The notes under the pieces were generated by a model. The model saw nothing but the letters and a program-made list of their open reading frames with translations, was not told where the DNA came from and did not search any database. Below are positions 1-64,000 of a DNA stretch of 64,000 nt, piece by piece. Numbering within the stretch: position 1 is the stretch's first letter; each line of letters begins with the position of its first letter. The DNA comes from Bradyrhizobium sp. in8p8 (GTDB lineage Bacteria; Pseudomonadota; Alphaproteobacteria; Rhizobiales; Xanthobacteraceae), in assembly GCF_000426845.1 (NCBI RefSeq), contig NZ_AUGD01000001.1, positions 830,001-894,000 of the forward strand, in the 5' to 3' direction. A program made the position numbers and the translations under genes.

Positions 1-1011
1 CGCTACTCCAACCCCACCGTCGCGATGTTCGAGCGCCGCATGATCGAGCTCGAGGGCGCCGAGGCTGCCCGCTCGGCGGCGACCGGCATGGCCGCGGTGA
101 CGACCGCGATCCTGGCGCCGCTGAGGGCGGGCGATCACGTCGTGGCCTCGCGCGCGCTGTTCGGCTCGTGCCTCTACGTCATCCAGGACCTGTTGCCGCG
201 CTACGGGATCGAGACCACGCTGGTCGATGGGCTCGACCTCGACCAATGGCAGCGTGCACTTCGGCCGAACACCAAGACGTTCTTCCTTGAGAGCCCGACC
301 AATCCGACGCTCGACGTGCTCGACATTCCCGCCATCGCCGAGATCGCACACGGAGGCGGCGCACGGCTCGTGGTCGACAACGTGTTCGCGACCCCGATCT
401 GGCAGAGTCCGCTGGCGCTGGGCGCCGACGTCGTCGTCTATTCCGCGACCAAGCATATCGACGGCCAGGGCCGCTGCCTCGGCGGCATCATCCTGTCCTC
501 GGAAGCCTTCATCGCCGAGCACATCCACAACTTCATGCGCCAGACCGGCCCGTCGATCTCGCCGTTCAACGCCTGGGTCCTGCTCAAGGGTCTCGAGACG
601 CTCGGCGTGCGCGTGCGCGCGCAGACCGATACCGCTGCGCGCATTGCGGAGGTGCTGGCGAGCCATCCGAAGATTTCGCGGCTCGTCTATCCCGGCCGCT
701 CCGATCATCCGCAGGCGGCACTGGTCAAGAAGCAAATGCGCGGCGGCTCGACGCTGGTCGGCTTCGAGGTCAAGGGCGGCAAGGCGGCTGCCTTCCGCGT
801 CCTCAATGAACTGAGGCTTGCGAAGATCTCCAACAATCTCGGCGACGCCAAGAGCCTCGTCACGCATCCGGCGACGACGACACACCAACGCTTGAAGCCG
901 GAAGACCGCGCCGCGCTCGGCATCAGCGAAGGCTTCATCCGCTTCTCGGCCGGGCTGGAGCATCCGGACGATCTGATCGAGGATCTGACGGCGGCGCTGG
1001 CGAAGGCGTGA
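1..1011 (+). CDS. metZ: O-succinylhomoserine sulfhydrylase, 5'-truncated by window edge
   Basis: PLP enzyme that joins sulfide to O-succinylhomoserine to give homocysteine, the direct sulfhydrylation route to methionine. The frame is open from base 1, so the N-terminus lies outside; 336 residues are visible of the usual roughly 400. SATKHIDGQGR carries the Schiff-base lysine (about residue 151 of the visible part) and SPTNPTLD lies upstream of it. Cystathionine gamma-synthase is a close relative, but the DGQGR continuation after the lysine favours MetZ. It ends in a palindromic intergenic repeat and converges with the SGNH gene at 1083-2063. Confidence 0.9.
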   Translation, partial: RYSNPTVAMFERRMIELEGAEAARSAATGMAAVTTAILAPLRAGDHVVASRALFGSCLYVIQDLLPRYGIETTLVDGLDLDQWQRALRPNTKTFFLESPTNPTLDVLDIPAIAEIAHGGGARLVVDNVFATPIWQSPLALGADVVVYSATKHIDGQGRCLGGIILSSEAFIAEHIHNFMRQTGPSISPFNAWVLLKGLETLGVRVRAQTDTAARIAEVLASHPKISRLVYPGRSDHPQAALVKKQMRGGSTLVGFEVKGGKAAAFRVLNELRLAKISNNLGDAKSLVTHPATTTHQRLKPEDRAALGISEGFIRFSAGLEHPDDLIEDLTAALAKA

Positions 1012-1082
1012 ATAGCGAATGGCGGAGAGTGATTGGCGAATAGGTTGATCTATTCGCTAGTCGCCAGTCCCTATTCGCCTTC
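1012..1082. repeat. GCGAATGG-type inverted repeat between convergent genes
   Basis: The spacer is almost wholly made of GCGAATGG/CTATTCGCC units in inverted orientation (GGCGAATAGG ... CTATTCGC ... CCCTATTCGCC). A second copy of the same family lies at 23141-23210 in the boxC-boxB spacer. Placed between two convergent genes it could act as a bidirectional terminator or mRNA 3' stabiliser, though there is no T-tract. Confidence 0.7.
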
Positions 1083-2063
1083 TCACATCGGCCGGTATGT
1101 CCTCACGTCCGCGGGCACGTTCACACCGAGCTTGATCTGGTCGACGGACCGGATGATGTCGTCACCCAATAGCTGGGCGAAGCAGGCATAGCCCCAATCG
1201 TTCATGTGCAGGCCGTCGGCGATGACGAAGCCCTCGACCGGAATCGCCTGCTTCTCGTGCCAATCGCGCATCACCTCGAAGCGCGGGAAGATGCCGACGT
1301 GACGGAGCTCGGCGGCCTTGCCGAGCAGCTTCACCATCTTGCCGGCGCTCTCGGCGCGCTGATTGACGGCCGGCGAATATTGCGGATCGACCAGCACGAT
1401 GTCGGTGCCGCCGGCGGCCTGGATGCGGCTGATGCCCTCCTCGACCAGCTTCACGGTGTCGCCGGGATCGAGATTGCGCAGCACGGCGTTGGTGCCGACC
1501 TGCCAGATCACGAGATCCGGATGCACGTCGATCACCTGCGTCTGGAGGCGCTTCATCATCTCGGGGGCATCCTCGCCGCCGACACCGGCATTGATGACCG
1601 TGATGTCGGCGGTCGGGTAGTGCCGGCGCAGCTGCGCGGCAAGACGATTGGGATAGTTGAACTCCGGCGAGCTCGCGCCAAACCCTTGGGTCGACGACGA
1701 GCCGAACGCGACGATGACGACGGGCTGGCCGGCGGCGAGCTTGCCCGCAACGTGCGGCAGCGAGCCCATTGTCTTCGAACCGCCCTTAGACGGCAGGCAT
1801 GGCACACGGTTGAAGATGTCGGCGGCCGACTTTGCAACCTCCTTCACCTTGTCGATGGCACGCGACGTGACGCCGCGCTGCTCGGACGACCTCGCGGCAA
1901 CGGTGGTCTGGGCAGGCGAAGCGGAAGTCGGATCAGCCGGCTGCGCCGGTGTCGGCTGTGCGGCTGGCGTCTGAGCGTATGCGGCCGGCGCCAGCAGCAA
2001 CAGCGCTGCGGCTGCAGGCGCGGCCAGCCATGTCGTCAGGCAAAAAGGGCGGAGAGAACTCAT
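1083..2063 (-). CDS. SGNH/GDSL-family hydrolase, secreted
   Basis: Likely periplasmic esterase or O-acyl hydrolase/transferase of the SGNH fold, 326 aa. An N-terminal signal peptide (hydrophobic run to about residue 30, AYA-QTP cleavage) is followed by a Pro/Ala-rich linker and the catalytic domain from about 110. All four blocks are visible: nucleophile Ser123 in GSSSTQG, Gly in NAGVGGE (158-164), Asn192 in VGTN, and Asp283/His286 in DGLHMND. It starts 12 bases after the preceding gene's stop and is the last gene of the opgC operon, which suggests it acts on the same acylated periplasmic glycan. The substrate cannot be read from sequence. Confidence 0.75.
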   Translation of the reverse strand: MSSLRPFCLTTWLAAPAAAALLLLAPAAYAQTPAAQPTPAQPADPTSASPAQTTVAARSSEQRGVTSRAIDKVKEVAKSAADIFNRVPCLPSKGGSKTMGSLPHVAGKLAAGQPVVIVAFGSSSTQGFGASSPEFNYPNRLAAQLRRHYPTADITVINAGVGGEDAPEMMKRLQTQVIDVHPDLVIWQVGTNAVLRNLDPGDTVKLVEEGISRIQAAGGTDIVLVDPQYSPAVNQRAESAGKMVKLLGKAAELRHVGIFPRFEVMRDWHEKQAIPVEGFVIADGLHMNDWGYACFAQLLGDDIIRSVDQIKLGVNVPADVRTYRPM

Positions 2064-2075
2064 TAACGCTAGACC

Positions 2076-2855
2076 TCAATTTTGCTGCTGGGCCGGCTCC
2101 CGGTGAGCTGCGTCGATCACGAATTGTGCCAACGCCCGGCCAAGGCAATCATGGACCTGTTTCGCCAGTTCGGGCCCGCGGGACGGGCTGAACAGGTCGA
2201 ACTGACCCTGATCATTCCACTGCCGCATGATTGCGAAACGATCGAACAGCGGGATGTCGTGCTCCTGTGCCACGACCCGCATATTATCGAGAAAAGGCTG
2301 GGCCGAAATCATGGTTTCGGTCCGTGGACTGTACTGCAAGTTCATCAAGACGACGTCAGTCCCCGCACTTTGCAATGCAACAACGCCTTCGGTGACGGCG
2401 CTGCGAAAGTCGTCGGGATCGATGGCTCGGATAGCATCCACGGTCCCGGTCTGCCAGATCACCAAGGTAGGCGTTTTTGCTTCCATCAGCTTAACGAAGG
2501 TGGCGGCGGTCTCCTCTGCCGTTTTCTTGCTCTGTATTTCTACGGAGACATGCACCACTCCCGACGGCGGCAGCTTCTCCTTGAGGATCGCCTCCATGCG
2601 CGCGGGGTACGAGCTGTTCTCCGAAGATGGGATGGTCGTCGAGCGGCTGCCTATGACGAGGATCTCGAGCGGCTTGCCAGCCTTGACGGCGGCGGCGACC
2701 TTGGGCAGCGGGCTTTCGCTGGTCAGCAGATAGGCCGGCAAATCGCACGAAGCGGGCGCAGCGGAAGCCGTGGGCGCAGCATCGCCCGCTCGCGCCGTCG
2801 GCGCGGTCAGGCTACCGCAAAGCAGGATCAGGCTCAGGAGAACCTTCGCCTTCAT
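2076..2855 (-). CDS. SGNH-like periplasmic protein lacking catalytic residues
   Basis: 259 aa with a signal peptide (to about residue 23, ARA-GDA). It aligns along its length with its downstream neighbour: PLEILVIGSRSTT matches the nucleophile block, TLVIWQTGTVDA matches LVIWQVGTNAV, and VVLMNLQYSP matches VLVDPQYSP. At each SGNH position the catalytic residue is replaced: Arg71 for Ser, Val139 for Asn, Ser223 for His, and the block II Gly is lost. It therefore looks like a non-catalytic paralogue, perhaps a binding or scaffold subunit. Its ATG overlaps the opgC stop (ATGA), so the two are translationally coupled. Confidence 0.7.
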   Translation of the reverse strand: MKAKVLLSLILLCGSLTAPTARAGDAAPTASAAPASCDLPAYLLTSESPLPKVAAAVKAGKPLEILVIGSRSTTIPSSENSSYPARMEAILKEKLPPSGVVHVSVEIQSKKTAEETAATFVKLMEAKTPTLVIWQTGTVDAIRAIDPDDFRSAVTEGVVALQSAGTDVVLMNLQYSPRTETMISAQPFLDNMRVVAQEHDIPLFDRFAIMRQWNDQGQFDLFSPSRGPELAKQVHDCLGRALAQFVIDAAHREPAQQQN

Positions 2856-4111
2856 CAGCCCCCTCCCGCCAGATCGGCGTTGCCGACGGCGTTTTTGCTT
2901 TTCGCACCGCTCTTGTCAGCCACGCGCTTATACCACGAAATCACCCACGCCACGCCCCACATGATCAGGACTCCGCAGAGACTAATCAACGCATGCATGA
3001 CTGCGCCACCGGAGACTTCCGCCAGGATGAAGTGGCCGGCGAAGGCCAGGAAGACGCCGAGGCAGAAGATCTCGAGCGAATGCTGACCGCACAGGATCAG
3101 CGGCCGCAGCCAAGGCGACTTCAGGCCCGGCCAATCCCGCGGCAGGAAACGCACCGTGAGCGCGGCCAGCGCCAGGAAATGCGTGAAGCGCAAGACGTCG
3201 AGATCTGTCTTGTTGATCGGATACATCCATTGCTCGATCAGCTTCGGCATGAACTGGGAGAGCTGCGGCACATACCAGGTCAACGTCACGTAGAACGACG
3301 CGACGAGATAGGCGATAGCCATCCACATCGTGACGCGTGACGACAGAATGCGCGACATGCGGCGCGCACCTCCGAGCGCACACCATGCACCGAAGACGAA
3401 CAGCAATTGCCAGGCAAAGGGATTGAAGGCCCAGAAGCCGTTCGGATAGGCCGACAGATAAAGATCGAACTCCCAGGTCACTGCGTAGAGCACGACCGAG
3501 AGGCCGAGCGTGACGTCGGGCCGCCACTTCATCGACCAGAGGATAAAAGGCAGCGCCAGCATCAATACGATGTAGAGCGGCAGCACGTCCATGTTGACGG
3601 GACGGAAACGCAAAAGCAGCGCCTGCACGATGGTGATGTCGGGCTGCTTGAGGAAGTCCATGATGCCCATCTCTTCGGTATAGAGCGGGTTCTCGAAGCG
3701 GGTCGCCACATAGGAGATTTCGGCGAGGAAGATCGTGAACAGGAAGACGTGGGCGACGTAGATCTGCCAGACGCGGCGCAGGATACGCGCGGTGGCGATG
3801 ACGACGCCGCTCTCCAGCATCGCCCGGCCGTAGACGAAGGCGGCGGTATAGCCGGAAATGAAGATGAAGATCTCGGTGGCGTCGCTGAACCCGTAATTGC
3901 GGATCGTGAACCAGGTCAGCAGACTGGGCGGCAGGTGGTCGACGAAGATCAGCCACAAGGCGAGTCCGCGAAACAGATCGAGCCGGAGCTCGCGCTCGCC
4001 GATGGCCGGCAGCGTAATGGCGGGTACGGCGGTGCGTGGCTTGGCCGCCGCGGGCTTGGTGCCAGCGGCGCCCGCGATCGTCGGTCCCGTCACTTGGTCG
4101 GCAATGGTCAT
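2855..4111 (-). CDS. opgC: OpgC-family membrane acyltransferase
   Basis: Integral membrane protein of 418 aa with about ten hydrophobic segments. RLDLFRGLALWLIFVDHLP opens the transmembrane domain, the signature of OpgC/acyltransferase-3-like proteins that succinylate osmoregulated periplasmic glucans. The open frame extends upstream to 4387, but that would overlap apaG on the other strand and the extra residues lack membrane character, so I start at MTIADQ (4111). The two following SGNH genes are in the same operon, as expected for acyl transfer from a membrane donor to a periplasmic sugar. Substrate and exact family name are inferred. Confidence 0.8.
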   Translation of the reverse strand: MTIADQVTGPTIAGAAGTKPAAAKPRTAVPAITLPAIGERELRLDLFRGLALWLIFVDHLPPSLLTWFTIRNYGFSDATEIFIFISGYTAAFVYGRAMLESGVVIATARILRRVWQIYVAHVFLFTIFLAEISYVATRFENPLYTEEMGIMDFLKQPDITIVQALLLRFRPVNMDVLPLYIVLMLALPFILWSMKWRPDVTLGLSVVLYAVTWEFDLYLSAYPNGFWAFNPFAWQLLFVFGAWCALGGARRMSRILSSRVTMWMAIAYLVASFYVTLTWYVPQLSQFMPKLIEQWMYPINKTDLDVLRFTHFLALAALTVRFLPRDWPGLKSPWLRPLILCGQHSLEIFCLGVFLAFAGHFILAEVSGGAVMHALISLCGVLIMWGVAWVISWYKRVADKSGAKSKNAVGNADLAGGG

Positions 4112-4305
4112 CGGGGGCAAAAAACCCTTCCCGCAAATCGCGACGTTGACGGAATGTAGCGGTCCGGCGGCCGTCTCGCAAAGCGGCCGGACCCACATCA
4201 GGAGGTCACTGTGGGTGTCCTTCCCTTCCAAATCTGGCCGGACGATGTCGCCGAAGCCAGCCTGGGGCGTTTGGTTCCCGGGACGGATTTCGGTATGATG
4301 CAGCC

Positions 4306-4698
4306 ATGTACCGCGCCGTGACCCGCCAGATCGAAGTGACCGTCGAGCCGAACTTTGTTCCGGAGCAGTCGTCGGCGGACCGCTCACGCTATTTCTGGTC
4401 CTACACCATCGTGATCACCAATTCGGGCGAGGAGACGGTGCAGCTCAAGACGCGGCACTGGATCATCACCGATGCCTCCGGCCGCCAACAGGAGGTAAAG
4501 GGGGAGGGCGTGGTCGGCGAGCAACCGATCCTGGCCCCCGGCGAGCGCTTCGAATACACCTCCGGCGTGCCGCTCTCGACCGCCTCCGGTTTCATGACCG
4601 GTCGGTACCAGATGGTCAGCGAAACCGGCGAGCGCTTCGAAATCGACGTACCGACATTTTCGCTGGACAGCCCCGACAACAAGCGGGTGTTGAACTGA
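4306..4698 (+). CDS. apaG: ApaG family protein
   Basis: 130 aa single ApaG domain: an all-beta fibronectin-like fold with RYFWSYTIVITNSG, LKTRHWIITDASG, VVGEQPILAPGERFEYTSG and MTGRYQMV, the usual order of conserved strands. ApaG proteins are linked genetically to Co2+ and Mg2+ homeostasis; biochemical role is unsettled. It is divergent from opgC with about 195 bases between the two starts. Full family length, no anomalies. Confidence 0.93.
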   Translation: MYRAVTRQIEVTVEPNFVPEQSSADRSRYFWSYTIVITNSGEETVQLKTRHWIITDASGRQQEVKGEGVVGEQPILAPGERFEYTSGVPLSTASGFMTGRYQMVSETGERFEIDVPTFSLDSPDNKRVLN

Positions 4699-4739
4699 GG
4701 ACGGGCGCAGCGAAGCCGTCCAGACCGCCACCGCGCAAA

Positions 4740-4811
4740 GACGCGGGATTGCTTCGCGGAGCCTGTCACCGGGCCGCGCTTCGCGCGGACCGGTTGGCGC
4801 GCAATGACGGA
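4740..4811. repeat. CATTGCGAG/CTCGCAATGAC-type intergenic repeat
   Basis: Contains GATTGCTTCGCGG, GGGCCGCGCTTCGCGCGGACC and GCGCAATGACGG, the same modules as at 51990-52106 in the opposite order. Lies between convergent apaG and hslO. Related copies with CATTGCGAG ends are at 33498-33583 and 35099-35182. Confidence 0.7.
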
Positions 4812-4819
4812 GGATAGGA

Positions 4820-5827
4820 TTAAGCGTCCTCGACGCCCGCCTCGTGCGGCGTGAACTGGTAGACCGACGAGCAGAACTCGCAGGTGACGACGACCTTGTC
4901 GTCCTTCACCATCGCGGCGCGGTCGTCGGGCGAGAAGCTATTCAGCATCGAGGCAACCGCATCGCGCGAGCAGGAGCACCGGGCCTGAAGGACCTGCGGA
5001 TTGAACACGCGCACGCCGCGCTCGTGGAAGAGACGGTAGAGCAACCGCTCGCCGGAGAGCTCGGGATCGATCAACTCGATGTCTTCGACGGTTTCGATCA
5101 GCGAGCGCGCCTCGACCCAGGCGTCGTCTTCGGCGACGCTGTGCACCTCGGTACCATCAGGGGCATCGCCGGGATGCAGATCGGCCTGCCAGGCACGCTC
5201 GGGGGCCTTGGGCAGAAACTGCATCAACATGCCGCCGGCGCGCCAGCGATGCTTGCCGCCGTCGCTCGAGCGCCACTCCTCGCCGACTGCGAGGCGGACG
5301 CGCGTCGGGATCTGCTCGGAGCGCAGGAAATATTCGTGCGCGGCGTCTTCCAGGCTGCCGCCGTCGAGCGCGACCAGTCCCTGGTAGCGGCTCATGTCGG
5401 GGCCCTGGTCGATGGTCATGGCGAGATGGCCGCGGCCAAGCAGCGTGCCGGAATCCTTGGCTTCGCCGAGACGCGCGGCATCGAAGCGCGCATAGGCGCG
5501 CAGGCGATCCGGCGCCACGTAATCGACGACCAGGAACGAGACCGGACCATCGGTCTGGGCCTGCAGGATGAAGCGGCCCTCGAATTTAAGCGCGCTGCCG
5601 AGCAGCGTCGTCAGCATGATGGCCTCGCCGAGCAGCTTGCCGACCGGCGCCGGATAATCGTGCTTGGTGAGAATGTCGTCGAGCGCCGGGCCGAGCCGTA
5701 CCAGCCGCCCGCGCACGTCGAGCGCGTCGACCTCGTAAGGCAGCACCGCGTCGTCGATCGGAACGGCCGATGGTGCGCGAACCGGACCTTCCGGCCCGGT
5801 TTTCATGTCAGGGGATTGGGAAACCAT
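4820..5827 (-). CDS. hslO: Redox-regulated chaperone Hsp33
   Basis: 335 aa cytosolic holdase chaperone activated by oxidation and unfolding. The N-terminal domain has FEGRFILQAQTDGPVS; the C-terminal zinc switch shows CSCSRD and CEFC, the four conserved cysteines that bind Zn2+ when reduced and form disulfides under oxidative stress. Length is slightly above the E. coli protein because of an N-terminal extension of about 25 residues common in alphaproteobacteria. It follows argF on the same strand but 150 bases apart with a repeat between, so it may have its own promoter. Confidence 0.95.
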   Translation of the reverse strand: MVSQSPDMKTGPEGPVRAPSAVPIDDAVLPYEVDALDVRGRLVRLGPALDDILTKHDYPAPVGKLLGEAIMLTTLLGSALKFEGRFILQAQTDGPVSFLVVDYVAPDRLRAYARFDAARLGEAKDSGTLLGRGHLAMTIDQGPDMSRYQGLVALDGGSLEDAAHEYFLRSEQIPTRVRLAVGEEWRSSDGGKHRWRAGGMLMQFLPKAPERAWQADLHPGDAPDGTEVHSVAEDDAWVEARSLIETVEDIELIDPELSGERLLYRLFHERGVRVFNPQVLQARCSCSRDAVASMLNSFSPDDRAAMVKDDKVVVTCEFCSSVYQFTPHEAGVEDA

Positions 5828-5859
5828 GGCGCACTATTTGGGGTCGGAGGCGGAAAATG

Positions 5860-5979
5860 GAAGGGGAACGCCGGCATTCCGTCGTCCTCACGGGCCGCGT
5901 AGCCCGGGTATCCGGGGAGATCGTTTCACGAGTTGAGAACCCCGGATTTCGCTGCGCTTCATCCGGACTCCAAGCAAGC
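5860..5979. repeat. Palindromic repeat remnants between argF and hslO
   Basis: The spacer contains GTAGCCCGGGTATCCGGGG and, inverted, CCCCGGATTTCGCTGCGC followed by TTCATCCGG. This is the pattern of a dispersed rhizobial intergenic palindrome. It may separate hslO expression from argD-argF. Confidence 0.5.
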
Positions 5980-6915
5980 TTATTTCACCGCGTCAAAGCA
6001 CCAGGCCAGAATGCCCTTCTGCGCATGCAGGCGGTTTTCGGCCTCGTCGAACACGACCGATTGCGGGCCGTCGATCACTTCATCGGTGACCTCCTCGCCG
6101 CGATGGGCAGGCAGGCAGTGCATGAACAGCGCGTCCGGCTTGGCCAGCGACATCAGCTTGGCGTTGACCTGGTACGGCTTCAGCACGTTGTGGCGGTGCT
6201 CGCCTTCCTTGTCGCCCATCGACACCCAGGTGTCGGTGACGACGCAGTCGGCGCCGCGCACGGCGGCTTCCGGATCGGTGCCGAGCACGATCGGCGCGCC
6301 GGTCGCCTTGATCCAGTCCCGCATCGCCTTCTTCGGTGCGAGCTCGGAAGGTGTTGCGACGTTGAGCTGGAACTTGAAGCGTTCTGCGGCATGCGCCCAG
6401 GACGCCAGCACGTTGTTGTCGTCACCGGTCCAGGCCACCGTCCTGCCCTCGATCGGGCCGCGATGCTCCTCATAGGTCATGAGGTCGGCCATCACCTGGC
6501 AAGGATGCGAGCGCCGCGTCAGGCCGTTGATGACGGGCACGGTGGCGTTGGCCGCAAGCTCCAGCAGCGCATCGTGATTGAGGATGCGGATCATGATCGC
6601 ATCGACATAGCGCGACAGCACGCGCGCGGTGTCGGCGATGGTCTCGCCGCGGCCGAGCTGCATCTCGGCGCCGGTGAGCATGATCGCTTCGCCGCCGAGC
6701 TGGCGCATGCCGACGTCGAACGAGACGCGCGTGCGGGTCGAGGGACGCTCGAAGATCATCGCCAGCGTCTTGCCTTCGAGCGGCCTGACCGGCTGATGCG
6801 CCTTCTGCTTGGCCTTCATGGCGGAGGATGCGGCGAGCATGCGCTTGAGCTCCGACAACGGCAGCTCGTTGATGTCCAAGAAGTGCTTAGGAGCTTTGTC
6901 GGGCGTCTTGCTCAT
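5980..6915 (-). CDS. argF: Ornithine carbamoyltransferase
   Basis: 311 aa, catalyses ornithine + carbamoyl phosphate to citrulline in arginine synthesis. Carbamoyl-phosphate motif [12 protein letters not shown] is near the N-terminus, with [16 protein letters not shown] and the ornithine-binding [11 protein letters not shown] near the C-terminus. Its ATG overlaps the argD stop (ATGA), giving a translationally coupled argD-argF pair. Length and motifs are normal. Confidence 0.96.
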
Positions 6916-8123
6916 CAGCTTGCCGCCCGCTTGGTCTGGCTGGACGAGATCGCAGCGCAGGCGCGTTCGAGCCGCCCGACACTGTCCTCGATCTCGGCCT
7001 CGGTGACGATCAGCGGAGGCAGGAAGCGCACTACGTTGTCGCCGGCCCCGACGGTGAGCAATTTTTCAGCACGCAGCGCCGCGACGAGATCGCCCGAAGG
7101 CACCACGGCCTTGATGCCGACCAAAAGGCCCTCGCCGCGTACCTCGCTGACGACATCGGGGTGCCGGTCGATCACGGAGGCGAGCTTCTGCTTGAGCAGC
7201 AGCGACATCTTCTGCACGTGGTCGAAGAAGCCGGGCTTGAGCATGACATCGAGCACGGCATTGGCCGCGGCGATCGCGAGCGGATTGCCGCCGAAGGTCG
7301 AACCGTGCGAGCCGGGCCCCATGCCGGCGGCCGCGTCCGCGGTCGCGAGCACCGCGCCGATCGGGAAGCCGCCGCCGAGCGCCTTCGCCAGCGACATTAC
7401 GTCGGGCACGACACCGGTGCGCTTGTAGGCGAAGAGCTCGCCGGTGCGGCCCATGCCGGTCTGCACTTCGTCGAAGGCGAGCAGCAGGCCGTGCTCGTTG
7501 CAGAGCTCGCGCAGCGCCTTGAGGAAGGCGGGAGGCGACGAACGAACGCCACCCTCGCCCTGGATCGGCTCGATCAGGATGCCCGCGGTGTGTGGGCCGA
7601 TCGCCTTCTTCACGGCTTCCAGGTCGCCATGCGGCACCTGGTCGAAGCCTTCCATCGGCGGACCGAAGCCCTCCAGATATTTTGCAGATCCGGTGGCGGC
7701 GAGCGTCGCCAGCGTGCGGCCATGGAAGGCGCCCTCGAAGGTGATCATGCGGTAACGATCAGGATGCCCCTTCGAGAAGTGATGGTGGCGCACCAGCTTG
7801 ATCACGCCTTCCAGCGCCTCGGCGCCGGAATTGCAGAAGAACACGAAGTCCGCAAAGCTCTCGTTGCAGAGCCGGCTTGCGAGCTTCTCGCCGTCCGGGC
7901 TCTGGAACAGGTTCGACATGTGCCAGAGCTTCGTCGCCTGCTCCTGCAACGCCTTGACCAGCGCCGGATGAACATGGCCGAGCGCATTCACCGCCACGCC
8001 CGAGGTGAAATCGAGATAGCGATCTCCGTTGGTCGCGATCAGCCAACAGCCTTCACCGCGCTCGAAACCGAGGTCGGCCCTGGCGAAAACGGGGAGCAAA
8101 TGCGGCGCGGCGCTGTTAGTCAT
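6915..8123 (-). CDS. argD: Acetylornithine/succinyldiaminopimelate aminotransferase
   Basis: 402 aa class III PLP aminotransferase; converts N-acetylglutamate semialdehyde to N-acetylornithine. Visible: [14 protein letters not shown] (phosphate cup), [26 protein letters not shown] and [15 protein letters not shown] with the Schiff-base Lys. I start at MTNSAAPH (8123), where homology to the family begins; upstream in-frame ATGs (8222, 8159) lie in the leader. A 27-base near-palindrome sits 75-101 bases upstream of this start. Confidence 0.95.
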
Positions 8124-8197
8124 GACGTCACTTGAATGTTGCGGACGGTGTGATGCATGCATTGCGCAACGCACCATTGACCGGCCCGGAAAACGAA

Positions 8198-8224
8198 ACG
8201 TGCCGCCTTTTAAGGGCGGCACGT
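8198..8224 (-). promoter_or_regulatory. 27-base palindrome in argD leader
   Basis: Arms ACGTGCCGCC and GGCGGCACGT are perfect over 10 bases around a 7-base centre. As RNA it forms a strong hairpin in the argD 5' leader; as DNA it could be an operator. There is no downstream T-tract on either strand, which argues against a simple terminator. Confidence 0.55.
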
Positions 8225-8285
8225 GGGACTATCTTATGCTTGGCAAGACGTGTGTCAATGCCGCCCGAAAGCCCCGCGAAACGCT

Positions 8286-8499
8286 GAATCCGTAGTCTTG
8301 CGGTGCCGATTTTGCGGGATTTTCACCACGGAACATGTGGACGCGAGTCGGCGGACTCTTGCGCGGGAGTCACGCCATATTGTAGCGTTTGGACTGTCAG
8401 ATACGACATCTCGTGCAGCAGTTCTGATCCCAAGAGTCCTCATGTACCGGCGTAAACGTTCGGGCGTCTTGAGCGCGCCCGGCGAGCCTTAAGGGATTC
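8286..8499. promoter_or_regulatory. Cluster of six GANTC (CcrM) methylation sites upstream of gcrA
   Basis: GANTC occurs at 8286 (GAATC), 8345 (GAGTC), 8354 (GACTC), 8367 (GAGTC), 8434 (GAGTC) and 8495 (GATTC). For this base composition under one would be expected in 214 bases. In Caulobacter, GcrA acts at promoters carrying GANTC methylated by CcrM. Confidence 0.7.
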
Positions 8500-8580
8500 T
8501 GGCGGCACGGGTTTTTCAAGGCTTAAGCATTCGCTGTGAAGGCCCCAGGACGGCAGGCGCGCAGCGAGGGAAAGGGTGCA

Positions 8581-9093
8581 ATGACGGTTTTGACCTGGTC
8601 CGATGATCGCGTCGAGCAGCTGAAGAAGCTCTGGGAGGCCGGACTTTCGGCCAGCCAGATCGCGGCGGAGCTCGGCAATGTGACCCGCAATGCCGTGATC
8701 GGCAAAGTGCACCGGCTCGGCCTGTCCGGCCGCGCCAAGAGCCCTTCATCGGCAGCGCCCCGGCCGCGCAAGGCACGGCCCGCGCAGCACATGATGCGAG
8801 TCACTCGCCCCGTCGCGCGCGGCAACACCGCGCTGGCGCAGGCCTTCGAGGTCGAGGTTGAGGCTGAACCTGTTACCTACGACAACGTGGTGCCTATGAG
8901 CCAACGGCTGTCGCTACTGGAATTGAACGAGGCGACCTGTCACTGGCCGGTCGGCGATCCCTCGAGCCCGGATTTCTTCTTCTGCGGCGGCAAGGCGCTT
9001 TCCGGCCTGCCCTACTGCGCCCAGCATTCGCGCGTGGCGTATCAGCCCGCAGCAGACCGCCGGCGCGCGCCGGCCAAGCCGGGCACGCGCTGA
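8581..9093 (+). CDS. gcrA: GcrA cell cycle regulator
   Basis: 170 aa. The N-terminus TWSDDRVEQLKKLWEAGLSA followed by QIAAELG and RNAVIGKVHRLGLSGR is the GcrA DNA-binding domain that recognises methylated GANTC; a variable linker leads to the C-terminal part with CHWPVGDPSSPDFFFCGG and PYCAQHSRVAYQP, the sigma70-contacting domain. The start at 8581 is preceded by AGGGAAAGGG; a longer frame from 8536 exists but is not typical. GcrA promotes sigma70 transcription of cell-division and replication-associated genes in alphaproteobacteria. The GANTC cluster upstream suggests self-control tied to replication. Confidence 0.95.
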   Translation: MTVLTWSDDRVEQLKKLWEAGLSASQIAAELGNVTRNAVIGKVHRLGLSGRAKSPSSAAPRPRKARPAQHMMRVTRPVARGNTALAQAFEVEVEAEPVTYDNVVPMSQRLSLLELNEATCHWPVGDPSSPDFFFCGGKALSGLPYCAQHSRVAYQPAADRRRAPAKPGTR

Positions 9094-9260
9094 GTTTGTC
9101 GATCTACCTGATGGCAGCCGTGACGCGATCACGGCTCCAGTAACTCGGTGTCATCCCCGCCTGGTGCGCGATTGCGCGCGAGGGGCGGGGATCCGTAGCC
9201 ACAGCGCGCAATTGTCGCGCGAGATGGTCACTCCGAGTCTTCGTCAAAGCACGTTCTGTG

Positions 9261-9300
9261 GTTATGGACCCGGGCTCGCGCTGCGCGCGTCCCGGGATGG
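9261..9300. repeat. CCCGGG-armed intergenic palindrome
   Basis: CCCGGG (9269-9274) and CCCGGG (9291-9296) flank GCTCGCGCTGCGCGCG in a form that recurs between genes in Bradyrhizobium-like genomes. It lies in the 260-base spacer between convergent gcrA and phoB and may serve as terminator. Confidence 0.5.
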
Positions 9301-9353
9301 CGGCCAAGATCATTGCCGCATCTCGCGAAACCAACACTCGCCAGTTTAGAGCT

Positions 9354-10061
9354 TTACGTCTGCTCCGCCTTGGCGAACCGATCATCCAGCGCGTAGCCGG
9401 CGCCGCGGACCGTGCGGATCGGGTCCTGCTCGCGACCCAGATTGAGCAGCTTGCGCAGGCGCCCGATATGGACGTCGACGGTGCGCTCGTCGATGTAGAT
9501 GTCGCGGCCCCAGACGCTGTCGAGCAGCTGCTCGCGCGAGAACACGCGGCCGGGATGCTCCAGGAAGAACTCAAGCAGGCGATATTCTGTCGGGCCGAGA
9601 TCGATCGGCCGGCCCGAGCGCGCCACGCGGCGCTTGTCGCGGTCGAGCTCGATGTCGCCATAGGCGAGCACCGTCGCGAGCCGCTCGGGGCTCGCGCGCC
9701 GCAGAAGCCCCTTCACGCGCGCGAGCAGCTCCGGCACCGAGAACGGCTTGACGATGTAGTCGTCGGCGCCGGTCGCAAGCCCCCGCACCCGCTCGCTCTC
9801 CTCGCCGCGCGCGGTGAGCATGATGATCGGGAGCTGCTTGGTCTCGGGCCGCGTGCGCAGCCGCCGGCACAGCTCGATGCCCGATAGCCCAGGCAGCATC
9901 CAGTCGAGCACGATCAGATCGGGAATGTGCTCCTTGAGGCGGGTATCGGCATCGTCGCCGCGCATCACCGTCTCGACGTCATAGCCGTCGCCTTCGAGGT
10001 TGTAGCGGAGAAGCTCGGTGAGAGCTTCCTCGTCCTCAACCACCATAATGCGTGCGCCCAT
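9354..10061 (-). CDS. phoB: Phosphate response regulator PhoB
   Basis: 235 aa OmpR/PhoB-type response regulator. Receiver domain 1-120 with phospho-acceptor Asp53 (LIVLDWMLPG) and Lys105 (VKPFS); winged-helix DNA-binding domain 130-228 with GPTEYRLLEFFLEHPGRVF and RTVDVHIGRLRKLL. When phosphorylated by PhoR under phosphate limitation it binds Pho boxes such as the one upstream of pstS. Last gene of the phoR-pst-phoU-phoB cluster, 22 bases after phoU. Confidence 0.96.
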   Translation of the reverse strand: MGARIMVVEDEEALTELLRYNLEGDGYDVETVMRGDDADTRLKEHIPDLIVLDWMLPGLSGIELCRRLRTRPETKQLPIIMLTARGEESERVRGLATGADDYIVKPFSVPELLARVKGLLRRASPERLATVLAYGDIELDRDKRRVARSGRPIDLGPTEYRLLEFFLEHPGRVFSREQLLDSVWGRDIYIDERTVDVHIGRLRKLLNLGREQDPIRTVRGAGYALDDRFAKAEQT

Positions 10062-10083
10062 GGTGTCGTCGCTCCTTACGTCT

Positions 10084-10800
10084 TCAGGTATTCGGTATCG
10101 TGGTGGCGAAATTGGTCATGTCGCCCTTCGGCCGCTTGTCGGTGATCGCCTGCCCCTCGATCATGTAGAACACGGTCTCGGCGATGTTGGTGGCGTGGTC
10201 GCCGATCCGCTCGATGTTCTTGGCGCAGAACATCAGATGGATGCAGAACGAGATGTTGCGCGGATCCTCCATCATATAGGTGAGGAGCTCGCGGAACAGC
10301 GAGGTGCAGATCGCGTCGACCTCCTCGTCGCCCTTCCACACCGCCATTGCCGCCGGCAGATCGTGCGCGGCGTAGGCGTCCAGCACCGACTTGACCTGCT
10401 GCTGCACCAGGTCGGTCATGTGTTCCAGGCCGCGGAACAGCTTGAGCGGATGGAAATCCGTCTCCAGCGCCGCGACGCGCTTGCCCATGTTCTTGGCGAG
10501 ATCGCCGATGCGCTCGAGATCGGTCGCGACGCGCATGGCGCCGACGATCTCGCGCAGGTCAACCGCCATCGGCTGGCGGCGCGCGATGGTGAGCACCGCG
10601 CGCTCCTCGATGCGCTTCTGCAGCGCATCGAGCTCGGTGTCGGTGGCGACGACGCGCTGGCCGAGCGCGACGTCGCGGCGGATCAGCGCGTCGACGGAAT
10701 CGACGATCATGCGCTCGGCGATGCCGCCCATTTCGGCAACCAGGCGCGTGAGCTCCTGGAGGTCGCTGTCGAAGGCCTTTGCGGTATGTTCAGAACCCAT
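10084..10800 (-). CDS. phoU: Phosphate signalling protein PhoU
   Basis: 238 aa all-helical protein with two PhoU repeats (AEMGGIAERMIVDSVDAL and the second around LVQQQVKSVLDAY); E/D-rich metal motifs such as RDVALGQRVVATDTELDALQ are visible. It links the Pst transporter state to PhoR, keeping PhoB inactive when phosphate is plentiful. It lies 11 bases after pstB and ahead of phoB, the usual order. Confidence 0.96.
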   Translation of the reverse strand: MGSEHTAKAFDSDLQELTRLVAEMGGIAERMIVDSVDALIRRDVALGQRVVATDTELDALQKRIEERAVLTIARRQPMAVDLREIVGAMRVATDLERIGDLAKNMGKRVAALETDFHPLKLFRGLEHMTDLVQQQVKSVLDAYAAHDLPAAMAVWKGDEEVDAICTSLFRELLTYMMEDPRNISFCIHLMFCAKNIERIGDHATNIAETVFYMIEGQAITDKRPKGDMTNFATTIPNT

Positions 10801-10811
10801 GTTCCGTCTCC

Positions 10812-11633
10812 TCAGCCGAACCGGCCGGTGATGTAATCCTGCGTGCGCCGGTCGCTCGGCGACGTGAAGATCTTGCTGGTATCGTCGAACTCGATCAGCT
10901 CGCCGAGATACATGAACGCGGTCTTGTCCGAGACGCGCGCCGCTTGCTGCATGTTGTGGGTGACGATCGCGATCGTGTAGTTCTCGGACAATTCCTGGAT
11001 CAGTTCCTCAACCTTCGCCGTCGAGATCGGATCGAGCGCCGAGCAGGGCTCGTCGAACAGGATCACCTCGGGCCGGACCGCGACAGTGCGAGCGATGCAG
11101 AGGCGCTGCTGCTGGCCGCCGGAAAGCGACAGGCCGGAAGCATTGAGCTTGTCCTTGACCTCGTTCCACAGCGCGCCGCCACGCAACGCCTTCTCGACGC
11201 GGTCGTCCATCTCGGACTTCGAGATCTTCTCGTACAGACGAATGCCGAACGCGATGTTCTCGTAGATCGTCATCGGGAACGGGGTCGGCTTCTGGAACAC
11301 CATGCCGACCCGGGCGCGCAGCAGATTGAGATCAAGCTTGGGGTCGAGAATGTTGGTGTGGTCGAGCAGCAGCTGACCGGTGGCGCGCTGGCCCGGATAG
11401 AGATCGTACATCCGGTTGAAGATGCGCAGCAGGGTCGACTTGCCGCAGCCGGACGGGCCGATGAATGCCGTGACGCGGTTGGTGCCGAGCGCCAGATTGA
11501 TGTTCTTCAATGCATGGTGCTCACCGTAGTAGAAGTTGAGGTTGCGCGCCGTAACCTTGGCGGGCGCCTCGGGCAGGGGCTGCGAGCCGGGATGGACGGT
11601 CGGCGCGCTGACGGAAACAGACATTTCACTCAT
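10812..11633 (-). CDS. pstB: Phosphate ABC transporter ATP-binding protein
   Basis: 273 aa cytoplasmic ATPase of the high-affinity phosphate importer. Walker [10 protein letters not shown], signature LSGGQQQRL, Walker [13 protein letters not shown] and the switch His in IVTHNMQQA are intact. The N-terminal ~30 residues form a short extension before the ABC core. Overlaps pstA by 4 bases. Confidence 0.97.
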
Positions 11634-12475
11634 TTTGCAGTCCTCTCGGCGCCGATGATGCGCGCGCCAATGTTCAGGGCAAGCACGGTCAGGGTGATCA
11701 GCAGCGCGCCGCTCCAGGCGAGCTGCTTCCAGTAGGCGTAGGGGCTCTGCACGAAATTGTTGATGGTCACCGGCAGGTTGGCCATGGTCTTGTCCAGGCC
11801 CAGGCTGAAGAACTGGTTCGAGAGCGCGGTGAACAGCAGCGGTGCCGTCTCGCCGGCAACGCGGGCGGTGGCGAGCAGCACGCCGGTGATGAGGCCGGAA
11901 CGCGCGGCGCGATAGGCGATCCGCTTGATCACCAGCGAGCGCGGCAGGCCCAGTGCGCTGGCGGCCTCACGCAGCGGGTTGGGAACCAGCAGCAGCATGT
12001 CTTCCGTGGTGCGCACCACGACCGGGATCACGATGACGGCGAGCGCCAGCGCGCCCGCGATCGCCGAGAAGCCTCGCATCGGCACCACCACCGCGCCGTA
12101 GATGAACAGGCCAATGATGATCGAGGGCGCCGACAACAGAATGTCGTTGATGAAGCGGATCACCGAGGTCAGCTTGTCGTTGCGGCCGTACTCGGCGAGA
12201 TAGGTGCCGGCGAATAGGCCGAGCGGCGCGCCGATGCCGACGCCGATCGCGGTCATGATCAGCGAGCCGACGATAGCGTTGCGCAGGCCGCCCTCGGTCG
12301 ATCCGGGCGGCGGGGTGTCAGCGGTGAAGACCTGGAAGTTGAGCCCGGCCAGGCCGTTGTAGAACAGCGTGATCAGGATCAGCGCGAGCCAGGTGACGCC
12401 GAAGGCGGCAGCGGCGATGCAGAGCCCGCGGATGACGATGTCCCAGCGGCGGCGACGTGCATAGATCGGGTTCAT
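11630..12475 (-). CDS. pstA: Phosphate ABC transporter permease PstA
   Basis: 281 aa inner-membrane permease with six predicted membrane segments. The EAA-type cytoplasmic loop is visible as [18 protein letters not shown], where it contacts PstB. Forms the channel with PstC. Separated from pstC by only 4 bases. Confidence 0.95.
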
Positions 12476-12479
12476 GGCT

Positions 12480-13478
12480 TTACTTCCCGGCCTTGGTTTC
12501 CAGGCGCATCAGCATCAGCCGCGCGGCTGCGAGCACGAAGAACGTCAACACGAACAGGAGCAGACCGAGAAGGATCAGGCCGGACTGGTGCAGGCCGTCG
12601 CTCTCGGCGAACTCCGACGCGATCGCCGCCGAGATCGTGGTACCCGGGGCGAAGATCGACGATGAGATGCGGAACGAATTGCCTATGATGAAGGTCACCG
12701 CCATGGTTTCGCCGAGCGCGCGGCCCAGCGCCAGCATGACACCGCCAATGATGCCGACGCGGGTGTAGGGGATCACCACGCTGCGGACGACTTCCCAGGT
12801 GGTGCAGCCGACACCATAGGCGGCTTCCTTCAAGACCGGCGGCACCGTCTTGAACACGTCGACCGAGATCGAGGTGATGAAGGGCAGCACCATGATCGCG
12901 AGGATCAGCGCGGCGTTGAACAGGCTGAGATAGGAGGGGGGCCCGGCAAAGATCGCGCCCAGCACAGGGACGCCGTCGAAGACCTTGATCATGAATGGCT
13001 GGAAGGTGTTGGCCAGGAACGGCCCGAGCACGAAGAAGCCCCACATGCCGTAGATGATCGAGGGAATGCCGGCGAGCAACTCGACCGCCATGCCGATCGG
13101 GCGGCGCAGCCATTGCGGACAGAGCTCGGTGAGGAAGATCGCAATGCCGAGGCCGACCGGAATGGCGATCAGCATGGCGATGAAGGAGGTGATGAGCGTT
13201 CCGTAGATCGGCCCGAGCGCGCCCAGCACCGGAGGATCGGCGGACGGTGCCCAGCGCTGCGTCCACAGGAAGGAGAGGCCGTACTCCTTCATCGCGGGGA
13301 AGGCGCCGACGACCAGCGAAAGGATGATGCCGCCGAGGATCAGCAGCACCGAGATCGCGGAAAGCCGCGTGATCCAATAGAAAGTGACGTCGCCGAGCTT
13401 GAACGCGCCCAAGGCCTTGGCGCGATCATACGGTCCGGCATCGTCGATTACATCGCTCTGAACGGCCATCTCTGCCAC
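12480..13478 (-). CDS. pstC: Phosphate ABC transporter permease PstC
   Basis: 332 aa permease with six or seven membrane segments and the EAA loop [21 protein letters not shown]. The start taken is a GTG with AGGGGA seven bases upstream; an ATG three codons later is the alternative but has poorer spacing. About 175 bases separate it from pstS, with a hairpin between. Confidence 0.94.
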
Positions 13479-13574
13479 GCCGATCCCCTGTTTTGCTCAC
13501 GCCAGCTGCATGCCGCCAAAGGCGGTCGTTTTCGACAGCTTGCCCGCGTCGTTCCGGGATTGTCTTGAAGGGGA

Positions 13575-13597
13575 CCCGGAATCCTGAAGATTCCGGG
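13575..13597 (-). promoter_or_regulatory. Hairpin between pstS and pstC
   Basis: Perfect 9-base arms CCCGGAATC / GATTCCGGG around a 5-base loop, 56 bases after the pstS stop. No T-run follows. Such a stem usually protects the abundant upstream binding-protein mRNA from 3' decay and lowers downstream permease expression. Confidence 0.6.
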
Positions 13598-13652
13598 CCG
13601 CTCGTCCACTCGCGCCCGCCGCGAGGCGGAGCGCGAGTTCAGTACGCTGCAA

Positions 13653-14666
13653 TCAGCTCTTGATCTCGGCAGCCCACGTCTTCTCGATCTGCTTCACGAC
13701 AGTGTCGGGCATCGGGATGTAGTCGAGCTCCTCGGCCATCTTGTCGCCCTTCTCGAACGCCCACTTGAAGAACTTGAGGGCTTCCTGGGAGGCCGCCTTG
13801 TCGGTCGCATCCTTGTGCATCAGGATGAAGGTCGCGCCGGTAATCGGCCAAGACGCTTCACCCGGCTGGTCGGTCAGGATCACATAGTAGTTCTTGGAGC
13901 CGGCCCAGTCGGCGTTGGCGGCTGCAGCCTGGAAGGCCGCAACGGTCGGCTGCACGGTCTTTCCGGACTTGTTGATCAGGGCACCGTAGGTCAGCTTGTT
14001 TTGCTTGGCATAGGCATACTCGACATAGCCGATCGAGTTCTTGGTCTGGCTGACATTGCCCGCGACGCCTTCATTGCCTTTGGCGCCAACGCCCGTCGGC
14101 CATTCGACCGCGGTACCGGCACCGACCTTCGTCTTCCACTCGGCATTGGTCTTGGAAAGGAAATCGGTCCAGATGAACGTGGTGCCGGAACCGTCCGACC
14201 GACGCACGACGGTGATGGCGTCCGAGGGGAGCTTCACCTTGGGATTAAGCTTGGCGATCGCCGGGTCATTCCAAGTCTTGACCTTGCCCAGATAGATGTC
14301 GCCCAGCAGCTCGCCGGAAAACACCAGCTCGCCCGACTTGATCCCTTCGAGATTGACGACCGGCACCAGGGCACCCATCGCCTGCGGCCATTGGATCATT
14401 CCGTCCTTTTCAAGCTGCTCGGGCTTGAGAGGCATATCGCTCGCGCCGAAGGTCACGGTCTTGGCCTGGATCTGCTTGATGCCGCCGCCCGAACCGATCG
14501 ACTGGTAGTTCAGACCGTTGCCGGTCTCCTTTTTGTAGGCGTCAGCCCACTTGGAATAGAGCGGGAACGGGAACGTCGCGCCGGCGCCGGTGATGTCGGC
14601 CGCGAAGGCGGCCGTCGTCGATGCGGCTACCAAGCCAGCAGCGACCATAGTTTTGAGGAAATTCAT
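13653..14666 (-). CDS. pstS: Phosphate-binding protein PstS
   Basis: 337 aa periplasmic receptor for inorganic phosphate. Signal peptide MNFLKTMVAAGLVAASTTAA with cleavage after FAA; mature protein starts with DITGAGATFPFPLYSKW and has the phosphate-binding motifs SIGSGGGIKQI and VVRRSDGSGTTFIW. I start at 14666, preceded by TGGAG at good spacing; the longer frame to 14789 would run through the Pho box. First gene of the phosphate-induced transcript. Confidence 0.96.
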   Translation of the reverse strand: MNFLKTMVAAGLVAASTTAAFAADITGAGATFPFPLYSKWADAYKKETGNGLNYQSIGSGGGIKQIQAKTVTFGASDMPLKPEQLEKDGMIQWPQAMGALVPVVNLEGIKSGELVFSGELLGDIYLGKVKTWNDPAIAKLNPKVKLPSDAITVVRRSDGSGTTFIWTDFLSKTNAEWKTKVGAGTAVEWPTGVGAKGNEGVAGNVSQTKNSIGYVEYAYAKQNKLTYGALINKSGKTVQPTVAAFQAAAANADWAGSKNYYVILTDQPGEASWPITGATFILMHKDATDKAASQEALKFFKWAFEKGDKMAEELDYIPMPDTVVKQIEKTWAAEIKS

Positions 14667-14765
14667 GCTGGTCTCCATACAGGGGAGCGAAGCGCCATCC
14701 GCGCCCGATCGCGCTCCCCGCGCCGCCCGTTTAGGAGCGGTCGGCTGTGCTTTTACGAAGGTTTC

Positions 14766-14783
14766 ATGACAGTTGGATGACGC
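14766..14783 (-). promoter_or_regulatory. Pho box upstream of pstS
   Basis: On the minus strand it reads GCGTCAT-CCAA-CTGTCAT, two 7-base half-sites with an 11-base period, matching the PhoB consensus CTGTCAT-N4-CTGTCAT with one half-site degenerate. It lies 100 bases upstream of the pstS start and 28 bases past the phoR stop. Only this one is seen in the cluster, so pst-phoU-phoB is probably induced from here. Confidence 0.85.
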
Positions 14784-14810
14784 AACCAAGCATTTGGATT
14801 CGCTTGGTTT

Positions 14811-16109
14811 TTAGGCCGCGGTCGAAATCTTCGCCTGGGGAAAACACGCCGTGAAAGTTGCACCCTGCTTGGGCACGCTTTCGATCAAAAGCCGGCCGCG
14901 GTGGCGGTTAAGAATATGTTTCACCAGCGATAATCCGAGTCCGGTACCGCCTTGCGAGCGGCTGTCGCCGACGTCCACCCGATAGAAGCGCTCGGTCAGC
15001 CGCGGCAGGTGCTCGGGCGCGATACCGGGGCCGAAATCGCGTACCATGATCCGGATTTCCTGAGTTCCATCAGAGGCGGCGCCTGATGTCAGCGACACGA
15101 TGACGCGCCCGCCGGAGGCGCCGTATTTGAGCGCGTTCTCGATCAGGTTCTCAAACAGGCGGAGCAGCTCCTCGCGGTCGCCGGCGATCATCACCGGCGG
15201 ATCCGGCAGCTGGATTTCCACCACGACCTGGCGCTCGCGGGCCAGCGGCTCGAGCCCGTCGGCGACCTGGCGGATGATCGGCACGAGGTCGACCAGGGTG
15301 TCGGGCCGGACATGGGCCGACAGCTCGACCCGCGACAGCGACAGCAAATCGTCGATCAGGCGCGCCATGCGGGTGGCCTGGTTGTGCATGATGCCGAGGA
15401 AGCGCTCGCGCGCCTTGGGGTCGTCCTTGGCCTGGCCCTGCAGCGTGTCGATGAAGCCCGACAATGCGGCCAGCGGCGTACGCAGCTCGTGGCTCGCATT
15501 GGCGACGAAGTCGGCGCGCATCTCCTCCACCCGGCGCAGCGGCGTCTGGTCGTGGAAGGTCATCAGCATGCATTTGTCGGTACCGCCGAAGCTGGTCGGA
15601 ACCGGCACCGGCGTGATCATGAGCTCCATCCAGCGATCGACCGGAACATGGTCGAGATAGGTCGCGCGCCGCGGCTCGGTGGTCGCGATCGCCTCGCGCA
15701 GTGCCGTGATGATCTCCGGCGAGCGCAGCGCGAACTGGGCGAGCTCGTTCCGACGCAGCGCCGGGGCGAGCTGAGCGGCGGCGGCATTGAGGTGGATGAC
15801 GCGACCGGCGCGGTCGAGCAGCACAGCCGGATCCGGCATGCCGGCGACCACCGCGGCCACCGCCGCGCTCTCGACCGGGTTGATGCGCCTGACGTCGTCC
15901 CGGGAAGCGGCGGGATCGTGCAGCCGCCAGGGGATCAGGGCAGCCGCCGCGATGCAGAGGAACACGATCGCGGCGTGCAGTGCCGACAATTCGCCGAGCG
16001 AGACCACGACTGACAGCGCCAGCGCCGCGGCGATGAGGATGATGGTCGAGTGCCGCAGCCGGTCCGACCATGGCTGAACGTTGGGAGAAGATGGGGCGTC
16101 GATCGCCAT
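14811..16109 (-). CDS. phoR: Phosphate sensor histidine kinase PhoR
   Basis: 432 aa membrane kinase. Two membrane helices near the N-terminus (about 20-62), a PAS-like domain (about 85-190), HisKA with phospho-acceptor His207 in FVANASHELRTPLAALSG, and an HATPase with LIENALKYG, DFGPGIAPEHLPRLTERFYR and GGTGLGLSLVKHIL. Phosphorylates PhoB under phosphate starvation; PhoU/PstB hold it in check. The 145-base gap to pstS with a Pho box suggests phoR has a basal promoter of its own. Confidence 0.95.
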   Translation of the reverse strand: MAIDAPSSPNVQPWSDRLRHSTIILIAAALALSVVVSLGELSALHAAIVFLCIAAAALIPWRLHDPAASRDDVRRINPVESAAVAAVVAGMPDPAVLLDRAGRVIHLNAAAAQLAPALRRNELAQFALRSPEIITALREAIATTEPRRATYLDHVPVDRWMELMITPVPVPTSFGGTDKCMLMTFHDQTPLRRVEEMRADFVANASHELRTPLAALSGFIDTLQGQAKDDPKARERFLGIMHNQATRMARLIDDLLSLSRVELSAHVRPDTLVDLVPIIRQVADGLEPLARERQVVVEIQLPDPPVMIAGDREELLRLFENLIENALKYGASGGRVIVSLTSGAASDGTQEIRIMVRDFGPGIAPEHLPRLTERFYRVDVGDSRSQGGTGLGLSLVKHILNRHRGRLLIESVPKQGATFTACFPQAKISTAA

Positions 16110-16142
16110 CGGGACGGGCTTCTCCTGGAGGACTTGCGGCGG

Positions 16143-17198
16143 TCAGGCACCGCTGTCGCTACGCTCTCTCACATAGGCGGCTTCACGCGCCGGGCCGGGG
16201 TCGAGCTTGAGTGCCGCCTGCTGCAAGCGCTTCGAACGTGTGCCGATTATAACTTCGCGAAACGTCAGCAAGATTACAGATATGACGAAGGGCGACACAT
16301 AATAGAGGAGGCGGAACAGCAGCATTCCGCCCAGCAGCTCCTCCCGGTCCATCTGCCAGAGGCCGACCAGCATGGCGGCGTCGAACACGCCAAGGCCTCC
16401 CGGCGAATGGCTGGCAAAGCCGAGCAGGGTCGCCGAGACGAAGATCACCGCGACCACGACGAAACCGAGATTGGGCTCGTCCGGGACCAGCACGTACATG
16501 GCGAGCGCACAAAAGCCGAGATCGATGATGCCGATTGCGATCTGGAGCAGCGTCAGGGGGCCGCCCGGCAGCACCACGGTCCAGGGGCCGCGGCCGACCA
16601 CCCGCGGCTGGGTCCAGACCCAGACCACGTAGCAGACCAGCGCCGCGATGATCATCAGCGCCAGCGTCCGATTCAGCCAGGGCGGAAGCTGGTCGATCGA
16701 GGCTGCAGCCTCCGGATGGTAGGCGATGCCGAGCCCGAGCACGGCGGCGTTGCCGAGCCAGAAGGTGAGGCCGGCGAGGAAGCAGATCTTGGCGACGTCG
16801 ATCGCGTTCAGTCCATAGGCCGAATAGATGCGATAGCGCACCGCGCCGCCGGTGAAGACGGATGCGCCGACATTGTGACCGATCGAGTAGCTGGTGAAGG
16901 CCGCGAGCGCGGTGATCCGGTAGGGCACCTGGGCGTGGCCGATCGCGCGCGTGGCGAACAGGTCGTAGAAGGTCAGGGTGAAATAGCCCGCAGCGACGAA
17001 CAGCGCCGCCATCGCAATCTGGCTCGGCTCGGTGCTCTTGATCGCTTCGAGGACCTCGTTGAAATCGATGCCCCGCAGCATGTGGTAGAGCACATAGCAA
17101 GCGATCCCGATGACCGCGATGCTGATCACAACGCCAAGCTTATGCAGGACTTGCTTCTCGCGCAGAAACGACGTCGCCCTGCGTATGGCTTCCAGCAT
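16143..17198 (-). CDS. Flippase-like UPF0104 / LPG-synthase-TM-like membrane protein
   Basis: 351 aa with about eight membrane helices and no soluble catalytic domain. YSIGHNVGASVFTGGAVRYR and ATLLGFASHSPGGLGVFDAA are the conserved segments of the lysylphosphatidylglycerol-synthase transmembrane family (MprF flippase-like). Without the aminoacyl-transferase half it may move a lipid rather than make one; substrate unknown. It sits 33 bases before phoR on the same strand, so a read-through transcript is possible, but no functional link to phosphate is evident. Confidence 0.75.
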   Translation of the reverse strand: MLEAIRRATSFLREKQVLHKLGVVISIAVIGIACYVLYHMLRGIDFNEVLEAIKSTEPSQIAMAALFVAAGYFTLTFYDLFATRAIGHAQVPYRITALAAFTSYSIGHNVGASVFTGGAVRYRIYSAYGLNAIDVAKICFLAGLTFWLGNAAVLGLGIAYHPEAAASIDQLPPWLNRTLALMIIAALVCYVVWVWTQPRVVGRGPWTVVLPGGPLTLLQIAIGIIDLGFCALAMYVLVPDEPNLGFVVVAVIFVSATLLGFASHSPGGLGVFDAAMLVGLWQMDREELLGGMLLFRLLYYVSPFVISVILLTFREVIIGTRSKRLQQAALKLDPGPAREAAYVRERSDSGA

Positions 17199-17560
17199 CT
17201 AGACCTCGAACAACGCTTCAGCGGCCAGGGTGGCCGGCGGACGGGCGGACGACTCACAGGCACTCAACGAACCTTCGCCGCCGGCACCGGCATCGCGCAT
17301 GCCCCCTGCCCCTCCACTAGCGCGTTTTCGGGCGGAGTGGAATTCGCCAGTTCGAACAAAAACACGTGCCTTCAGTATTTTAGGCAGGGTCATGGCTCCT
17401 GATGCACGGTTTGGCGCCTTCGGCGGCACGGTTGACGCGAATCTCCGTGGCAATCCTGCGCAGACGCCATGAAGTTTTGATGATTTCGGCCGCACAATGT
17501 TCCGTCACGACTTAAGCCAACTTCAATCTATCGGCCGCGCGGTCAGGGTGCACGGCAACA
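17199..17560. other. Intergenic region with repeat remnant
   Basis: 362 bases without a convincing gene; the only open frame (98 codons, minus) merely abuts the next start and has Arg/Ala-rich composition. At about 17316-17375 AGCGCGTTTTCGGGCGG and the inverted GTTCGAACAAAAACACG resemble a dispersed rhizobial palindrome. It should contain the promoter of the flippase-like gene. Confidence 0.5.
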
Positions 17561-17869
17561 TCACGGAGCCGCCGGCGGTGCGGTGCGCGAGACGACGCGG
17601 TCGCGCAGCCATGCACCAATGGTGCAACCGACGAGATAGCAGGCGAACATGATCAGCCCAAGGTCGAGCCAGTAGCCGAAGCGGCCGGGGACAACATGGG
17701 CGACCGAGGCCGCGATCAGAGCCACAGCAAGCGCGGCGAGCCAGCGCGCCGTCACCTTCGAGGTGCCGTTGCCGCGCTGGACCACCGAGATCCAGCCCAT
17801 GCAAAAGCCCAGCAGCAACGAGCCGATCAGCCAGCCCAGGTGGAAAGAGACGAGATAGGGCATCGTCAC
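17561..17869 (-). CDS. Small membrane protein of unknown function
   Basis: 102 aa with three predicted membrane helices (about 6-26, 42-60, 68-88) and a short Arg-rich then Pro/Ala tail. Start overlaps the stop of the OmpA/BON gene by 4 bases, so it is translationally coupled to it and probably its partner in the envelope. No recognised domain. Confidence 0.7.
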   Translation of the reverse strand: MTMPYLVSFHLGWLIGSLLLGFCMGWISVVQRGNGTSKVTARWLAALAVALIAASVAHVVPGRFGYWLDLGLIMFACYLVGCTIGAWLRDRVVSRTAPPAAP

Positions 17870-19260
17870 CTCACCAGAAATTCGATGCGGCGGTTCCGCG
17901 CCTTGCCTTCATCGGTGTCGTTGCTGGCAACGGGCTGCGTGCTGCCATGGCCGACCGCCGTGAACCGGCTGGCCGGCAAACCGGCCTTGACCAGATAGTC
18001 GATCACCGCCTGTGCGCGCTTTTCCGAGAGAGCCTGGTTGAAGGAATCCTCACCGTCCGCGTCGGTATGCCCGACGACCACGATATTGGTGGTGGGGCAG
18101 CGCAGTGCGGTCTCGATGAGACGATCAAGGATGGCCACGGAGTCGGGATCGATATCCGCGCGCTTGTTTGCGAAGCGGATTTTGCCCTTGGTCAGCAGCT
18201 CTGTGAACAATTGCTGGCACACGGTGCCGTCGACGGGGCCTGCCGCGGGCTTCACCGTGATCTCCGGCTTGTATTGCCAGGTTTTCGGGAAGTCCCTGCC
18301 GAGGCCAGCGCGAATGTCGTTGGCGGCGCCCTCGTAGAGCGCATCACCGGACAGCTTCACCTCGCGATCGGAGACGACGAGCGTGCCGGTCGATAGCCGC
18401 GACAGCGCGCCAAGCGCTGCGACGACCGCCATGCTGAAGGAGCCGGGTGCGCCGACGCTGGCCTTGAGATTGTCCACGACCTTTTCGGTGAAGAACTTTC
18501 GCGAGGCGCTGGTGGCGATTGCCGCATGGACATTGTTGTCGGGAACGTAGCCGGTCAGCGTCACCTTCGCCGCCACCGGGTCCTTGTAGGCCTGGAAGAT
18601 ATAAGGGGGCGCCTTGATGTCGTTGGCGGCGATTGAAAAGCCCTCGGGCAGGTTCTTCAGCGCTGCTGCGATCGCCTCGCGGCCGCCGAGCTCGCGCGCC
18701 ATGCCCGACAGATTGACCTTGGTGTCCGTTATCGTGATCTTGCCGTCCTTGAGCTTGCCGATCTGGTCCAGCAGGAGCATCGCGGCCGCCTCGAACCGCG
18801 GCGGCGCGCCGCGTGCCAGACCCATCTGGTCGGCCACCTCGGCGCCGCCGACCTCCTTGCGGGCCGCCTCGGTCAGCCGGGCCTTCATCGACGGCAAGGA
18901 CGCGGAGCCCGACAGCGTCACCCGCACCACGTCACGCTCGGCATTCCAGACGAAAGGCTTGGCCTCGGGAACAAGTCGGGTCCGGTCGTCGACCAGTCGC
19001 ACGCCGGGCACGGTCTCGACCGCCATCACGGCGTCGCGGCGCCCTTCCTCGGAGAAGGCGTCCGCGGCCAGGCTGACGTCGCGGCCATCGACCGCGATCC
19101 GGGTTTTGTCCAGGACGGTATTCTTCAGCACCGCCGAGCTTCGGGCAGACAGGTCGGCCTCAACCGGTAAGGTGTTATTCCAGGCCGCAAATCCCCACAT
19201 GATGGCCAGGGGGATCAGCCCCGGCCACCATTTGCTGGCCCACGAGAAAAGCTTTTGCAT
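17866..19260 (-). CDS. OmpA-family protein with BON-like repeats
   Basis: 464 aa. One N-terminal membrane helix (about 10-28, WWPGLIPLAIMWGFAAW), then three BON-like repeats of alpha-beta type (about 45-130, 165-245, 270-340) with KITITDTKVNLSG and AKVTLTGYVPDN, and a C-terminal OmpA peptidoglycan-binding domain (from about 360) with VVGHTDADGEDSFNQALSEK, AVGHGSTQPV and ARNRRIEFLV. Probably an inner-membrane-anchored, periplasmic peptidoglycan-binding protein, similar in layout to mycobacterial ArfA. Started at MQKLFSW (19260) since residues upstream look untranslated. Confidence 0.8.
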   Translation of the reverse strand: MQKLFSWASKWWPGLIPLAIMWGFAAWNNTLPVEADLSARSSAVLKNTVLDKTRIAVDGRDVSLAADAFSEEGRRDAVMAVETVPGVRLVDDRTRLVPEAKPFVWNAERDVVRVTLSGSASLPSMKARLTEAARKEVGGAEVADQMGLARGAPPRFEAAAMLLLDQIGKLKDGKITITDTKVNLSGMARELGGREAIAAALKNLPEGFSIAANDIKAPPYIFQAYKDPVAAKVTLTGYVPDNNVHAAIATSASRKFFTEKVVDNLKASVGAPGSFSMAVVAALGALSRLSTGTLVVSDREVKLSGDALYEGAANDIRAGLGRDFPKTWQYKPEITVKPAAGPVDGTVCQQLFTELLTKGKIRFANKRADIDPDSVAILDRLIETALRCPTTNIVVVGHTDADGEDSFNQALSEKRAQAVIDYLVKAGLPASRFTAVGHGSTQPVASNDTDEGKARNRRIEFLVR

Positions 19261-19424
19261 TCGACGACCCGAACTCTGGAAACGGAGACAAAACAAACCC
19301 TTGGCAGGCTGTCAAACCGGAAATGGTGCCGTTCCGAAGGCCCTGCCTGGACAATCCAAATAACTTTTTCTTCAAGGGTTCTTCCGTAAGTTGAAGGCGG
19401 AATGCCAGAGTCCCTCAGCCGGTC

Positions 19425-20483
19425 ATGAAACAACTGCGTAACAACGTCATCCGCGCCGGGCTGGGAGCACTTTATTTCAGCGGGGCGCACCACCTGTTGC
19501 GCCCGCTCTTGTCGGGCGTCGGCGCCATTTTCATGCTGCACCGGGTGCGGCCGGCCCGTGAGGCCGCGTTTCAGCCGAACCGGCATCTCGAAGTCACCCC
19601 CGAATTCCTTCGCGCGACACTGTGCCATTTGCGCTCGCGCGACATCGACATCGTCACCATGGACGAGCTGCACGAGCGATTGGCGCAGGGACGGTTCGAC
19701 CGCCGCTTCGCCGCCTTTACCCTCGACGACGGCTATCGCGACAATCTGGACCATGCACTGCCGGTGCTGCGCGAATTTGACGCGCCTCTGACCGTCTATG
19801 TCGCGAGCGACTTTGCCGACGGCACCGGACGCCTGTGGTGGGCGGCGCTGGAGGCCGTCATCGCGAAGGCCGAGCAGATCGACATTACAATCGGCAATTC
19901 TGCATTGCGGCTCGATGCGACGACGCCTGCGGCCAAGCAGGCAACGTTCGACCGCCTGCACGACTGGCTGCGCGCGCTGCCGGGCGAGCACGACCTCAAG
20001 CGCGAGATCGAGGCACTGTGCACGACGTACGACGTCGACATGGGAGCGCTGTGCCGCAGCCTCTGCCTGTCCTGGACCGAGTTGAAGACATTCGCCGCCG
20101 ATCCGCTGGTCACGATCGGCGCGCACAGCGTCAGCCATTGCAACCTCGCCAAGCAGGCGGAAGACGTTGCCGCGCAGGAGATGACGGTGAGCCGCGCGCG
20201 GATCGAGCAGGCGCTGGAGCGCCCCGTGCTGCATCTTGCCTACCCCTATGGCGACCGCGAGGCCGCGGGGATGCGCGAATTCACCCTTGCTGCAGCCGCC
20301 GGCTTCAAGACCGCGGTGACGACGCGGCCCGGCATGCTGTTCGCCGACAATGCCGCCCACATGACGGCGCTGCCACGCGTCTCGCTCAACGGCAACTACC
20401 AGGACGCGCGCATCCTGCCGGTGCTGACCTCGGGCGCTGCGACCGCGATGTGGAACGGCCTCCGCCGGATCGCGGCGGCGTAG
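19425..20483 (+). CDS. Polysaccharide deacetylase family protein
   Basis: 352 aa with a NodB-type carbohydrate esterase 4 fold. TLDDGYRDNLDHALPVL (about 99-115) gives the Asp-Asp motif, IGAHSVSHCNL supplies the metal-binding His-x3-His pair, and LAYPYGDREAAGMREF resembles the later catalytic block. No clear signal peptide; the N-terminus has a weak hydrophobic stretch (HLLRPLLSGVGAIFML). Such enzymes deacetylate or modify cell-surface glycans. It stands alone, divergent from the OmpA/BON gene with about 165 bases between. Confidence 0.8.
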   Translation: MKQLRNNVIRAGLGALYFSGAHHLLRPLLSGVGAIFMLHRVRPAREAAFQPNRHLEVTPEFLRATLCHLRSRDIDIVTMDELHERLAQGRFDRRFAAFTLDDGYRDNLDHALPVLREFDAPLTVYVASDFADGTGRLWWAALEAVIAKAEQIDITIGNSALRLDATTPAAKQATFDRLHDWLRALPGEHDLKREIEALCTTYDVDMGALCRSLCLSWTELKTFAADPLVTIGAHSVSHCNLAKQAEDVAAQEMTVSRARIEQALERPVLHLAYPYGDREAAGMREFTLAAAAGFKTAVTTRPGMLFADNAAHMTALPRVSLNGNYQDARILPVLTSGAATAMWNGLRRIAAA

Positions 20484-20561
20484 CCCCTCGATGTCCGCGG
20501 CGGCGGAGATTGACTCCCCTCCCCGCCCCGCTCACAACAAGCGCCAATCAAGGGAGGCACC

Positions 20562-21374
20562 ATGTTCAACGATCTGTTCTCGCTCAAAGGCCGCATCGCG
20601 CTGGTGACCGGCGGCTCGCGCGGCATCGGCAAGATGATTGCGGCGGGATTCCTCAGCGCCGGCGCGGCGAAGGTCTACATCACCGCGCGCAAGGCAGGAC
20701 CCTGCGAAGCCACCGCGAAAGAGCTCAGCGCCCAATACGACGGCGAGTGCATCGCGCTGCCGATCGACATCTCCACGGTCGCCGGCTGCGAGCTGCTGGC
20801 GAATGAGTACGGCAAGCGCGAGGCCAGGCTGGACATCCTGGTCAACAATGCCGGCGCGGCCTGGGGCGCGGAGTTCGACGAATTTCCGGAGAGCGGCTGG
20901 GACAAGGTGATGAACCTCAACGTCAAGGCGCCGTTCTTCCTGACCAAGGCGCTGGCGCCGACGCTGCGCGCGTCGGGAAGCGCGGAGCGGCCCGCGAAGG
21001 TGATCAACATCGCCTCGATCGACGGCATCTTCGTCAATCCGGGCGAGACCTATTCCTATGCCGCGAGCAAGGCCGGGCTGATCCATCTGACGCGGCGCAT
21101 GGCGGTGAAGCTCGTCCCGGACCACATCGTGGTCACCGCGATCGCGCCGGGCCCGTTCAAGTCCGACATGAACCGCGCCGCGCGCGACCACGCCGACGAG
21201 GTCGCAACGCGCGTACCCGTCGGCCGCATCGGCACCGACGAGGACATGGCGGGCGCCGCGATCTATCTCGCCTCGCGCGCGGGCGATTACGTCGTCGGGG
21301 CGACCATCGCGGTCGACGGCGGCATCGTCTATGCGAACCCGGGGATCAAGGGCAGCGGGTGGGACAGCGATTGA
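20562..21374 (+). CDS. Short-chain dehydrogenase/reductase
   Basis: 270 aa classical SDR. NAD(P)-binding TGGSRGIG at about 16-23, NNAG, catalytic Ser in INIASIDGIF and YxxxK in YSYAASKAGLIH; the C-terminus has the usual IAPGP and VVGATIAVDGG. Strong GGAGG ribosome site 9 bases upstream. Sequence resembles RhlG-like 3-oxoacyl reductases acting outside fatty-acid synthesis, but the substrate is uncertain. It lies 79 bases after the deacetylase, possibly co-transcribed. Confidence 0.85.
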   Translation: MFNDLFSLKGRIALVTGGSRGIGKMIAAGFLSAGAAKVYITARKAGPCEATAKELSAQYDGECIALPIDISTVAGCELLANEYGKREARLDILVNNAGAAWGAEFDEFPESGWDKVMNLNVKAPFFLTKALAPTLRASGSAERPAKVINIASIDGIFVNPGETYSYAASKAGLIHLTRRMAVKLVPDHIVVTAIAPGPFKSDMNRAARDHADEVATRVPVGRIGTDEDMAGAAIYLASRAGDYVVGATIAVDGGIVYANPGIKGSGWDSD

Positions 21375-21419
21375 TCGGGCGATCTCTGGTCACACGCAAT
21401 GGGGCCCAAAACCGAAACG

Positions 21420-21445
21420 TCGAAAACAACCCCATGCACAGTAGA
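21420..21445. repeat. 26-base repeat, copy 1
   Basis: The 26 bases beginning TCGAAAACAACCCCATGCAC are identical at 61480-61505, 40 kb away. Together with GACACGTCGGGCAAAACAC further on (about 21513-21531) this spacer looks like a mosaic of dispersed rhizobial repeat modules between the convergent SDR and boxB genes. Confidence 0.75.
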
Positions 21446-21657
21446 ATGCCCCTTGATCAGCAAGGGATTTTCTTGAGCCGCCCAGAAACGACGATTCAGC
21501 CGCGACGCGGTTGACACGTCGGGCAAAACACTGCCCGTCCGGAATCCAGTGCGCTTGCGACTTCTATGTGAAGCCACAAGCGCCCCTGGAATAGTGCATC
21601 ACCCGCTTCCCGGGTGATGACGCCATTCGTGTTTGCGGGAGTGCCGAGTCCCGATGC

Positions 21658-23109
<1,452 letters not shown>

Positions 23110-23140
23110 GGGGACCTCCCGTGTGGGACTAGCTCGCTTG

Positions 23141-23210
23141 AAGGGGCGAATGGCGAATGGCGGGTAGCGAATGGGCATCCCCTATTCGCCATTCGCCACT
23201 CCCTACCCGC
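23141..23210. repeat. GCGAATGG-type inverted repeat in boxC-boxB spacer
   Basis: Arms GGGGCGAATGGCGAATGG / CCATTCGCC-type units flank a short centre (ATGGGCATCCCC), followed by CCCTACCCGC complementary to GCGGGTAG. Same family as 1012-1082. In the transcript it would form a long stem between boxC and boxB. Confidence 0.75.
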
Positions 23211-24898
23211 TAGACTCGCGTCATATCGAATTTCGGCTTCTGGCCGCTGCCGTAGCGGCGCAGCGCGCCTTCCTCACCGACGGCATTCGGACGCTGGAAG
23301 ATCCAGTTCTGCCAGGCGGTGAGGCGCGCGAAGATCTTTGATTCCATCGTCTCGGGGCCGACGAAGCGCAGGCTCGCTTCCATGCCGGTGAGGCTGTCGG
23401 GCGAGAAGCTGGCGCGCTCCTCGAGGAACACGCGGACCTCGTCGTCCCAGTCGATGTCGTCGAGCGCAAAGGTGACGAGGCCGAGCTCTTCCGCCTGCTC
23501 CGCATCGAGCGCGGTGCCGAGCGTGGCTTCCGCGCGGTCGACGTCGGACGGATCGGCCTGGAAGCGCGATTGCAGCCGCGTCAGGCCATGGCTCATTGGA
23601 TACGGGCCGAAGTTCATCGCAGACAGTTCGATCGACGGCGGCGGACGGTTGTCGCCCTGGCGCGTGCCGATCAGCATGTAGGAGCGGTCGGCGGCGAACA
23701 CGAGCTCGGCCAGCGTGCCGGCAAAGCAGGAGCCGGGTTCGACCAGCGTCACCAGCGTGCGCGAGGTGACGTCGATGCGCTTCAGCACGCGCTTCCAGTA
23801 GTGCCTGATCTCGTTGACGAGCCAGTGGGCCTTGTTGGCTTCGAGGAAGGCGTCGCAGGCGAGCACATGGGCGCGGTCGCCATGGCTCTTGAACACCAGC
23901 ATGGCGATCTCGAGCTCGTTGATGCGAAGATGCAGGATGGCATCGTCGATCTCGCGCGCGACCTGGAGCGGCCAGAACGACGCTCCTTGCGCCATCATTC
24001 CGTCGATGTCGGCGGGCGGTGCAGCCTCCGGCGCCTTGATCGAAATGGTGGCGATGCGGGCCGCGCGATCGATGTCCACGGTGACGAAGCCATAACGGAT
24101 GCCGGTCTCGTCAATGACGCGGTTGAGCGGCGTCAGCGCAACGCCCTTGCCGCTGCCCTGCCGCTTCGAAGCGGCGGCGAATTCCCTGGCGCGCTCGGCG
24201 ATCCTGGCTTCCAGCTTGGAGTTCGGCGCAATCTCGTCCACGAGACGCCACTGCACCGCGCGCTTTCCCTTCACACCCTCCTCGATGGTGCAGAAAAAAT
24301 CGGCATGGTCGCGGCGCACTTTTCGCTTGTCGACGACGCGCGTCAGACCGCCGGTGCCGGGCAGCACGGCGAGCAGCGGCACTTCAGGCAAGGCCACCGC
24401 GGACGAGCCGTCATCGGCAAGGATGATGTGATCCGTCGCAAGCGCCAGTTCATAGCCGCCGCCGGCGGCCGAGCCGTTCACCACGGTGATGAAGCGCTGG
24501 CCGGAATTTTCCGACGAATCCTCCATGCCATTGCGGGTCTCGTTGGTGAATTTGCAGAAATTCACCTTGTGCGCGTGGGTCGATCCCGCGAGCATGCGGA
24601 TGTTCGCGCCGGCGCAGAACACGCGGTTCTTGGCCGAGCGCATCACCACGACCTTCACCTCGGGATGCTCGAAGCGCAGTCGCTGAAGCGCGTCAGCCAG
24701 CTCGATATCGACGCCGAGGTCGTAGGAATTGAGCTTGAGCAGGTAGCCCTCGAACAGGCCGCCGTTCTCATCGACATCCATGGTCAGCGTCGCGACGTCG
24801 CCGTCGACCGCGAGCTTCCAGTGCTTGTAGCGGGACGGTTCGGTCTGGAAATCGATGAATGTCGCGCCGCCTGCGAGGCGCCGATCTTCCCCGGCCAT
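23210..24898 (-). CDS. boxC: 2,3-epoxybenzoyl-CoA dihydrolase (benzoyl-CoA-dihydrodiol lyase) BoxC
   Basis: 562 aa crotonase-superfamily enzyme that opens and cleaves 2,3-epoxybenzoyl-CoA to 3,4-dehydroadipyl-CoA semialdehyde and formate. Two crotonase-like parts: CAGANIRMLAG and VNGSAAGGGYELALATDHII form the oxyanion-hole regions of the first half, with VALPEVPLLAVLPGTGGLTR further on. Length matches BoxC, about twice a normal enoyl-CoA hydratase. First gene after two BoxR-type sites, so it starts the boxC-boxB transcript. Confidence 0.96.
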   Translation of the reverse strand: MAGEDRRLAGGATFIDFQTEPSRYKHWKLAVDGDVATLTMDVDENGGLFEGYLLKLNSYDLGVDIELADALQRLRFEHPEVKVVVMRSAKNRVFCAGANIRMLAGSTHAHKVNFCKFTNETRNGMEDSSENSGQRFITVVNGSAAGGGYELALATDHIILADDGSSAVALPEVPLLAVLPGTGGLTRVVDKRKVRRDHADFFCTIEEGVKGKRAVQWRLVDEIAPNSKLEARIAERAREFAAASKRQGSGKGVALTPLNRVIDETGIRYGFVTVDIDRAARIATISIKAPEAAPPADIDGMMAQGASFWPLQVAREIDDAILHLRINELEIAMLVFKSHGDRAHVLACDAFLEANKAHWLVNEIRHYWKRVLKRIDVTSRTLVTLVEPGSCFAGTLAELVFAADRSYMLIGTRQGDNRPPPSIELSAMNFGPYPMSHGLTRLQSRFQADPSDVDRAEATLGTALDAEQAEELGLVTFALDDIDWDDEVRVFLEERASFSPDSLTGMEASLRFVGPETMESKIFARLTAWQNWIFQRPNAVGEEGALRRYGSGQKPKFDMTRV

Positions 24899-24942
24899 GG
24901 GTCATCCCTGAGCTTGAATTATGCGTTCTGGCTTGTCCGTTA

Positions 24943-24960
24943 GATGCACAATAATGCATC
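24943..24960. promoter_or_regulatory. Putative BoxR operator, boxC promoter, site 1
   Basis: GATGCACAATAATGCATC: two TGCA tetramers six bases apart and a GATGCA/TGCATC inverted repeat, 45 bases upstream of the boxC start. TGCA-N6-TGCA is the arrangement described for BzdR/BoxR operators in Azoarcus. Confidence 0.7.
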
Positions 24961-24995
24961 TTTTCGAACGCGTCTAGCCATCAACTGCCGTAGCA

Positions 24996-25010
24996 TGCAC
25001 TTTGTTTCAT
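24996..25010. promoter_or_regulatory. Putative BoxR operator, boxC promoter, site 2
   Basis: TGCACTTTGTTTCAT, 98 bases upstream of boxC. Differs by one base from TGCACTTTGTTGCAT at 38667-38681 and by two from GGCACTATGTTTCAT at 27586-27600; the three share KGCACTWTGTTKCAT. Confidence 0.7.
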
Positions 25011-25030
25011 GAGGAGTCGTTCTGCTGCCA

Positions 25031-25849
25031 TCACGCGGCGCGCCCTTGCAGACCCTGATCGTCGCGCAGGGCCGCTCCTGCGAACTGCTCGATCGCCTCC
25101 AGCGTCGCCGCCGGCGCCTCGCGATGCGGAGAATGCCCCGCGCCGGAAACGATCTTCACGTCGACCGGGCAGTAGCACTCCTCCTGCGCGATCTCGACCT
25201 GACGCAGCGTCCCGTACTGATCGTCCGCACCCTGCACGACCAGAACGGGGACGCGGATGTAGGCGAGGTAGTCTGAAATGTCCCAATCGCGGAACTTCGG
25301 GTCGAGCCAGGCGCCGTTCCAACCGTAGAACGCGTTGTCGACGTCCTTGTGCCAGCGCGCGAGCTTCGTCTTGAGGTCGGTGGTCTCAAACGTCGCCTTG
25401 ATCGCGGCGATGGATTTGATCGAGATATCCTCGACGATGAAATGCGGCGCGATCAGCACGAGGCCGCTGAGACGATGATCCTGATGCGCTCCGGCATAGA
25501 TCGTGGCGATCGAGGCCCCGTCGGAATGGCCGAGCAGAAGGCCACGCTTGAAGCCGATCAAGTCGAGCAGCTTCGGCAGCACGTCCAGCGCCTCGCGTTG
25601 CATGTAGTCGAGTGGCCGCGGCAGCGCGACCGGACTGGATTGACCATAGCCCGCGCGCGAATAGACGAAGATGCCGGCGCCGGAGGCTTGCTGCAGCTTC
25701 TCCGGGAAGTCGCCCCAGAGCCCGACGGAGCCGAGGCCTTCGTGCAGCATCACGATGGTCGGCGCATCCGCGGCCGGTGGCGCGAGCCATTTGTATTCGA
25801 GGCTGGCGGTGCCGATGCTGAGGAAACCGGTGGGGGTGAGATTGGTCAT
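25031..25849 (-). CDS. Alpha/beta hydrolase of the box cluster
   Basis: 272 aa. Nucleophile elbow GHSDGAS (about residue 108-114), acid in QGADDQYGT and His in GAGHSPHREAP give a full catalytic triad; oxyanion region LHEGLGSVGLW. It lies between the ligase and boxC on the same strand, so it probably belongs to benzoate catabolism: a thioesterase relieving stalled CoA esters, or a lactone hydrolase. The true reaction is not readable from sequence. Confidence 0.8.
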   Translation of the reverse strand: MTNLTPTGFLSIGTASLEYKWLAPPAADAPTIVMLHEGLGSVGLWGDFPEKLQQASGAGIFVYSRAGYGQSSPVALPRPLDYMQREALDVLPKLLDLIGFKRGLLLGHSDGASIATIYAGAHQDHRLSGLVLIAPHFIVEDISIKSIAAIKATFETTDLKTKLARWHKDVDNAFYGWNGAWLDPKFRDWDISDYLAYIRVPVLVVQGADDQYGTLRQVEIAQEECYCPVDVKIVSGAGHSPHREAPAATLEAIEQFAGAALRDDQGLQGRAA

Positions 25850-25900
25850 GGTGTCACTCTGCTTCGCTGGATGAGCGCGAGATATTTACGCGCACTCCGT

Positions 25901-25930
25901 CGTTCCCTCCCCCTTGTGGGGAAGGGAACG
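25901..25930. terminator. Hairpin between ligase and hydrolase genes
   Basis: CGTTCCCTCCCC ... GGGGAAGGGAACG forms a near-perfect 12-base stem with a short loop. There is no poly-T, so it is more likely an mRNA-processing or stabilising stem of the repeat type than a true intrinsic terminator. Confidence 0.45.
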
Positions 25931-25972
25931 CGACGGAGGTCTCGGTGACGGCAGTGCGCGGCATCAGCAAAC

Positions 25973-27520
25973 TCAATTCGCGCCTTCCCGCAGTTTGAAC
26001 CGCTGGATCTTCCCCGTCGCGGTCTTGGGCAGGGACTCCACCACGTCGATCCAGCGCGGATATTTCCAAGGGCCGATCTTTTGCTTGACGTGTTCCTTCA
26101 GCATCTCCTGCAAGTCCGTCGTCGTCGCGCCCGGGCGCAGCACCACGAACGCCTTCGGCTTCAGGAGGCCTTCCGGATCGGCCTCGGGCACGACGGCGGC
26201 TTCCAGCACCGCCGGATGGGTGATCAGCGCGCTCTCGACCTCGAACGGCGAGACCCAGATGCCGGAGACCTTGAACATGTCGTCGGCACGGCCGCAGAAG
26301 GTGTAGCGGCCCTCGCCGTCGCGAACATACTTATCTCCGGTGCGAGTCCACGGCCCCTCGAAGGTGCGGCGGCTTTTGTGACGCTGATTCCAATAGCCCT
26401 CGCCGGCGGAAGGCGCATCGACCAGGAGCTCGCCGACCTCGCCGTCGGCGACGTCCTGGCCGGCCTCGTTCACAAGCCGCACCGCGTAGCCCGGCACCGG
26501 CTTGCCGGAGGAGCCGTACTTGATATCGCCGGGCGCGTTCGAGAGAAAAATGTGCAAGAGCTCGGTCGAGCCGACGCCGTCGAGGATGTCGACGCCGAAC
26601 CGCGCTTTCCAGCTGTTGCCGACGGATTCCGGCAGCGCCTCGCCGGCGGAGGTGCAAATGCGCAACGCCTCGCCGCAGCGCTCGCCCTTCATCGTCTCGT
26701 CGTTGAGCATCGCCGCGAACAGCGTCGGCACGCCGTAGAAGATTGACGGATTGTAGCGGTTCATCAGGTCGAACATGCGTGCCGGCGTCGGACGCTCGCT
26801 GTTGAGGATGACGCTCGCGCCGACGGCCATCGGGAACGTCAACGCATTGCCGAGGCCGTAGGCGAAGAACAGTTTTGCGGCCGACAGGCAGACATCGCTC
26901 TCGCGAATGCCGAGCACCTGCTTGGCGTAGGTGTCGGCGGTTGCCTGCATGTTCGAATGCAGATGGCGCACGCCCTTGGGCATGCCGGTCGAGCCCGACG
27001 AATAGAGCCAGAACGCCGGCTCATCCGGATGGGTCACGGCGGTGGTGAACTGGTCGCTCTCGCCGGCCATCTCTTCGGCCAGCTGCTTGTGGCCGTTCTG
27101 CTTGGCACCGGAGACGACTACATGCTCGAGATCGGGCATGCGGCCGACGACGTCCTTGATGACGGGATAGAGCGCCTCGGACACGAACAGCACGCGGGCA
27201 CGACAATCGGCGAGGATGTAGGCGTATTGGTCGGCGGTCAAAAGCGTGTTCAGCGGCACCGGCACGATGCCGGCGCGGATTGCGCCCAGGAACACGACCG
27301 GGAAGTCGATCGTATCCAGCATGATCATCGCGACGCGTTCCTCGCGGCGGACGCCGAGCCGGCGCAGCATGTTGGCGACGCGCCGGGTCTGGCGCTGGAG
27401 CTCGCCATAGGTGATGCGCGAGACGGTGTCGTCGAAGGCGAGCTTGCTGCCGCGGTCCTCCTCGACGTTACGGTCGAGCAGCCAGGTCACCGCGTTATAG
27501 GATCCCTCGCTCACAGACAT
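25973..27520 (-). CDS. bclA: Benzoate-CoA ligase
   Basis: 515 aa ANL-superfamily ligase making benzoyl-CoA from benzoate, ATP and CoA, the entry step of the box pathway. AMP-binding P-loop YSSGSTGMPKGV, A3-A5 motifs with SAGEALPESVG and DGVGSTELLHIFLSN, hinge TFCGRADDMFKVSG and catalytic Lys in PKTATGKIQRFKL near the C-terminus. Full length for the BclA/BadA family. Divergent from boxR, with GGGGGAG before the ATG. The same enzyme is called badA in Rhodopseudomonas. Confidence 0.92.
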   Translation of the reverse strand: MSVSEGSYNAVTWLLDRNVEEDRGSKLAFDDTVSRITYGELQRQTRRVANMLRRLGVRREERVAMIMLDTIDFPVVFLGAIRAGIVPVPLNTLLTADQYAYILADCRARVLFVSEALYPVIKDVVGRMPDLEHVVVSGAKQNGHKQLAEEMAGESDQFTTAVTHPDEPAFWLYSSGSTGMPKGVRHLHSNMQATADTYAKQVLGIRESDVCLSAAKLFFAYGLGNALTFPMAVGASVILNSERPTPARMFDLMNRYNPSIFYGVPTLFAAMLNDETMKGERCGEALRICTSAGEALPESVGNSWKARFGVDILDGVGSTELLHIFLSNAPGDIKYGSSGKPVPGYAVRLVNEAGQDVADGEVGELLVDAPSAGEGYWNQRHKSRRTFEGPWTRTGDKYVRDGEGRYTFCGRADDMFKVSGIWVSPFEVESALITHPAVLEAAVVPEADPEGLLKPKAFVVLRPGATTTDLQEMLKEHVKQKIGPWKYPRWIDVVESLPKTATGKIQRFKLREGAN

Positions 27521-27534
27521 CTCCCCCGAATTTA

Positions 27535-27546
27535 GAATTATAATTC
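27535..27546. promoter_or_regulatory. GAATTATAATTC palindrome upstream of benzoate-CoA ligase
   Basis: Perfect 12-base palindrome 15-26 bases upstream of the ligase ATG. Could be part of the promoter (TATAAT-like core) or an operator half. Confidence 0.4.
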
Positions 27547-27585
27547 ATAGAAAGACATCGCATTGGCTTGCTGTCAATGCCAGCA

Positions 27586-27600
27586 GGCACTATGTTTCAT
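27586..27600. promoter_or_regulatory. Putative BoxR operator in boxR/ligase divergent region
   Basis: GGCACTATGTTTCAT, 36 bases before boxR and 66 before the ligase start; matches the 15-base motif found beside boxC and upstream of livH. Position suits autoregulation of boxR and control of the ligase. Confidence 0.65.
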
Positions 27601-27635
27601 TAAAACGCGCCGCAGGACCCCTGTAAAGAAGGCTC

Positions 27636-28544
27636 ATGAGCGAAAGTCCCGACGCCGAATCCCGCTTCCTCGAACAGCTCGGCCAGCGCGTGCGCACCAT
27701 GCGCGCGCTGCGCGGCATGTCGCGCAAGGTGCTCGCCAAGGTATCAGGAATATCGGAGCGCTACATCGCGCAGCTCGAGAGCGGCAAGGGCAATGTCTCG
27801 ATCGTGCTGCTGCGCCGCGTCTCGGACGCGATGGGCGCGCATCTCGAAGACCTGCTCCCTTCGGCCGATCCAACGCCGGACTGGCAGATGTTTCGCGATC
27901 TCTTGCGCAAGGCAACCCCGGCGCAGATCGCTCAGGCCAAGGAGCTGCTCTCCGGCGGCAGCGCCTCCGCCCCGCGACGCGCGCCATTCTGCGGCATCGC
28001 GCTGATCGGCCTGCGCGGCGCCGGCAAATCCACCCTCGGCAAGATCCTGGCGAAGAAGATTGGCTGGAGCTTCGTCGAGCTCAACAAGGAGGTCGAGCGG
28101 CAGAACGGGCTCTCGGTCGCCGAGATCATCGCGCTTTACGGCCAGGAAGGCTTTCGCCGCATGGAACAGGCGGCGCTGCAACAGTTGCTCGCGCGCAACG
28201 AGCTGATGGTGCTGGCAACCGGCGGCGGCATCGTCTCCGAGCCGCTCACCTTCGACCAGGTGCTATCCTCGTTCTACACGATCTGGCTGAAGGCCGAGCC
28301 CGAGGAGCATATGGCGCGCGTGCGCCGCCAGGGCGATCTGCGCCCCATGGCCGATGACCGCTCCGCCATGGCGGAGCTGCGCAACATCCTGCTCAGCCGC
28401 GAGCCGCTGTATTCGCGCGCGGCGGCGGTGGTGGATACCGCGGGGCTGTCCGTCGATGCCGCCGCCGTGCGGCTGATCGATGCGGTGCGGCCCGTGCTGC
28501 AGAACGAGGCGCGCAGCTTCGGCCTGCGCAGCGTGGCGCTGTGA
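27636..28544 (+). CDS. boxR: Benzoyl-CoA-responsive transcriptional repressor BoxR (HTH + shikimate-kinase-like)
   Basis: 302 aa two-domain regulator. An XRE-type HTH (about 12-75, VRTMRALRGMSRKVLAKVSG then SERYIAQLESGKGNVS) is joined by a linker to a shikimate-kinase-like domain (from about 118) with P-loop GLRGAGKST at 125-133. This fusion is specific to BzdR/BoxR, where the second domain senses benzoyl-CoA and release from DNA derepresses the pathway. It is divergent from the ligase and followed at once by a truncated hemoglobin. Confidence 0.95.
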   Translation: MSESPDAESRFLEQLGQRVRTMRALRGMSRKVLAKVSGISERYIAQLESGKGNVSIVLLRRVSDAMGAHLEDLLPSADPTPDWQMFRDLLRKATPAQIAQAKELLSGGSASAPRRAPFCGIALIGLRGAGKSTLGKILAKKIGWSFVELNKEVERQNGLSVAEIIALYGQEGFRRMEQAALQQLLARNELMVLATGGGIVSEPLTFDQVLSSFYTIWLKAEPEEHMARVRRQGDLRPMADDRSAMAELRNILLSREPLYSRAAAVVDTAGLSVDAAAVRLIDAVRPVLQNEARSFGLRSVAL

Positions 28545-28557
28545 GCTCGGTTTTCGC

Positions 28558-28953
28558 ATGACCAATATCGACACCTCGGTCTCGCTGTTCGATCGGATCG
28601 GCGGCAGCGCAACGATCGACGCCCTCGTCGACCGCTTCTACGACCGCATGGACACGCTACCGGAGGCGAAGATCATCCGCGCGATGCATGCGGACGACCT
28701 CGGTCCGATCCGCGACGTCCTGAAGCGCTATCTCACCGAATGGACGGGTGGCCCGAAGCTCTATTCCCCCGAGAAAGGTCATCCGAGATTGCGGCAGCGG
28801 CACTTCGGCTTTGCCATCGGCGATGCCGAGCGCGATGCGTGGATGCTCTGCATGCGCGGGGCGCTGGCGGAGACGATCACCGATGCCGCCGCGCGGCAGC
28901 ATCTCGATCGCACGATGTCGGGCCTCGCCGACTGGATGCGCAACTGGCCTTAG
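28558..28953 (+). CDS. Group II truncated hemoglobin
   Basis: 131 aa. FDRIGGSATIDALVDRFYDRM, GGPKLYSPEKGHPRLRQRHF with the proximal His in RQRH, and a Trp in RDAWMLCMRGAL are the group II (trHbO) pattern. Start at MTNIDT (28558), 13 bases after the boxR stop; the longer frame runs inside boxR. A small oxygen-binding globin next to an oxygenase pathway may supply or sense O2 for BoxB; that role is inference. Confidence 0.88.
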   Translation: MTNIDTSVSLFDRIGGSATIDALVDRFYDRMDTLPEAKIIRAMHADDLGPIRDVLKRYLTEWTGGPKLYSPEKGHPRLRQRHFGFAIGDAERDAWMLCMRGALAETITDAAARQHLDRTMSGLADWMRNWP

Positions 28954-29020
28954 TTGGACGCCGTCTCTTGGTGCGATCCCGTCGTCCGGCTAAGCTGTGC
29001 AGGACAACGGAGGCTTCTCC

Positions 29021-29854
29021 ATGGACGCAAGCATCGCGCCGGAAGTCATCAGACGTCCTGTTCCCGCGCATATGACGCACATCGTCTCGTCGATCTCCTG
29101 CTATCGCGAGCGCGGGGCCGGCCTGACCAATTTTCGCCACGCCGCGCCGCTGTCGCTGCCGTTTCTGATCAACCTTGGCAGCCCGTTCCGCATCGCGCTC
29201 GGGCGTGAGCCCGATCGGTCGGATATCCAGCCGAGCTTCGTTGCCGGCTTGTTTCCCGGACCCGTGCAGATCGAATCCGATGGCCGCGCCATGTGTGTCC
29301 AGATCGACTTCACGCCGCTCGGCGCTTACCGGTTCTACGGCGGCGCCGTACCTGACCTCACCGCGCGCATGGTCGATATCGGAGATTTGCTCGGCCGCGA
29401 CGGTCGAGAACTGGGCGAGCGGGTGGCGGAAGCAGACAATTGGCAGCGACGCCTCGACATCATCGAGACTTTCGTGCTTGAGCGGACGGTGCACGAGCCC
29501 TCCCCCGCAATCGCTGCGGCGCTCAGCCAGCTCTGGCGCAGCGCTGGCGCAGCGCGCATATCGGACATCGCATCGGACATCGGCTGGAGCCGTAAACATC
29601 TCGCGCGCCGGTTTCACAACGAGATCGGCGTTTCACCGAAGACATTGGCGCGGATGCTGCGCTTTCACCGCGCCTGCGAACTGGCGCGCAACGGGGATAG
29701 GCGAGGCTGGGCCGGTATTGCGATCGAGGCCGGCTTTGCCGACCAGGCGCATCTCGCCCGCGATTTCAAGGAGTTCAGCGGCGAGAAGCCGACCATCTGG
29801 GCCGCGCGGCTGGAGCAGCTTGATCCACGCCTGATCCGCGAAGCCGGCGGATAG
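29021..29854 (+). CDS. AraC-family transcriptional regulator
   Basis: 277 aa. The C-terminal third has the AraC double HTH: ISDIASDIGWSRKHLARRFH then GVSPKTLARMLRFHRACELA and FADQAHLARDFKEFSGEKPT. The N-terminal half has no recognised ligand-binding domain. Start taken at ATG 29021 with GGAGG upstream rather than the GTG at 28997. It is followed 75 bases later by a VOC-family gene that it probably controls, a common pairing. Confidence 0.88.
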   Translation: MDASIAPEVIRRPVPAHMTHIVSSISCYRERGAGLTNFRHAAPLSLPFLINLGSPFRIALGREPDRSDIQPSFVAGLFPGPVQIESDGRAMCVQIDFTPLGAYRFYGGAVPDLTARMVDIGDLLGRDGRELGERVAEADNWQRRLDIIETFVLERTVHEPSPAIAAALSQLWRSAGAARISDIASDIGWSRKHLARRFHNEIGVSPKTLARMLRFHRACELARNGDRRGWAGIAIEAGFADQAHLARDFKEFSGEKPTIWAARLEQLDPRLIREAGG

Positions 29855-29929
29855 TTTCAGGTCCCATTTGTTCAAGCCGCGAGACGACGGCTCGCCTAGG
29901 CTGAGCGCACAATCCAAGTGGAGAATGCC

Positions 29930-30364
29930 ATGTCCAGTCCAACCGGAAACGAACCCCCTCGCCTCTATCACACGATGCGCTGCAAGGACGCGGAGGCGAT
30001 GATCGTGTGGCTGAAGGACGTCCTGGGATTCACCGAGCGGGTGGTCTACCGGCGCGAGAACATCGTCGCGCATGCGGAACTGTCGTTCGGGTCATCCATT
30101 CTGATGCTCGGAGCGCATCGGCAGGATAGCTATGGCAGGAGCGTCGGCGAACTCGACGGGCGCCGAACCGACGCGGTGTACTTGGCCGTTGACGATCCCG
30201 ACGCGCTTTATGCCAGGGTGAAGGCATCCGGAGCTCGAATCGAAACGGAATTGCAAGACACCGACTACGGCAGCCGGGACTTCTCGGCGCGGGACCCCGA
30301 AGGCGGCCTCTGGAGCTTCGGCACCTACTGGCCGAAAGCCGGCGAAGATCCGTTGCCGGCCTGA
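29930..30364 (+). CDS. VOC-family (glyoxalase/bleomycin-resistance-like) protein
   Basis: 144 aa single-domain protein of the PhnB/glyoxalase type: YHTMRCKDAEAMIVWLKDVLGF at the N-terminus, DAVYLAVDDPDALYARVKASG in the middle, GSRDFSARDPEGGLWSFGTY at the C-terminus with a likely metal-binding Glu region. Start at ATG 29930 with GTGGAG upstream. Such proteins bind or isomerise small metabolites; function unknown. Confidence 0.8.
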   Translation: MSSPTGNEPPRLYHTMRCKDAEAMIVWLKDVLGFTERVVYRRENIVAHAELSFGSSILMLGAHRQDSYGRSVGELDGRRTDAVYLAVDDPDALYARVKASGARIETELQDTDYGSRDFSARDPEGGLWSFGTYWPKAGEDPLPA

Positions 30365-30455
30365 CCTCGAGCCAAACGGAATGCGCAAGCCTGATATCGG
30401 GGCGGAGCAATCGCGCAGCGTGGACAACCGGCGCGCCCGCATTAGACTGGCGGGC

Positions 30456-31178
30456 ATGACCGACACCCTCCCCGATACCATCCGTCGCCTCTACACCGAT
30501 CCCGGCGAATACATCGACAGCGATCATCCCGCGGTGCAGCGTTTCGCCGAAACCAGCGTACGCCCGGAGGCGGACGCACGCGAGAAGGCGAGCGTGCTCT
30601 ACAAGGCGGTGCGCGACGGTATCCGCTACAATCCCTATGTCAGCATGCGCGTCGCCGAGACGTTTCGCGCATCGAGCGTCCTCGCTGCGGGGCAGGGCTA
30701 TTGCGTCGGCAAGGCCGCGCTCTATGCCGCCGCCTGCCGCGTCCACGGCATTCCGGCCCGCGTCGGCTTTGCCGACGTGAAGAACCATCTCACCACCGAG
30801 AAACTCCGCGCCAGCATGGGCACCGACATCTTCACCTGGCACGGTTTCACCGAGGTGCATGTCGACGGCGCCTGGCGCAAGGCGACGCCGACGTTCAACG
30901 ATACGCTCTGTGCGAAGGTCGGCGTGGCGCCGCTCGATTTCGACGGCCACAGCGATGCGCTGCTGCATCCGTTCGACGGCGAAGGCCGCGCCTACATGCA
31001 GTATGTCAACGACCGCGGCACCTATCACGACGTGCCTGCGAAATTCTTGATGCGCGAGATGGCGCGCGTCTACGCCGACATGCAGGGCGAGGATCTCACG
31101 GGACGCGATATGGAGCGCGAAGCGGACAGTGAGAGCGGCAGGGTGGGTCAGCGAGGCGCAATCCACCGCGTCTCGTGA
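30456..31178 (+). CDS. Transglutaminase-like domain protein
   Basis: 240 aa cysteine-protease-fold protein. Catalytic Cys in QGYCVGKAALYAA, His in TWHGFTEVHVDG and a downstream Asp (DGAWRKATPTFND) make the Cys-His-Asp triad of the transglutaminase-like superfamily; NPYVSMRVAETFRASSVLAAG precedes it. No signal peptide, so cytosolic. Start at 30456, where the family homology begins. Could act as peptidase or amidase; no pathway link from context. Confidence 0.8.
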   Translation: MTDTLPDTIRRLYTDPGEYIDSDHPAVQRFAETSVRPEADAREKASVLYKAVRDGIRYNPYVSMRVAETFRASSVLAAGQGYCVGKAALYAAACRVHGIPARVGFADVKNHLTTEKLRASMGTDIFTWHGFTEVHVDGAWRKATPTFNDTLCAKVGVAPLDFDGHSDALLHPFDGEGRAYMQYVNDRGTYHDVPAKFLMREMARVYADMQGEDLTGRDMEREADSESGRVGQRGAIHRVS

Positions 31179-31223
31179 CAGGACACGATGGTGGATGACG
31201 CCTTCGGCCAATCCACCCGACGA

Positions 31224-32009
31224 TCACAACAATAGCGAGCGCACAGAGCCTGCCCCCTCCCGCAGCAGCGGCAGGAATCGATCGACCAATTCCTGCGCCG
31301 GCACCCGGTCGATATGCGCGCCCATGTTGATGGCGGCGACGATCACGCCGTCATAGCGGCGGACCGGGACCGAGATCGAGCGGAAATGGGGTTCAGCCTC
31401 GCGGTCGACGAGCGAGTAGCCTTGCGCGCGATCGGCTGCGATGCGCGCGAGCAGCGCCCTCGGGTCCGTCACCGTCTGCGGCGTCAGGGGCTCGCGTTTC
31501 ATCATCTTCAGGCGCGCGGTGAGCTCAGCATCATCGAACTGGCCGAGCATGGCGCGGCCGACCGAAGTGCAGAAGGCCGGCAGCCGGTAGCCGATTTCGA
31601 GCCCGCCGGAAAACACCCGCGCCGGACTGCCGCGAGCGATGAACACGACCTCATCGCCATCGAGCACCGCGAGCGAGGAGATTTCCTGCGCCGCGGTCGC
31701 GATGCGATCGAGCACGGGTTGAAGAACCGCGACGAGCTGGTTGGATCGCAGATATGAGGCCGCCAAGGTCAGCACATGCGGCGTCAGCGAGAACAGTTTT
31801 CCATCGCCAATGACGAAGCCGCCACGCTGCAGCGTGAACAGCATGCGCCGCGCGGTGGCGCGCGGAAGCTCCGCGGCGCGGGCGAGATCGCTCAGCGTCG
31901 TGGGACCTGCCGTGGTGCCGAAGCATTGCAGCAGGCGCAGCCCGCGATCGAGGCTCTCGACGAAATCCGTGGCACGCTCCTCGCGCTCGTCTCGCTTCAG
32001 CTTGGGCAT
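31224..32009 (-). CDS. IclR-family regulator, PcaR/PobR type
   Basis: 261 aa. N-terminal winged HTH (about 15-75) with LSDLARAAELPRATARRMLF; C-terminal IclR effector domain with SVGRAMLGQ and QGYSLVDREAEPHFRSISVPV, the pattern of beta-ketoadipate-pathway regulators that sense aromatic acids. Start at MPKLKRDE (32009). Divergent from the Rieske oxygenase with an IclR-like palindrome between, so the oxygenase and the glutamine-synthetase-like gene are its likely targets. Confidence 0.88.
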   Translation of the reverse strand: MPKLKRDEREERATDFVESLDRGLRLLQCFGTTAGPTTLSDLARAAELPRATARRMLFTLQRGGFVIGDGKLFSLTPHVLTLAASYLRSNQLVAVLQPVLDRIATAAQEISSLAVLDGDEVVFIARGSPARVFSGGLEIGYRLPAFCTSVGRAMLGQFDDAELTARLKMMKREPLTPQTVTDPRALLARIAADRAQGYSLVDREAEPHFRSISVPVRRYDGVIVAAINMGAHIDRVPAQELVDRFLPLLREGAGSVRSLLL

Positions 32010-32077
32010 GAGTGTGGGACAATCCTGCAAAATAGTGCTTGCTGCCGCTCCAAGGCATGTCATAATTCGCCCATTCG

Positions 32078-32092
32078 TTCAATAGGCGAACA
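32078..32092. promoter_or_regulatory. Putative IclR operator, GTTC-N7-GAAC
   Basis: GTTCAATAGGCGAAC, a 15-base inverted repeat, nested with TTCGCC (32067-32072) and GGCGAA (32086-32091). It lies 29 bases upstream of the Rieske gene and 69 upstream of the IclR gene. Many IclR-type regulators bind 14-15 base palindromes of this kind. Confidence 0.55.
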
Positions 32093-32120
32093 AACGCTAC
32101 TCCACGAGGATGCACGCGCC

Positions 32121-33479
32121 ATGATGAGCCAGGAGCAGAACGACCTGATCACCCGCACCGGGCCCAAGGATCCCTGCGGCAAGCTGATGCGAAGCTACTG
32201 GCAGCCGGCGGCGCTGGTGGACGAGCTGGAGGGCGCGCGGCCGATCCGCCCCGTCAGGCTGCTCGGCGAGAACCTGGTGCTGTTTCGCGACGAGACCGGA
32301 CGCTACGGCCTGATCGACCGCCATTGCGCGCATCGCGGCGCCGACCTCGCCTTCGGGCGGCTCGAGCATGGCGGCCTGCGCTGCTCCTTCCATGGCTGGC
32401 TGTTCGACGCGACCGGGCAGTGCATCGAGACCCCGGCCGAGCCGAAGGATTCGAAGCTCTGCCAGAACATCCGCCAGCGCTCCTATCCCGTCGTGGAGAA
32501 GAGCGGCATCCTCTGGGCCTATCTCGGCGAGGGCGAGCCGCCGGCATTTCCGGAGATCGACTGCTTCGTTGCGCCGGGCACGCATACGTTCGCTTTCAAG
32601 GGGCACATGGCCTGCAACTGGCTGCAGGCGCTCGAAGTCGGCATCGATCCCGCGCACGCTTCCTATCTGCACCGCTTCTTCGAGGACGAGGACACCTCGA
32701 CCGCCTACGGCAAGCAATTCCGCGGCGCCTCCGCCGGCTCCGATCTGCCGATGACGAAGATCCTGCGGGAATACGACCGCCCGATCATCAACGTCGAGCA
32801 CACCGAATACGGCCTGCGCCTCATCGCCCTGCGCGAGATCGACGAGGAGCGCACGCATGTGCGCGTCACCAACCAGCTCTTCCCGCACGGCTTCGTCATC
32901 CCCATGAGCACGGAGATGACGATCACGCAGTGGCACGTGCCGGTCGACGACGAGAACTGCTACTGGTACGCGATCTTCACCAGCTACAGGAACCCGGTCG
33001 ACAAGCAGAAAATGCGCGACCAGCGGCTCGAGCTCTACGAGCTGCCCGATTACATCTCGCGCAAGAACCGCAGCAACGATTACGGCTTCGATCCGCACGA
33101 GCAGCAGAACGCGACCTATACCGGCATGGGCAACGACATCAACGTTCACGACCAGTGGGCGGTGGAATCGATGGGCGCGATCCAGGACCGCACCAAGGAG
33201 CATCTCGGCCAGAGCGACAAGGCGATCGTGCAATATCGCCGCCTGCTGCGGCAGGAGATCGAGAAGGTCTCGGGCGGCGAGAAGCCGATGCTGTTCCTGG
33301 ACGAGGCCAACGCGCGCAGCATCCAGGGTCCCGCGACCATGGACGGAATCGGGCCGACGCGGGGCTGGGAGACCTACTGGATGGAGGTCGACGTCAAGCG
33401 CCGCCGCGGCGCGCCATGGACGGCACCGGTGCCGAAGGAGATCGCCGCCAAGGTGCATCGGCTGACGGCGGCTGAATAG
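32121..33479 (+). CDS. Rieske non-heme iron aromatic oxygenase, alpha-only type
   Basis: 452 aa. Rieske cluster ligands Cys69, His71, Cys88 and His91 (CAHRG and CSFHGW); mononuclear iron site NWLQALEVGIDPAHASYLH with Asp176, His179 and His184. This layout and length match the phthalate/phenoxybenzoate/vanillate oxygenase group that works without a beta subunit. Hydroxylates or O-demethylates an aromatic acid; substrate not determinable. No reductase gene is next to it, so electrons come from elsewhere. Upstream frame to 31776 ignored; start at the double ATG 32121. Confidence 0.9.
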   Translation: MMSQEQNDLITRTGPKDPCGKLMRSYWQPAALVDELEGARPIRPVRLLGENLVLFRDETGRYGLIDRHCAHRGADLAFGRLEHGGLRCSFHGWLFDATGQCIETPAEPKDSKLCQNIRQRSYPVVEKSGILWAYLGEGEPPAFPEIDCFVAPGTHTFAFKGHMACNWLQALEVGIDPAHASYLHRFFEDEDTSTAYGKQFRGASAGSDLPMTKILREYDRPIINVEHTEYGLRLIALREIDEERTHVRVTNQLFPHGFVIPMSTEMTITQWHVPVDDENCYWYAIFTSYRNPVDKQKMRDQRLELYELPDYISRKNRSNDYGFDPHEQQNATYTGMGNDINVHDQWAVESMGAIQDRTKEHLGQSDKAIVQYRRLLRQEIEKVSGGEKPMLFLDEANARSIQGPATMDGIGPTRGWETYWMEVDVKRRRGAPWTAPVPKEIAAKVHRLTAAE

Positions 33480-33497
33480 CGCGAAACTCTCTCCATC

Positions 33498-33583
33498 GTC
33501 ATTGCGAGCGAAGCGAAGCAAGCCAGAAATGTATCTGCGGGCAGACTCTGGATTGCTACGTCGCTACGATCCTCGCAATGACG
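33498..33583. repeat. CATTGCGAG-bounded intergenic repeat
   Basis: Bounded by GTCATTGCGAG and CTCGCAATGAC inverted ends, with GCGAAGCAAGCCAGA and TCTGGATTGCT inside. Lies between the Rieske and glutamine-synthetase-like genes. Related copies at 35099-35182, 51990-52106 and 4740-4811. Confidence 0.75.
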
Positions 33584-33640
33584 GCGGATGTGGCAGATAT
33601 CTTGCACGAGTTGAGCAGCGGTGATTGAGGAGTTGATGAA

Positions 33641-35077
33641 GTGACTTTCGTCGCGCGTCATGCGCTGTGGTCGGATGAGCAAAGGGACGCCGCCTCGCGC
33701 ATGCGTCGTCTCGCCGAGGAGAAGAACCTCGAAGTCATCCGCCTCGCCTTCCCCGACCAGCACGGCATCCTGCGCGGCAAGACCATCATCGCAGCGGAGG
33801 CGCTCGCCTCGCTCGAGAGCGGCTGCTCCATCACCACGACCATGCTCGCCAAGGACACCTCGCACCGCACGGTGTTTCCGGTGTTCACCGCGGGCGGCGG
33901 CTTCGGCATGAAGGAGATGGAGGGCGCCGCGGACGTGCTGATGGTCGCCGATCCCACCACGTTTCGCGTCTTGCCGTGGGCGCCGACGACGGGGTGGGTG
34001 CTGTGCGATCTGTATTTCAACGACGGCCGCCCCGTGCCGTTCGCGACGCGCGGGCTCTACAGGCGCGTGCTCGATGAACTCGGCACGCGCGGTTACGATT
34101 TCGTCGCGGGCCTCGAAGTGGAATTCCACATCTTCAGGCTCGAGGATGCGCATATGCGCGCCGAAGATGCCGGCCAGCCCGGCACGCCGCCATCGGTCAG
34201 CCTGCTCAGCCACGGCTATCAATATCTCACCGAGCAGCGCTTCGATCAGATGGAGCCGGTGCTCGAGATCCTGCGCCGCGACATCGTCGCGCTCGGCCTG
34301 CCCCTGCGCTCGGTCGAGGTCGAGTTCGGGCCGAGCCAGTGCGAGTTCACCTTCGCGCCGAAGAAAGGCCTCGCGCCCGCCGACAACATGGTGCTGTTCC
34401 GCAGCGCCGTGAAGCAGATCGCGCGCCGCCACGGCTATCACGCCACCTTCATGTGCCGGCCGAAACTGCCGAACGTGTTCGCAAGCGGCTGGCACCTGCA
34501 TCAATCGGTCGTCTCGCGCGCGAGCGGCGACAATCTGTTCATGGCGAAAGACGGCGCCGAACCGCTCAGCGCGTTCGGCCAGGCCTATCTCGCCGGACTG
34601 CTTGATCACGCCCGGGCGTCCACCGTGTTCACCACCCCGACCCTCAACGGCTACAAGCGCTACCGCTCCTATTCGCTGGCGCCGGACCGTGCGATCTGGG
34701 GCCGCGACAATCGCGGCGTGATGATCCGCGTGCTTGGCGGCGCGGGCGATGCCGCCACGCGGCTGGAGAACCGGATCGGCGAGCCTGCCGCCAATCCCTA
34801 TCTCTACATGGCCTCGCAGATCCTCTCCGGCCTCGACGGCGTCGAGCGCAAGCTCGATCCCGGCCCGTCGGCGGACACGCCCTACGAGACCAAGGCGCCG
34901 CTGCTGCCGAAGAGCCTCCGCGATGCCGTCGCCGCGCTGAAGGACGATCCGTTCTTCCGCGAGAAGCTCGGAGCCGAGTTCGTCGACTACTACACCCACA
35001 TCAAGAACGCCGAGATCGACCGCTTCCTGTCCGAAGTGACCGACTGGGAGCACCGCGAATATTTCGAGATGTTTTGA
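33641..35077 (+). CDS. Glutamine-synthetase-family ligase
   Basis: 478 aa, GTG start with GAGGAG upstream. Catalytic-barrel motifs of the GS fold are present: GLEVEFHIF and EVEFGPSQCEF (metal Glu), GWHLHQSV, NGYKRYRSYSLAP and RLENRIGEPAANPYLY. The N-terminal part (PDQHGILRGKTI) matches the GlnA-like group that gamma-glutamylates amines rather than ammonia (PuuA, IpuC, AtdA1). It follows a Rieske oxygenase under an IclR regulator, recalling aniline-type pathways in which a GS-like enzyme first conjugates the aromatic amine. Substrate is inference. Confidence 0.85.
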   Translation: MTFVARHALWSDEQRDAASRMRRLAEEKNLEVIRLAFPDQHGILRGKTIIAAEALASLESGCSITTTMLAKDTSHRTVFPVFTAGGGFGMKEMEGAADVLMVADPTTFRVLPWAPTTGWVLCDLYFNDGRPVPFATRGLYRRVLDELGTRGYDFVAGLEVEFHIFRLEDAHMRAEDAGQPGTPPSVSLLSHGYQYLTEQRFDQMEPVLEILRRDIVALGLPLRSVEVEFGPSQCEFTFAPKKGLAPADNMVLFRSAVKQIARRHGYHATFMCRPKLPNVFASGWHLHQSVVSRASGDNLFMAKDGAEPLSAFGQAYLAGLLDHARASTVFTTPTLNGYKRYRSYSLAPDRAIWGRDNRGVMIRVLGGAGDAATRLENRIGEPAANPYLYMASQILSGLDGVERKLDPGPSADTPYETKAPLLPKSLRDAVAALKDDPFFREKLGAEFVDYYTHIKNAEIDRFLSEVTDWEHREYFEMF

Positions 35078-35098
35078 GCTGACGCAGCGCTCTCCCTG

Positions 35099-35182
35099 TC
35101 ATTGCGAGCGCAGCGAAGCAGGCCAGAATCTTTGCGCGGAGGGATTCTGGATTGCTTCGTCACAAGGGCTCCTCGCGATGAC
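35099..35182. repeat. CATTGCGAG-bounded intergenic repeat
   Basis: GTCATTGCGAG ... CTCGCGATGAC with inner AGCGAAGCAGGCCAGA and TCTGGATTGCTTCGTC; close relative of the copy at 33498-33583. Lies between convergent GS-like and livF genes. Confidence 0.75.
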
Positions 35183-35198
35183 GGGGAGACAGCGGGGG

Positions 35199-35912
35199 CT
35201 AGATCCCCAGATACTTATGCTGCAGATCCGGCTCGGCCATCAGCTCGTCGGAGCTGCCGCTCCACACCGTCTTGCCGCGCTCGATGATGTAGTGGCGGTC
35301 GCAGATGCGGGCGAGGTGATCGACGTTCTTGTCGACGACCAGGATCGATTGTCCGCGGCTCTTGAGCAGCGACAGGCAGCTCCAGATCTCCTCGCGGATC
35401 AGCGGCGCGAGGCCCTCGGTGGCTTCGTCCAGAATGAGCAGCTTCGGGTTGGTCATCAGCGCACGGCCGATGGCGAGCATCTGCTGCTCGCCGCCGGAGA
35501 GCTGGTTGCCCATGTTGGACGCGCGTTCGGCGAGGCGCGGGAACATCACGTAGATCGCGGCCAGCGTCCAGGGATTGCCGCTGCCGAAGCGGTCGGCGGC
35601 GGCAGCAACGAGGTTCTCGCGCACGGTGAGGTTCGGGAAGATCTGCCGGCCCTCCGGGACGAGGCCGACGCCGAGCTTTGCGATCCTGTAGGACGGAAGC
35701 TGCCGCACCTCGGTGCCCGCGAAGCGGATGTTGCCGGCGCGCGCCGGCGTCAGGCCCATGATGGAGCGGATGGTGGTGGTCTTGCCCATGCCGTTGCGGC
35801 CCATCAGCGAGACCATCTCGCCGGGCTTGATCGACAGCGACAGGCCGAACAGCACCTGGGACAGGCCGTAGCAGGTCTCGATGCCGTCGACCTCGAGCAG
35901 CGTGTCAGCCAT
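35199..35912 (-). CDS. livF: Branched-chain-type ABC transporter ATPase LivF
   Basis: 237 aa. Walker A GRNGMGKTT, signature LSGGEQQML, Walker B LLILDEATEGLAP, typical of LivF. Last gene of the livH-M-G-F operon; overlaps livG by 8 bases. The HAAT family moves amino acids but also aromatic acids; the BoxR-like site upstream of the operon suggests benzoate or another aromatic acid here. Confidence 0.92.
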   Translation of the reverse strand: MADTLLEVDGIETCYGLSQVLFGLSLSIKPGEMVSLMGRNGMGKTTTIRSIMGLTPARAGNIRFAGTEVRQLPSYRIAKLGVGLVPEGRQIFPNLTVRENLVAAAADRFGSGNPWTLAAIYVMFPRLAERASNMGNQLSGGEQQMLAIGRALMTNPKLLILDEATEGLAPLIREEIWSCLSLLKSRGQSILVVDKNVDHLARICDRHYIIERGKTVWSGSSDELMAEPDLQHKYLGI

Positions 35913-36672
35913 GGTGCGTCACCACATGCTGATCGCCGAGATAGGCGCGCTTGACGTCCTCATTCTGGCGGATCGCGGCAGGATCGTCCGAGGCAATGAC
36001 GCGGCCATAGACCAGCACCGTGATGCGGTCGGCGAGCGCGAACACCGCCGGCATGTCGTGCTCGACCAGCACGATCGAGACTTCCTTGCGCAGCTCCTGG
36101 AGCAGCTTCACCATGCGCTGGGATTCGGTGACCCCGAGGCCCGCCATCGGCTCGTCGAGCAGCAACAGCTTCGGCTTGCTTGCGAGCGCGACCGCGAGCT
36201 CGAGCTCCCGGCGTTCGCCATGGCTCAGCCTGGACACCACGACGTCGGCGCGATGCAACAGGCCGACGCGATCGAGCGCGGCATGCGCGGCATCCCGCAG
36301 GCCCTTCTCCTTGCGGGCATTGGCAAAGAAGCGGAACGAGGTGCCCGCATGCGCCTGCGCCGCCAGCGCCACGTTGTCGGCAGCGGTGAAATCGAGCAGC
36401 AGCGAGGTGATCTGGAACGAACGCGCAAGGCCCAGCGCGCAGCGGCGATAGGCCGGCAGAAAGGTGATGTCGCGTCCCGCCAGCGAGACGCTGCCGGAAT
36501 GCGGCGCGAGATGCCCGGTGAGCTGGCTGATCAGCGTGGTCTTGCCGGCGCCGTTCGGACCGATGATGGCATGCAGCTCGCCGCTGGCGACGTCGAGCGA
36601 TATGTTGTCCGTCGCGATGATGCCGCCGAAGCGGCGCACCAGCTTCTCGACGCGGAGCAGGGGTTCAGCCAC
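35905..36672 (-). CDS. livG: Branched-chain-type ABC transporter ATPase LivG
   Basis: 255 aa. Walker A GPNGAGKTTL, signature LSHGERREL and Walker B LLLLDEPMAGLG. I use the GTG at 36672 (AGGG six bases upstream); the frame continues to 36693. Overlaps the end of livM by 8 bases, so the operon is tightly coupled. Confidence 0.9.
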   Translation of the reverse strand: MAEPLLRVEKLVRRFGGIIATDNISLDVASGELHAIIGPNGAGKTTLISQLTGHLAPHSGSVSLAGRDITFLPAYRRCALGLARSFQITSLLLDFTAADNVALAAQAHAGTSFRFFANARKEKGLRDAAHAALDRVGLLHRADVVVSRLSHGERRELELAVALASKPKLLLLDEPMAGLGVTESQRMVKLLQELRKEVSIVLVEHDMPAVFALADRITVLVYGRVIASDDPAAIRQNEDVKRAYLGDQHVVTHHG

Positions 36673-37609
36673 GGTTGGCCCTCCCCAGCGCACCCATGAT
36701 GCCGCCGCGGCCGAACAGCACGATCAGCAGCAGCAGCGGGCCCAGGATCAGCGCCCAGTATTCGGTGATCTGCGACAGCAGCTCTTCCAGCAGCAGGAAC
36801 ACCACCGCGCCCATGACCGGGCCGAACAGCGTGCCCATGCCGCCCAGGATCACCATCACCATGAGGTCGCCGGAACGCGTCCAGTACATCACGGCCGGGC
36901 TGACGAAATCGGTGTTGTTGGCGAGCAGCGCGCCTGCGAGGCCGCACATCGTGCCCGAGATGACGAAGCAGACCAGCTGGTAGCGCTTGGCCGGGAAGCC
37001 GATCGCCTGCATGCGCTGCTCGTTGGAGCGCAGGCCCTGCACGACGAGGCCGAAGCGGGAGTTGACGATGCGCCAGATCAGGAAGATGACGCCGAACAGG
37101 CAGGCGAGGCAGAGATAGTAGAACTGGGTGCGGTTGCCGAGATCGATCAGGCCGGAGAAGTCGCTGCGCTTGTAGATCGTGAGGCCGTCATCGCCGCCGT
37201 AGCGGGCCAGCCCCGAGGCGACATAATAGGCCATCTGGGCGAAGGCGAGCGTGATCATGATGAAGTAGACGCCGCGGGTGCGCAGCGACAGCGCGCCGAT
37301 CACCAGCGCGAAAATCGCGGAAGCGGCGAGGGCGACCGGAAACTGGATGAACCCGCTTCCCACGCCTTCCTGCGCGAGCATGCCGACGGCGTAGCCGCCG
37401 ATGCCGAGATAGGCGGCGTGGCCAAAGCTCATCAGGCCGGCAAATCCCATGATGAGGTTGAGGCTCGCCGCCGCCAGCGCCAGGATGATGATGCGGGTGA
37501 ACAGCGTCAGGATGAAGATGTTGCCGGACAAGTGCGAATAGAGCGGCAGCAGCACGAGGCCCGCCAGCATCAGGGCCGTGACGGCCTTGCTCACCGTGAA
37601 AGCCTTCAT
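36665..37609 (-). CDS. livM: Branched-chain-type ABC transporter permease LivM
   Basis: 314 aa with about nine or ten membrane helices. AAASLNLIMGFAGLMSFGHA is the family's conserved segment, and NSRFGLVVQGLRSNEQRMQAIG the cytoplasmic coupling loop. Overlaps livH by 4 bases. Confidence 0.92.
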   Translation of the reverse strand: MKAFTVSKAVTALMLAGLVLLPLYSHLSGNIFILTLFTRIIILALAAASLNLIMGFAGLMSFGHAAYLGIGGYAVGMLAQEGVGSGFIQFPVALAASAIFALVIGALSLRTRGVYFIMITLAFAQMAYYVASGLARYGGDDGLTIYKRSDFSGLIDLGNRTQFYYLCLACLFGVIFLIWRIVNSRFGLVVQGLRSNEQRMQAIGFPAKRYQLVCFVISGTMCGLAGALLANNTDFVSPAVMYWTRSGDLMVMVILGGMGTLFGPVMGAVVFLLLEELLSQITEYWALILGPLLLLIVLFGRGGIMGALGRANRG

Positions 37610-38523
37610 CGACGGTTGGCCGGAAACAGCCCCTCCGGCCGCACCACCAGCACGATCGCCATCACGAGATAGATAAGCATGGACGACAGCGCGGGCGCGG
37701 CGGTGGAGGCGGCGGCGCCGCTCAGCACCTGCCGGAGCAGGTTCGGCAGGAAGGCACGACCGAGCGTATCGATCATGCCGACGAAGATCGCGGCGAGGAA
37801 TGCGCCGCGGATCGATCCGATGCCGCCGATCACGATGATGACGAAGGCGAGGATCAGGATGTTCTCGCCCATGCCGATCTGCACGGTGAGGATCGGCGCC
37901 TGCATCAGGCCGGCAAGGCCGGCGAGCGCGGCGCCCAAACCGAACACCAGCGTGTAGAGCAGCTTGATGTTGATTCCGAGCGCACCGATCATCTCGCGAT
38001 TGGAGGCGCCGGCCCGGATCAGCATGCCGATGCGGGTACGCATCACGCCGAGATAGAGCAACAGCGCGACCAGCAGCGCCACAGCGATGATGGCGAGGCG
38101 GTAGGCGGGATAGTGAATGCCGGGCAGGATCGGCACCGGCACGGTGAGCCAGGCCGGCAGCGGCAGCGCAAGGCCCGCCGGGCCCCAGATCAGCCTCACC
38201 GCTTCGTTGAAGAACAGGATCAGGCCGAAGGTTGCGAGCACATGGTCGAGATGGTCGCGGCCATAGAGGTGTCGCAGCGCCGTCACCTCCAGCACGATGC
38301 CGAGCACCAGCGTGGCCCCTAACGCCATCAGCGCGCCGAGCAGGAAGCTGCCGGTCCAGGCCGCGAACGTCGCGGCGAAATAGGCACCCATCATGTAGAG
38401 CGAGCCGTGCGCGAGATTGACGAGATCCATGATCCCGAACACCAGCGTCAGGCCGGCGGCGAGCAGGAACAGCAGCAGCCCGAACTGCAACCCATTCAAG
38501 AATTGTTCGACGACGAGCAGCAT
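37606..38523 (-). CDS. livH: Branched-chain-type ABC transporter permease LivH
   Basis: 305 aa membrane permease; QFLNGLQFGLLLFLLAAGLT and FGIMDLVNLAHGSLYMMGAY are the LivH N-terminal signature, and RTRIGMLIRAGASNREMIGALG the coupling loop. Start at MLLVVEQF (38523) with GAGAG upstream. First gene of the operon; no binding-protein gene accompanies it. Confidence 0.92.
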   Translation of the reverse strand: MLLVVEQFLNGLQFGLLLFLLAAGLTLVFGIMDLVNLAHGSLYMMGAYFAATFAAWTGSFLLGALMALGATLVLGIVLEVTALRHLYGRDHLDHVLATFGLILFFNEAVRLIWGPAGLALPLPAWLTVPVPILPGIHYPAYRLAIIAVALLVALLLYLGVMRTRIGMLIRAGASNREMIGALGINIKLLYTLVFGLGAALAGLAGLMQAPILTVQIGMGENILILAFVIIVIGGIGSIRGAFLAAIFVGMIDTLGRAFLPNLLRQVLSGAAASTAAPALSSMLIYLVMAIVLVVRPEGLFPANRR

Positions 38524-38666
38524 CAAGACTCTCTCAGGCGCACGCAGCGTCACGCCGATGTTCGAACACAGTCGCCATCAGTGAAAGAGCTCCCCCTGCC
38601 TCTTCAAGGCCGAAAAATGGGTAATGGCAGTATCGTTCCGAGGCAAGAGCGATTCGACACCAAAGA

Positions 38667-38690
38667 TGCACTTTGTTGCATGCGGGTGCA
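38667..38690. promoter_or_regulatory. Putative BoxR operator upstream of livH, three TGCA at 6-base spacing
   Basis: TGCA at 38667, 38677 and 38687, separated by exactly six bases each (CTTTGT, TGCGGG). The first 15 bases TGCACTTTGTTGCAT match the motif at 24996 and 27586. It is about 145 bases upstream of the livH start, 10 kb away from boxR. Confidence 0.7.
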
Positions 38691-38827
38691 TGCGGTCGAA
38701 ACGGCCCTGCAAGAAGGCTGCCGGAACGGCTGGGGCAACCTGCCGCAGCCAAGGGATCACCCTCGCGCGCTTGCCCAAGCGGATCTCATATGAGGTGCCA
38801 GTTGGAGCACCCCACAGGATCACAGCG

Positions 38828-38910
38828 TCACGGCCGGGCCTGTCGGGGCCATCCAACCTTGCCTGCAGCACGAAGAACGTGGATGCCCGGGACGAGCCCG
38901 GGCATGACGA
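38828..38910. repeat. Palindromic intergenic repeat
   Basis: TGCCCGGG (38884-38891) and CCCGGGCA (38897-38904) form an 8-base stem with a 5-base loop, preceded by GGCCGGGCCTGTCGGGGCC. Typical dispersed intergenic element. Confidence 0.55.
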
Positions 38911-38991
38911 CCTCTTGTGAACGTTGAATGCGAGCACCCTCCCCCATTGCCGGGGCGAGGGCGCTGCGATTGTCGGATCGAGTGGCTGCGT

Positions 38992-39210
38992 CTAGTGCGA
39001 CGTCACCTGCCGGGGAAGCTGGTCCGGCTCGGCGAGCACGCTGCTGGCCGTCGAGGCCTCCAGCGCGGCCATCCGGAACAGATAAGCGAGCGTCATCAGT
39101 CCGGAATCCTCCGCCATCTGAGCAAGCTCCAATGCCATGTCGGACATGTAGCCGAGATTCTCGTCCTTGATTTGCACCATGAGCTGGCTGTCCCGCATCA
39201 TGTTCGACAT
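38992..39210 (-). CDS. Small conserved-looking protein downstream of luxI-type gene
   Basis: 72 aa: MSNMMRDSQLMVQIKDENLG start, predicted mainly helical (DMALELAQMAEDSGLMTLAYL), with a polar tail. Its start lies 1 base after the stop of the homoserine-lactone synthase, so it is co-translated with it. I recognise no domain. The frame continues upstream inside the synthase gene, but composition there is that of a shadow frame. Confidence 0.65.
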   Translation of the reverse strand: MSNMMRDSQLMVQIKDENLGYMSDMALELAQMAEDSGLMTLAYLFRMAALEASTASSVLAEPDQLPRQVTSH

Positions 39211-39211
39211 C

Positions 39212-39871
39212 TCAGGCACTCTTTCGTTGCGCGGCAGCGAGGCCGCAGAGGTTGGCACGGGCGACGGCATCCAGACGCGGGCCGTCCTGGCGAACGACCG
39301 AGGCCATGCCGATCCGATCACGCAGGGCATCGAGCGTTTGCCGACGAATGTCGATGGTCGCCGCCATGGTCCATGCGTTCTCCACCAGAGCCGGCAGGCC
39401 AAGCGGCGTCACGACGAACCCGGCTTCGTGAAAGCGCGGCAACCACCAGGTTTCCATGATCGCGCTGACCTGCGCGATCCCCTGATTGAGGCAGAACTCC
39501 TGCACCGCCGCCATCAGTTGCGCGTTGAGTGCGCCGTCGCGGCGATCACGAACGACGAAGTAGCGCGACCATTCCCAAATCAGCGGATCGGCGGGGCACC
39601 CGCGCATCGACGCCAGATGCGGGAACACCTCGCTCATCATCGACGGCTTGGTCGTCGGGTAGAGCCGGTGACCGCCGACGACGCGGCGCCCTTCCAGCGC
39701 CAGCAGATAGACGGTGTCCTCGTCGTCATAGGAATCGATCTCGCGGCCATCCGGCCTGCGCAGAGTCTCCCAGCGACGCTCCTCGACGAAGATGTCGTGA
39801 CGCAGCCGGAAATGCTGCTCGATCACGTCTTCGTAAAGGTGGCGGTTGATCGCGGAAATTGCGTGAATCAT
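39212..39871 (-). CDS. bjaI: Acyl/aryl-homoserine-lactone synthase, BjaI/BraI/RpaI type
   Basis: 219 aa LuxI-family enzyme. Conserved residues: Arg24, Phe28 and Trp34 in RLRHDIFVEERRWE, Glu44/Asp46 and Asp49, Arg69 in VVGGHRLYPT. It resembles the rhizobial group that uses acyl- or aryl-CoA (isovaleryl, cinnamoyl, p-coumaroyl) instead of acyl-ACP; which acyl group cannot be told here. Start at MIHAISAIN (39871); an ATG four codons upstream is possible. A lux-box palindrome lies 57-77 bases upstream and the luxR-type gene precedes it on the same strand. Confidence 0.88.
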   Translation of the reverse strand: MIHAISAINRHLYEDVIEQHFRLRHDIFVEERRWETLRRPDGREIDSYDDEDTVYLLALEGRRVVGGHRLYPTTKPSMMSEVFPHLASMRGCPADPLIWEWSRYFVVRDRRDGALNAQLMAAVQEFCLNQGIAQVSAIMETWWLPRFHEAGFVVTPLGLPALVENAWTMAATIDIRRQTLDALRDRIGMASVVRQDGPRLDAVARANLCGLAAAQRKSA

Positions 39872-39927
39872 GAAAGCCCCCATTGATCCTCAACGGAGAC
39901 AGGGTCTGCGAAAAGGCGCAGGTCCGG

Positions 39928-39948
39928 TATTGGGAAATTTCCCAGTAC
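39928..39948. promoter_or_regulatory. lux-box-like palindrome upstream of bjaI
   Basis: Core TGGGAAATTTCCCA (39931-39944) is a perfect 14-base palindrome, extended by GTA/TAC flanks with one mismatch pair. It sits between the luxR stop (39954) and the synthase start, the expected place for positive feedback. Confidence 0.75.
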
Positions 39949-39953
39949 GGCGC

Positions 39954-40685
39954 TTAGGGATTGATGATCTTGTTCCGAATCGCCAGCGCCACCGCATGCG
40001 TACGGTTGACGGCACCGAGCTTGCGCGCAGCACTAGCAAGATGCTCTTCGGCTGTGCGCTGCGTGATATGCAGGATCTCGCCGATTTCCCAGGCTGACTT
40101 CCCCTGCGAGGCCCAGGCGATCACCTCGCGCTCGCGTGGGGTGAGGCGCGCCGGCGAATGCGGCACCGGCTGGAGCAGACGGCGAATGTGGTCGAAGCCA
40201 TACATCGCCATCAGGTGCAGCGCTGGCTTGCTGCGGGGATTGAGGTCGAGGTGGACGCCGCCGAGCGACACTGCGGCCTCATAGCCGGTGAGCCCGTGGA
40301 TTGGCACGATGAAGCCGCGCGACATGCGAAACTCGCTGGCGCGATTCATCACCTCGGCCGCGTACGGCTCGAGTTCGGCATCATACGGCGCTTCCGACCA
40401 TTCGAACGGGTTGATCGATTGCCGGCACAGCCGCACCACCGGATCGAAGCGGTCGTAATTGTTCTGGGTGTAGAGGCTGAACCATCCAGCCGGCCAGCGC
40501 TTGGCGAGCACCATTTGTGCAAACTGCTGGTCAGGGTTTGGCAATCCCGTCACGATGATGGTTTCGAAGCCGAAGCGACCGAACGCTGTTTCGAGCGCAT
40601 TCATGGCGTCAGGTATCTTGCGATAGGTCTCCAGGCCTTCGATGAAGTCGAGCGCCTCCCGGCCATAATCCACGACGGCAGACAT
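39954..40685 (-). CDS. bjaR: LuxR-family quorum-sensing regulator, BjaR type
   Basis: 243 aa. N-terminal autoinducer-binding domain (about 15-165) with FETIIVTGLPN, WPAGWFSLYTQNNYDRFDPV (Trp, Tyr and Asp of the ligand pocket) and GFIVPIHGL; C-terminal GerE HTH (about 180-240) with LTPREREVIAWASQGKSAWE and RTAEEHLASAARKLG. Start at MSAVVDYG (40685). Pairs with the synthase just downstream. Confidence 0.9.
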   Translation of the reverse strand: MSAVVDYGREALDFIEGLETYRKIPDAMNALETAFGRFGFETIIVTGLPNPDQQFAQMVLAKRWPAGWFSLYTQNNYDRFDPVVRLCRQSINPFEWSEAPYDAELEPYAAEVMNRASEFRMSRGFIVPIHGLTGYEAAVSLGGVHLDLNPRSKPALHLMAMYGFDHIRRLLQPVPHSPARLTPREREVIAWASQGKSAWEIGEILHITQRTAEEHLASAARKLGAVNRTHAVALAIRNKIINP

Positions 40686-40812
40686 CAGTGCGTTTCCTGA
40701 CCCTCGCTGTCCGCTATAGCACGTATGTGGCAGCTGCCTCAATTCGCTGCACCCGTAGTTTGCCGGTGTTCCTCTGCTCCGAAAGTTTAATCTACTTGTG
40801 GAAGAAGCGACG

Positions 40813-40827
40813 TCAGGTTACACCTGA
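40813..40827. promoter_or_regulatory. TCAGGT-N3-ACCTGA palindrome
   Basis: Perfect 15-base palindrome 26 bases upstream of the small gene at 40853 and about 130 bases upstream of the luxR-type gene. Could be a second regulator site in the quorum-sensing region. Confidence 0.45.
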
Positions 40828-40852
40828 ACGTGTCCGAAGCGGGAAAGCCACG

Positions 40853-41029
40853 ATGCAAGACGAGGACATCGCCCTCAACAGCGTGCTCGGCCTGGAATTG
40901 AACCGCGTGTTTTTTGCTGTCCACGCAACGGCAAACAAGCAGAAGATCATCGAGTTTGCGCGCGAGGTGCTGCGAGGCGAGCGCGCAGAGCTGGCCGAAA
41001 GCATATTGCCCGAGGGGCCGGCAAGTTAA
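40853..41029 (+). CDS. Small protein of unknown function
   Basis: 58 aa, MQDEDIALNSVLGLELNRVF at the start and a predicted amphipathic helix (NKQKIIEFAREVLRGERAEL). The ribosome site (GGGAAAG) is fair. The frame extends 55 codons upstream into the intergenic region without good coding character. No known family; could be a small regulator of the adjacent quorum-sensing genes. Confidence 0.45.
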   Translation: MQDEDIALNSVLGLELNRVFFAVHATANKQKIIEFAREVLRGERAELAESILPEGPAS

Positions 41030-41183
41030 GCTGCGCCATGCTGTGACGATTGCCGTCAGCGTGAGCGACTCCGCACGTCGATTCAATCGTCGTGCATATA
41101 TCCGGTCCATCTCACCGGACGACGTCAGTCACGCGCTTTGGGCAAGTGCCAGCTGAACGAACTGGACGGCGGGTCGCCTTCCG

Positions 41184-41396
41184 TCAATCAGACGAACTGT
41201 TTGTGAGATCGATCAGCGCACGGCGGCCGACTGACGTCAGTTCCTCCAAAGCCGTCGTCCCGGAACGGGCTGCTTCCATCAGCCGCGCGGCAATCAGCTT
41301 CCTGCTCTCATGATCGCCGCCATGCCTGACGTGACTGAAGGCCGCATCGAGTGCCGCATCCAGCATGGTTTGCATGCGGCCTTCGAACTCGCTCAT
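41184..41396 (-). CDS. Small helical protein of unknown function
   Basis: 70 aa from MSEFEGRM; helical, with an Ala-rich segment (MLDAALDAAFSHVRHGGDHE) and ALEELTSVGRRALIDLTNSS at the end. The start has GGGACAGG directly upstream. Upstream codons in the same frame are Arg/Ser-rich and look non-coding. A strong palindrome at 41457-41480 lies in its promoter region. Confidence 0.55.
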   Translation of the reverse strand: MSEFEGRMQTMLDAALDAAFSHVRHGGDHESRKLIAARLMEAARSGTTALEELTSVGRRALIDLTNSSSD

Positions 41397-41715
41397 CCTG
41401 TCCCGTCCCGCCTCAGCACTCCGCCTGAGCGCACTTATGGACCTGCGCGGTAAAATCGTATGTTCACAAGTGAACGTACGGCGATTGATTGGGGTTGGTC
41501 GCGACCAGCGGAGGAGATCAGCGCGACCGCGCTGCCCCAAAACGGCAGCGAGACGAATAGCTGACCTCAGCTGCTGATAGCTGCACGAAGAAGAGGCAAT
41601 ACAACCGATATCAGCGAGGTTTGTTCCGAGGGTGAGGCGGCAAAATTGCATAAGCTCCCCTCTATGCGGCCCGCCATTCTTTGCTTAGAAAAAATGCCCG
41701 GAACCAGGACAGGGC
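41397..41715. other. Divergent region between small gene and kaiC
   Basis: 319 bases, no gene. Contains the palindrome at 41457-41480. Holds the kaiC promoter; I could not recognise a confident EcfG (GGAAC ... GTT) or sigma70 box. Confidence 0.5.
41457..41480. promoter_or_regulatory. 24-base palindrome, TetR-operator-like
   Basis: Core TGTTCACAAGTGAACG with CGTA/TACG flanks; symmetric except one wobble pair and the central A-A. TTCAC ... GTGAA palindromes are typical of TetR-family operators. It lies 61-84 bases upstream of the small gene at 41396. No TetR gene is in the window. Confidence 0.55.
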
Positions 41716-43413
41716 ATGACTGAAGGCATCACGAAATCTGCAACCGGCATCGAAGGCTTCGACGATCTCACACTTGGAGGCCTTCCCACCGGACGGCCAA
41801 CTCTGGTCTGCGGTTCGGCCGGCTGCGGCAAGACATTGTTCGCGTCGACATTCCTCTTCAACGGCGCGCGGCTCCACGACGAGCCTGGGGTCTTCGTAAC
41901 CTTCGAGGAGCGCCCCGTCGACATCGTGGCCAACGTTGACTCGCTTGGCTTTGATCTACAGGGACTGATCGATCAGTCGCGGATTCACATCGAGCACATC
42001 GAAATCGATCCAGCGGAAGTCGCGGAGATCGGCGACTATGATCTCGAGGCCCTTTTCCTGCGGCTTGAATTCGCCGTCGACCAGATCGGCGCCAAGCGCA
42101 TCGTGCTCGACACGATCGAAAGCCTGTTCTCCGCATTTTCCAACCCAGCGATCCTGCGTGCCGAGATCCGCCGCCTGTTCGACTGGCTCAAGCAGAAGGG
42201 CCTGACCGCGGTCATCACCGGCGAGCGCGGCGACGGCAGCCTGACACGTCAGGGCCTGGAGGAATATGTGTCCGACTGCGTGATCCTGCTCGATCACCGT
42301 GTCGACAACCAGATCTCGACGCGCCGCCTGCGCATCGTCAAATATCGCGGGACCGCCCACGGCACCAACGAATATCCGTTCCTGATCGACGAGGACGGTT
42401 TCAGCGTGCTGCCGGTTTCCTCGCTCGGCCTCGGCCACAAGGTATTCGACGATCGCATCTCGACCGGCGTGCCTGACCTCGACGCCATGCTGACCGGCGG
42501 CGGCTTCTATCGCGGCAGCAGCATCCTGCTCACCGGCGTCGCCGGCTCGGGCAAGAGCTCGCTGGCCTGCATGATGGCCAACGCTGCCTGCGAACGTGGC
42601 GAGCGCGCACTCTATTTGTCGTTCGAGGAGTCCGAGGCTCAGACCGTTCGCAACATGAAGTCGATCGGCACCGACCTCGGCAAATGGCTGAAGGACGGGC
42701 AGTTGCGTTACATCGCGACACGCCCGACGTTCTATTCTCTCGAGATGCATCTCGCGATCATGTTGCGCGAGATCGGCAGGTTCAAGCCGCAGCTCGTCGT
42801 GCTCGATCCGATCTCCGCATTTACCGGGTCGGCTGACATCAGCGAGGTTCAGACGATGCTTTTGCGCATCGTCGACTACCTCAAATCCAATGGCGTCACG
42901 GCCGTCTTCACCCATCTTGCCAACGTCCAGCAGGCGGAAACCGATGCCGGCCTGTCGTCACTGATGGACGGATGGATCCTGTTGCTAAACCGCGAGGCGA
43001 ACGGCGAGTTCAACAGAGAGCTCTATCTGCTGAAGGCGCGAGGCATCGCCCATTCCAACCAGGTTCGCGAGTTCGTGATGTCGAGCAGCGGCATTCACCT
43101 GCTGGAGCCCTACCTCGGCGAAGGCGGCGCATTGACCGGTTCGGCCCGCCGAAACGAGGAAGCGCGGGCCCGGCGGACAGAAGCGACGAGGCGGTCCGAG
43201 GTCGCGCGCCTGCAGGACCAGGTGACGCAGCGGCGGCGGCGTGCCCTCGCGCAGATCGAGGCCCTCAAGGCCGATATTGATGCCGACGAGGCTGAACTCA
43301 ACCGCCTCGTTTCGGCCGAGACGCATTACCTTCAGCAGAGCCGGGACGACGCCGCAGCACTTGCGCGGGGACGGGGAATGGAAGCCCCCTCCGGCAAGAC
43401 AAGACAGGACTGA
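41716..43413 (+). CDS. kaiC: KaiC clock ATPase/autokinase
   Basis: 565 aa, two RecA-like domains. CI: Walker A GSAGCGKT (33-40), catalytic Glu64/Glu65; CII: Walker A GVAGSGKS (274-281), Glu304/Glu305. The stretch ETDAGLSSLMDGWILL aligns with the cyanobacterial phosphorylation loop, putting Ser414-Ser415 at the Ser431-Thr432 sites and Thr409 at Thr426. After VREFVMSSSGIHLLEPY a charged coiled coil (about 480-550) replaces the KaiA-binding tail, so it is longer than the 519-residue cyanobacterial form. Head of a kaiC-kaiB-kinase operon without kaiA, as in R. palustris. Confidence 0.93.
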   Translation: MTEGITKSATGIEGFDDLTLGGLPTGRPTLVCGSAGCGKTLFASTFLFNGARLHDEPGVFVTFEERPVDIVANVDSLGFDLQGLIDQSRIHIEHIEIDPAEVAEIGDYDLEALFLRLEFAVDQIGAKRIVLDTIESLFSAFSNPAILRAEIRRLFDWLKQKGLTAVITGERGDGSLTRQGLEEYVSDCVILLDHRVDNQISTRRLRIVKYRGTAHGTNEYPFLIDEDGFSVLPVSSLGLGHKVFDDRISTGVPDLDAMLTGGGFYRGSSILLTGVAGSGKSSLACMMANAACERGERALYLSFEESEAQTVRNMKSIGTDLGKWLKDGQLRYIATRPTFYSLEMHLAIMLREIGRFKPQLVVLDPISAFTGSADISEVQTMLLRIVDYLKSNGVTAVFTHLANVQQAETDAGLSSLMDGWILLLNREANGEFNRELYLLKARGIAHSNQVREFVMSSSGIHLLEPYLGEGGALTGSARRNEEARARRTEATRRSEVARLQDQVTQRRRRALAQIEALKADIDADEAELNRLVSAETHYLQQSRDDAAALARGRGMEAPSGKTRQD

Positions 43414-43416
43414 ACC

Positions 43417-43704
43417 ATGTCCCAAGCAAGCAACGAGCCCGTGAAGCTCGTCCTCTACGTCGCCGGCGAGACACCCAAATCGCTCGCCGCGATCCGCAAT
43501 CTCGAAAAGATCTGCTCCGAACATCTGGCAGGCAAGTACAAGGTCGAGGTGGTCGATCTCAAGAAGCAGCCGCAGCTGGCGCGCGAGCACGGCATCGTCG
43601 CCATCCCGACCCTGGTGAAGGAGCTTCCGGTCCCCATTCGCAAGATCATCGGGGACCTTTCGGACACCCAGAAGGTTCTAGTTCATCTGTCGGTTGAGGG
43701 ATGA
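43417..43704 (+). CDS. kaiB: KaiB clock protein
   Basis: 95 aa thioredoxin-like protein: [60 protein letters not shown]. Full KaiB length. In cyanobacteria KaiB changes fold to bind phosphorylated KaiC. Starts 3 bases after kaiC ends and overlaps the kinase start by 4 bases. Confidence 0.95.
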
Positions 43705-45188
43705 TGACGGTGGTGTCGCTCGTATCCGCGTTGACCCGGGATGAGCTCGAAGCTCGGCTTTATGAAGCCGAGGAGACGCTCCGGGCCATCCGCGAGGGCG
43801 AGATCGATGCCGTGGTCATCAAGGGCGGAGCCACCGAACAGGTCTTCACGCTCGAAGGCGGCAGCCAGTCCTACCGCACCTTCATGGAGGCGATGGACAT
43901 CGGCGCCGCGGCCTTCGACGCCGAGGGCCAGCTGCTCTATGCCAACCAGGCGCTGTGCAAATTGCTGGACCGGCCGGCCGGCGCATTGTCGGGGCAGGCG
44001 CTGCTGGACATCCTCGATGCCGTCAATCAGACCACGTTCCGCCGCCTGCTGACACAGGCGTTGAAGGAACGCCAATCCGCCGAAATCCACGTTCGCGTGG
44101 GTGACAGCGAGCGCAGCTTTCTCCTCACGGGAGCCCCGATCGATTTCGGCATCGTGAGCGGGGTCGCGATTACCTTCACAGACATCAGCGAACGGGAGCA
44201 GATCGCCGCCGCCAAGGAATCGGAGCGGCTGGCGCGGTCCGTGCTCGCCTCGGCCAACGAGGCCGTCATCGTTTGCGACCGCTCCGGCAGGGTCACTCAC
44301 ATCAATGCTGCCGCCGAGCGGATCTGCGCCGAGGCTCCGATCGGAAAGCCGTTCGAGGAGGCGATCGAGCTGACCTTCGCCGATGCGTCCGAGCTGATGT
44401 CAGGCGCCGATATCGTCGCGATGGCGACCAGCGGCACGCCGGTTCAGGGACTCGAAGCCGCCGTGAAGACATCGGCGATCGACGTCACGGACGTCATGAT
44501 CAGCGCAGCGCCGCTCATCGTATCCGGCGACCGGACACAGGGCTGCGTGGTCACGCTGATCAACCTGTCGCAGCGCAAGGCCGCCGAGCGCCGCCAGGCT
44601 CTTCTGATGGGCGAGCTCGACCACCGCGTCAAGAACACGCTTGCCATGGTGCTGGCGATCTCGGCCCGCACCGCAGCTCACGAACGTACGATCGAGGACT
44701 TCCAGAAATCCTTTTCCGGCCGCATCCAGGCCTTGGCGGCCACCCACACGCTGCTGTCCAACGCGTCCTGGGAGAACCTGCAGATCAAGGATGTGCTTCG
44801 CGTCGAGCTTGCGCCCTATGCAACGCTATCCAGCGGACGCATCACCATGGAAGGACTGGACATTTCCGTGGATTCCAAGACGGCCGTCTCCCTTGGGCTC
44901 GTCTTCCACGAGCTGACGACCAACGCGGTGAAATACGGCGCGCTTTCGACCCGATCCGGCAAGCTGTCGGTTCGGCGCCTTGGCCTGCTCGAGGACGGCG
45001 CCCTGCAGATCGAATGGGAAGAACGCGATGGCCCCCTGGTGACGCCGCCGACGACCTCAGGCTTCGGACAGACCTTGATCTCGCGCAGCCTGGGTAGCGG
45101 TCCCAACGGCGGCACGAAGCTCGAATACCGTCCGAGCGGCGTGGTTTGCCAGATCGTGATTCCGAAATACGGCCACTTCCTTTCCTGA
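43701..45188 (+). CDS. PAS-containing HWE-family histidine kinase of the kai operon
   Basis: 495 aa soluble kinase. An N-terminal short helix, then two PAS domains (about 60-165 and 175-290), then the HWE-type dimerisation helix with His308 in [14 protein letters not shown], and a HATPase with [14 protein letters not shown] and a [12 protein letters not shown] lid. HWE kinases often feed the PhyR/NepR/EcfG general stress response. Co-translated with kaiB, it is the likely output or input of the KaiBC timer; no response regulator is adjacent. Confidence 0.88.
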
Positions 45189-45548
45189 TACCGCCGCTGA
45201 CTGCGCCGTTGTCCAGCACTCGCACTGACGGCGTGGGCTTATCACATCCCCCCGGCCGTCCGGCAGAGCCCCGTCACCCCGCCCCTCTCCCCACGAGCGG
45301 CAGGGCTATCGCGTATGACGTTCGGAAGAGCATGAGCAAGCGCCTCATCCTTCGAGACGACCGCTTCGCGGTCTCCTCAGGATGAGGCGAAGTGGCACCG
45401 CGGCCGCTGAACTGCTGCCGCGCGCGTGGTCCTCACCCTGAGGGCCGGCCGGAGACGGGCGTCTCGAAGGATGGCCGCAGGCGAGTATCCCGCCGCGTGT
45501 CCTGTGCGATTGCCCTGCCGCAAGCGGGACGAGGCGCAGAGTTCGAGC
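45189..45548. repeat. Intergenic region with nested palindromic repeats
   Basis: 360 bases without a gene. CGCCTCATCCT (45341-45351) pairs with AGGATGAGGCG (45379-45389), with GACCGC-TTC-GCGGTC nested inside; further on TCCTCACCCTGAGGGCC and GTCTCGAAGGATGG continue the motif. A typical dispersed Bradyrhizobium-type element between the convergent kinase and binding-protein genes. Confidence 0.6.
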
Positions 45549-46721
45549 TCACTTCATCTTGCACTTCTCGTGGAACCGATCCTGGTTGTTCTCGACGATG
45601 GTGGCGACGGTCTTCAGGGCGAGCTGGCCTTCGGCGTCCTTGACGACGTCCTGAAGATAGAAGCTCTGAATCGGAATGTGGTTGTTGCCGAACTTGAAGG
45701 CGCCGCGCAGCGACTTGAAGTTGGCCTTCTCCATCTCGGCCTTCATCGCATCTTTCTTGCTGGTGTCGCCCTTCACCGCGACCACCGCACTATTGATCAG
45801 CTGCGCCGCGTCGTAGGATTGCGCGCCGTAATAGGTCGGGCGCAGGCCGGGATATTTCTTGCGGTAGTCGGCGACGAAACGCTTGTTCTGCTCGTTGGGG
45901 AGATCGTTGACCCATTCCTGCGCGCCGGGAACGCCGAGTGCGTTCTCCTTCTGGAGCGGCAGCGACAGCTCGTCGATGGTGAAAGCGGTGTAGAGCGGCA
46001 TCGTGCTCTTCAAGCCCGCCTGGGCATATTGATTGAGGAACTGCACGCCGGCAGCTCCCGGGTAGAACACGAAGATCGATTCGGCGCCGGAGGCGCGGGC
46101 CTTGGAGAGCTCGGCGGAGAAGTCGAGCTGGCTCGGCCAGACCGTGTACTCCTCGCCCTTGACCTCACCCTTGAACGTGCTCTTGAGGCCGGCGAGCATG
46201 TCCTTGCCGGCCGCATAGTTCGGTCCGATGAGGAACACGCTCTTGACGCCCTTCTGGTTCATATAGAGGCCCATGGCGGCCGGCGTCTGATCGTTCTGCC
46301 ACGAGGTCGAGAACACGTAGGGCGAGCACAGCTCGCCGGCGAGCTGCGACGGGCCGGCATTGGCGGAGATCAGGAATGTCTGCGAGTCCACTGCAGTCTT
46401 CAGCGAGGCGAGCAGCACGTTCGACCAGATATAGCCCACGATGAAGTCGACCTTGTCGGACTGCACCAGCTTCTCGGTCTTCTGCTTGCCGACGTCCGGC
46501 TTCTGGCCGTCGTCCTCGTAGATCACCTCGACCGGCTTGCCGTCCATCTTGCGGCCGAGATGGTCGAGCGCGAGTTCGAAGGAATTGCGCATATCGTTGC
46601 CGATCACGGCGGTCGGGCCGCTGAACGTCGAAACGAAACCGATCTTGATGGTGTCGCCGGCGAATGCCTGATTTGCCAGCACCAGCGCCGCTGCGCCCGC
46701 CAGCCAAAATGCCGTCCTCAT
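45549..46721 (-). CDS. Branched-chain-type ABC substrate-binding protein
   Basis: 390 aa periplasmic binding protein (family ANL/LivJ-like, type I fold). Signal peptide MRTAFWLAGAAALVLANQ, cleavage after AFA; mature part begins GDTIKIGFVSTFSGPTAVIG. AGGAGG ribosome site. It has no transporter genes beside it and may serve livHMGF 7 kb away or a distant system. Ligand not determinable. Confidence 0.88.
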   Translation of the reverse strand: MRTAFWLAGAAALVLANQAFAGDTIKIGFVSTFSGPTAVIGNDMRNSFELALDHLGRKMDGKPVEVIYEDDGQKPDVGKQKTEKLVQSDKVDFIVGYIWSNVLLASLKTAVDSQTFLISANAGPSQLAGELCSPYVFSTSWQNDQTPAAMGLYMNQKGVKSVFLIGPNYAAGKDMLAGLKSTFKGEVKGEEYTVWPSQLDFSAELSKARASGAESIFVFYPGAAGVQFLNQYAQAGLKSTMPLYTAFTIDELSLPLQKENALGVPGAQEWVNDLPNEQNKRFVADYRKKYPGLRPTYYGAQSYDAAQLINSAVVAVKGDTSKKDAMKAEMEKANFKSLRGAFKFGNNHIPIQSFYLQDVVKDAEGQLALKTVATIVENNQDRFHEKCKMK

Positions 46722-47023
46722 AACCAACTTCCTCCTTATTATCGGTCCCGGAAACGGGGTGATCGCCGCTCCAAGCCTGTCTCTATTCAACGTAAAATCC
46801 GTGGAGCCGCCAATGGCTCAGCGTCCGCCCCTGCACCATATTTCGCCTCAATCGACGATGGCAAGAAATATAATTCTACCCACCTCTGGGACGGCTGCGG
46901 CCCTTTTTCGCGCCGGATCGATACAGCAAGCCTATGCGGTCATTGATGACGGCTATTGGACCGCGGCGCCCGATCCGCACTTAAATGAAGGCGTAGAGCA
47001 GCAGCGAGATCAAAGGGTGCATC
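46722..47023. other. Divergent promoter region, binding protein / ndh
   Basis: 302 bases, no gene. A short AT-rich patch (AAGAAATATAATTC) lies near 46863-46877. No clear operator seen. Confidence 0.4.
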
Positions 47024-48286
47024 ATGGCCGCAACTCCCCATCGCGTCGTCATCGTCGGCGCCGGCTTCGGCGGGCTGGAGGCGACCTACCGGCTTGCGGG
47101 CGCACCGGTGCAGATCACGCTGATCGACCGCCGCAACCATCATCTGTTCCAGCCGCTGCTCTACCAGGTCGCGACCGCCTCGCTCGCGACCAGCGAGATC
47201 GCCTGGCCGATCCGCCATCTCATGCGGGACCGCCGCGATGTGACGACGCTGTTTGCCACTGTAAGCGGGGTGGATACGGCACGTCGTTGCGTGCTGATCG
47301 ACGACGGCAGCGAGGTGCCCTACGACACGCTGGTGCTCGCCACCGGCGCGCGGCACGCCTATTTCGGCCACGACGAATGGGAGCAATTTGCGCCCGGTCT
47401 GAAGACGCTGGAGGATGCCACCACTCTGCGCCGGCACATCCTGGTGGCGTTCGAGCGCGCCGAGCGCGAGATTGATCCCGCCAAGCGCGCCGCGCAGCTG
47501 ACCTTCGTCATCGTCGGCGGCGGCCCGACCGGCGTCGAGCTTGCGGGCACCATCGCCGAGATGGCGCATCACACCCTGCCCGGCGATTTCCGCAGCATCG
47601 ACACGCGCAAGGCGCGCGTGGTGCTGATCGAGGCAGGCCCCCGCGTGCTCGCAGGCTTCCCCGACGATCTCTCGGCCTATGCCCAGGCCTCGCTGGAAAA
47701 GATCGGCGTCGAGGTCGTGCTCGGGCAGGCCGTCACCGAGATCAATCGTGACGGGGTCGTATTCGGCGGCAAGCTGCTCGAGGCAAGGACCAGGATCTGG
47801 GCCGCCGGCGTGCGCGCTTCCCCCGCGGCCGAATGGCTGGGCGCGCCGAGCGACCGCGCCGGCCGCGTGCAGGTGGAGGCCGATCTCACCATTCCCGGCC
47901 ATCCCGAGATCTTTGCGATCGGCGATACCGTCAGCATCAACGCCTGGAATGGCAAGCCGGTGCCGGGCATTGCCCCTGCCGCCAAGCAGCAGGGCCGCCA
48001 TGTCGCCGAGACCATCAGAGCGCGCCTGCGCCGTGCTGCGACCGGCCCCTTCCGCTACAAGCACGCCGGCAGCCTCGCCCAGATCGGCAAGCGTCTCGCC
48101 GTGATCGATTTCGGCCGCGTCAAGCTGCGCGGCGCCATCGCATGGTGGATCTGGGGCATCGCCCACATCTACTTCCTGATCGGCCTCCGCCACCGCCTGA
48201 GCGTTGCGCTCAGCTGGCTCTGGATCTACGCCCGGGATCAGCGCGCCGCGCGACTGATCACGCAGGGGAGCAGCAAGGTGGTGTAG
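47024..48286 (+). CDS. ndh: Type II NADH:quinone oxidoreductase (NDH-2)
   Basis: 420 aa single-subunit flavoprotein oxidising NADH without proton pumping. FAD-binding VVIVGAGFGGLEATYRL at the N-terminus, NADH-binding FVIVGGGPTGVELAGTIAEM, and FAIGDTVSINAWNGKPVPG; C-terminal hydrophobic AWWIWGIAHIYFLIGL anchors it to the membrane. Stands alone between two binding-protein genes. A bacterial-type short hairpin follows it. Confidence 0.9.
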   Translation: MAATPHRVVIVGAGFGGLEATYRLAGAPVQITLIDRRNHHLFQPLLYQVATASLATSEIAWPIRHLMRDRRDVTTLFATVSGVDTARRCVLIDDGSEVPYDTLVLATGARHAYFGHDEWEQFAPGLKTLEDATTLRRHILVAFERAEREIDPAKRAAQLTFVIVGGGPTGVELAGTIAEMAHHTLPGDFRSIDTRKARVVLIEAGPRVLAGFPDDLSAYAQASLEKIGVEVVLGQAVTEINRDGVVFGGKLLEARTRIWAAGVRASPAAEWLGAPSDRAGRVQVEADLTIPGHPEIFAIGDTVSINAWNGKPVPGIAPAAKQQGRHVAETIRARLRRAATGPFRYKHAGSLAQIGKRLAVIDFGRVKLRGAIAWWIWGIAHIYFLIGLRHRLSVALSWLWIYARDQRAARLITQGSSKVV

Positions 48287-48297
48287 CCCTCTTCCCT

Positions 48298-48315
48298 TTC
48301 TCCCTTGCGGGAGAA
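48298..48315. terminator. Hairpin between convergent ndh and binding-protein gene
   Basis: TTCTCCC-TTGC-GGGAGAA, a perfect 7-base stem with 4-base loop, 12 bases after the ndh stop. No clear T-tract. Confidence 0.5.
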
Positions 48316-48337
48316 GGTGCAGGAGCGCTCGCTGACC

Positions 48338-49549
48338 CTACTTCACCAATTCACACCCGCCCTCCGCCAGCGGGCGGAACGCCTGTTCTGCGGGAATGGT
48401 CGAGACCAGCTTGTAATAGTCGTAGGGATATTTCGACTCCTCCGGCTTCTTCACCTCGAACAGGTACATAGGATGCACGACGCGGCCGTCCTGGCGGATG
48501 GTGGTATCGCCGAACAACTTGTCCCTGCCTTTGAACTTCTTCATCTCGGGCACGACGTTCCTGGCGTTGTCGCTGCCGGTCGCCGCAACCGCGTTGAGAT
48601 AGGCCAGGGTGGAGGCATAGACGCCGGCCTGGTTGCCGCTCGGCATCTTGCCGTTCATGCCGGGACGCGCGGCGAAGCGCCTGGCGAACGCACGGGTGTC
48701 CTCGTTCATGTCCCAATAGAAGGCCTCCATCAGCTGCAGGCCCTGCGCGACCTTGATTCCCATGCCGTGAATGTCGTTGATGAAGAGCAGGAAGGCGACG
48801 AGCTTCTGCCCGTTCTGCTGGATGCCGAATTCGGCGGCCTGCTTCACGGCGTTGATGGTGTCGCCGCCGGCGTTGGCAAGGCCGATCACCTGCGCCTTCG
48901 AGCCCTGCGCCTGCAGCAGGAAGGAGGCGAAGTCGGAGGTGCCGAGCGGATGCTTGGAGGAGCCCACCACCTTGCCGCCGTGGCCCTCGATGTATTTCTG
49001 CGCCTCCGCCTCGATGCCCTTGCCGAGCGCATAATCGACCGTGAGGAAGTACCAGTCCTTGCCGCCGCGCGACATCATCGCCGCGGCGGTGGTGTTGCCG
49101 GTTGCCCAGGCGTCGTTGACCCATTGGATGGTGTTTGGCGAACAGGCCTTGCCGGTGAGATCCGAGCTTGCAGTCGAGGACGCCAGGAAGGTCATGCGGC
49201 TGTCGCGCAGGAGCGCATTGATGGAGAGGCCGACGGCCGAGTTCGGCACGTCGACGATGGCATCGACGCCTTCGACGTCGAGCCATTTGCGCGCGATGGC
49301 GTTGCCGACATCGGCCTTGTTCTGGTGATCGGCGTAGACGATCTCCACCTTGATGCCCTTGCCGCCGCCTTTGAAGTCTTCGGCCGCCATGCGCGCGGCC
49401 TCGACCGAGCCCATGCCGTTGGTGTCCTGGAAGATGCCCGAGATGTCGTTGAGCACGCCGATGCGAACGACATTGTCGGAAATCTCGGCGCTCGCCGCGC
49501 CGGACAACAGGCTCGCGGCCAGCGCAAGCGTCCACTTCAGATGTTTCAT
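48338..49549 (-). CDS. ABC substrate-binding protein, probable aromatic-acid receptor
   Basis: 403 aa type I periplasmic binding protein. Signal peptide MKHLKWTLALAASLLSGA with cleavage after SASA region; mature VVRIGVLNDISGIFQDTNG. It follows the CYP199A-type P450 and its ferredoxin on the same strand with a 72-base gap, so it probably binds the P450 substrate or a related aromatic acid, like the CouP-type receptors of R. palustris. No permease genes adjoin. Confidence 0.85.
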   Translation of the reverse strand: MKHLKWTLALAASLLSGAASAEISDNVVRIGVLNDISGIFQDTNGMGSVEAARMAAEDFKGGGKGIKVEIVYADHQNKADVGNAIARKWLDVEGVDAIVDVPNSAVGLSINALLRDSRMTFLASSTASSDLTGKACSPNTIQWVNDAWATGNTTAAAMMSRGGKDWYFLTVDYALGKGIEAEAQKYIEGHGGKVVGSSKHPLGTSDFASFLLQAQGSKAQVIGLANAGGDTINAVKQAAEFGIQQNGQKLVAFLLFINDIHGMGIKVAQGLQLMEAFYWDMNEDTRAFARRFAARPGMNGKMPSGNQAGVYASTLAYLNAVAATGSDNARNVVPEMKKFKGRDKLFGDTTIRQDGRVVHPMYLFEVKKPEESKYPYDYYKLVSTIPAEQAFRPLAEGGCELVK

Positions 49550-49621
49550 TCTTCCCTCCCTGTTGGATATCTTGCAGCGCCGGTCGTTGCCGGCATCTTG
49601 AAAATCAGACGGAGCGGCAGG

Positions 49622-49945
49622 TCAGACCTGCCGCTCCGGCAGCTTGACGACGAGCCCATCGAGATCGGGCGTGATCGTGATCTGGCAGGACAGCCGGCTG
49701 GTCGGTCGCCGCTCAGCGGCGGTGCCGTCGAGCAGCGCATCCTCGTCGCCGGCCATCGCAGGCAGTCGCGCGAGCCAGCTCTCGTCGACATAGACGTGGC
49801 AGGTCGCGCACATCGCGTTGCCGCCGCATTCGGCCAGAATGCCGTCGAGGCCGTGACGGGTCGCGGCCTGCATGACGCTCTCGCCGCCCGCGGTCTCGAC
49901 GCGGTCGGACTTGCCGTCGGGATGGATGAAGGTGATGGCAGGCAT
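49622..49945 (-). CDS. [2Fe-2S] ferredoxin partner of the P450
   Basis: 107 aa vertebrate/putidaredoxin-type ferredoxin. Cysteines in ECGGNAMCATCHVYV (three ligands, C-x5-C-x2-C) and the fourth in RLSCQITI. It lies 13 bases after the P450 and corresponds to palustrisredoxin (Pux), the electron donor of CYP199A2. ATG 49945 preferred over the TTG one codon upstream. The ferredoxin reductase is not in the window. Confidence 0.92.
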   Translation of the reverse strand: MPAITFIHPDGKSDRVETAGGESVMQAATRHGLDGILAECGGNAMCATCHVYVDESWLARLPAMAGDEDALLDGTAAERRPTSRLSCQITITPDLDGLVVKLPERQV

Positions 49946-49957
49946 CAAAGCTCCTCG

Positions 49958-51166
49958 TCAGGCCGGGGTGATCGTCACAGGCAGGCTGTCGAGCCCACGC
50001 AGCGTGTTGTTGAAGCGGCGCTTTGGCTCACCCGTGATCTCGATCTTCGCGATGCGCCTGGCCAGTGCCGTCAGCATCACCTCGCCTTCGAGGCGCGCGA
50101 CGAGCTGCCCGACGCACATGTGAATGCCGGAGCCGAAGCCGACATGGCCGGAGGTGCGGCGCGTGATGTCGTAGCTGTCCGGTCTGTCCCAGCGGCGGGG
50201 ATCGCGGTTGGCAGCGGCAAGGAACATCAGTACCTTCTCGCCCTCGCCGATTTTCGCACCTGACAGCTCGACCTCCCGCGTGGTGGTGCGGAAGAAGGTC
50301 TGCACCGGGCTTTCGAACCGCACGGCTTCTTCGAACGCGCCGCGCGCGAGCGAGGGGTCGTCGCGCAGCCGACTCCATTGGTCCGGGAACCGGGCGAGGC
50401 AGTACACGGCAGCGCCGATGCCGTTGACGGTGGTATCGAGGCCGGCCGACAGCAGCGAGCGCACCAGCAGCGGCGCTTCGTTGGCCGTGATGGCGCCCTC
50501 GTCGACCTGCGCATGGATGCAGGCGCCGAAGCCGCCGGGCGCCAGATTCTCGCGCTGGCACTGCTCGGCGACGTAGGCCTGATGCGGCGCCGATCGTTCG
50601 ATCGCCTCCTGGCGCAGCCGGTTGGGCGGGCCGAACGCGTTGAACACCACACTGGCATAGGGAATCAGGTGCTCACGCCCCTCCGGTTTCAGGCCGAGCG
50701 CATCCGGGAAGATCGAGAGCGGGTAGGCCTCCGCGAGATCCGCGATCGCATCGAAGTTGCGCATCTGCAGCAGGGCATCGACACGCGCCTCGGCCGCCTC
50801 GGCAAAGCGGTCACGGACCTGCTTCATCACGGTCGGCGACAACACTTTTGACAGGACGGCGCGGGTGCGGGTGTGCGCGGGCGGATCGGCCTCGAGGATC
50901 AGGCTCGGCGGTCGCCAGGGCGTCTCCTTCTTGAAGTCGGACAGGCCGACACCGCGGCTGGAGCAGAAGGTCGCGGGGTCGTTCAAGACGGCATGGACCT
51001 CGGCATAGCGCGCCACGCCGTAGACGTTCCATTTGTCGAGATACACCACGGGCCCGGCTTCCCGCAGCAGCTCATGTGCCGGATAGGGGTCGGCAAGAAA
51101 CCTCATGTCGAAAGGATCGACGTCGAGATGCGGGACGCCCGATCCCGCGGCGCCGGATGCGGTCAT
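49958..51166 (-). CDS. Cytochrome P450, CYP199A family (para-substituted benzoate oxidase)
   Basis: 402 aa soluble P450. Heme Cys351 in HVGFGSGIHMCVGQL, ExxR in FEEAVRF, I-helix acid/Thr in AGLDTTVNG (Asp244, Thr245). It follows CYP199A2/A4 as I recall them almost line by line, including WRPPS and VRSLLSAG: Arg85, Ser88, Ser237 and Ser240 keep a constant offset from the carboxylate-binding residues of CYP199A4. It should demethylate 4-methoxybenzoate to 4-hydroxybenzoate or oxidise similar acids. Divergent from a MarR gene that probably controls it. Confidence 0.92.
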   Translation of the reverse strand: MTASGAAGSGVPHLDVDPFDMRFLADPYPAHELLREAGPVVYLDKWNVYGVARYAEVHAVLNDPATFCSSRGVGLSDFKKETPWRPPSLILEADPPAHTRTRAVLSKVLSPTVMKQVRDRFAEAAEARVDALLQMRNFDAIADLAEAYPLSIFPDALGLKPEGREHLIPYASVVFNAFGPPNRLRQEAIERSAPHQAYVAEQCQRENLAPGGFGACIHAQVDEGAITANEAPLLVRSLLSAGLDTTVNGIGAAVYCLARFPDQWSRLRDDPSLARGAFEEAVRFESPVQTFFRTTTREVELSGAKIGEGEKVLMFLAAANRDPRRWDRPDSYDITRRTSGHVGFGSGIHMCVGQLVARLEGEVMLTALARRIAKIEITGEPKRRFNNTLRGLDSLPVTITPA

Positions 51167-51195
51167 GGAAGGTCTCCCTCATTTTGATCTTGTGA

Positions 51196-51214
51196 AAGGG
51201 TGGTGCATGCCCTT
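51196..51214. promoter_or_regulatory. AAGGG-N9-CCCTT inverted repeat in P450/MarR region
   Basis: 5-base arms around TGGTGCATG, within the 83-base divergent spacer, 30 bases from the P450 start. Candidate MarR operator, weak. Confidence 0.35.
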
Positions 51215-51249
51215 AGGTCTTTGCGCCCGCCGCGAGTCAGAAACCCGAT

Positions 51250-51756
51250 ATGCCGCCGTCTTCGACCAGAGCCCGCCACAAGCCCACGCCCACAGATGCG
51301 AGACCGACGCTCGATCTCGACCGCTACGTGCCAGCGTTCATCACCTTCATCGCCAACAAGCTTTCGAACAGCGCGACGGCGTTCTATCAGAAGCAATTCG
51401 GTGTCAACGTCACGGAATGGCGGATCATGTCGCTGCTTGCGATCGAGCCCGGCATTCCCGCCTCGCGCATCTGCCACGTCATCGGCTTCGACAAGGGACC
51501 GGTGAGCAGGACGCTCACGGGGCTCGAGAAGCGCGGGCTGGTCTCGATCCGCACCGATCCGAACGACGGCCGCACCCATTCGATCTCGCTCACCGCGAAG
51601 GGCCGCACCACGCATGACAGGGTGATCGTCGCCGCGCTCGAACGTGAGCGCCGCCTGTTGTCCTGCCTCAGCAAGGACGAGCGCGAGGTGCTGATCGATC
51701 TCTTGCGGCGGCTGCACGAAAATCTCGGCGCGGTCACCGGCGGCACTGGGGCCTGA
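51250..51756 (+). CDS. MarR-family regulator beside the P450
   Basis: 168 aa. Winged HTH with FGVNVTEWRIMSLLAIEPG, ASRICHVIGFDKGPVSRTLT and KRGLVSIRTDPNDGRTHSI (the beta-wing DxRxH-like pattern). Divergent from the P450-ferredoxin-receptor operon, so the likely aromatic-acid-responsive repressor of it. Confidence 0.85.
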   Translation: MPPSSTRARHKPTPTDARPTLDLDRYVPAFITFIANKLSNSATAFYQKQFGVNVTEWRIMSLLAIEPGIPASRICHVIGFDKGPVSRTLTGLEKRGLVSIRTDPNDGRTHSISLTAKGRTTHDRVIVAALERERRLLSCLSKDEREVLIDLLRRLHENLGAVTGGTGA

Positions 51757-52135
51757 CGGGCCGCGCCTCGGGCGCCACCTTCGGTCACATCCAGGCATGC
51801 GCCGGCGCCTGCCGACGGCACCACGCGGGCCGAGCATCGTTTCCTCCAGGATTGGGACGCGGCAGTTTCCCCGCCGTCATCGCTGGCTGGAACGGTTCGC
51901 ACAAATTAGTTGCTTAGGCAACAAAAGAATCAGAAATATATTGCGGCAGGGTGGCTGGCGTGTTCTGCGGGCCGCTTGCCCTATCTTCCGTCATTGCGAG
52001 CCAACGGGTCCGCGCGAAGCGCGGCCCGATGACAGGATCCGCGAAGCAATCCAGAATCCTTCCGCGGGGACGAATCTGCTTCGTCGCAGGAGCCCCTCGC
52101 AATGACGGCGTGGAAGGAGCTTTGCCCGAAGTGAC
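51757..52135. other. Intergenic region between convergent MarR and ligase genes
   Basis: 379 bases, no gene. Contains GTTGCTTAGGCAAC (51909-51922), a near-perfect palindrome followed by AAAAG, and the repeat 51990-52106. The palindrome resembles MarR-type sites (TTGCTTAGGCAA) but lies downstream of both genes. Confidence 0.5.
51990..52106. repeat. CATTGCGAG-bounded composite repeat
   Basis: GTCATTGCGAG and CTCGCAATGAC ends enclose CCGCGCGAAGCGCGG, GCGAAGCAATCCAGA and CTGCTTCGTCGCAGG. Longest copy of the family in this window; the left half is the inverse of 4740-4811. Confidence 0.75.
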
Positions 52136-53989
52136 TTAGCTGCAGCCGATCCACTCGCCCGATGCGTCGTCGTTCAACCGCGCCACCGCATCGGCGCGCC
52201 GCGTCAGCACGGCGCGCTGGTTGATATAACCTTTGTCGGTGATCTCGCCGCCGTCGACGGATGGCGGCTCGGCGAGCAACAGAGCGCGCGTGGCGTGGCC
52301 GGAGGAGTTGGGGGCCTGCTGCTGCAGTTTCGCCAGGCCTTGCGCGACTGCATCCCTGACCCGCTCATGCGCCAGTACGTCACTCACATCAGCCGTCTCC
52401 GGCAGCCCGGCATGGGCGCGGCACGCCGCGATATTCGAAAACACCAGAAAGCGCACCTCGTCGCCGCCGTGGCCGGACACCACAATGTCCTGCGCCAGCG
52501 GCGCCAGCGCGGCGATGCCTGCGATGCGCAGCGTGCCGACGCTGACCCAGGTGCCCGAATTGAGCTTGAAGTCCTCCGCGACGCGGCCGTCGAAGAACAG
52601 GCCGCGCTCGGGCCGCGCGCTATCGGCAAGTTTCACGGCATCGCCGATGAGATAAAAGCCTTCGTCATCGAACGCCTGCTTCGTCAACTCCGGCGCCTTC
52701 CAATAGCCCGGCGTGACGTTGGGACCGCGCACCCGCACCTCCAGCTTGTCGCCGGAGGTGACCAGCTTCAGCTCGGTGCCGGGAATCGGCACGCCGATAT
52801 TGCCGGAACGTTCGGCCAGGAAATGGCAGTCCGTCGCGAGCGGCGAGGTCTCCGTCGAGCCCCAGGCCGAAACCATCGGCAACGCACGGCCGACGGTCTC
52901 GATGGAAAGCTGCTCAAGAGCATCCCAGAGATTCTGCGGCAGCGCCGCGCCGGCATAGAAGGCGAATTTCACCTCGCCGAAGAAGCGGCGGCGCAATTCC
53001 TCGTCGCTTCGCAGCGCCGCGATCAGCATGTCGAAGCCGCGCGGCACGTTGAAATAGACCGTCGGCATCACGCTCTTCAGATTGGCGAGTGACATCGCGA
53101 ACAGGCCGGGAGCAGGCTTGCCGCCGTCGATATAGAGTGAGCCGCCGTTGCGCAGCACGAGATTGAAATTGTGGTTGGCGCCGAAGGTGTGACTCCAGGG
53201 CAGCCAGTCGAGAATGACGAGATTGCCGCGGCTCTCTTCGAGGAAGGTCCAGGTCTGCGCCTTGGCCTGCTGGCTGGAGGTCAGCATGCGCTGGGTGTTG
53301 ATGACCGCCTTGGGCGTGCCGGTCGAACCCGAGGTGAACAGGAACTTTGCGATCGTGTCCGGCGTCACCGCGGCAAAGGCCTTTGCGACCTCGGACGTCT
53401 CTGGCGATTCCACAATGGTGCGGAAGGACAGCGAATCGGCGTCCTTGTCATGGCCGCTGATGATCTGGGCCGTGTGCAGCGGCCTGATCGCGGCCAGCGC
53501 CGCTGCGAAAGGCTTGGTTGCGGAAACATAGATCGCGCCCGGCTCGAGCAATGCGATCATGCTCTTGAGCTTGTCGAAGTCTTTCGACATCAGCGAATAG
53601 GCGGGCGAGATCGCGGCCGAGGGAACGCCCACTTGCTGGGCGGCAAGCGCGAGCAACGCGTGGTCGATACTGTTGTCGGAGAGGATCACGAGCGGGCGTT
53701 CGGCGCTGAGGCCCTGCGCCAGCATCCACGACGCCGCCGCGCGCACCTGCCGCAGCGCCTGCGCGTAGGTGACGGTGATCCAGGGCGCCTCGACACCGCC
53801 ACGTTCGGCCAGGAAGATCGTATCCGGCGTTTGCCGCGCCCACTGCTCCAGCCAGTCGCCGATGCAACGCGCGCTCGCGCGCAGTGGCTCGGGCGAGCGC
53901 AGCACGATACTGCCGTCGGCGCGATGCTCTGCAACGGTCCTTGGTGTTGCGAACAGGCCTGCAACGTCACCGTCTGGGACGACCGTCAT
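52136..53989 (-). CDS. Feruloyl-CoA synthase-like acyl-CoA ligase
   Basis: 617 aa ANL ligase. AMP-binding FLFTSGSTGTPKAVINTQRM, A5 SAWGSTETSPLAT, and FFDGRVAEDFKLNSGTWV in the hinge; the C-terminal region GGEITDKGYINQRAVLTRRAD is the feruloyl-CoA synthase family ending, not the usual Lys-containing one. Activates hydroxycinnamates (ferulate, coumarate) to CoA thioesters. Start at MTVVPDGD (53989) with GGAGGAAAC upstream. Divergent from a MarR repressor; the enoyl-CoA hydratase/lyase (ech) that normally follows is absent. Confidence 0.85.
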   Translation of the reverse strand: MTVVPDGDVAGLFATPRTVAEHRADGSIVLRSPEPLRASARCIGDWLEQWARQTPDTIFLAERGGVEAPWITVTYAQALRQVRAAASWMLAQGLSAERPLVILSDNSIDHALLALAAQQVGVPSAAISPAYSLMSKDFDKLKSMIALLEPGAIYVSATKPFAAALAAIRPLHTAQIISGHDKDADSLSFRTIVESPETSEVAKAFAAVTPDTIAKFLFTSGSTGTPKAVINTQRMLTSSQQAKAQTWTFLEESRGNLVILDWLPWSHTFGANHNFNLVLRNGGSLYIDGGKPAPGLFAMSLANLKSVMPTVYFNVPRGFDMLIAALRSDEELRRRFFGEVKFAFYAGAALPQNLWDALEQLSIETVGRALPMVSAWGSTETSPLATDCHFLAERSGNIGVPIPGTELKLVTSGDKLEVRVRGPNVTPGYWKAPELTKQAFDDEGFYLIGDAVKLADSARPERGLFFDGRVAEDFKLNSGTWVSVGTLRIAGIAALAPLAQDIVVSGHGGDEVRFLVFSNIAACRAHAGLPETADVSDVLAHERVRDAVAQGLAKLQQQAPNSSGHATRALLLAEPPSVDGGEITDKGYINQRAVLTRRADAVARLNDDASGEWIGCS

Positions 53990-54065
53990 GTGTTTCCTCC
54001 TCCGCCCGGATACGGGTCCGGCCGCAGCCTCGTTCGGGCCGCTTTCCATAATGTTGGGCACGGCA

Positions 54066-54086
54066 ATTGTTGTCGTCAACAACAAT
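54066..54086. promoter_or_regulatory. 21-base palindrome, MarR (CouR/FerR-like) operator
   Basis: ATTGTTGT ... AACAACAAT: ten of eleven positions are symmetric. It lies 77 bases from the ligase start and 52 bases from the MarR start, an ideal place to repress both. Confidence 0.75.
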
Positions 54087-54137
54087 CTTTCTCTCGGGAC
54101 CACGAGGCGTTAGGGTCGCGCGACAGGAGACACCGAC

Positions 54138-54644
54138 GTGACAGCCAGCGTAGCCCGGGCGGACAATCGCCCTTCCCCTCGCAAGCGTGCCGGCAATGGT
54201 GCGGCGGCTCGCGATGCCGCCGACGGCGTCGGCCTCGACGCGCTGGCCGGCCACGCCGGCTATGCGGTGCGGCGCTTCCAGATCTGGATCTTCCAGGACT
54301 TCATCAAGACGCTCGGCGAGGTGGACATCCGGCCGACGCAATATTCGGTGCTGACGGTGATCGGCGCCAATCCAGGACTGTCGCAGATGGCCGTGGCAAA
54401 GCGGCTCGGCATCGAGCGCGCCCGACTGGTGCATCTGCTCGACAGCCTCGAACAGCGGAAGCTGGTGAAGCGGATCAAGTCGAAGACGGACCGGCGCTCC
54501 CACGCCTTGCACCTCACCGCGCAGGGCGAGACCGCGCTGGCGAAGTTCAAGCGGCTCGCGGCCGAGCACGAGCGCCACGTCGAGGCGAAGATAGGCCGGG
54601 AGAACCGACAACACCTGCTCAGGATCCTCGCCGACTTCACCTGA
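54138..54644 (+). CDS. MarR-family regulator, hydroxycinnamate type
   Basis: 168 aa, GTG start with AGGAG upstream. HTH with RPTQYSVLTVIGANPGLSQM, KRLGIERARLVHLLDSLE, wing KRIKSKTDRRSHALHLT. Position opposite a feruloyl-CoA-synthase-like gene and the intervening palindrome match CouR/FerR-type repressors, released by the CoA thioester. Ligand is inference. Confidence 0.85.
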   Translation: MTASVARADNRPSPRKRAGNGAAARDAADGVGLDALAGHAGYAVRRFQIWIFQDFIKTLGEVDIRPTQYSVLTVIGANPGLSQMAVAKRLGIERARLVHLLDSLEQRKLVKRIKSKTDRRSHALHLTAQGETALAKFKRLAAEHERHVEAKIGRENRQHLLRILADFT

Positions 54645-54826
54645 CCCAATCTGCTCATAATTTAAGCAGATGCGCATGGCCGCGGGTTGACGCGCGCTCT
54701 CCAAGCGAGACGCAAGCTACTCAGAAAACTACAGTTTTGGGATCGCGCGGCCGTCGTTGATCCTGTACACAATGGCACATCGCTTGCTTCCCTCGGGCGA
54801 GGACAGATTGCCGGAGTTTTGTCGCC

Positions 54827-56632
54827 ATGGGGGCTGAGCAGCCTGAAACGATTGCCGCGATTGTGGCCGCGCATCGCGCGGGGACGCGGACGCCGGCAGA
54901 GACGGTAGCGCGGACTTATCAGCGCATCCGCGACCACGGCGACCCAGCAATCTTCATCAGCCTGCGCGACGAGAAGGACGCGATCGCGGACGCCGAGAGA
55001 CTGGCCACGGCGGATGCTGCGCGTCTGCCGCTCTACGGCGTGCCGGTCGCGGTGAAGGACAATATCGACGCGCTGGGCTTTCCGACCACAGCGGCCTGCC
55101 CGGCCTTCTCCTACTCGCCGGCACGCGACTCGACCGCCGTGGCGCGCCTGCGTGCCGCCGGCGCCATCATCATCGGCAAGACCAATCTCGACCAGTTCGC
55201 GACCGGGCTTGTCGGGGTGCGCTCACCCTACGGCATCCCGAGAAACCCGATCCGTGACGATCTCGTTCCCGGCGGCTCGAGCTCGGGCTCCGCGGTCGCC
55301 GTCGGCGCCGGGCTCGTGCCGCTTTCGCTCGGCACCGACACCGCCGGCTCGGGCCGCGTGCCGGCAATGCTCAACAACATCGTCGGGCTGAAGCCGAGCC
55401 TCGGCATGATCTCCAATGCGGGCCTGGTGCCGGCCTGCCGCACGCTCGACTGCATCTCGGTGTTCGCACTGACGGTGGACGACGCTGCCCTCGCGCTGTC
55501 GGTGATGGCCGGACCTGACCCGGCGGATCCGTTCTCGCGCGACCGGCCGCTCGGTGCCCTCACGCCGTTGCCTGCGAGCTTGCGTCTGGGCGTGCCGCGC
55601 AACGGGCAGCTGATCTTCTTCGGCGACAAGGAATCGGAAGCCGCTTACGCCGATGCGCTGAAGCGATGCACTGCGCTTGGCGCCACGCTGGTCGAATTCG
55701 ACCTCGAGCCGTTCTACGAGACCGCGCGGCTGCTCTATGAGGGACCGTGGGTCGCGGAGCGCTATCTCGTGATCAAGGATCTGCTCGCCTCCGCGCCCGA
55801 TGCCATCCATCCCGTGACGCGCGAGATCACCGCGGCCGGCGCGCGACTGACCGCGGCGGAGACCTTTTCCGCGCTATACCGCCTGCAAGGCTTGCGCAAG
55901 ATTGCCGAGCGGACGTTTGCAGGCATCGACGCGCTGGTGCTGCCGACCGCGCCGACGGCCTATACGACCGCGCAGGTCCTGGCCAATCCGATCGAGCTCA
56001 ACAGCCGGCTCGGCACCTACACCAATTTCGTCAACCTGCTCGACCTCTGCGGCCTCGCGGTGCCGGCGGCTATGCGCGCGGACGGCATCCCGTTCGGCGT
56101 CACGCTGCTCGCGCCCGCAGGACGCGATGCGATGCTGGCGAGCATCGGCCGCGCGTTCCATGCCGATACGAAGCTGACCATCGGCGCAAAGGGTGCGGCG
56201 CAGCCCCCGCTCGCAGCGCTCGCCACCAGCACCGGCGACGACATACCGATCGCAGTCGTCGGCGCGCATCTGTCCGGCATGGCGCTCAACGGCGAATTGA
56301 CCGCACTGAACGGACGCCTGATCGAGGCGACGAAGACGGCCCCCGACTACAAGCTCTACGCACTCAAGACTACACCGCCAAAACCGGGCATGCTGCGCGT
56401 CGCAGCCGGCAAGGGCGCCGCCATCGATCTGGAGATCTGGTCGCTGTCGCCGTCCGCCTTCGGCAGGTTCGTCAGCGCGATCCCCGCACCGATGGCGATC
56501 GGCACGGTGCGCCTTGCGGATGGGCGCCCGGTGAAGGGGTTTCTCGTCGAGCCCGAAGCGCTGGGCGACGCCCGCGAAATCACCGCTTACGGCGGCTGGC
56601 GCGCCTACATGGCGGAAGCCGCGACGGCGTAG
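54827..56632 (+). CDS. atzF: Allophanate hydrolase
   Basis: 601 aa amidase-signature enzyme splitting allophanate to ammonia and CO2, the last step of urea-amide or cyanurate breakdown. Ser-cisSer-Lys triad: Lys77 (VAVKDN), GGSSSGSA (about 149-156) and nucleophile Ser175 (DTAGSGR). A C-terminal domain from about 460 (IPIAVVGAHLSGMALNGEL ... YGGWRAY) is the allophanate hydrolase-specific part. It stands alone on the plus strand, converging on the GntR-AtzH-AtzE group. Confidence 0.92.
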   Translation: MGAEQPETIAAIVAAHRAGTRTPAETVARTYQRIRDHGDPAIFISLRDEKDAIADAERLATADAARLPLYGVPVAVKDNIDALGFPTTAACPAFSYSPARDSTAVARLRAAGAIIIGKTNLDQFATGLVGVRSPYGIPRNPIRDDLVPGGSSSGSAVAVGAGLVPLSLGTDTAGSGRVPAMLNNIVGLKPSLGMISNAGLVPACRTLDCISVFALTVDDAALALSVMAGPDPADPFSRDRPLGALTPLPASLRLGVPRNGQLIFFGDKESEAAYADALKRCTALGATLVEFDLEPFYETARLLYEGPWVAERYLVIKDLLASAPDAIHPVTREITAAGARLTAAETFSALYRLQGLRKIAERTFAGIDALVLPTAPTAYTTAQVLANPIELNSRLGTYTNFVNLLDLCGLAVPAAMRADGIPFGVTLLAPAGRDAMLASIGRAFHADTKLTIGAKGAAQPPLAALATSTGDDIPIAVVGAHLSGMALNGELTALNGRLIEATKTAPDYKLYALKTTPPKPGMLRVAAGKGAAIDLEIWSLSPSAFGRFVSAIPAPMAIGTVRLADGRPVKGFLVEPEALGDAREITAYGGWRAYMAEAATA

Positions 56633-56647
56633 AAGACAGTTGCGATC

Positions 56648-56863
56648 TCACGCCGATTTGCGCCAGGCGGCTTCGTTCTTCTTCTCGTAATCGTCGAATG
56701 CCTTGACGAGGCCCGACAGCACCTCGGCCGACGTCTCGAACATGGCAGTGAGCTGCGGCTCGTCGACCTTGCGGATGTCTTCGCGCAGATGCGTCACGGT
56801 CTCCTGCAGACGTTGCTTCATTTTCTGGGTGTGATGCCGGGGATCTTTCTCGGACGACGCCAT
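56648..56863 (-). CDS. Small hypothetical protein
   Basis: 71 aa, charged and helical (KMKQRLQETVTHLREDIRKV, SGLVKAFDDYEKKNEAAWRK). Good GAGGAG ribosome site before ATG 56863. No known family. It is 100 bases after the GntR gene on the same strand, so possibly the last gene of that operon. Confidence 0.6.
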   Translation of the reverse strand: MASSEKDPRHHTQKMKQRLQETVTHLREDIRKVDEPQLTAMFETSAEVLSGLVKAFDDYEKKNEAAWRKSA

Positions 56864-56964
56864 GATGCTTCTCCTCATCGGATCGATGGGAGCAAACGAT
56901 CGCCGCAAAGCCGGGTTCCCGACGGGAGAGCTCGCTCCTTCACCTCCTGGTGAACGCATAACCA

Positions 56965-57687
56965 TCAAACCGAAACGGCGTAGATCTCATACTCGCCGCG
57001 CACCAGTTCGATATGCGCGCGCATCGCGGCGGCCGCACCCTGCTTGTCGCCGCGCATGATGGCGACGACGACGCGGTCGTGCTCGGCCTGCGATTTCGCC
57101 AATCGACCGAGATTGCGGAATTGGGCGCGGCGGAACGGCTGCACGCGCACGCGTGTCGCCAACGTGATCTCGGCGATGTAGCCGTTCTGCGAACCGGCAT
57201 AGATCGCGTTGTGGAAGCGTTCGTTGACCTCGTGGAAGCGATCGGGATTGCCGGCGTAGCTCAGCACCCGCAGCTCCTCGTGGATGGCTTCCAGGCCGTG
57301 GCGCTCGGCCGCCGACATGCGTTCGGCGGCAAGGCCTGCGCACAATGCCTCGAGCTCGGCCATCGCCTCGAACATGCTCTTGAGCCGCGCGATGGATGGC
57401 CGCGCCACCACCGCGCCGCGATGGGGCCGCGCCTCGACCAGCCCGCTCGCCACGAGCTGGCGCAGCGCCTCGCGGACCGGCGTCCGCGAGACACTGAAGC
57501 GGCGCGCGATGTCGGTCTCGTCGAGCGGCGCACCCGGCGCCAGCGCTCCCCGCACGATCTCGTCGGCAAGCTGCAGGCGCAGTTCCTCGGCGCGCGTGAC
57601 CTTCTGCAGCGACGGCAACGCCCGGTCAACGCGCGGCACTACCGGCTCTGACGGTAGTGTTCCCCGCGGAAGATCATCAAGCGTCAT
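56965..57687 (-). CDS. GntR-family (FadR-type) regulator
   Basis: 240 aa. N-terminal winged HTH with [40 protein letters not shown] and [15 protein letters not shown]-terminal FCD domain with metal-binding His ([13 protein letters not shown] and [10 protein letters not shown]). Overlaps the AtzH-like gene by 4 bases, so it is the operon's own regulator, probably sensing the imported ureido compound. Confidence 0.9.
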
Positions 57688-58079
57688 GCGGTCTCTTTCG
57701 GCTCGTCGATCATGCTGACATGGGCGGCGACGACCCGCCATCCCTCCGGAAAGCGTATCCAGGTCTGCATCTGCCGGCCGACCTTGCCGGGCGCCGTGTC
57801 GCGATAGAACAGGGTGGAGGCCACGGCCGTGTCGCGGCCATAGCTGCTGATGACGGTCTTTGCGGTGCGCCGATTCAGCCCGACGGGGGAGCGGGCGGCG
57901 CGGAAGCCTGAGATCGCCTCGTAGCCATAAAGGTTCTCGCCGATGCCATAGCGCAGCGTGCGGGGATCGTTGCGGAAGAGCTCACCGAGCACAGCGACGT
58001 CGTTGCTGACGAGGGCCTGCTCATAGCGTTCGAACGCGGCTTTGACTTCCGCGATCACGTCGGGGAGATCAATCTCCAT
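57684..58079 (-). CDS. AtzH/HpxZ-like protein (NTF2 fold)
   Basis: 131 aa, NTF2/SnoaL-like: [63 protein letters not shown]. This matches the AtzH-like family found beside AtzE/HpxY amidases in cyanurate and oxalurate catabolism. It lies 12 bases after the amidase gene. Confidence 0.85.
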
Positions 58080-58091
58080 CTCAAAATCCTC

Positions 58092-59486
58092 TCAAAGTCC
58101 CCTCGGCGCGGGCGCGGCGGCTACGCCCATCTTTTCCAGCGTGTGGGCGACGCGCAACGCGATGTCCTCTCGCCAGGGCGCGGCGATGATCTGCACGCCG
58201 ATCGGCAGCGGTTCGAGCGGCACCGGCACGGCGACGACAGGGAGGCCGACGAACGAGATCGGCTGCGTGTGGATGCCGATATTGGCACGCACCGGCAGCT
58301 CGACGCCGTCGAGATTGAAATTGACCTGGCCGAGCTTCGGCGCGGTGCAGGGCGTCGCCGGCGCAAGCAGCACGTCGACGGACTTGAAGATCTCGGCAAG
58401 CTGCGCGCGATACCAGCGGCGAAACTTTTGCGCGCGATCGACCATTGGGGCGGGCACCATGGCGCCCGCGATCAGCCGGTCACGTACCGCCGGATCGAAA
58501 TCGTTCGGACGCTTGCGGAGGCGATCGAGATGCAGCGAAGCACCTTCGGTCGTGGTGATGACATAGGCCGCCGCGCGGGCACGCGAAGCTTCCGGGATAT
58601 CGACCACCTGCGTTGCGCCAAGCGCCTTGGCAACGCGGCCGATCGCCTCCACCGCTTCCGGAAACACGTTCTTCTGGAAGTGGCCGCCGGCGATGGCAAT
58701 GCGCAAGTCCGAGATGGGATTGGTGATCAAAGGCAGCGTCGGCTCGAGGCCGCGCGTCGTGCAGGCGCTGTCCTCCGCGTCCGGCCCCTGCATCGCATCA
58801 TAGGCGAGCGCGAGATCGGCGGCCGAGCGCGCGAACGGGCCGAGATGATCGAGGCTCGCCACGAACGGGAACGAGCGCGCCCGCGACAGCCGGCCATAGG
58901 TCGGCTTCAGGCCAAAGATGCCGCAGAAGGAGGACGGCACGCGGATCGAGCCGTTGGTGTCCGATCCGAGCGCGATCGGCACCAGCGCGCCACCGACGGC
59001 GCTGCCCGAACCGCCGGAGGAGCCGCCGCTCATCCGCGTCGTGTCGTGCGGGTTGCGCGAGGGCCCGTCGTGGATGTTCTCGCCGGTGAAGTCGTAGGCA
59101 TATTCGCCCATGTTGAGGGCGCCGACGAGAACAGCTCCGGCCGCTTCCATGCGCTCGATCAGCGTGGCATCGCGCTTGGCGGGCGCGAGGTCGCGGTTGA
59201 TCTTGGAGCCGGCCCTCGTCGGCAGACCAGCGACGTCGAACAGGTTCTTCACCGCGAACGGCACGCCGGCGAGCGGGCCGACTGTCTTGCCCGCTGCGAT
59301 ATCCGCATCGATCGCGCGGGCTTTCGCGCGGGCGCGATCGGCAGTGACGTCGGTGAAGGAATTAAGGACACCATCATGCTGCTTGATGCGCGCAAGCGCG
59401 GCTTCGGTGGCGTCGAGCGCCGACATCTTGCCGCCGGCAACCGCGCTGGCGATCTCGGAGGCTGTCATTTCCGGCTTTGTGGTCAT
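58092..59486 (-). CDS. atzE: AtzE/HpxY-type amidase
   Basis: 464 aa amidase-signature hydrolase. Lys80 (PFAVKNLFD), cis-Ser in GGSSGGSGSA (154-163) and nucleophile Ser180 (SDTNGSIR). Start at MTTKPEMT (59486); the longer frame is the tail of the small AtzG gene. With the 59-residue AtzG next to it, it forms a two-subunit enzyme of the 1-carboxybiuret hydrolase or oxalurate-amidase type. AtzD (cyanuric acid hydrolase) is absent, so the physiological substrate may be another ureide. Confidence 0.88.
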   Translation of the reverse strand: MTTKPEMTASEIASAVAGGKMSALDATEAALARIKQHDGVLNSFTDVTADRARAKARAIDADIAAGKTVGPLAGVPFAVKNLFDVAGLPTRAGSKINRDLAPAKRDATLIERMEAAGAVLVGALNMGEYAYDFTGENIHDGPSRNPHDTTRMSGGSSGGSGSAVGGALVPIALGSDTNGSIRVPSSFCGIFGLKPTYGRLSRARSFPFVASLDHLGPFARSAADLALAYDAMQGPDAEDSACTTRGLEPTLPLITNPISDLRIAIAGGHFQKNVFPEAVEAIGRVAKALGATQVVDIPEASRARAAAYVITTTEGASLHLDRLRKRPNDFDPAVRDRLIAGAMVPAPMVDRAQKFRRWYRAQLAEIFKSVDVLLAPATPCTAPKLGQVNFNLDGVELPVRANIGIHTQPISFVGLPVVAVPVPLEPLPIGVQIIAAPWREDIALRVAHTLEKMGVAAAPAPRGL

Positions 59487-59493
59487 GGCAGCA

Positions 59494-59673
59494 TCAGGCC
59501 GTGAAGATCGGTGCCGGCTCGGTCTCGTCCGGCAGCGCGAATTCGTCGACGAGGCGGGCGAGCCGCAGCGAGACGTCGAGATTGGCACGCACCGAAGGCC
59601 GCCAGGCCTCCTCGACCGGAAGCGCCAGAGCTTTCGATACGGCGTCGATATAGTCGTCCAGGGGTTCGGCCAT
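59494..59673 (-). CDS. AtzG/HpxX-like small amidase subunit
   Basis: 59 aa from ATG 59673: MAEPLDDYIDAVSKALALPV ... VEEAWRPSVRANLDVSLRLA, the DUF4089-type subunit that binds AtzE/HpxY. A TTG five codons upstream is a poor alternative. Located directly before the amidase gene (7-base gap) and after the ABC ATPase (15-base gap). Confidence 0.85.
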   Translation of the reverse strand: MAEPLDDYIDAVSKALALPVEEAWRPSVRANLDVSLRLARLVDEFALPDETEPAPIFTA

Positions 59674-59688
59674 CACGCTCTCAAGCAA

Positions 59689-61455
59689 TCAGTGCACCGG
59701 CAACGGCGGATGCGGGATCGCCGTCAGCAGCTCCTTGGTGTAATCGTCCTTGGGATCGCTGAGCACCTGCTCGGAAGAGCCCTCCTCGACGATCCGTCCC
59801 GTCCGCATCACAATGACACGATCGCACAACAAGCGCACCACATTCAAATCATGCGAGACGAACAGATAGCTCATACCTAGGCGCTGCTTCAGGTCCTGGA
59901 GCAGATTGAGCACCACGGCCTGTACCGAGACGTCGAGCGCTGCGGTCGGCTCGTCCAGGATGACGAGTTTTGGATGCAGCGCGATGGCGCGGGCGATGCC
60001 GACGCGGGCCTTCTGGCCGCCCGACAATTGATGCGGGAAGCGGTCGAGCAGATTGTGCGGCAGGCCGACCATGGTGGCCAGTTCCTCGCAGCGCGCTCGC
60101 AGCGCGTCGCGGCCCTTGATGTCGCCGAGCTGCATAATGGGATCGGCAATTGCGCGCGCGGCGGTGAAGCGGGGGTTGAGGCTGTCGGTGGGGTCCTGGA
60201 ACACCATCTGGATGCGGCTGCGCTGCGGCATCCGGGCAAAGGCCGATGGTGCGATGGCGGATATGTCCTCGCCGTCGAACTGGATCAGGCCGGAGGTCTG
60301 GTCCAGGAGCCGCATCACCATCATCGACGTCGTCGATTTGCCGCAGCCGGATTCGCCGACCAGGCCGACGCTCTCGCCATGGCCGACGGCAAAGGAGATG
60401 CCGTCGACGGCGCGGAACACGTCAGGCTCGACCGGCGGCCTGCGGCTGAACAATTTGCCCAGTACGGCGGTCGCGCCCTGGCGGGGGTATTCCTTCACGA
60501 GCTTGTCGACGAAGAGGAGGGGCCTTGCACTCTCGTCCCCCCCCATCGAGGGAAGGGCGTCTTTCGAAGTTCGATGGATGGCCGGTTCGGGCCCGGCCAT
60601 GACAGACGGAGATTGCGCCGCTGCGCCCTCCTCCTCCGGCAGCAAGTCTCGCAAGGACACGCCGAGTCGCGGCGTCGCACGCATCAGCTTCCTGGTGTAG
60701 GGGTGCTGCGGGTTGGCGAAGATGTCGACGGCCTTGGCGGTCTCGACCACGCGGCCCTTCTCCATCACCACGACGCGGTCGCAATAGGCGGCGGCGAGGC
60801 CCAGGTCGTGGGTGATCAGGATTGTCGACATCGCACGTCGCTTGGTCAGCTCGACGATCAGGTCCATCACCGCCTTCTGGGTGGTGACGTCGAGGCCGGT
60901 GGTCGGCTCGTCGGCGATCAGCAGCTGCGGATTGCAGGCGAGCGCGAGCGCGATGACGACGCGCTGGCACATGCCCCCCGAAAGCTCGAACGGATAGGCG
61001 TGGTAGCGCTCGCGCGGACGGGCTATCTTGACCTGCTCCAGCGCCTCGATGGCCTTCTCGCCGCGATCGGAAACCATCGCCTGCTGCACATGGGTGCGCA
61101 GCACATCCTCGATCTGGTCGCCGACCTTCCGGATCGGATTGAGCGCGGCGCGCGGGTTCTGGAAGATCATCGAGACTTCGCGCCCGCGCAGGTCACGCAT
61201 CTGGTCTTCGGTCGCCGCCTTGACGTCGATGCCCGAAAACATCACCGAGCCCTCGGCGATCCGCCCGGCGCGGTCGAGGATGCGCATCACTGCATAGGAC
61301 GTCACCGACTTGCCGGAGCCGGACTCGCCGACGATGGCCAGCGTCTCGCCCTTGGCGACGGAAACGTTGACGTGCTGCACCGCCTTGACGATGCCGCGGC
61401 GAGTGCTGAACTCGACCGTGAGATCCTGGACGTCGAGCAGAGGCGGGGCGGTCAT
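59689..61455 (-). CDS. Double-ATPase (DppD-DppF fusion) of a peptide/opine-type ABC importer
   Basis: 588 aa. First ABC domain: GESGSGKS (about 43-50), LSGGMCQRV, LIADEPTTGLD; second: [35 protein letters not shown], with the oligopeptide-type C-terminal ends. The two are joined by a linker (about 270-312) whose middle, SPSVMAGPEPAIHRTSK, is encoded by a palindromic intergenic-type repeat. Fused forms like GsiA are normal for this class; the repeat in the linker is unusual. Confidence 0.9.
   Translation of the reverse strand: MTAPPLLDVQDLTVEFSTRRGIVKAVQHVNVSVAKGETLAIVGESGSGKSVTSYAVMRILDRAGRIAEGSVMFSGIDVKAATEDQMRDLRGREVSMIFQNPRAALNPIRKVGDQIEDVLRTHVQQAMVSDRGEKAIEALEQVKIARPRERYHAYPFELSGGMCQRVVIALALACNPQLLIADEPTTGLDVTTQKAVMDLIVELTKRRAMSTILITHDLGLAAAYCDRVVVMEKGRVVETAKAVDIFANPQHPYTRKLMRATPRLGVSLRDLLPEEEGAAAQSPSVMAGPEPAIHRTSKDALPSMGGDESARPLLFVDKLVKEYPRQGATAVLGKLFSRRPPVEPDVFRAVDGISFAVGHGESVGLVGESGCGKSTTSMMVMRLLDQTSGLIQFDGEDISAIAPSAFARMPQRSRIQMVFQDPTDSLNPRFTAARAIADPIMQLGDIKGRDALRARCEELATMVGLPHNLLDRFPHQLSGGQKARVGIARAIALHPKLVILDEPTAALDVSVQAVVLNLLQDLKQRLGMSYLFVSHDLNVVRLLCDRVIVMRTGRIVEEGSSEQVLSDPKDDYTKELLTAIPHPPLPVH
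60523..60615. repeat. Palindromic repeat inside the double-ATPase gene
   Basis: GATGGATGGCCGG-TTC-GGGCCCGGCCATGACAG and flanking modules encode the linker residues about 281-311. It stays in frame and hits a non-conserved loop. Similar GGCCGGG-type elements occur between genes (38828-38910). Confidence 0.6.
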
Positions 61456-61479
61456 GAACGCGTCCCATCGCTCGAGAGT

Positions 61480-61505
61480 TCGAAAACAACCCCATGCACA
61501 GTAGA
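61480..61505. repeat. 26-base repeat, copy 2
   Basis: Identical over 26 bases to 21420-21445. Located in the 94-base spacer between the two-domain ATPase and the upstream permease, close to the ATPase start. Confidence 0.75.
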
Positions 61506-61549
61506 GGCGCGACTGAAATCGTTGGAGAATTTGCGACAGGCGTTTGCCA

Positions 61550-62449
61550 TCACGTCCTCCGCTGCGGGTCGACGATGTCGCGCAGGCCGTCGCCGAGAAG
61601 GTTGAAGCAGAACACGGCGATCATCAGGGCAAGGCCCGGAAACAGCGCGATCCACCATTCGCCTGAGACCATGAAGCCGGCGCCTTCGGCGACCATGATA
61701 CCCCATTCGGCAGTCGGCGGACGCACGCCAAGGCCGATGAAGGACAGGCCCGCGGCGTTGAGGATGGCGTAGCCCATGGTCAGCGACATCTGCACGATCA
61801 TGATCGGCATGATGTTCGGGAGGATGTGCACCAGGAGGATGCGGAATTCGCCGTTGCCGGACAGCCGCGCGGCCTGCACGAAGCCGGCGTTGCGGCGGAC
61901 ATTGGCCTCGGCGCGCGCGACGCGGGCATAGAGCGGAAAATTCACGATCGCGGTGGCAAGGATGATGTTCTGCACGGTGTTGCCGAGCGCCGCGACGATG
62001 CCCATCGCCAGCACGAAGAGCGGGAAGGCCATGATGGTATCGGCGATGCGGCCGACGATGCGATCGGTCCAGCCGCCGAAATAGCCGGCCGCGATGCCGG
62101 CGAGGCCCCCCATCAGGAACACCAGCGCGACCGAGGCGACCGCGATGAAGAGATCGAGGCGTGTCGCGACGATGACCCGGCTGAAAATGTCGCGCCCAAG
62201 CTGATCGGTGCCGAACCAATGCGCCGCCGATGGCGGCTTCAAGGCGGCGGCGGTGTCGGAGGCGAGCGGATCGTAGGGGACCACGTAGGGGCCGAGGATC
62301 GCGGCGGCGAGGATCAGGATCAATAGCGCGAAGGCAAAGCCGGTGACCTTGTTCTCGCTCAGCACGTAGCGGGTCTGATCGAGGATCGCGACCCATCCCG
62401 AGGTCCGCGCGGGACCGACAGGTTCAACGGCAGGCGCAACGGTGCTCAT
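61550..62449 (-). CDS. Peptide/opine-type ABC permease (DppC-like)
   Basis: 299 aa with six membrane helices; N-terminal DppC-type segment AILGPYVVPYDPLASDTAAA and FGTDQLGRDIFSRVI, EAA loop RVARAEANVRRNAGFVQAAR, and IGLGVRPPTAEWGIM. Ten bases after the upstream permease gene. Confidence 0.92.
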   Translation of the reverse strand: MSTVAPAVEPVGPARTSGWVAILDQTRYVLSENKVTGFAFALLILILAAAILGPYVVPYDPLASDTAAALKPPSAAHWFGTDQLGRDIFSRVIVATRLDLFIAVASVALVFLMGGLAGIAAGYFGGWTDRIVGRIADTIMAFPLFVLAMGIVAALGNTVQNIILATAIVNFPLYARVARAEANVRRNAGFVQAARLSGNGEFRILLVHILPNIMPIMIVQMSLTMGYAILNAAGLSFIGLGVRPPTAEWGIMVAEGAGFMVSGEWWIALFPGLALMIAVFCFNLLGDGLRDIVDPQRRT

Positions 62450-62458
62450 CGAATCCCC

Positions 62459-63472
62459 CTACCCTTCCAGTCGCACACGCGGATCAATCACGCCGTAGAG
62501 AATGTCGATGACGAGATTGAGCAGCACGTACATGACGGCCATGGTCAGCACGAAGCCCTGCACCGGCGCGAAATCCGACGAGATCAACGCTTCGACGGCG
62601 TAGGAGCCGATGCCAGGCCAGGCGAACACCTTCTCGACCAGCACATTGGCGCCGAGCAGGAACGAGAACACCATGCTGAGCGTGGTGATCACGGGCAGCA
62701 TCGCATTGCGGAAGGCGTAGGTGACGATGACGGTCGATGGCGACAGGCCGCTGGCGCGGGCGGTGCGCACGAACTCCGAAGCCAGCACCGCCAGCATCGA
62801 GGCGCGCGTCATGCGCGCGATCGGCGCCAGGGAGAAGATCGCGAGCGTGGTTGCAGGCAGGATGAGCTGGCTCAGCGCGGAGCGAAACGCCTCGACATCG
62901 CGCGCGACCAGGGTGTCGATCAGATAGAAGCCGGTGACGGTCGGCGGCGCGCTGTAGAACACGTCGAGGCGCCCGAGCGGCGCCGGCGACCAGCCGAGGC
63001 GGAAGTAGAACACATAGACCAGCACGAGGCCGGTGAAGAACACCGGCAGCGACACGCCGGCCGTGGTCGTGACACGGCAGAGATGATCGATCCATGACCC
63101 CGGCCGCGTCGCGGCGAGCACGCCGAGCGGGATCGCGATCGCCACCGAGACGAACAGGCCGAGCAGCGTGAGTTCAGCAGAGGCCGGCAGGCGGTTGCGG
63201 ATCTCGGCCGCGACCGGTTGTCCCGTGGTGAGCGAGTTGCCGAAATCGCCGCGCGCGAGATCATTGGTGTAGCGGAAGAACTGCTCGATCAGCGGCTTGT
63301 CGAGGCCGAGTTTCTTGCGGATCTGCTCGACGGCTTCCTTCGTTGCGGCGGGACCGGCGAAATAGGCGGCGGGGTCCCCGGGCAGCGCCCGCGTCAGCAG
63401 GAAGGTGACTATGACGACGCCGATCAGCGAGGGTATCGCGAACATCAGGCGCTTGGCGATCATGGTCAGCAT
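62459..63472 (-). CDS. Peptide/opine-type ABC permease (DppB-like)
   Basis: 337 aa, six membrane helices. Characteristic N-terminus IAKRLMFAIPSLIGVVIVTF, LPGDPAAYFAGP and, later, RMTRASMLAVLASEFVRTAR, the DppB EAA loop. Second gene of the transporter after the binding protein. Confidence 0.92.
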   Translation of the reverse strand: MLTMIAKRLMFAIPSLIGVVIVTFLLTRALPGDPAAYFAGPAATKEAVEQIRKKLGLDKPLIEQFFRYTNDLARGDFGNSLTTGQPVAAEIRNRLPASAELTLLGLFVSVAIAIPLGVLAATRPGSWIDHLCRVTTTAGVSLPVFFTGLVLVYVFYFRLGWSPAPLGRLDVFYSAPPTVTGFYLIDTLVARDVEAFRSALSQLILPATTLAIFSLAPIARMTRASMLAVLASEFVRTARASGLSPSTVIVTYAFRNAMLPVITTLSMVFSFLLGANVLVEKVFAWPGIGSYAVEALISSDFAPVQGFVLTMAVMYVLLNLVIDILYGVIDPRVRLEG

Positions 63473-63530
63473 GAGGGCGTCTCGCGCTTTGCTTTGAAAC
63501 GAGATCGCGCTCCGTGCGCCGCTGCGTTCC

Positions 63531-63633
63531 TTCCCCCCTTGTGGGGGAGGGCTAGGGAGGGGGGTGGCTCCGGGAGAGGTCGGAGTTCGTGGCTACCCCT
63601 CTCCCCACCCCTCCGCCACAAGGGGGGAGGGAG
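63531..63633. repeat. Long palindrome between binding-protein and permease genes
   Basis: CCCCCCTTGTGGGGGAGGG on the left and CCACAAGGGGGGAGGGAG on the right, with CTAGGGAGGGGGG and CCCCTCTCCCC nested. Dispersed repeat that would form an mRNA stem after the binding-protein gene. Confidence 0.65.
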
Positions 63634-63666
63634 CCTGAAGAGCGTGCTCACCTCGCCCATATCCCC

Positions 63667-64000
63667 TCACCCCTTCGCCATCGCGCGATAGTCGAGCCTC
63701 CGATGGAACCAGTATTGATAGCCGCTGATGTTCTTCTGCATCGCGACGTTGACGTAGGGCTGGTACAGCGGGATGCGCGGCATGTCGGCGTAGGCGAGGT
63801 CGACGAAGCCCTTGACGTCGGCATCGTAGGCGGCCTTGTCGCCGGCAGCCGCCGCGGTGCGCGCACCGTCGATGAGCTTGTCCATCGCGGCCGACTTGTA
63901 GCTCATGGTGTTGAACACGGAATTGTTGCCGTGATAGCACCAGTAGAAGAAGTATTCGGGGTAATCGAGCCAGCCCGAGAACACGTTGGTGAAGAGCGGC
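63667..64000 (-). CDS. Peptide/opine-type ABC substrate-binding protein, C-terminal part
   Basis: 111 residues visible; the frame runs off the window end. WLDYPEYFFYWCYHGNNSVF, IDGARTAAAAGDKAAYDADV, DMPRIPLYQPYVNVAMQKNI and the terminal YQYWFHRRLDYRAMAKG are the C-terminal lobe of family 5 (DppA/OppA) receptors. First gene of the transporter operon as far as seen. Confidence 0.88.
   Translation of the reverse strand, partial: PLFTNVFSGWLDYPEYFFYWCYHGNNSVFNTMSYKSAAMDKLIDGARTAAAAGDKAAYDADVKGFVDLAYADMPRIPLYQPYVNVAMQKNISGYQYWFHRRLDYRAMAKG

Follow-up and report, generated by a model that had tools for sequence, protein, structure and literature searches.

Residues 13-66 of a histidine kinase encoded directly behind kaiC and kaiB in Bradyrhizobium sp. 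in8p8 behave, judging from the sequences compared, as a Kai-specific module that occurs in bacteria as well as archaea, which is the new finding of this work. In the genomes searched, the distribution of the module was restricted to Kai genes; it is followed by bodies of varied kinds, was found in one fusion with KaiB, and was missing in one case jointly with Kai genes. We consider it a good candidate for the connection, so far missing, of the timer with the cell. The operon probably encodes a KaiBC timer in which the module serves as the docking link from the KaiB or KaiBC state to an output body; the docking, its partner, its direction and the regulator are what we infer here.

The DNA analyzed, referred to as the window, comprises 64,000 nucleotides (C1:830001-894000 of the 7.59-Mb genome). 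On its forward strand, kaiC (41716..43413) encodes a protein of 565 amino acids with two RecA/KaiC ATPase domains (two stretches matching Pfam PF06745, 346.8 bits; NCBIfam NF006799, 745 bits), kaiB (43417..43704) a protein of 95 amino acids (PF07689, 95.3 bits), and the third gene (43701..45188) a PAS-PAS-HWE histidine kinase of 495 amino acids with two PAS_4 stretches, for which an AF2 model was inspected. The gap between kaiC and kaiB is 3 nt, and kaiB and the kinase gene overlap by 4 nt (ATGA), in agreement with the initial annotation that the three genes overlap or abut. Homology likewise supports its view of the operon as a timer without KaiA to which a kinase is coupled, and operons of this kind are already known from Rhodopseudomonas palustris (PMC4794148). 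A figure legend in that report gives the order kaiC-kaiB-PAS histidine kinase, and transcription start sites, a longer KaiC C terminus and a single proposed promoter are described. By its sequence, the window operon is thus a member of the known KaiA-less bacterial timer type, and the operon itself is ordinary, because the same arrangement of genes has been reported in R. palustris.

KaiC retains the features named in the initial annotation. P-loops start at residues 33 and 274, and catalytic glutamate pairs were identified at residues 64-65 (TFEE) and 304-305 (SFEE), so that both ATPase sites are kept. The phosphorylation-site stretch TDAGLSS (42940..42960, + strand; T409 to S415), located in the sequence and by alignment to 8dba and 8db3, contains the annotated Thr409, Ser414 and Ser415, the two serines aligning with the adjacent serines of Rhodobacter sphaeroides KaiC (S413/S414 in PMC10076222). 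The long coiled-coil end is likewise supported by homology: the tail, covering about residues 473-557 with bounds set by eye (43132..43386, + strand), aligns with that of R. sphaeroides KaiC as far as residue 556. The latter protein is the best PDB match (8dba, E 1.6e-273), whereas the closest named relatives among the best 80 of 546 confirmed KaiC relatives are from Bradyrhizobium (90-91% identity). Two ATPase domains, adjacent serines, a coil tail and kaiB were thus all found, as for a KaiBC hourglass timer of the KaiC2 type. The R. sphaeroides timer (8DBA, 8FWI, 8FWJ) resembles the window system in its KaiB and in a KaiC that aligns over residues 4-556, and a PAS histidine kinase has been reported near its kaiBC genes (PMC10931921). 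That timer and its coil mechanism are published (PMC10076222), in a structural study whose main text contains the term "histidine kinase" 0 times.

The initial annotation also noted quorum-sensing genes as neighbors. These are genuine: a luxR-type regulator (39954..40742, - strand; Pfam Autoind_bind and GerE) and a luxI-type acyl-HSL synthase (39212..39883, - strand; Autoind_synth) precede the operon, and both are neighbors shared with the Bradyrhizobium loci. However, they are not general neighbors at the KaiC loci inspected. Among the loci of the best 80 of 546 KaiC relatives, inspected with flanks of up to 8 kb, luxI matches were present solely at 3 of 80, all from Bradyrhizobium (L017-L019), and luxR matches were strong at the same three loci and weak at two others (L062 and L063, E 2e-5 to 3e-5). 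Quorum-sensing coupling as a general feature of KaiC loci was therefore ruled out.

The module, which goes unmentioned in the initial annotation, occupies about residues 13-66 of the kinase (43737..43895, + strand, for residues 13-65), with a core at residues 29-63 and the motif AIRxGEVDALVV..QVxTLxGA..YRxxxExM. A profile of 35 segments, all taken from Kai-linked proteins (A1), matched it with an E value of 1.2e-25 and gave no second match among the best 16 of 72 candidates scored in the window genome; the second-best match in this genome to the first 75 residues of the kinase had an E value of 1.23 (all 10 candidates scored). Pfam holds no model of the module, the best being LysR_substrate in 9 of the 35 members at E 0.0069 or worse, which was dismissed as chance likeness. 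Neither did a scan of the window kinase reveal a model in NCBIfam, and the best match in PDB sequences reached E 0.019 across 17 positions. In the AF2 model, a helix (residues 13-31), two strands (37-42 and 45-50) and a second helix (55-66) precede the first PAS domain (residues 64-165; 43890..44195, + strand; PAS_4 64-167), and a model of the full kinase gave nearly the same elements. The PAS domain is predicted with pLDDT blocks mostly above 80; the hairpin has low confidence (blocks of 51-58). A model of this kind would be expected from an element that folds upon binding, and equally from a poor prediction. A structure search with the module and first PAS domain was no help in understanding the hairpin, as the 50 matches listed were mostly PAS or LOV domains.

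A description of the module was not found in the largely open-access main texts searched by motif strings and topics, which is weak evidence of absence. The accessible portions of the R. palustris operon report contain no mention of an N-terminal module (PMC4794148). The 2011 Ramlibacter genome paper describes, for the kaiB-bearing group outside cyanobacteria, that kaiC or kaiB is immediately followed by the gene of a histidine kinase or a GGDEF/EAL protein; in the text available, the N-terminal domain that is named, RtaNt, belongs to the kaiB-less group, and for one hybrid kinase a figure legend refers to an N-terminal region without naming it (PMC3164672). An analogy can be drawn with cyanobacterial SasA, an output histidine kinase that binds KaiC and turns an N-terminal element toward the Kai proteins, but this element is a KaiB-like domain (PMC5520375), whereas the window kinase has no KaiB match in Pfam. 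An N-terminal KaiB-like domain of the SasA type, not encountered in the window kinase, is present in one archaeal protein (L246, described below).

The distribution of the module was determined in four partly overlapping surveys of 397, 397, 296 and 246 genomes, in which the best 16-27 candidates per genome were scored and a match was called full-length when it covered at least 45 of the 55 profile positions. These surveys include the seed genomes G000, G412 and G426, and at least two more (G1078 and G109) had also contributed segments to the profile. The analysis revealed 64 distinct full-length matches among the candidates scored, all in Kai clusters, and 61 of them came immediately after kaiB, in the same orientation and with profile ends 18-299 nt apart. 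Among the best 16-27 candidates per genome, the Pseudomonadota set (397 genomes) gave 12 matches, 11 of which were full-length and directly downstream of kaiB (11/11); the order of the window organism (397 genomes) gave 26 matches (24 full-length, 24/24 downstream), these two sets having four module genomes in common (G000, G281, G137 and G221); the phylum of the Bacteroidales locus L047 (296 genomes) gave 22 (19 full-length, 19/19 downstream); and the phylum of the Methanoperedens locus L073 (246 genomes) gave 15 (14 full-length, 11/14 downstream). One of the 11 archaeal cases (L208) has a broken kaiC and carries the module in a short open frame. The other three archaeal modules also reside in Kai clusters, two of them on genes divergent beside kaiC (L212 and L213) and one as a second tandem copy. 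Seven further matches were partial, each covering at most 36 of 55 positions: one lies beside a Kai remnant (L108) and one in the KaiB fusion (L215), and the five without Kai genes within roughly 3 kb were taken as chance.

Similar results were obtained when starting from the Kai genes. Among the loci of the best 80 of 546 KaiC relatives, the module was present at 68 of the 69 that contain kaiB, the sole exception being L076; its gene there follows kaiC and between one and three copies of kaiB. It was found at 0 of 11 loci without kaiB, four of which end close to the kaiC match (L033 after 1 nt, L060 after 136, L078 after 8 and L083 after 556). Across the 47 genomes in which 47 of these 80 loci reside, 43 matches in 42 proteins of 41 genomes were detected, and 42 of 42 are next to kaiB (all candidates were scored in 46 genomes, and the best 141 of 238 in G436); the remaining six genomes, which gave no match, belong to five kaiB-less loci and to L076.

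Not every kaiB is accompanied by the module. KaiB matches occurred in 33 of the 397 Pseudomonadota genomes, 30 of them above the family cutoff. KaiC was visible in 17 of 20 regions of this set with a kaiB above the cutoff but no module (matches below the cutoff in G254, G113:C54, G392 and G352 were left out of these regions). In 16 of the 17, kaiB comes first and the KaiC match ends by query residue 478, and these proteins therefore lack the coil tail. The remaining one (L170) has a tailed KaiC, a diverged KaiB after kaiC and a downstream PAS-GGDEF-like protein in which, as judged by eye, there is no module. At the 11 Pseudomonadota loci with the module, kaiC precedes kaiB and the KaiC matches reach residues 528-565. 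The window genome itself has a second kaiB-kaiC pair (C14), which is coil-less and without the module. The coil is not required, however, because at two loci (L197 and L198) the module is kept although KaiC has no coil.

This distribution could by itself result from shared ancestry of the third gene, since any orthologous gene has a family-specific N terminus; indeed, every gene family has a private one. The module might accordingly have no Kai-specific role and be a conserved cap at the N terminus of a single ancestral PAS protein, which traveled with kaiBC and had its C-terminal body swapped later, a reading in line with the nearly fixed gene order and with a first PAS domain that aligns throughout. 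We nevertheless regard it as improbable, and the pattern of conservation speaks against it. Between the clade of the window (22 sequences, KaiC at least 70% identical) and 36 others, which include some alphaproteobacteria, identity was 49% in the helix and 42% in the core, but 20% in the first PAS domain, so that conservation of the module is roughly double that of the domain that follows. None of the 58 sequences in alignment A4 departs from A29, I30 or D36. The two divergent archaeal copies beside kaiC (L212 and L213) also argue against a passively traveling cap, as do the differing bodies and the locus L179 described below.

The bodies were tallied with Pfam in 76 of 78 module proteins plus that of the window, leaving out L054 (at a contig end) and L180 (a near copy of the window protein). 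The set made up of the window kinase and 29 proteins that resemble its kinase half (A2) consists of HWE kinases in 30 of 30 cases. The 47 other module proteins (A3) contain HisKA (28), HATPase_c (29), receiver (20), GGDEF (4), EAL (4), HisKA_2 (1) and HisKA_3 (1) domains, and beyond the window-like kinases a single, weak HWE match was detected among them. Furthermore, eleven module proteins of 232-241 amino acids, from loci titled Bacteroidetes, Bacteroidales, Balneolaceae and Lentimicrobium, are too short for a kinase; in two of these short proteins (L045 and L047) the main Pfam match is PAS.

A PAS match (PF00989) was present in 76 of the 77 module proteins scanned, that of the window included, which could fit a kinase that serves as an input device, sensing redox or light with its PAS domains and acting on KaiBC through the module as the contact. 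In R. sphaeroides, the kinase of the operon has been suggested to transduce a redox signal to KaiBC (PMC5520375, PMC10931921). Such an input role is possible but appears rather unlikely to us: phosphotransfer and GGDEF-EAL bodies vary behind the conserved module, which fits an output better, and we favor output over input because the part that varies consists of enzymatic bodies unrelated to one another. To our knowledge, no phosphotransfer to KaiC has been described.

Two loci can be read as natural experiments on the module. In an archaeal genome (G934), a single ORF of 640 amino acids (L246, 7682-9604) encodes KaiB (PF07689, E 2e-23), a decayed module that retains model positions 20-55, two PAS domains, HisKA and HATPase_c. 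No kaiC was seen in the 7.6 kb before or the 9.3 kb after this fusion, and the genome also carries a normal kaiC-kaiB-kaiB-module cluster (L249). Of the two Kai proteins, KaiB would be the more probable partner, both because the occurrence of the module follows kaiB rather than kaiC and because of this fusion. At L179 (genome G108), an ORF of 78 residues fuses the start of kaiC to the end of kaiB, and the genome survey for KaiB reported no match in G108. In the downstream PAS/GAF/HD protein of 1,038 amino acids, the leading helix is kept, the module core is missing and the first PAS domain resumes in frame, whereas the core is present in all three proteins of the same family at other loci (L174, L176 and L177). 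The core has thus gone along with kaiC and most of kaiB while the PAS domain and the remainder were kept, which is not expected of a cap without Kai-specific function. This joint absence is a single case, and the 23 genomes of the genus gave, besides L179, partial domain-level matches only.

The differences at 4-fold synonymous sites within Bradyrhizobium were fewer in the module (1/25, 5/26 and 5/26) than in the first PAS domain (23/48, 15/50 and 20/49) and the rest of the gene (60/187, 61/186 and 63/185), and some constraint at the DNA or RNA level may thus act on these codons. That the conservation of the module as a whole reflects a nucleic acid signal, such as translational coupling with kaiB, is nonetheless very improbable. 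Among the 58 sequences of A4, every synonymous codon of the invariant residues is in use (GCC/GCG/GCA/GCT for A29, ATC/ATT/ATA for I30), modules occur in divergent genes (L212 and L213), and the decayed copy of L246 lies in frame within a KaiB fusion.

The HWE dimerization/phosphoacceptor domain of the window kinase (PF07536, HWE_HK, residues 305-386, 88.3 bits; 44613..44858, + strand) is a trait of the kinases of the PhyR pathway. HWE kinases number 12 in the window genome, and the link to the general stress response raised in the initial annotation is hypothetical for this one. Linkage of general stress response HWE kinase genes to phyR-nepR is common but not obligatory, and none was found for this gene in the genome: the NepR/PhyR locus, with the sole NepR match at C1:495024, is at C1:495 kb and the kinase at C1:873.7 kb, about 379 kb apart. 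No cognate response regulator was seen to recur directly after the kinase at the loci of the window's clade. Receiver genes are present near some of the other Kai loci.

Taken together, the preferred reading is that of a KaiB-KaiC hourglass timer with its own output protein. KaiC would autophosphorylate and KaiB would bind it in one phase, as for the R. sphaeroides homologue. The N-terminal adaptor of the kinase (residues 13-66), in which a helix leads into a predicted beta hairpin, may then dock on KaiB or KaiB-KaiC, and this docking would be relayed through the first PAS domain to the body that follows. Here, this body is an HWE kinase, which would alter phosphotransfer to an unlinked response regulator. 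We consider it an evenly balanced question whether the module is, more broadly, an undescribed Kai-docking domain wherever, in bacteria and archaea, a kaiC of mostly the coiled-coil type clusters with kaiB, and the general wiring of KaiA-less timers to interchangeable outputs, namely, HWE, HisKA and hybrid kinases, c-di-GMP enzymes and PAS relays.

According to a survey from 2017, the output pathway of possible clocks in archaea and noncyanobacterial bacteria must be unlike that of Synechococcus, an alternative that is not named in the text available (PMC5520375). A module that tracks kaiB and precedes interchangeable bodies makes this question of the output pathway testable, and provides a tag by which Kai outputs can be recognized in further genomes from sequence.

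Across the module, the Kai-linked N-terminal segment of the kinase (codons at window positions 43737-43901), the Bradyrhizobium comparison revealed few synonymous differences at 4-fold sites with respect to PAS1 and the remainder of the kinase.

The number of kaiB copies varied among the 80 KaiC loci, which are the best of 546 confirmed KaiC relatives. Tandem kaiB pairs were located between kaiC and the module gene in 38 of these 80 loci (e.g., L047, L073, and L094), and none were seen in the clade of the window (L017-L042). At another locus, L175 of genome G349, the cluster consists of kaiC, kaiB, and a module gene with GGDEF-EAL domains. Its KaiC is shortened to 267 aa (L175:6488-7291), combining the first half of CI with the second half of CII, and retains the adjacent serines and the tail.

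The window's own genome contains a second pair (L009; G000:C14:3037-4724), in the order kaiB then kaiC. This KaiC has no coil and carries S-T at the phosphorylation site; two GerE-type regulators, one of them with PAS domains, are encoded nearby. Further KaiC-like ATPases are found at L010 (G000:C15, ~126-127 kb) and L011 (G000:C5, ~312-314 kb), each followed by a HisKA-HATPase-receiver hybrid kinase, and the N termini of these kinases look alike by appearance. Judged from gene context, both loci may resemble the kaiB-less group described in the Ramlibacter paper (PMC3164672).

In the archaeal set, genome G934 encodes a KaiB-PAS-PAS-HisKA fusion (L246:7682-9604), the plan of which is like that of SasA; it occurs outside cyanobacteria.
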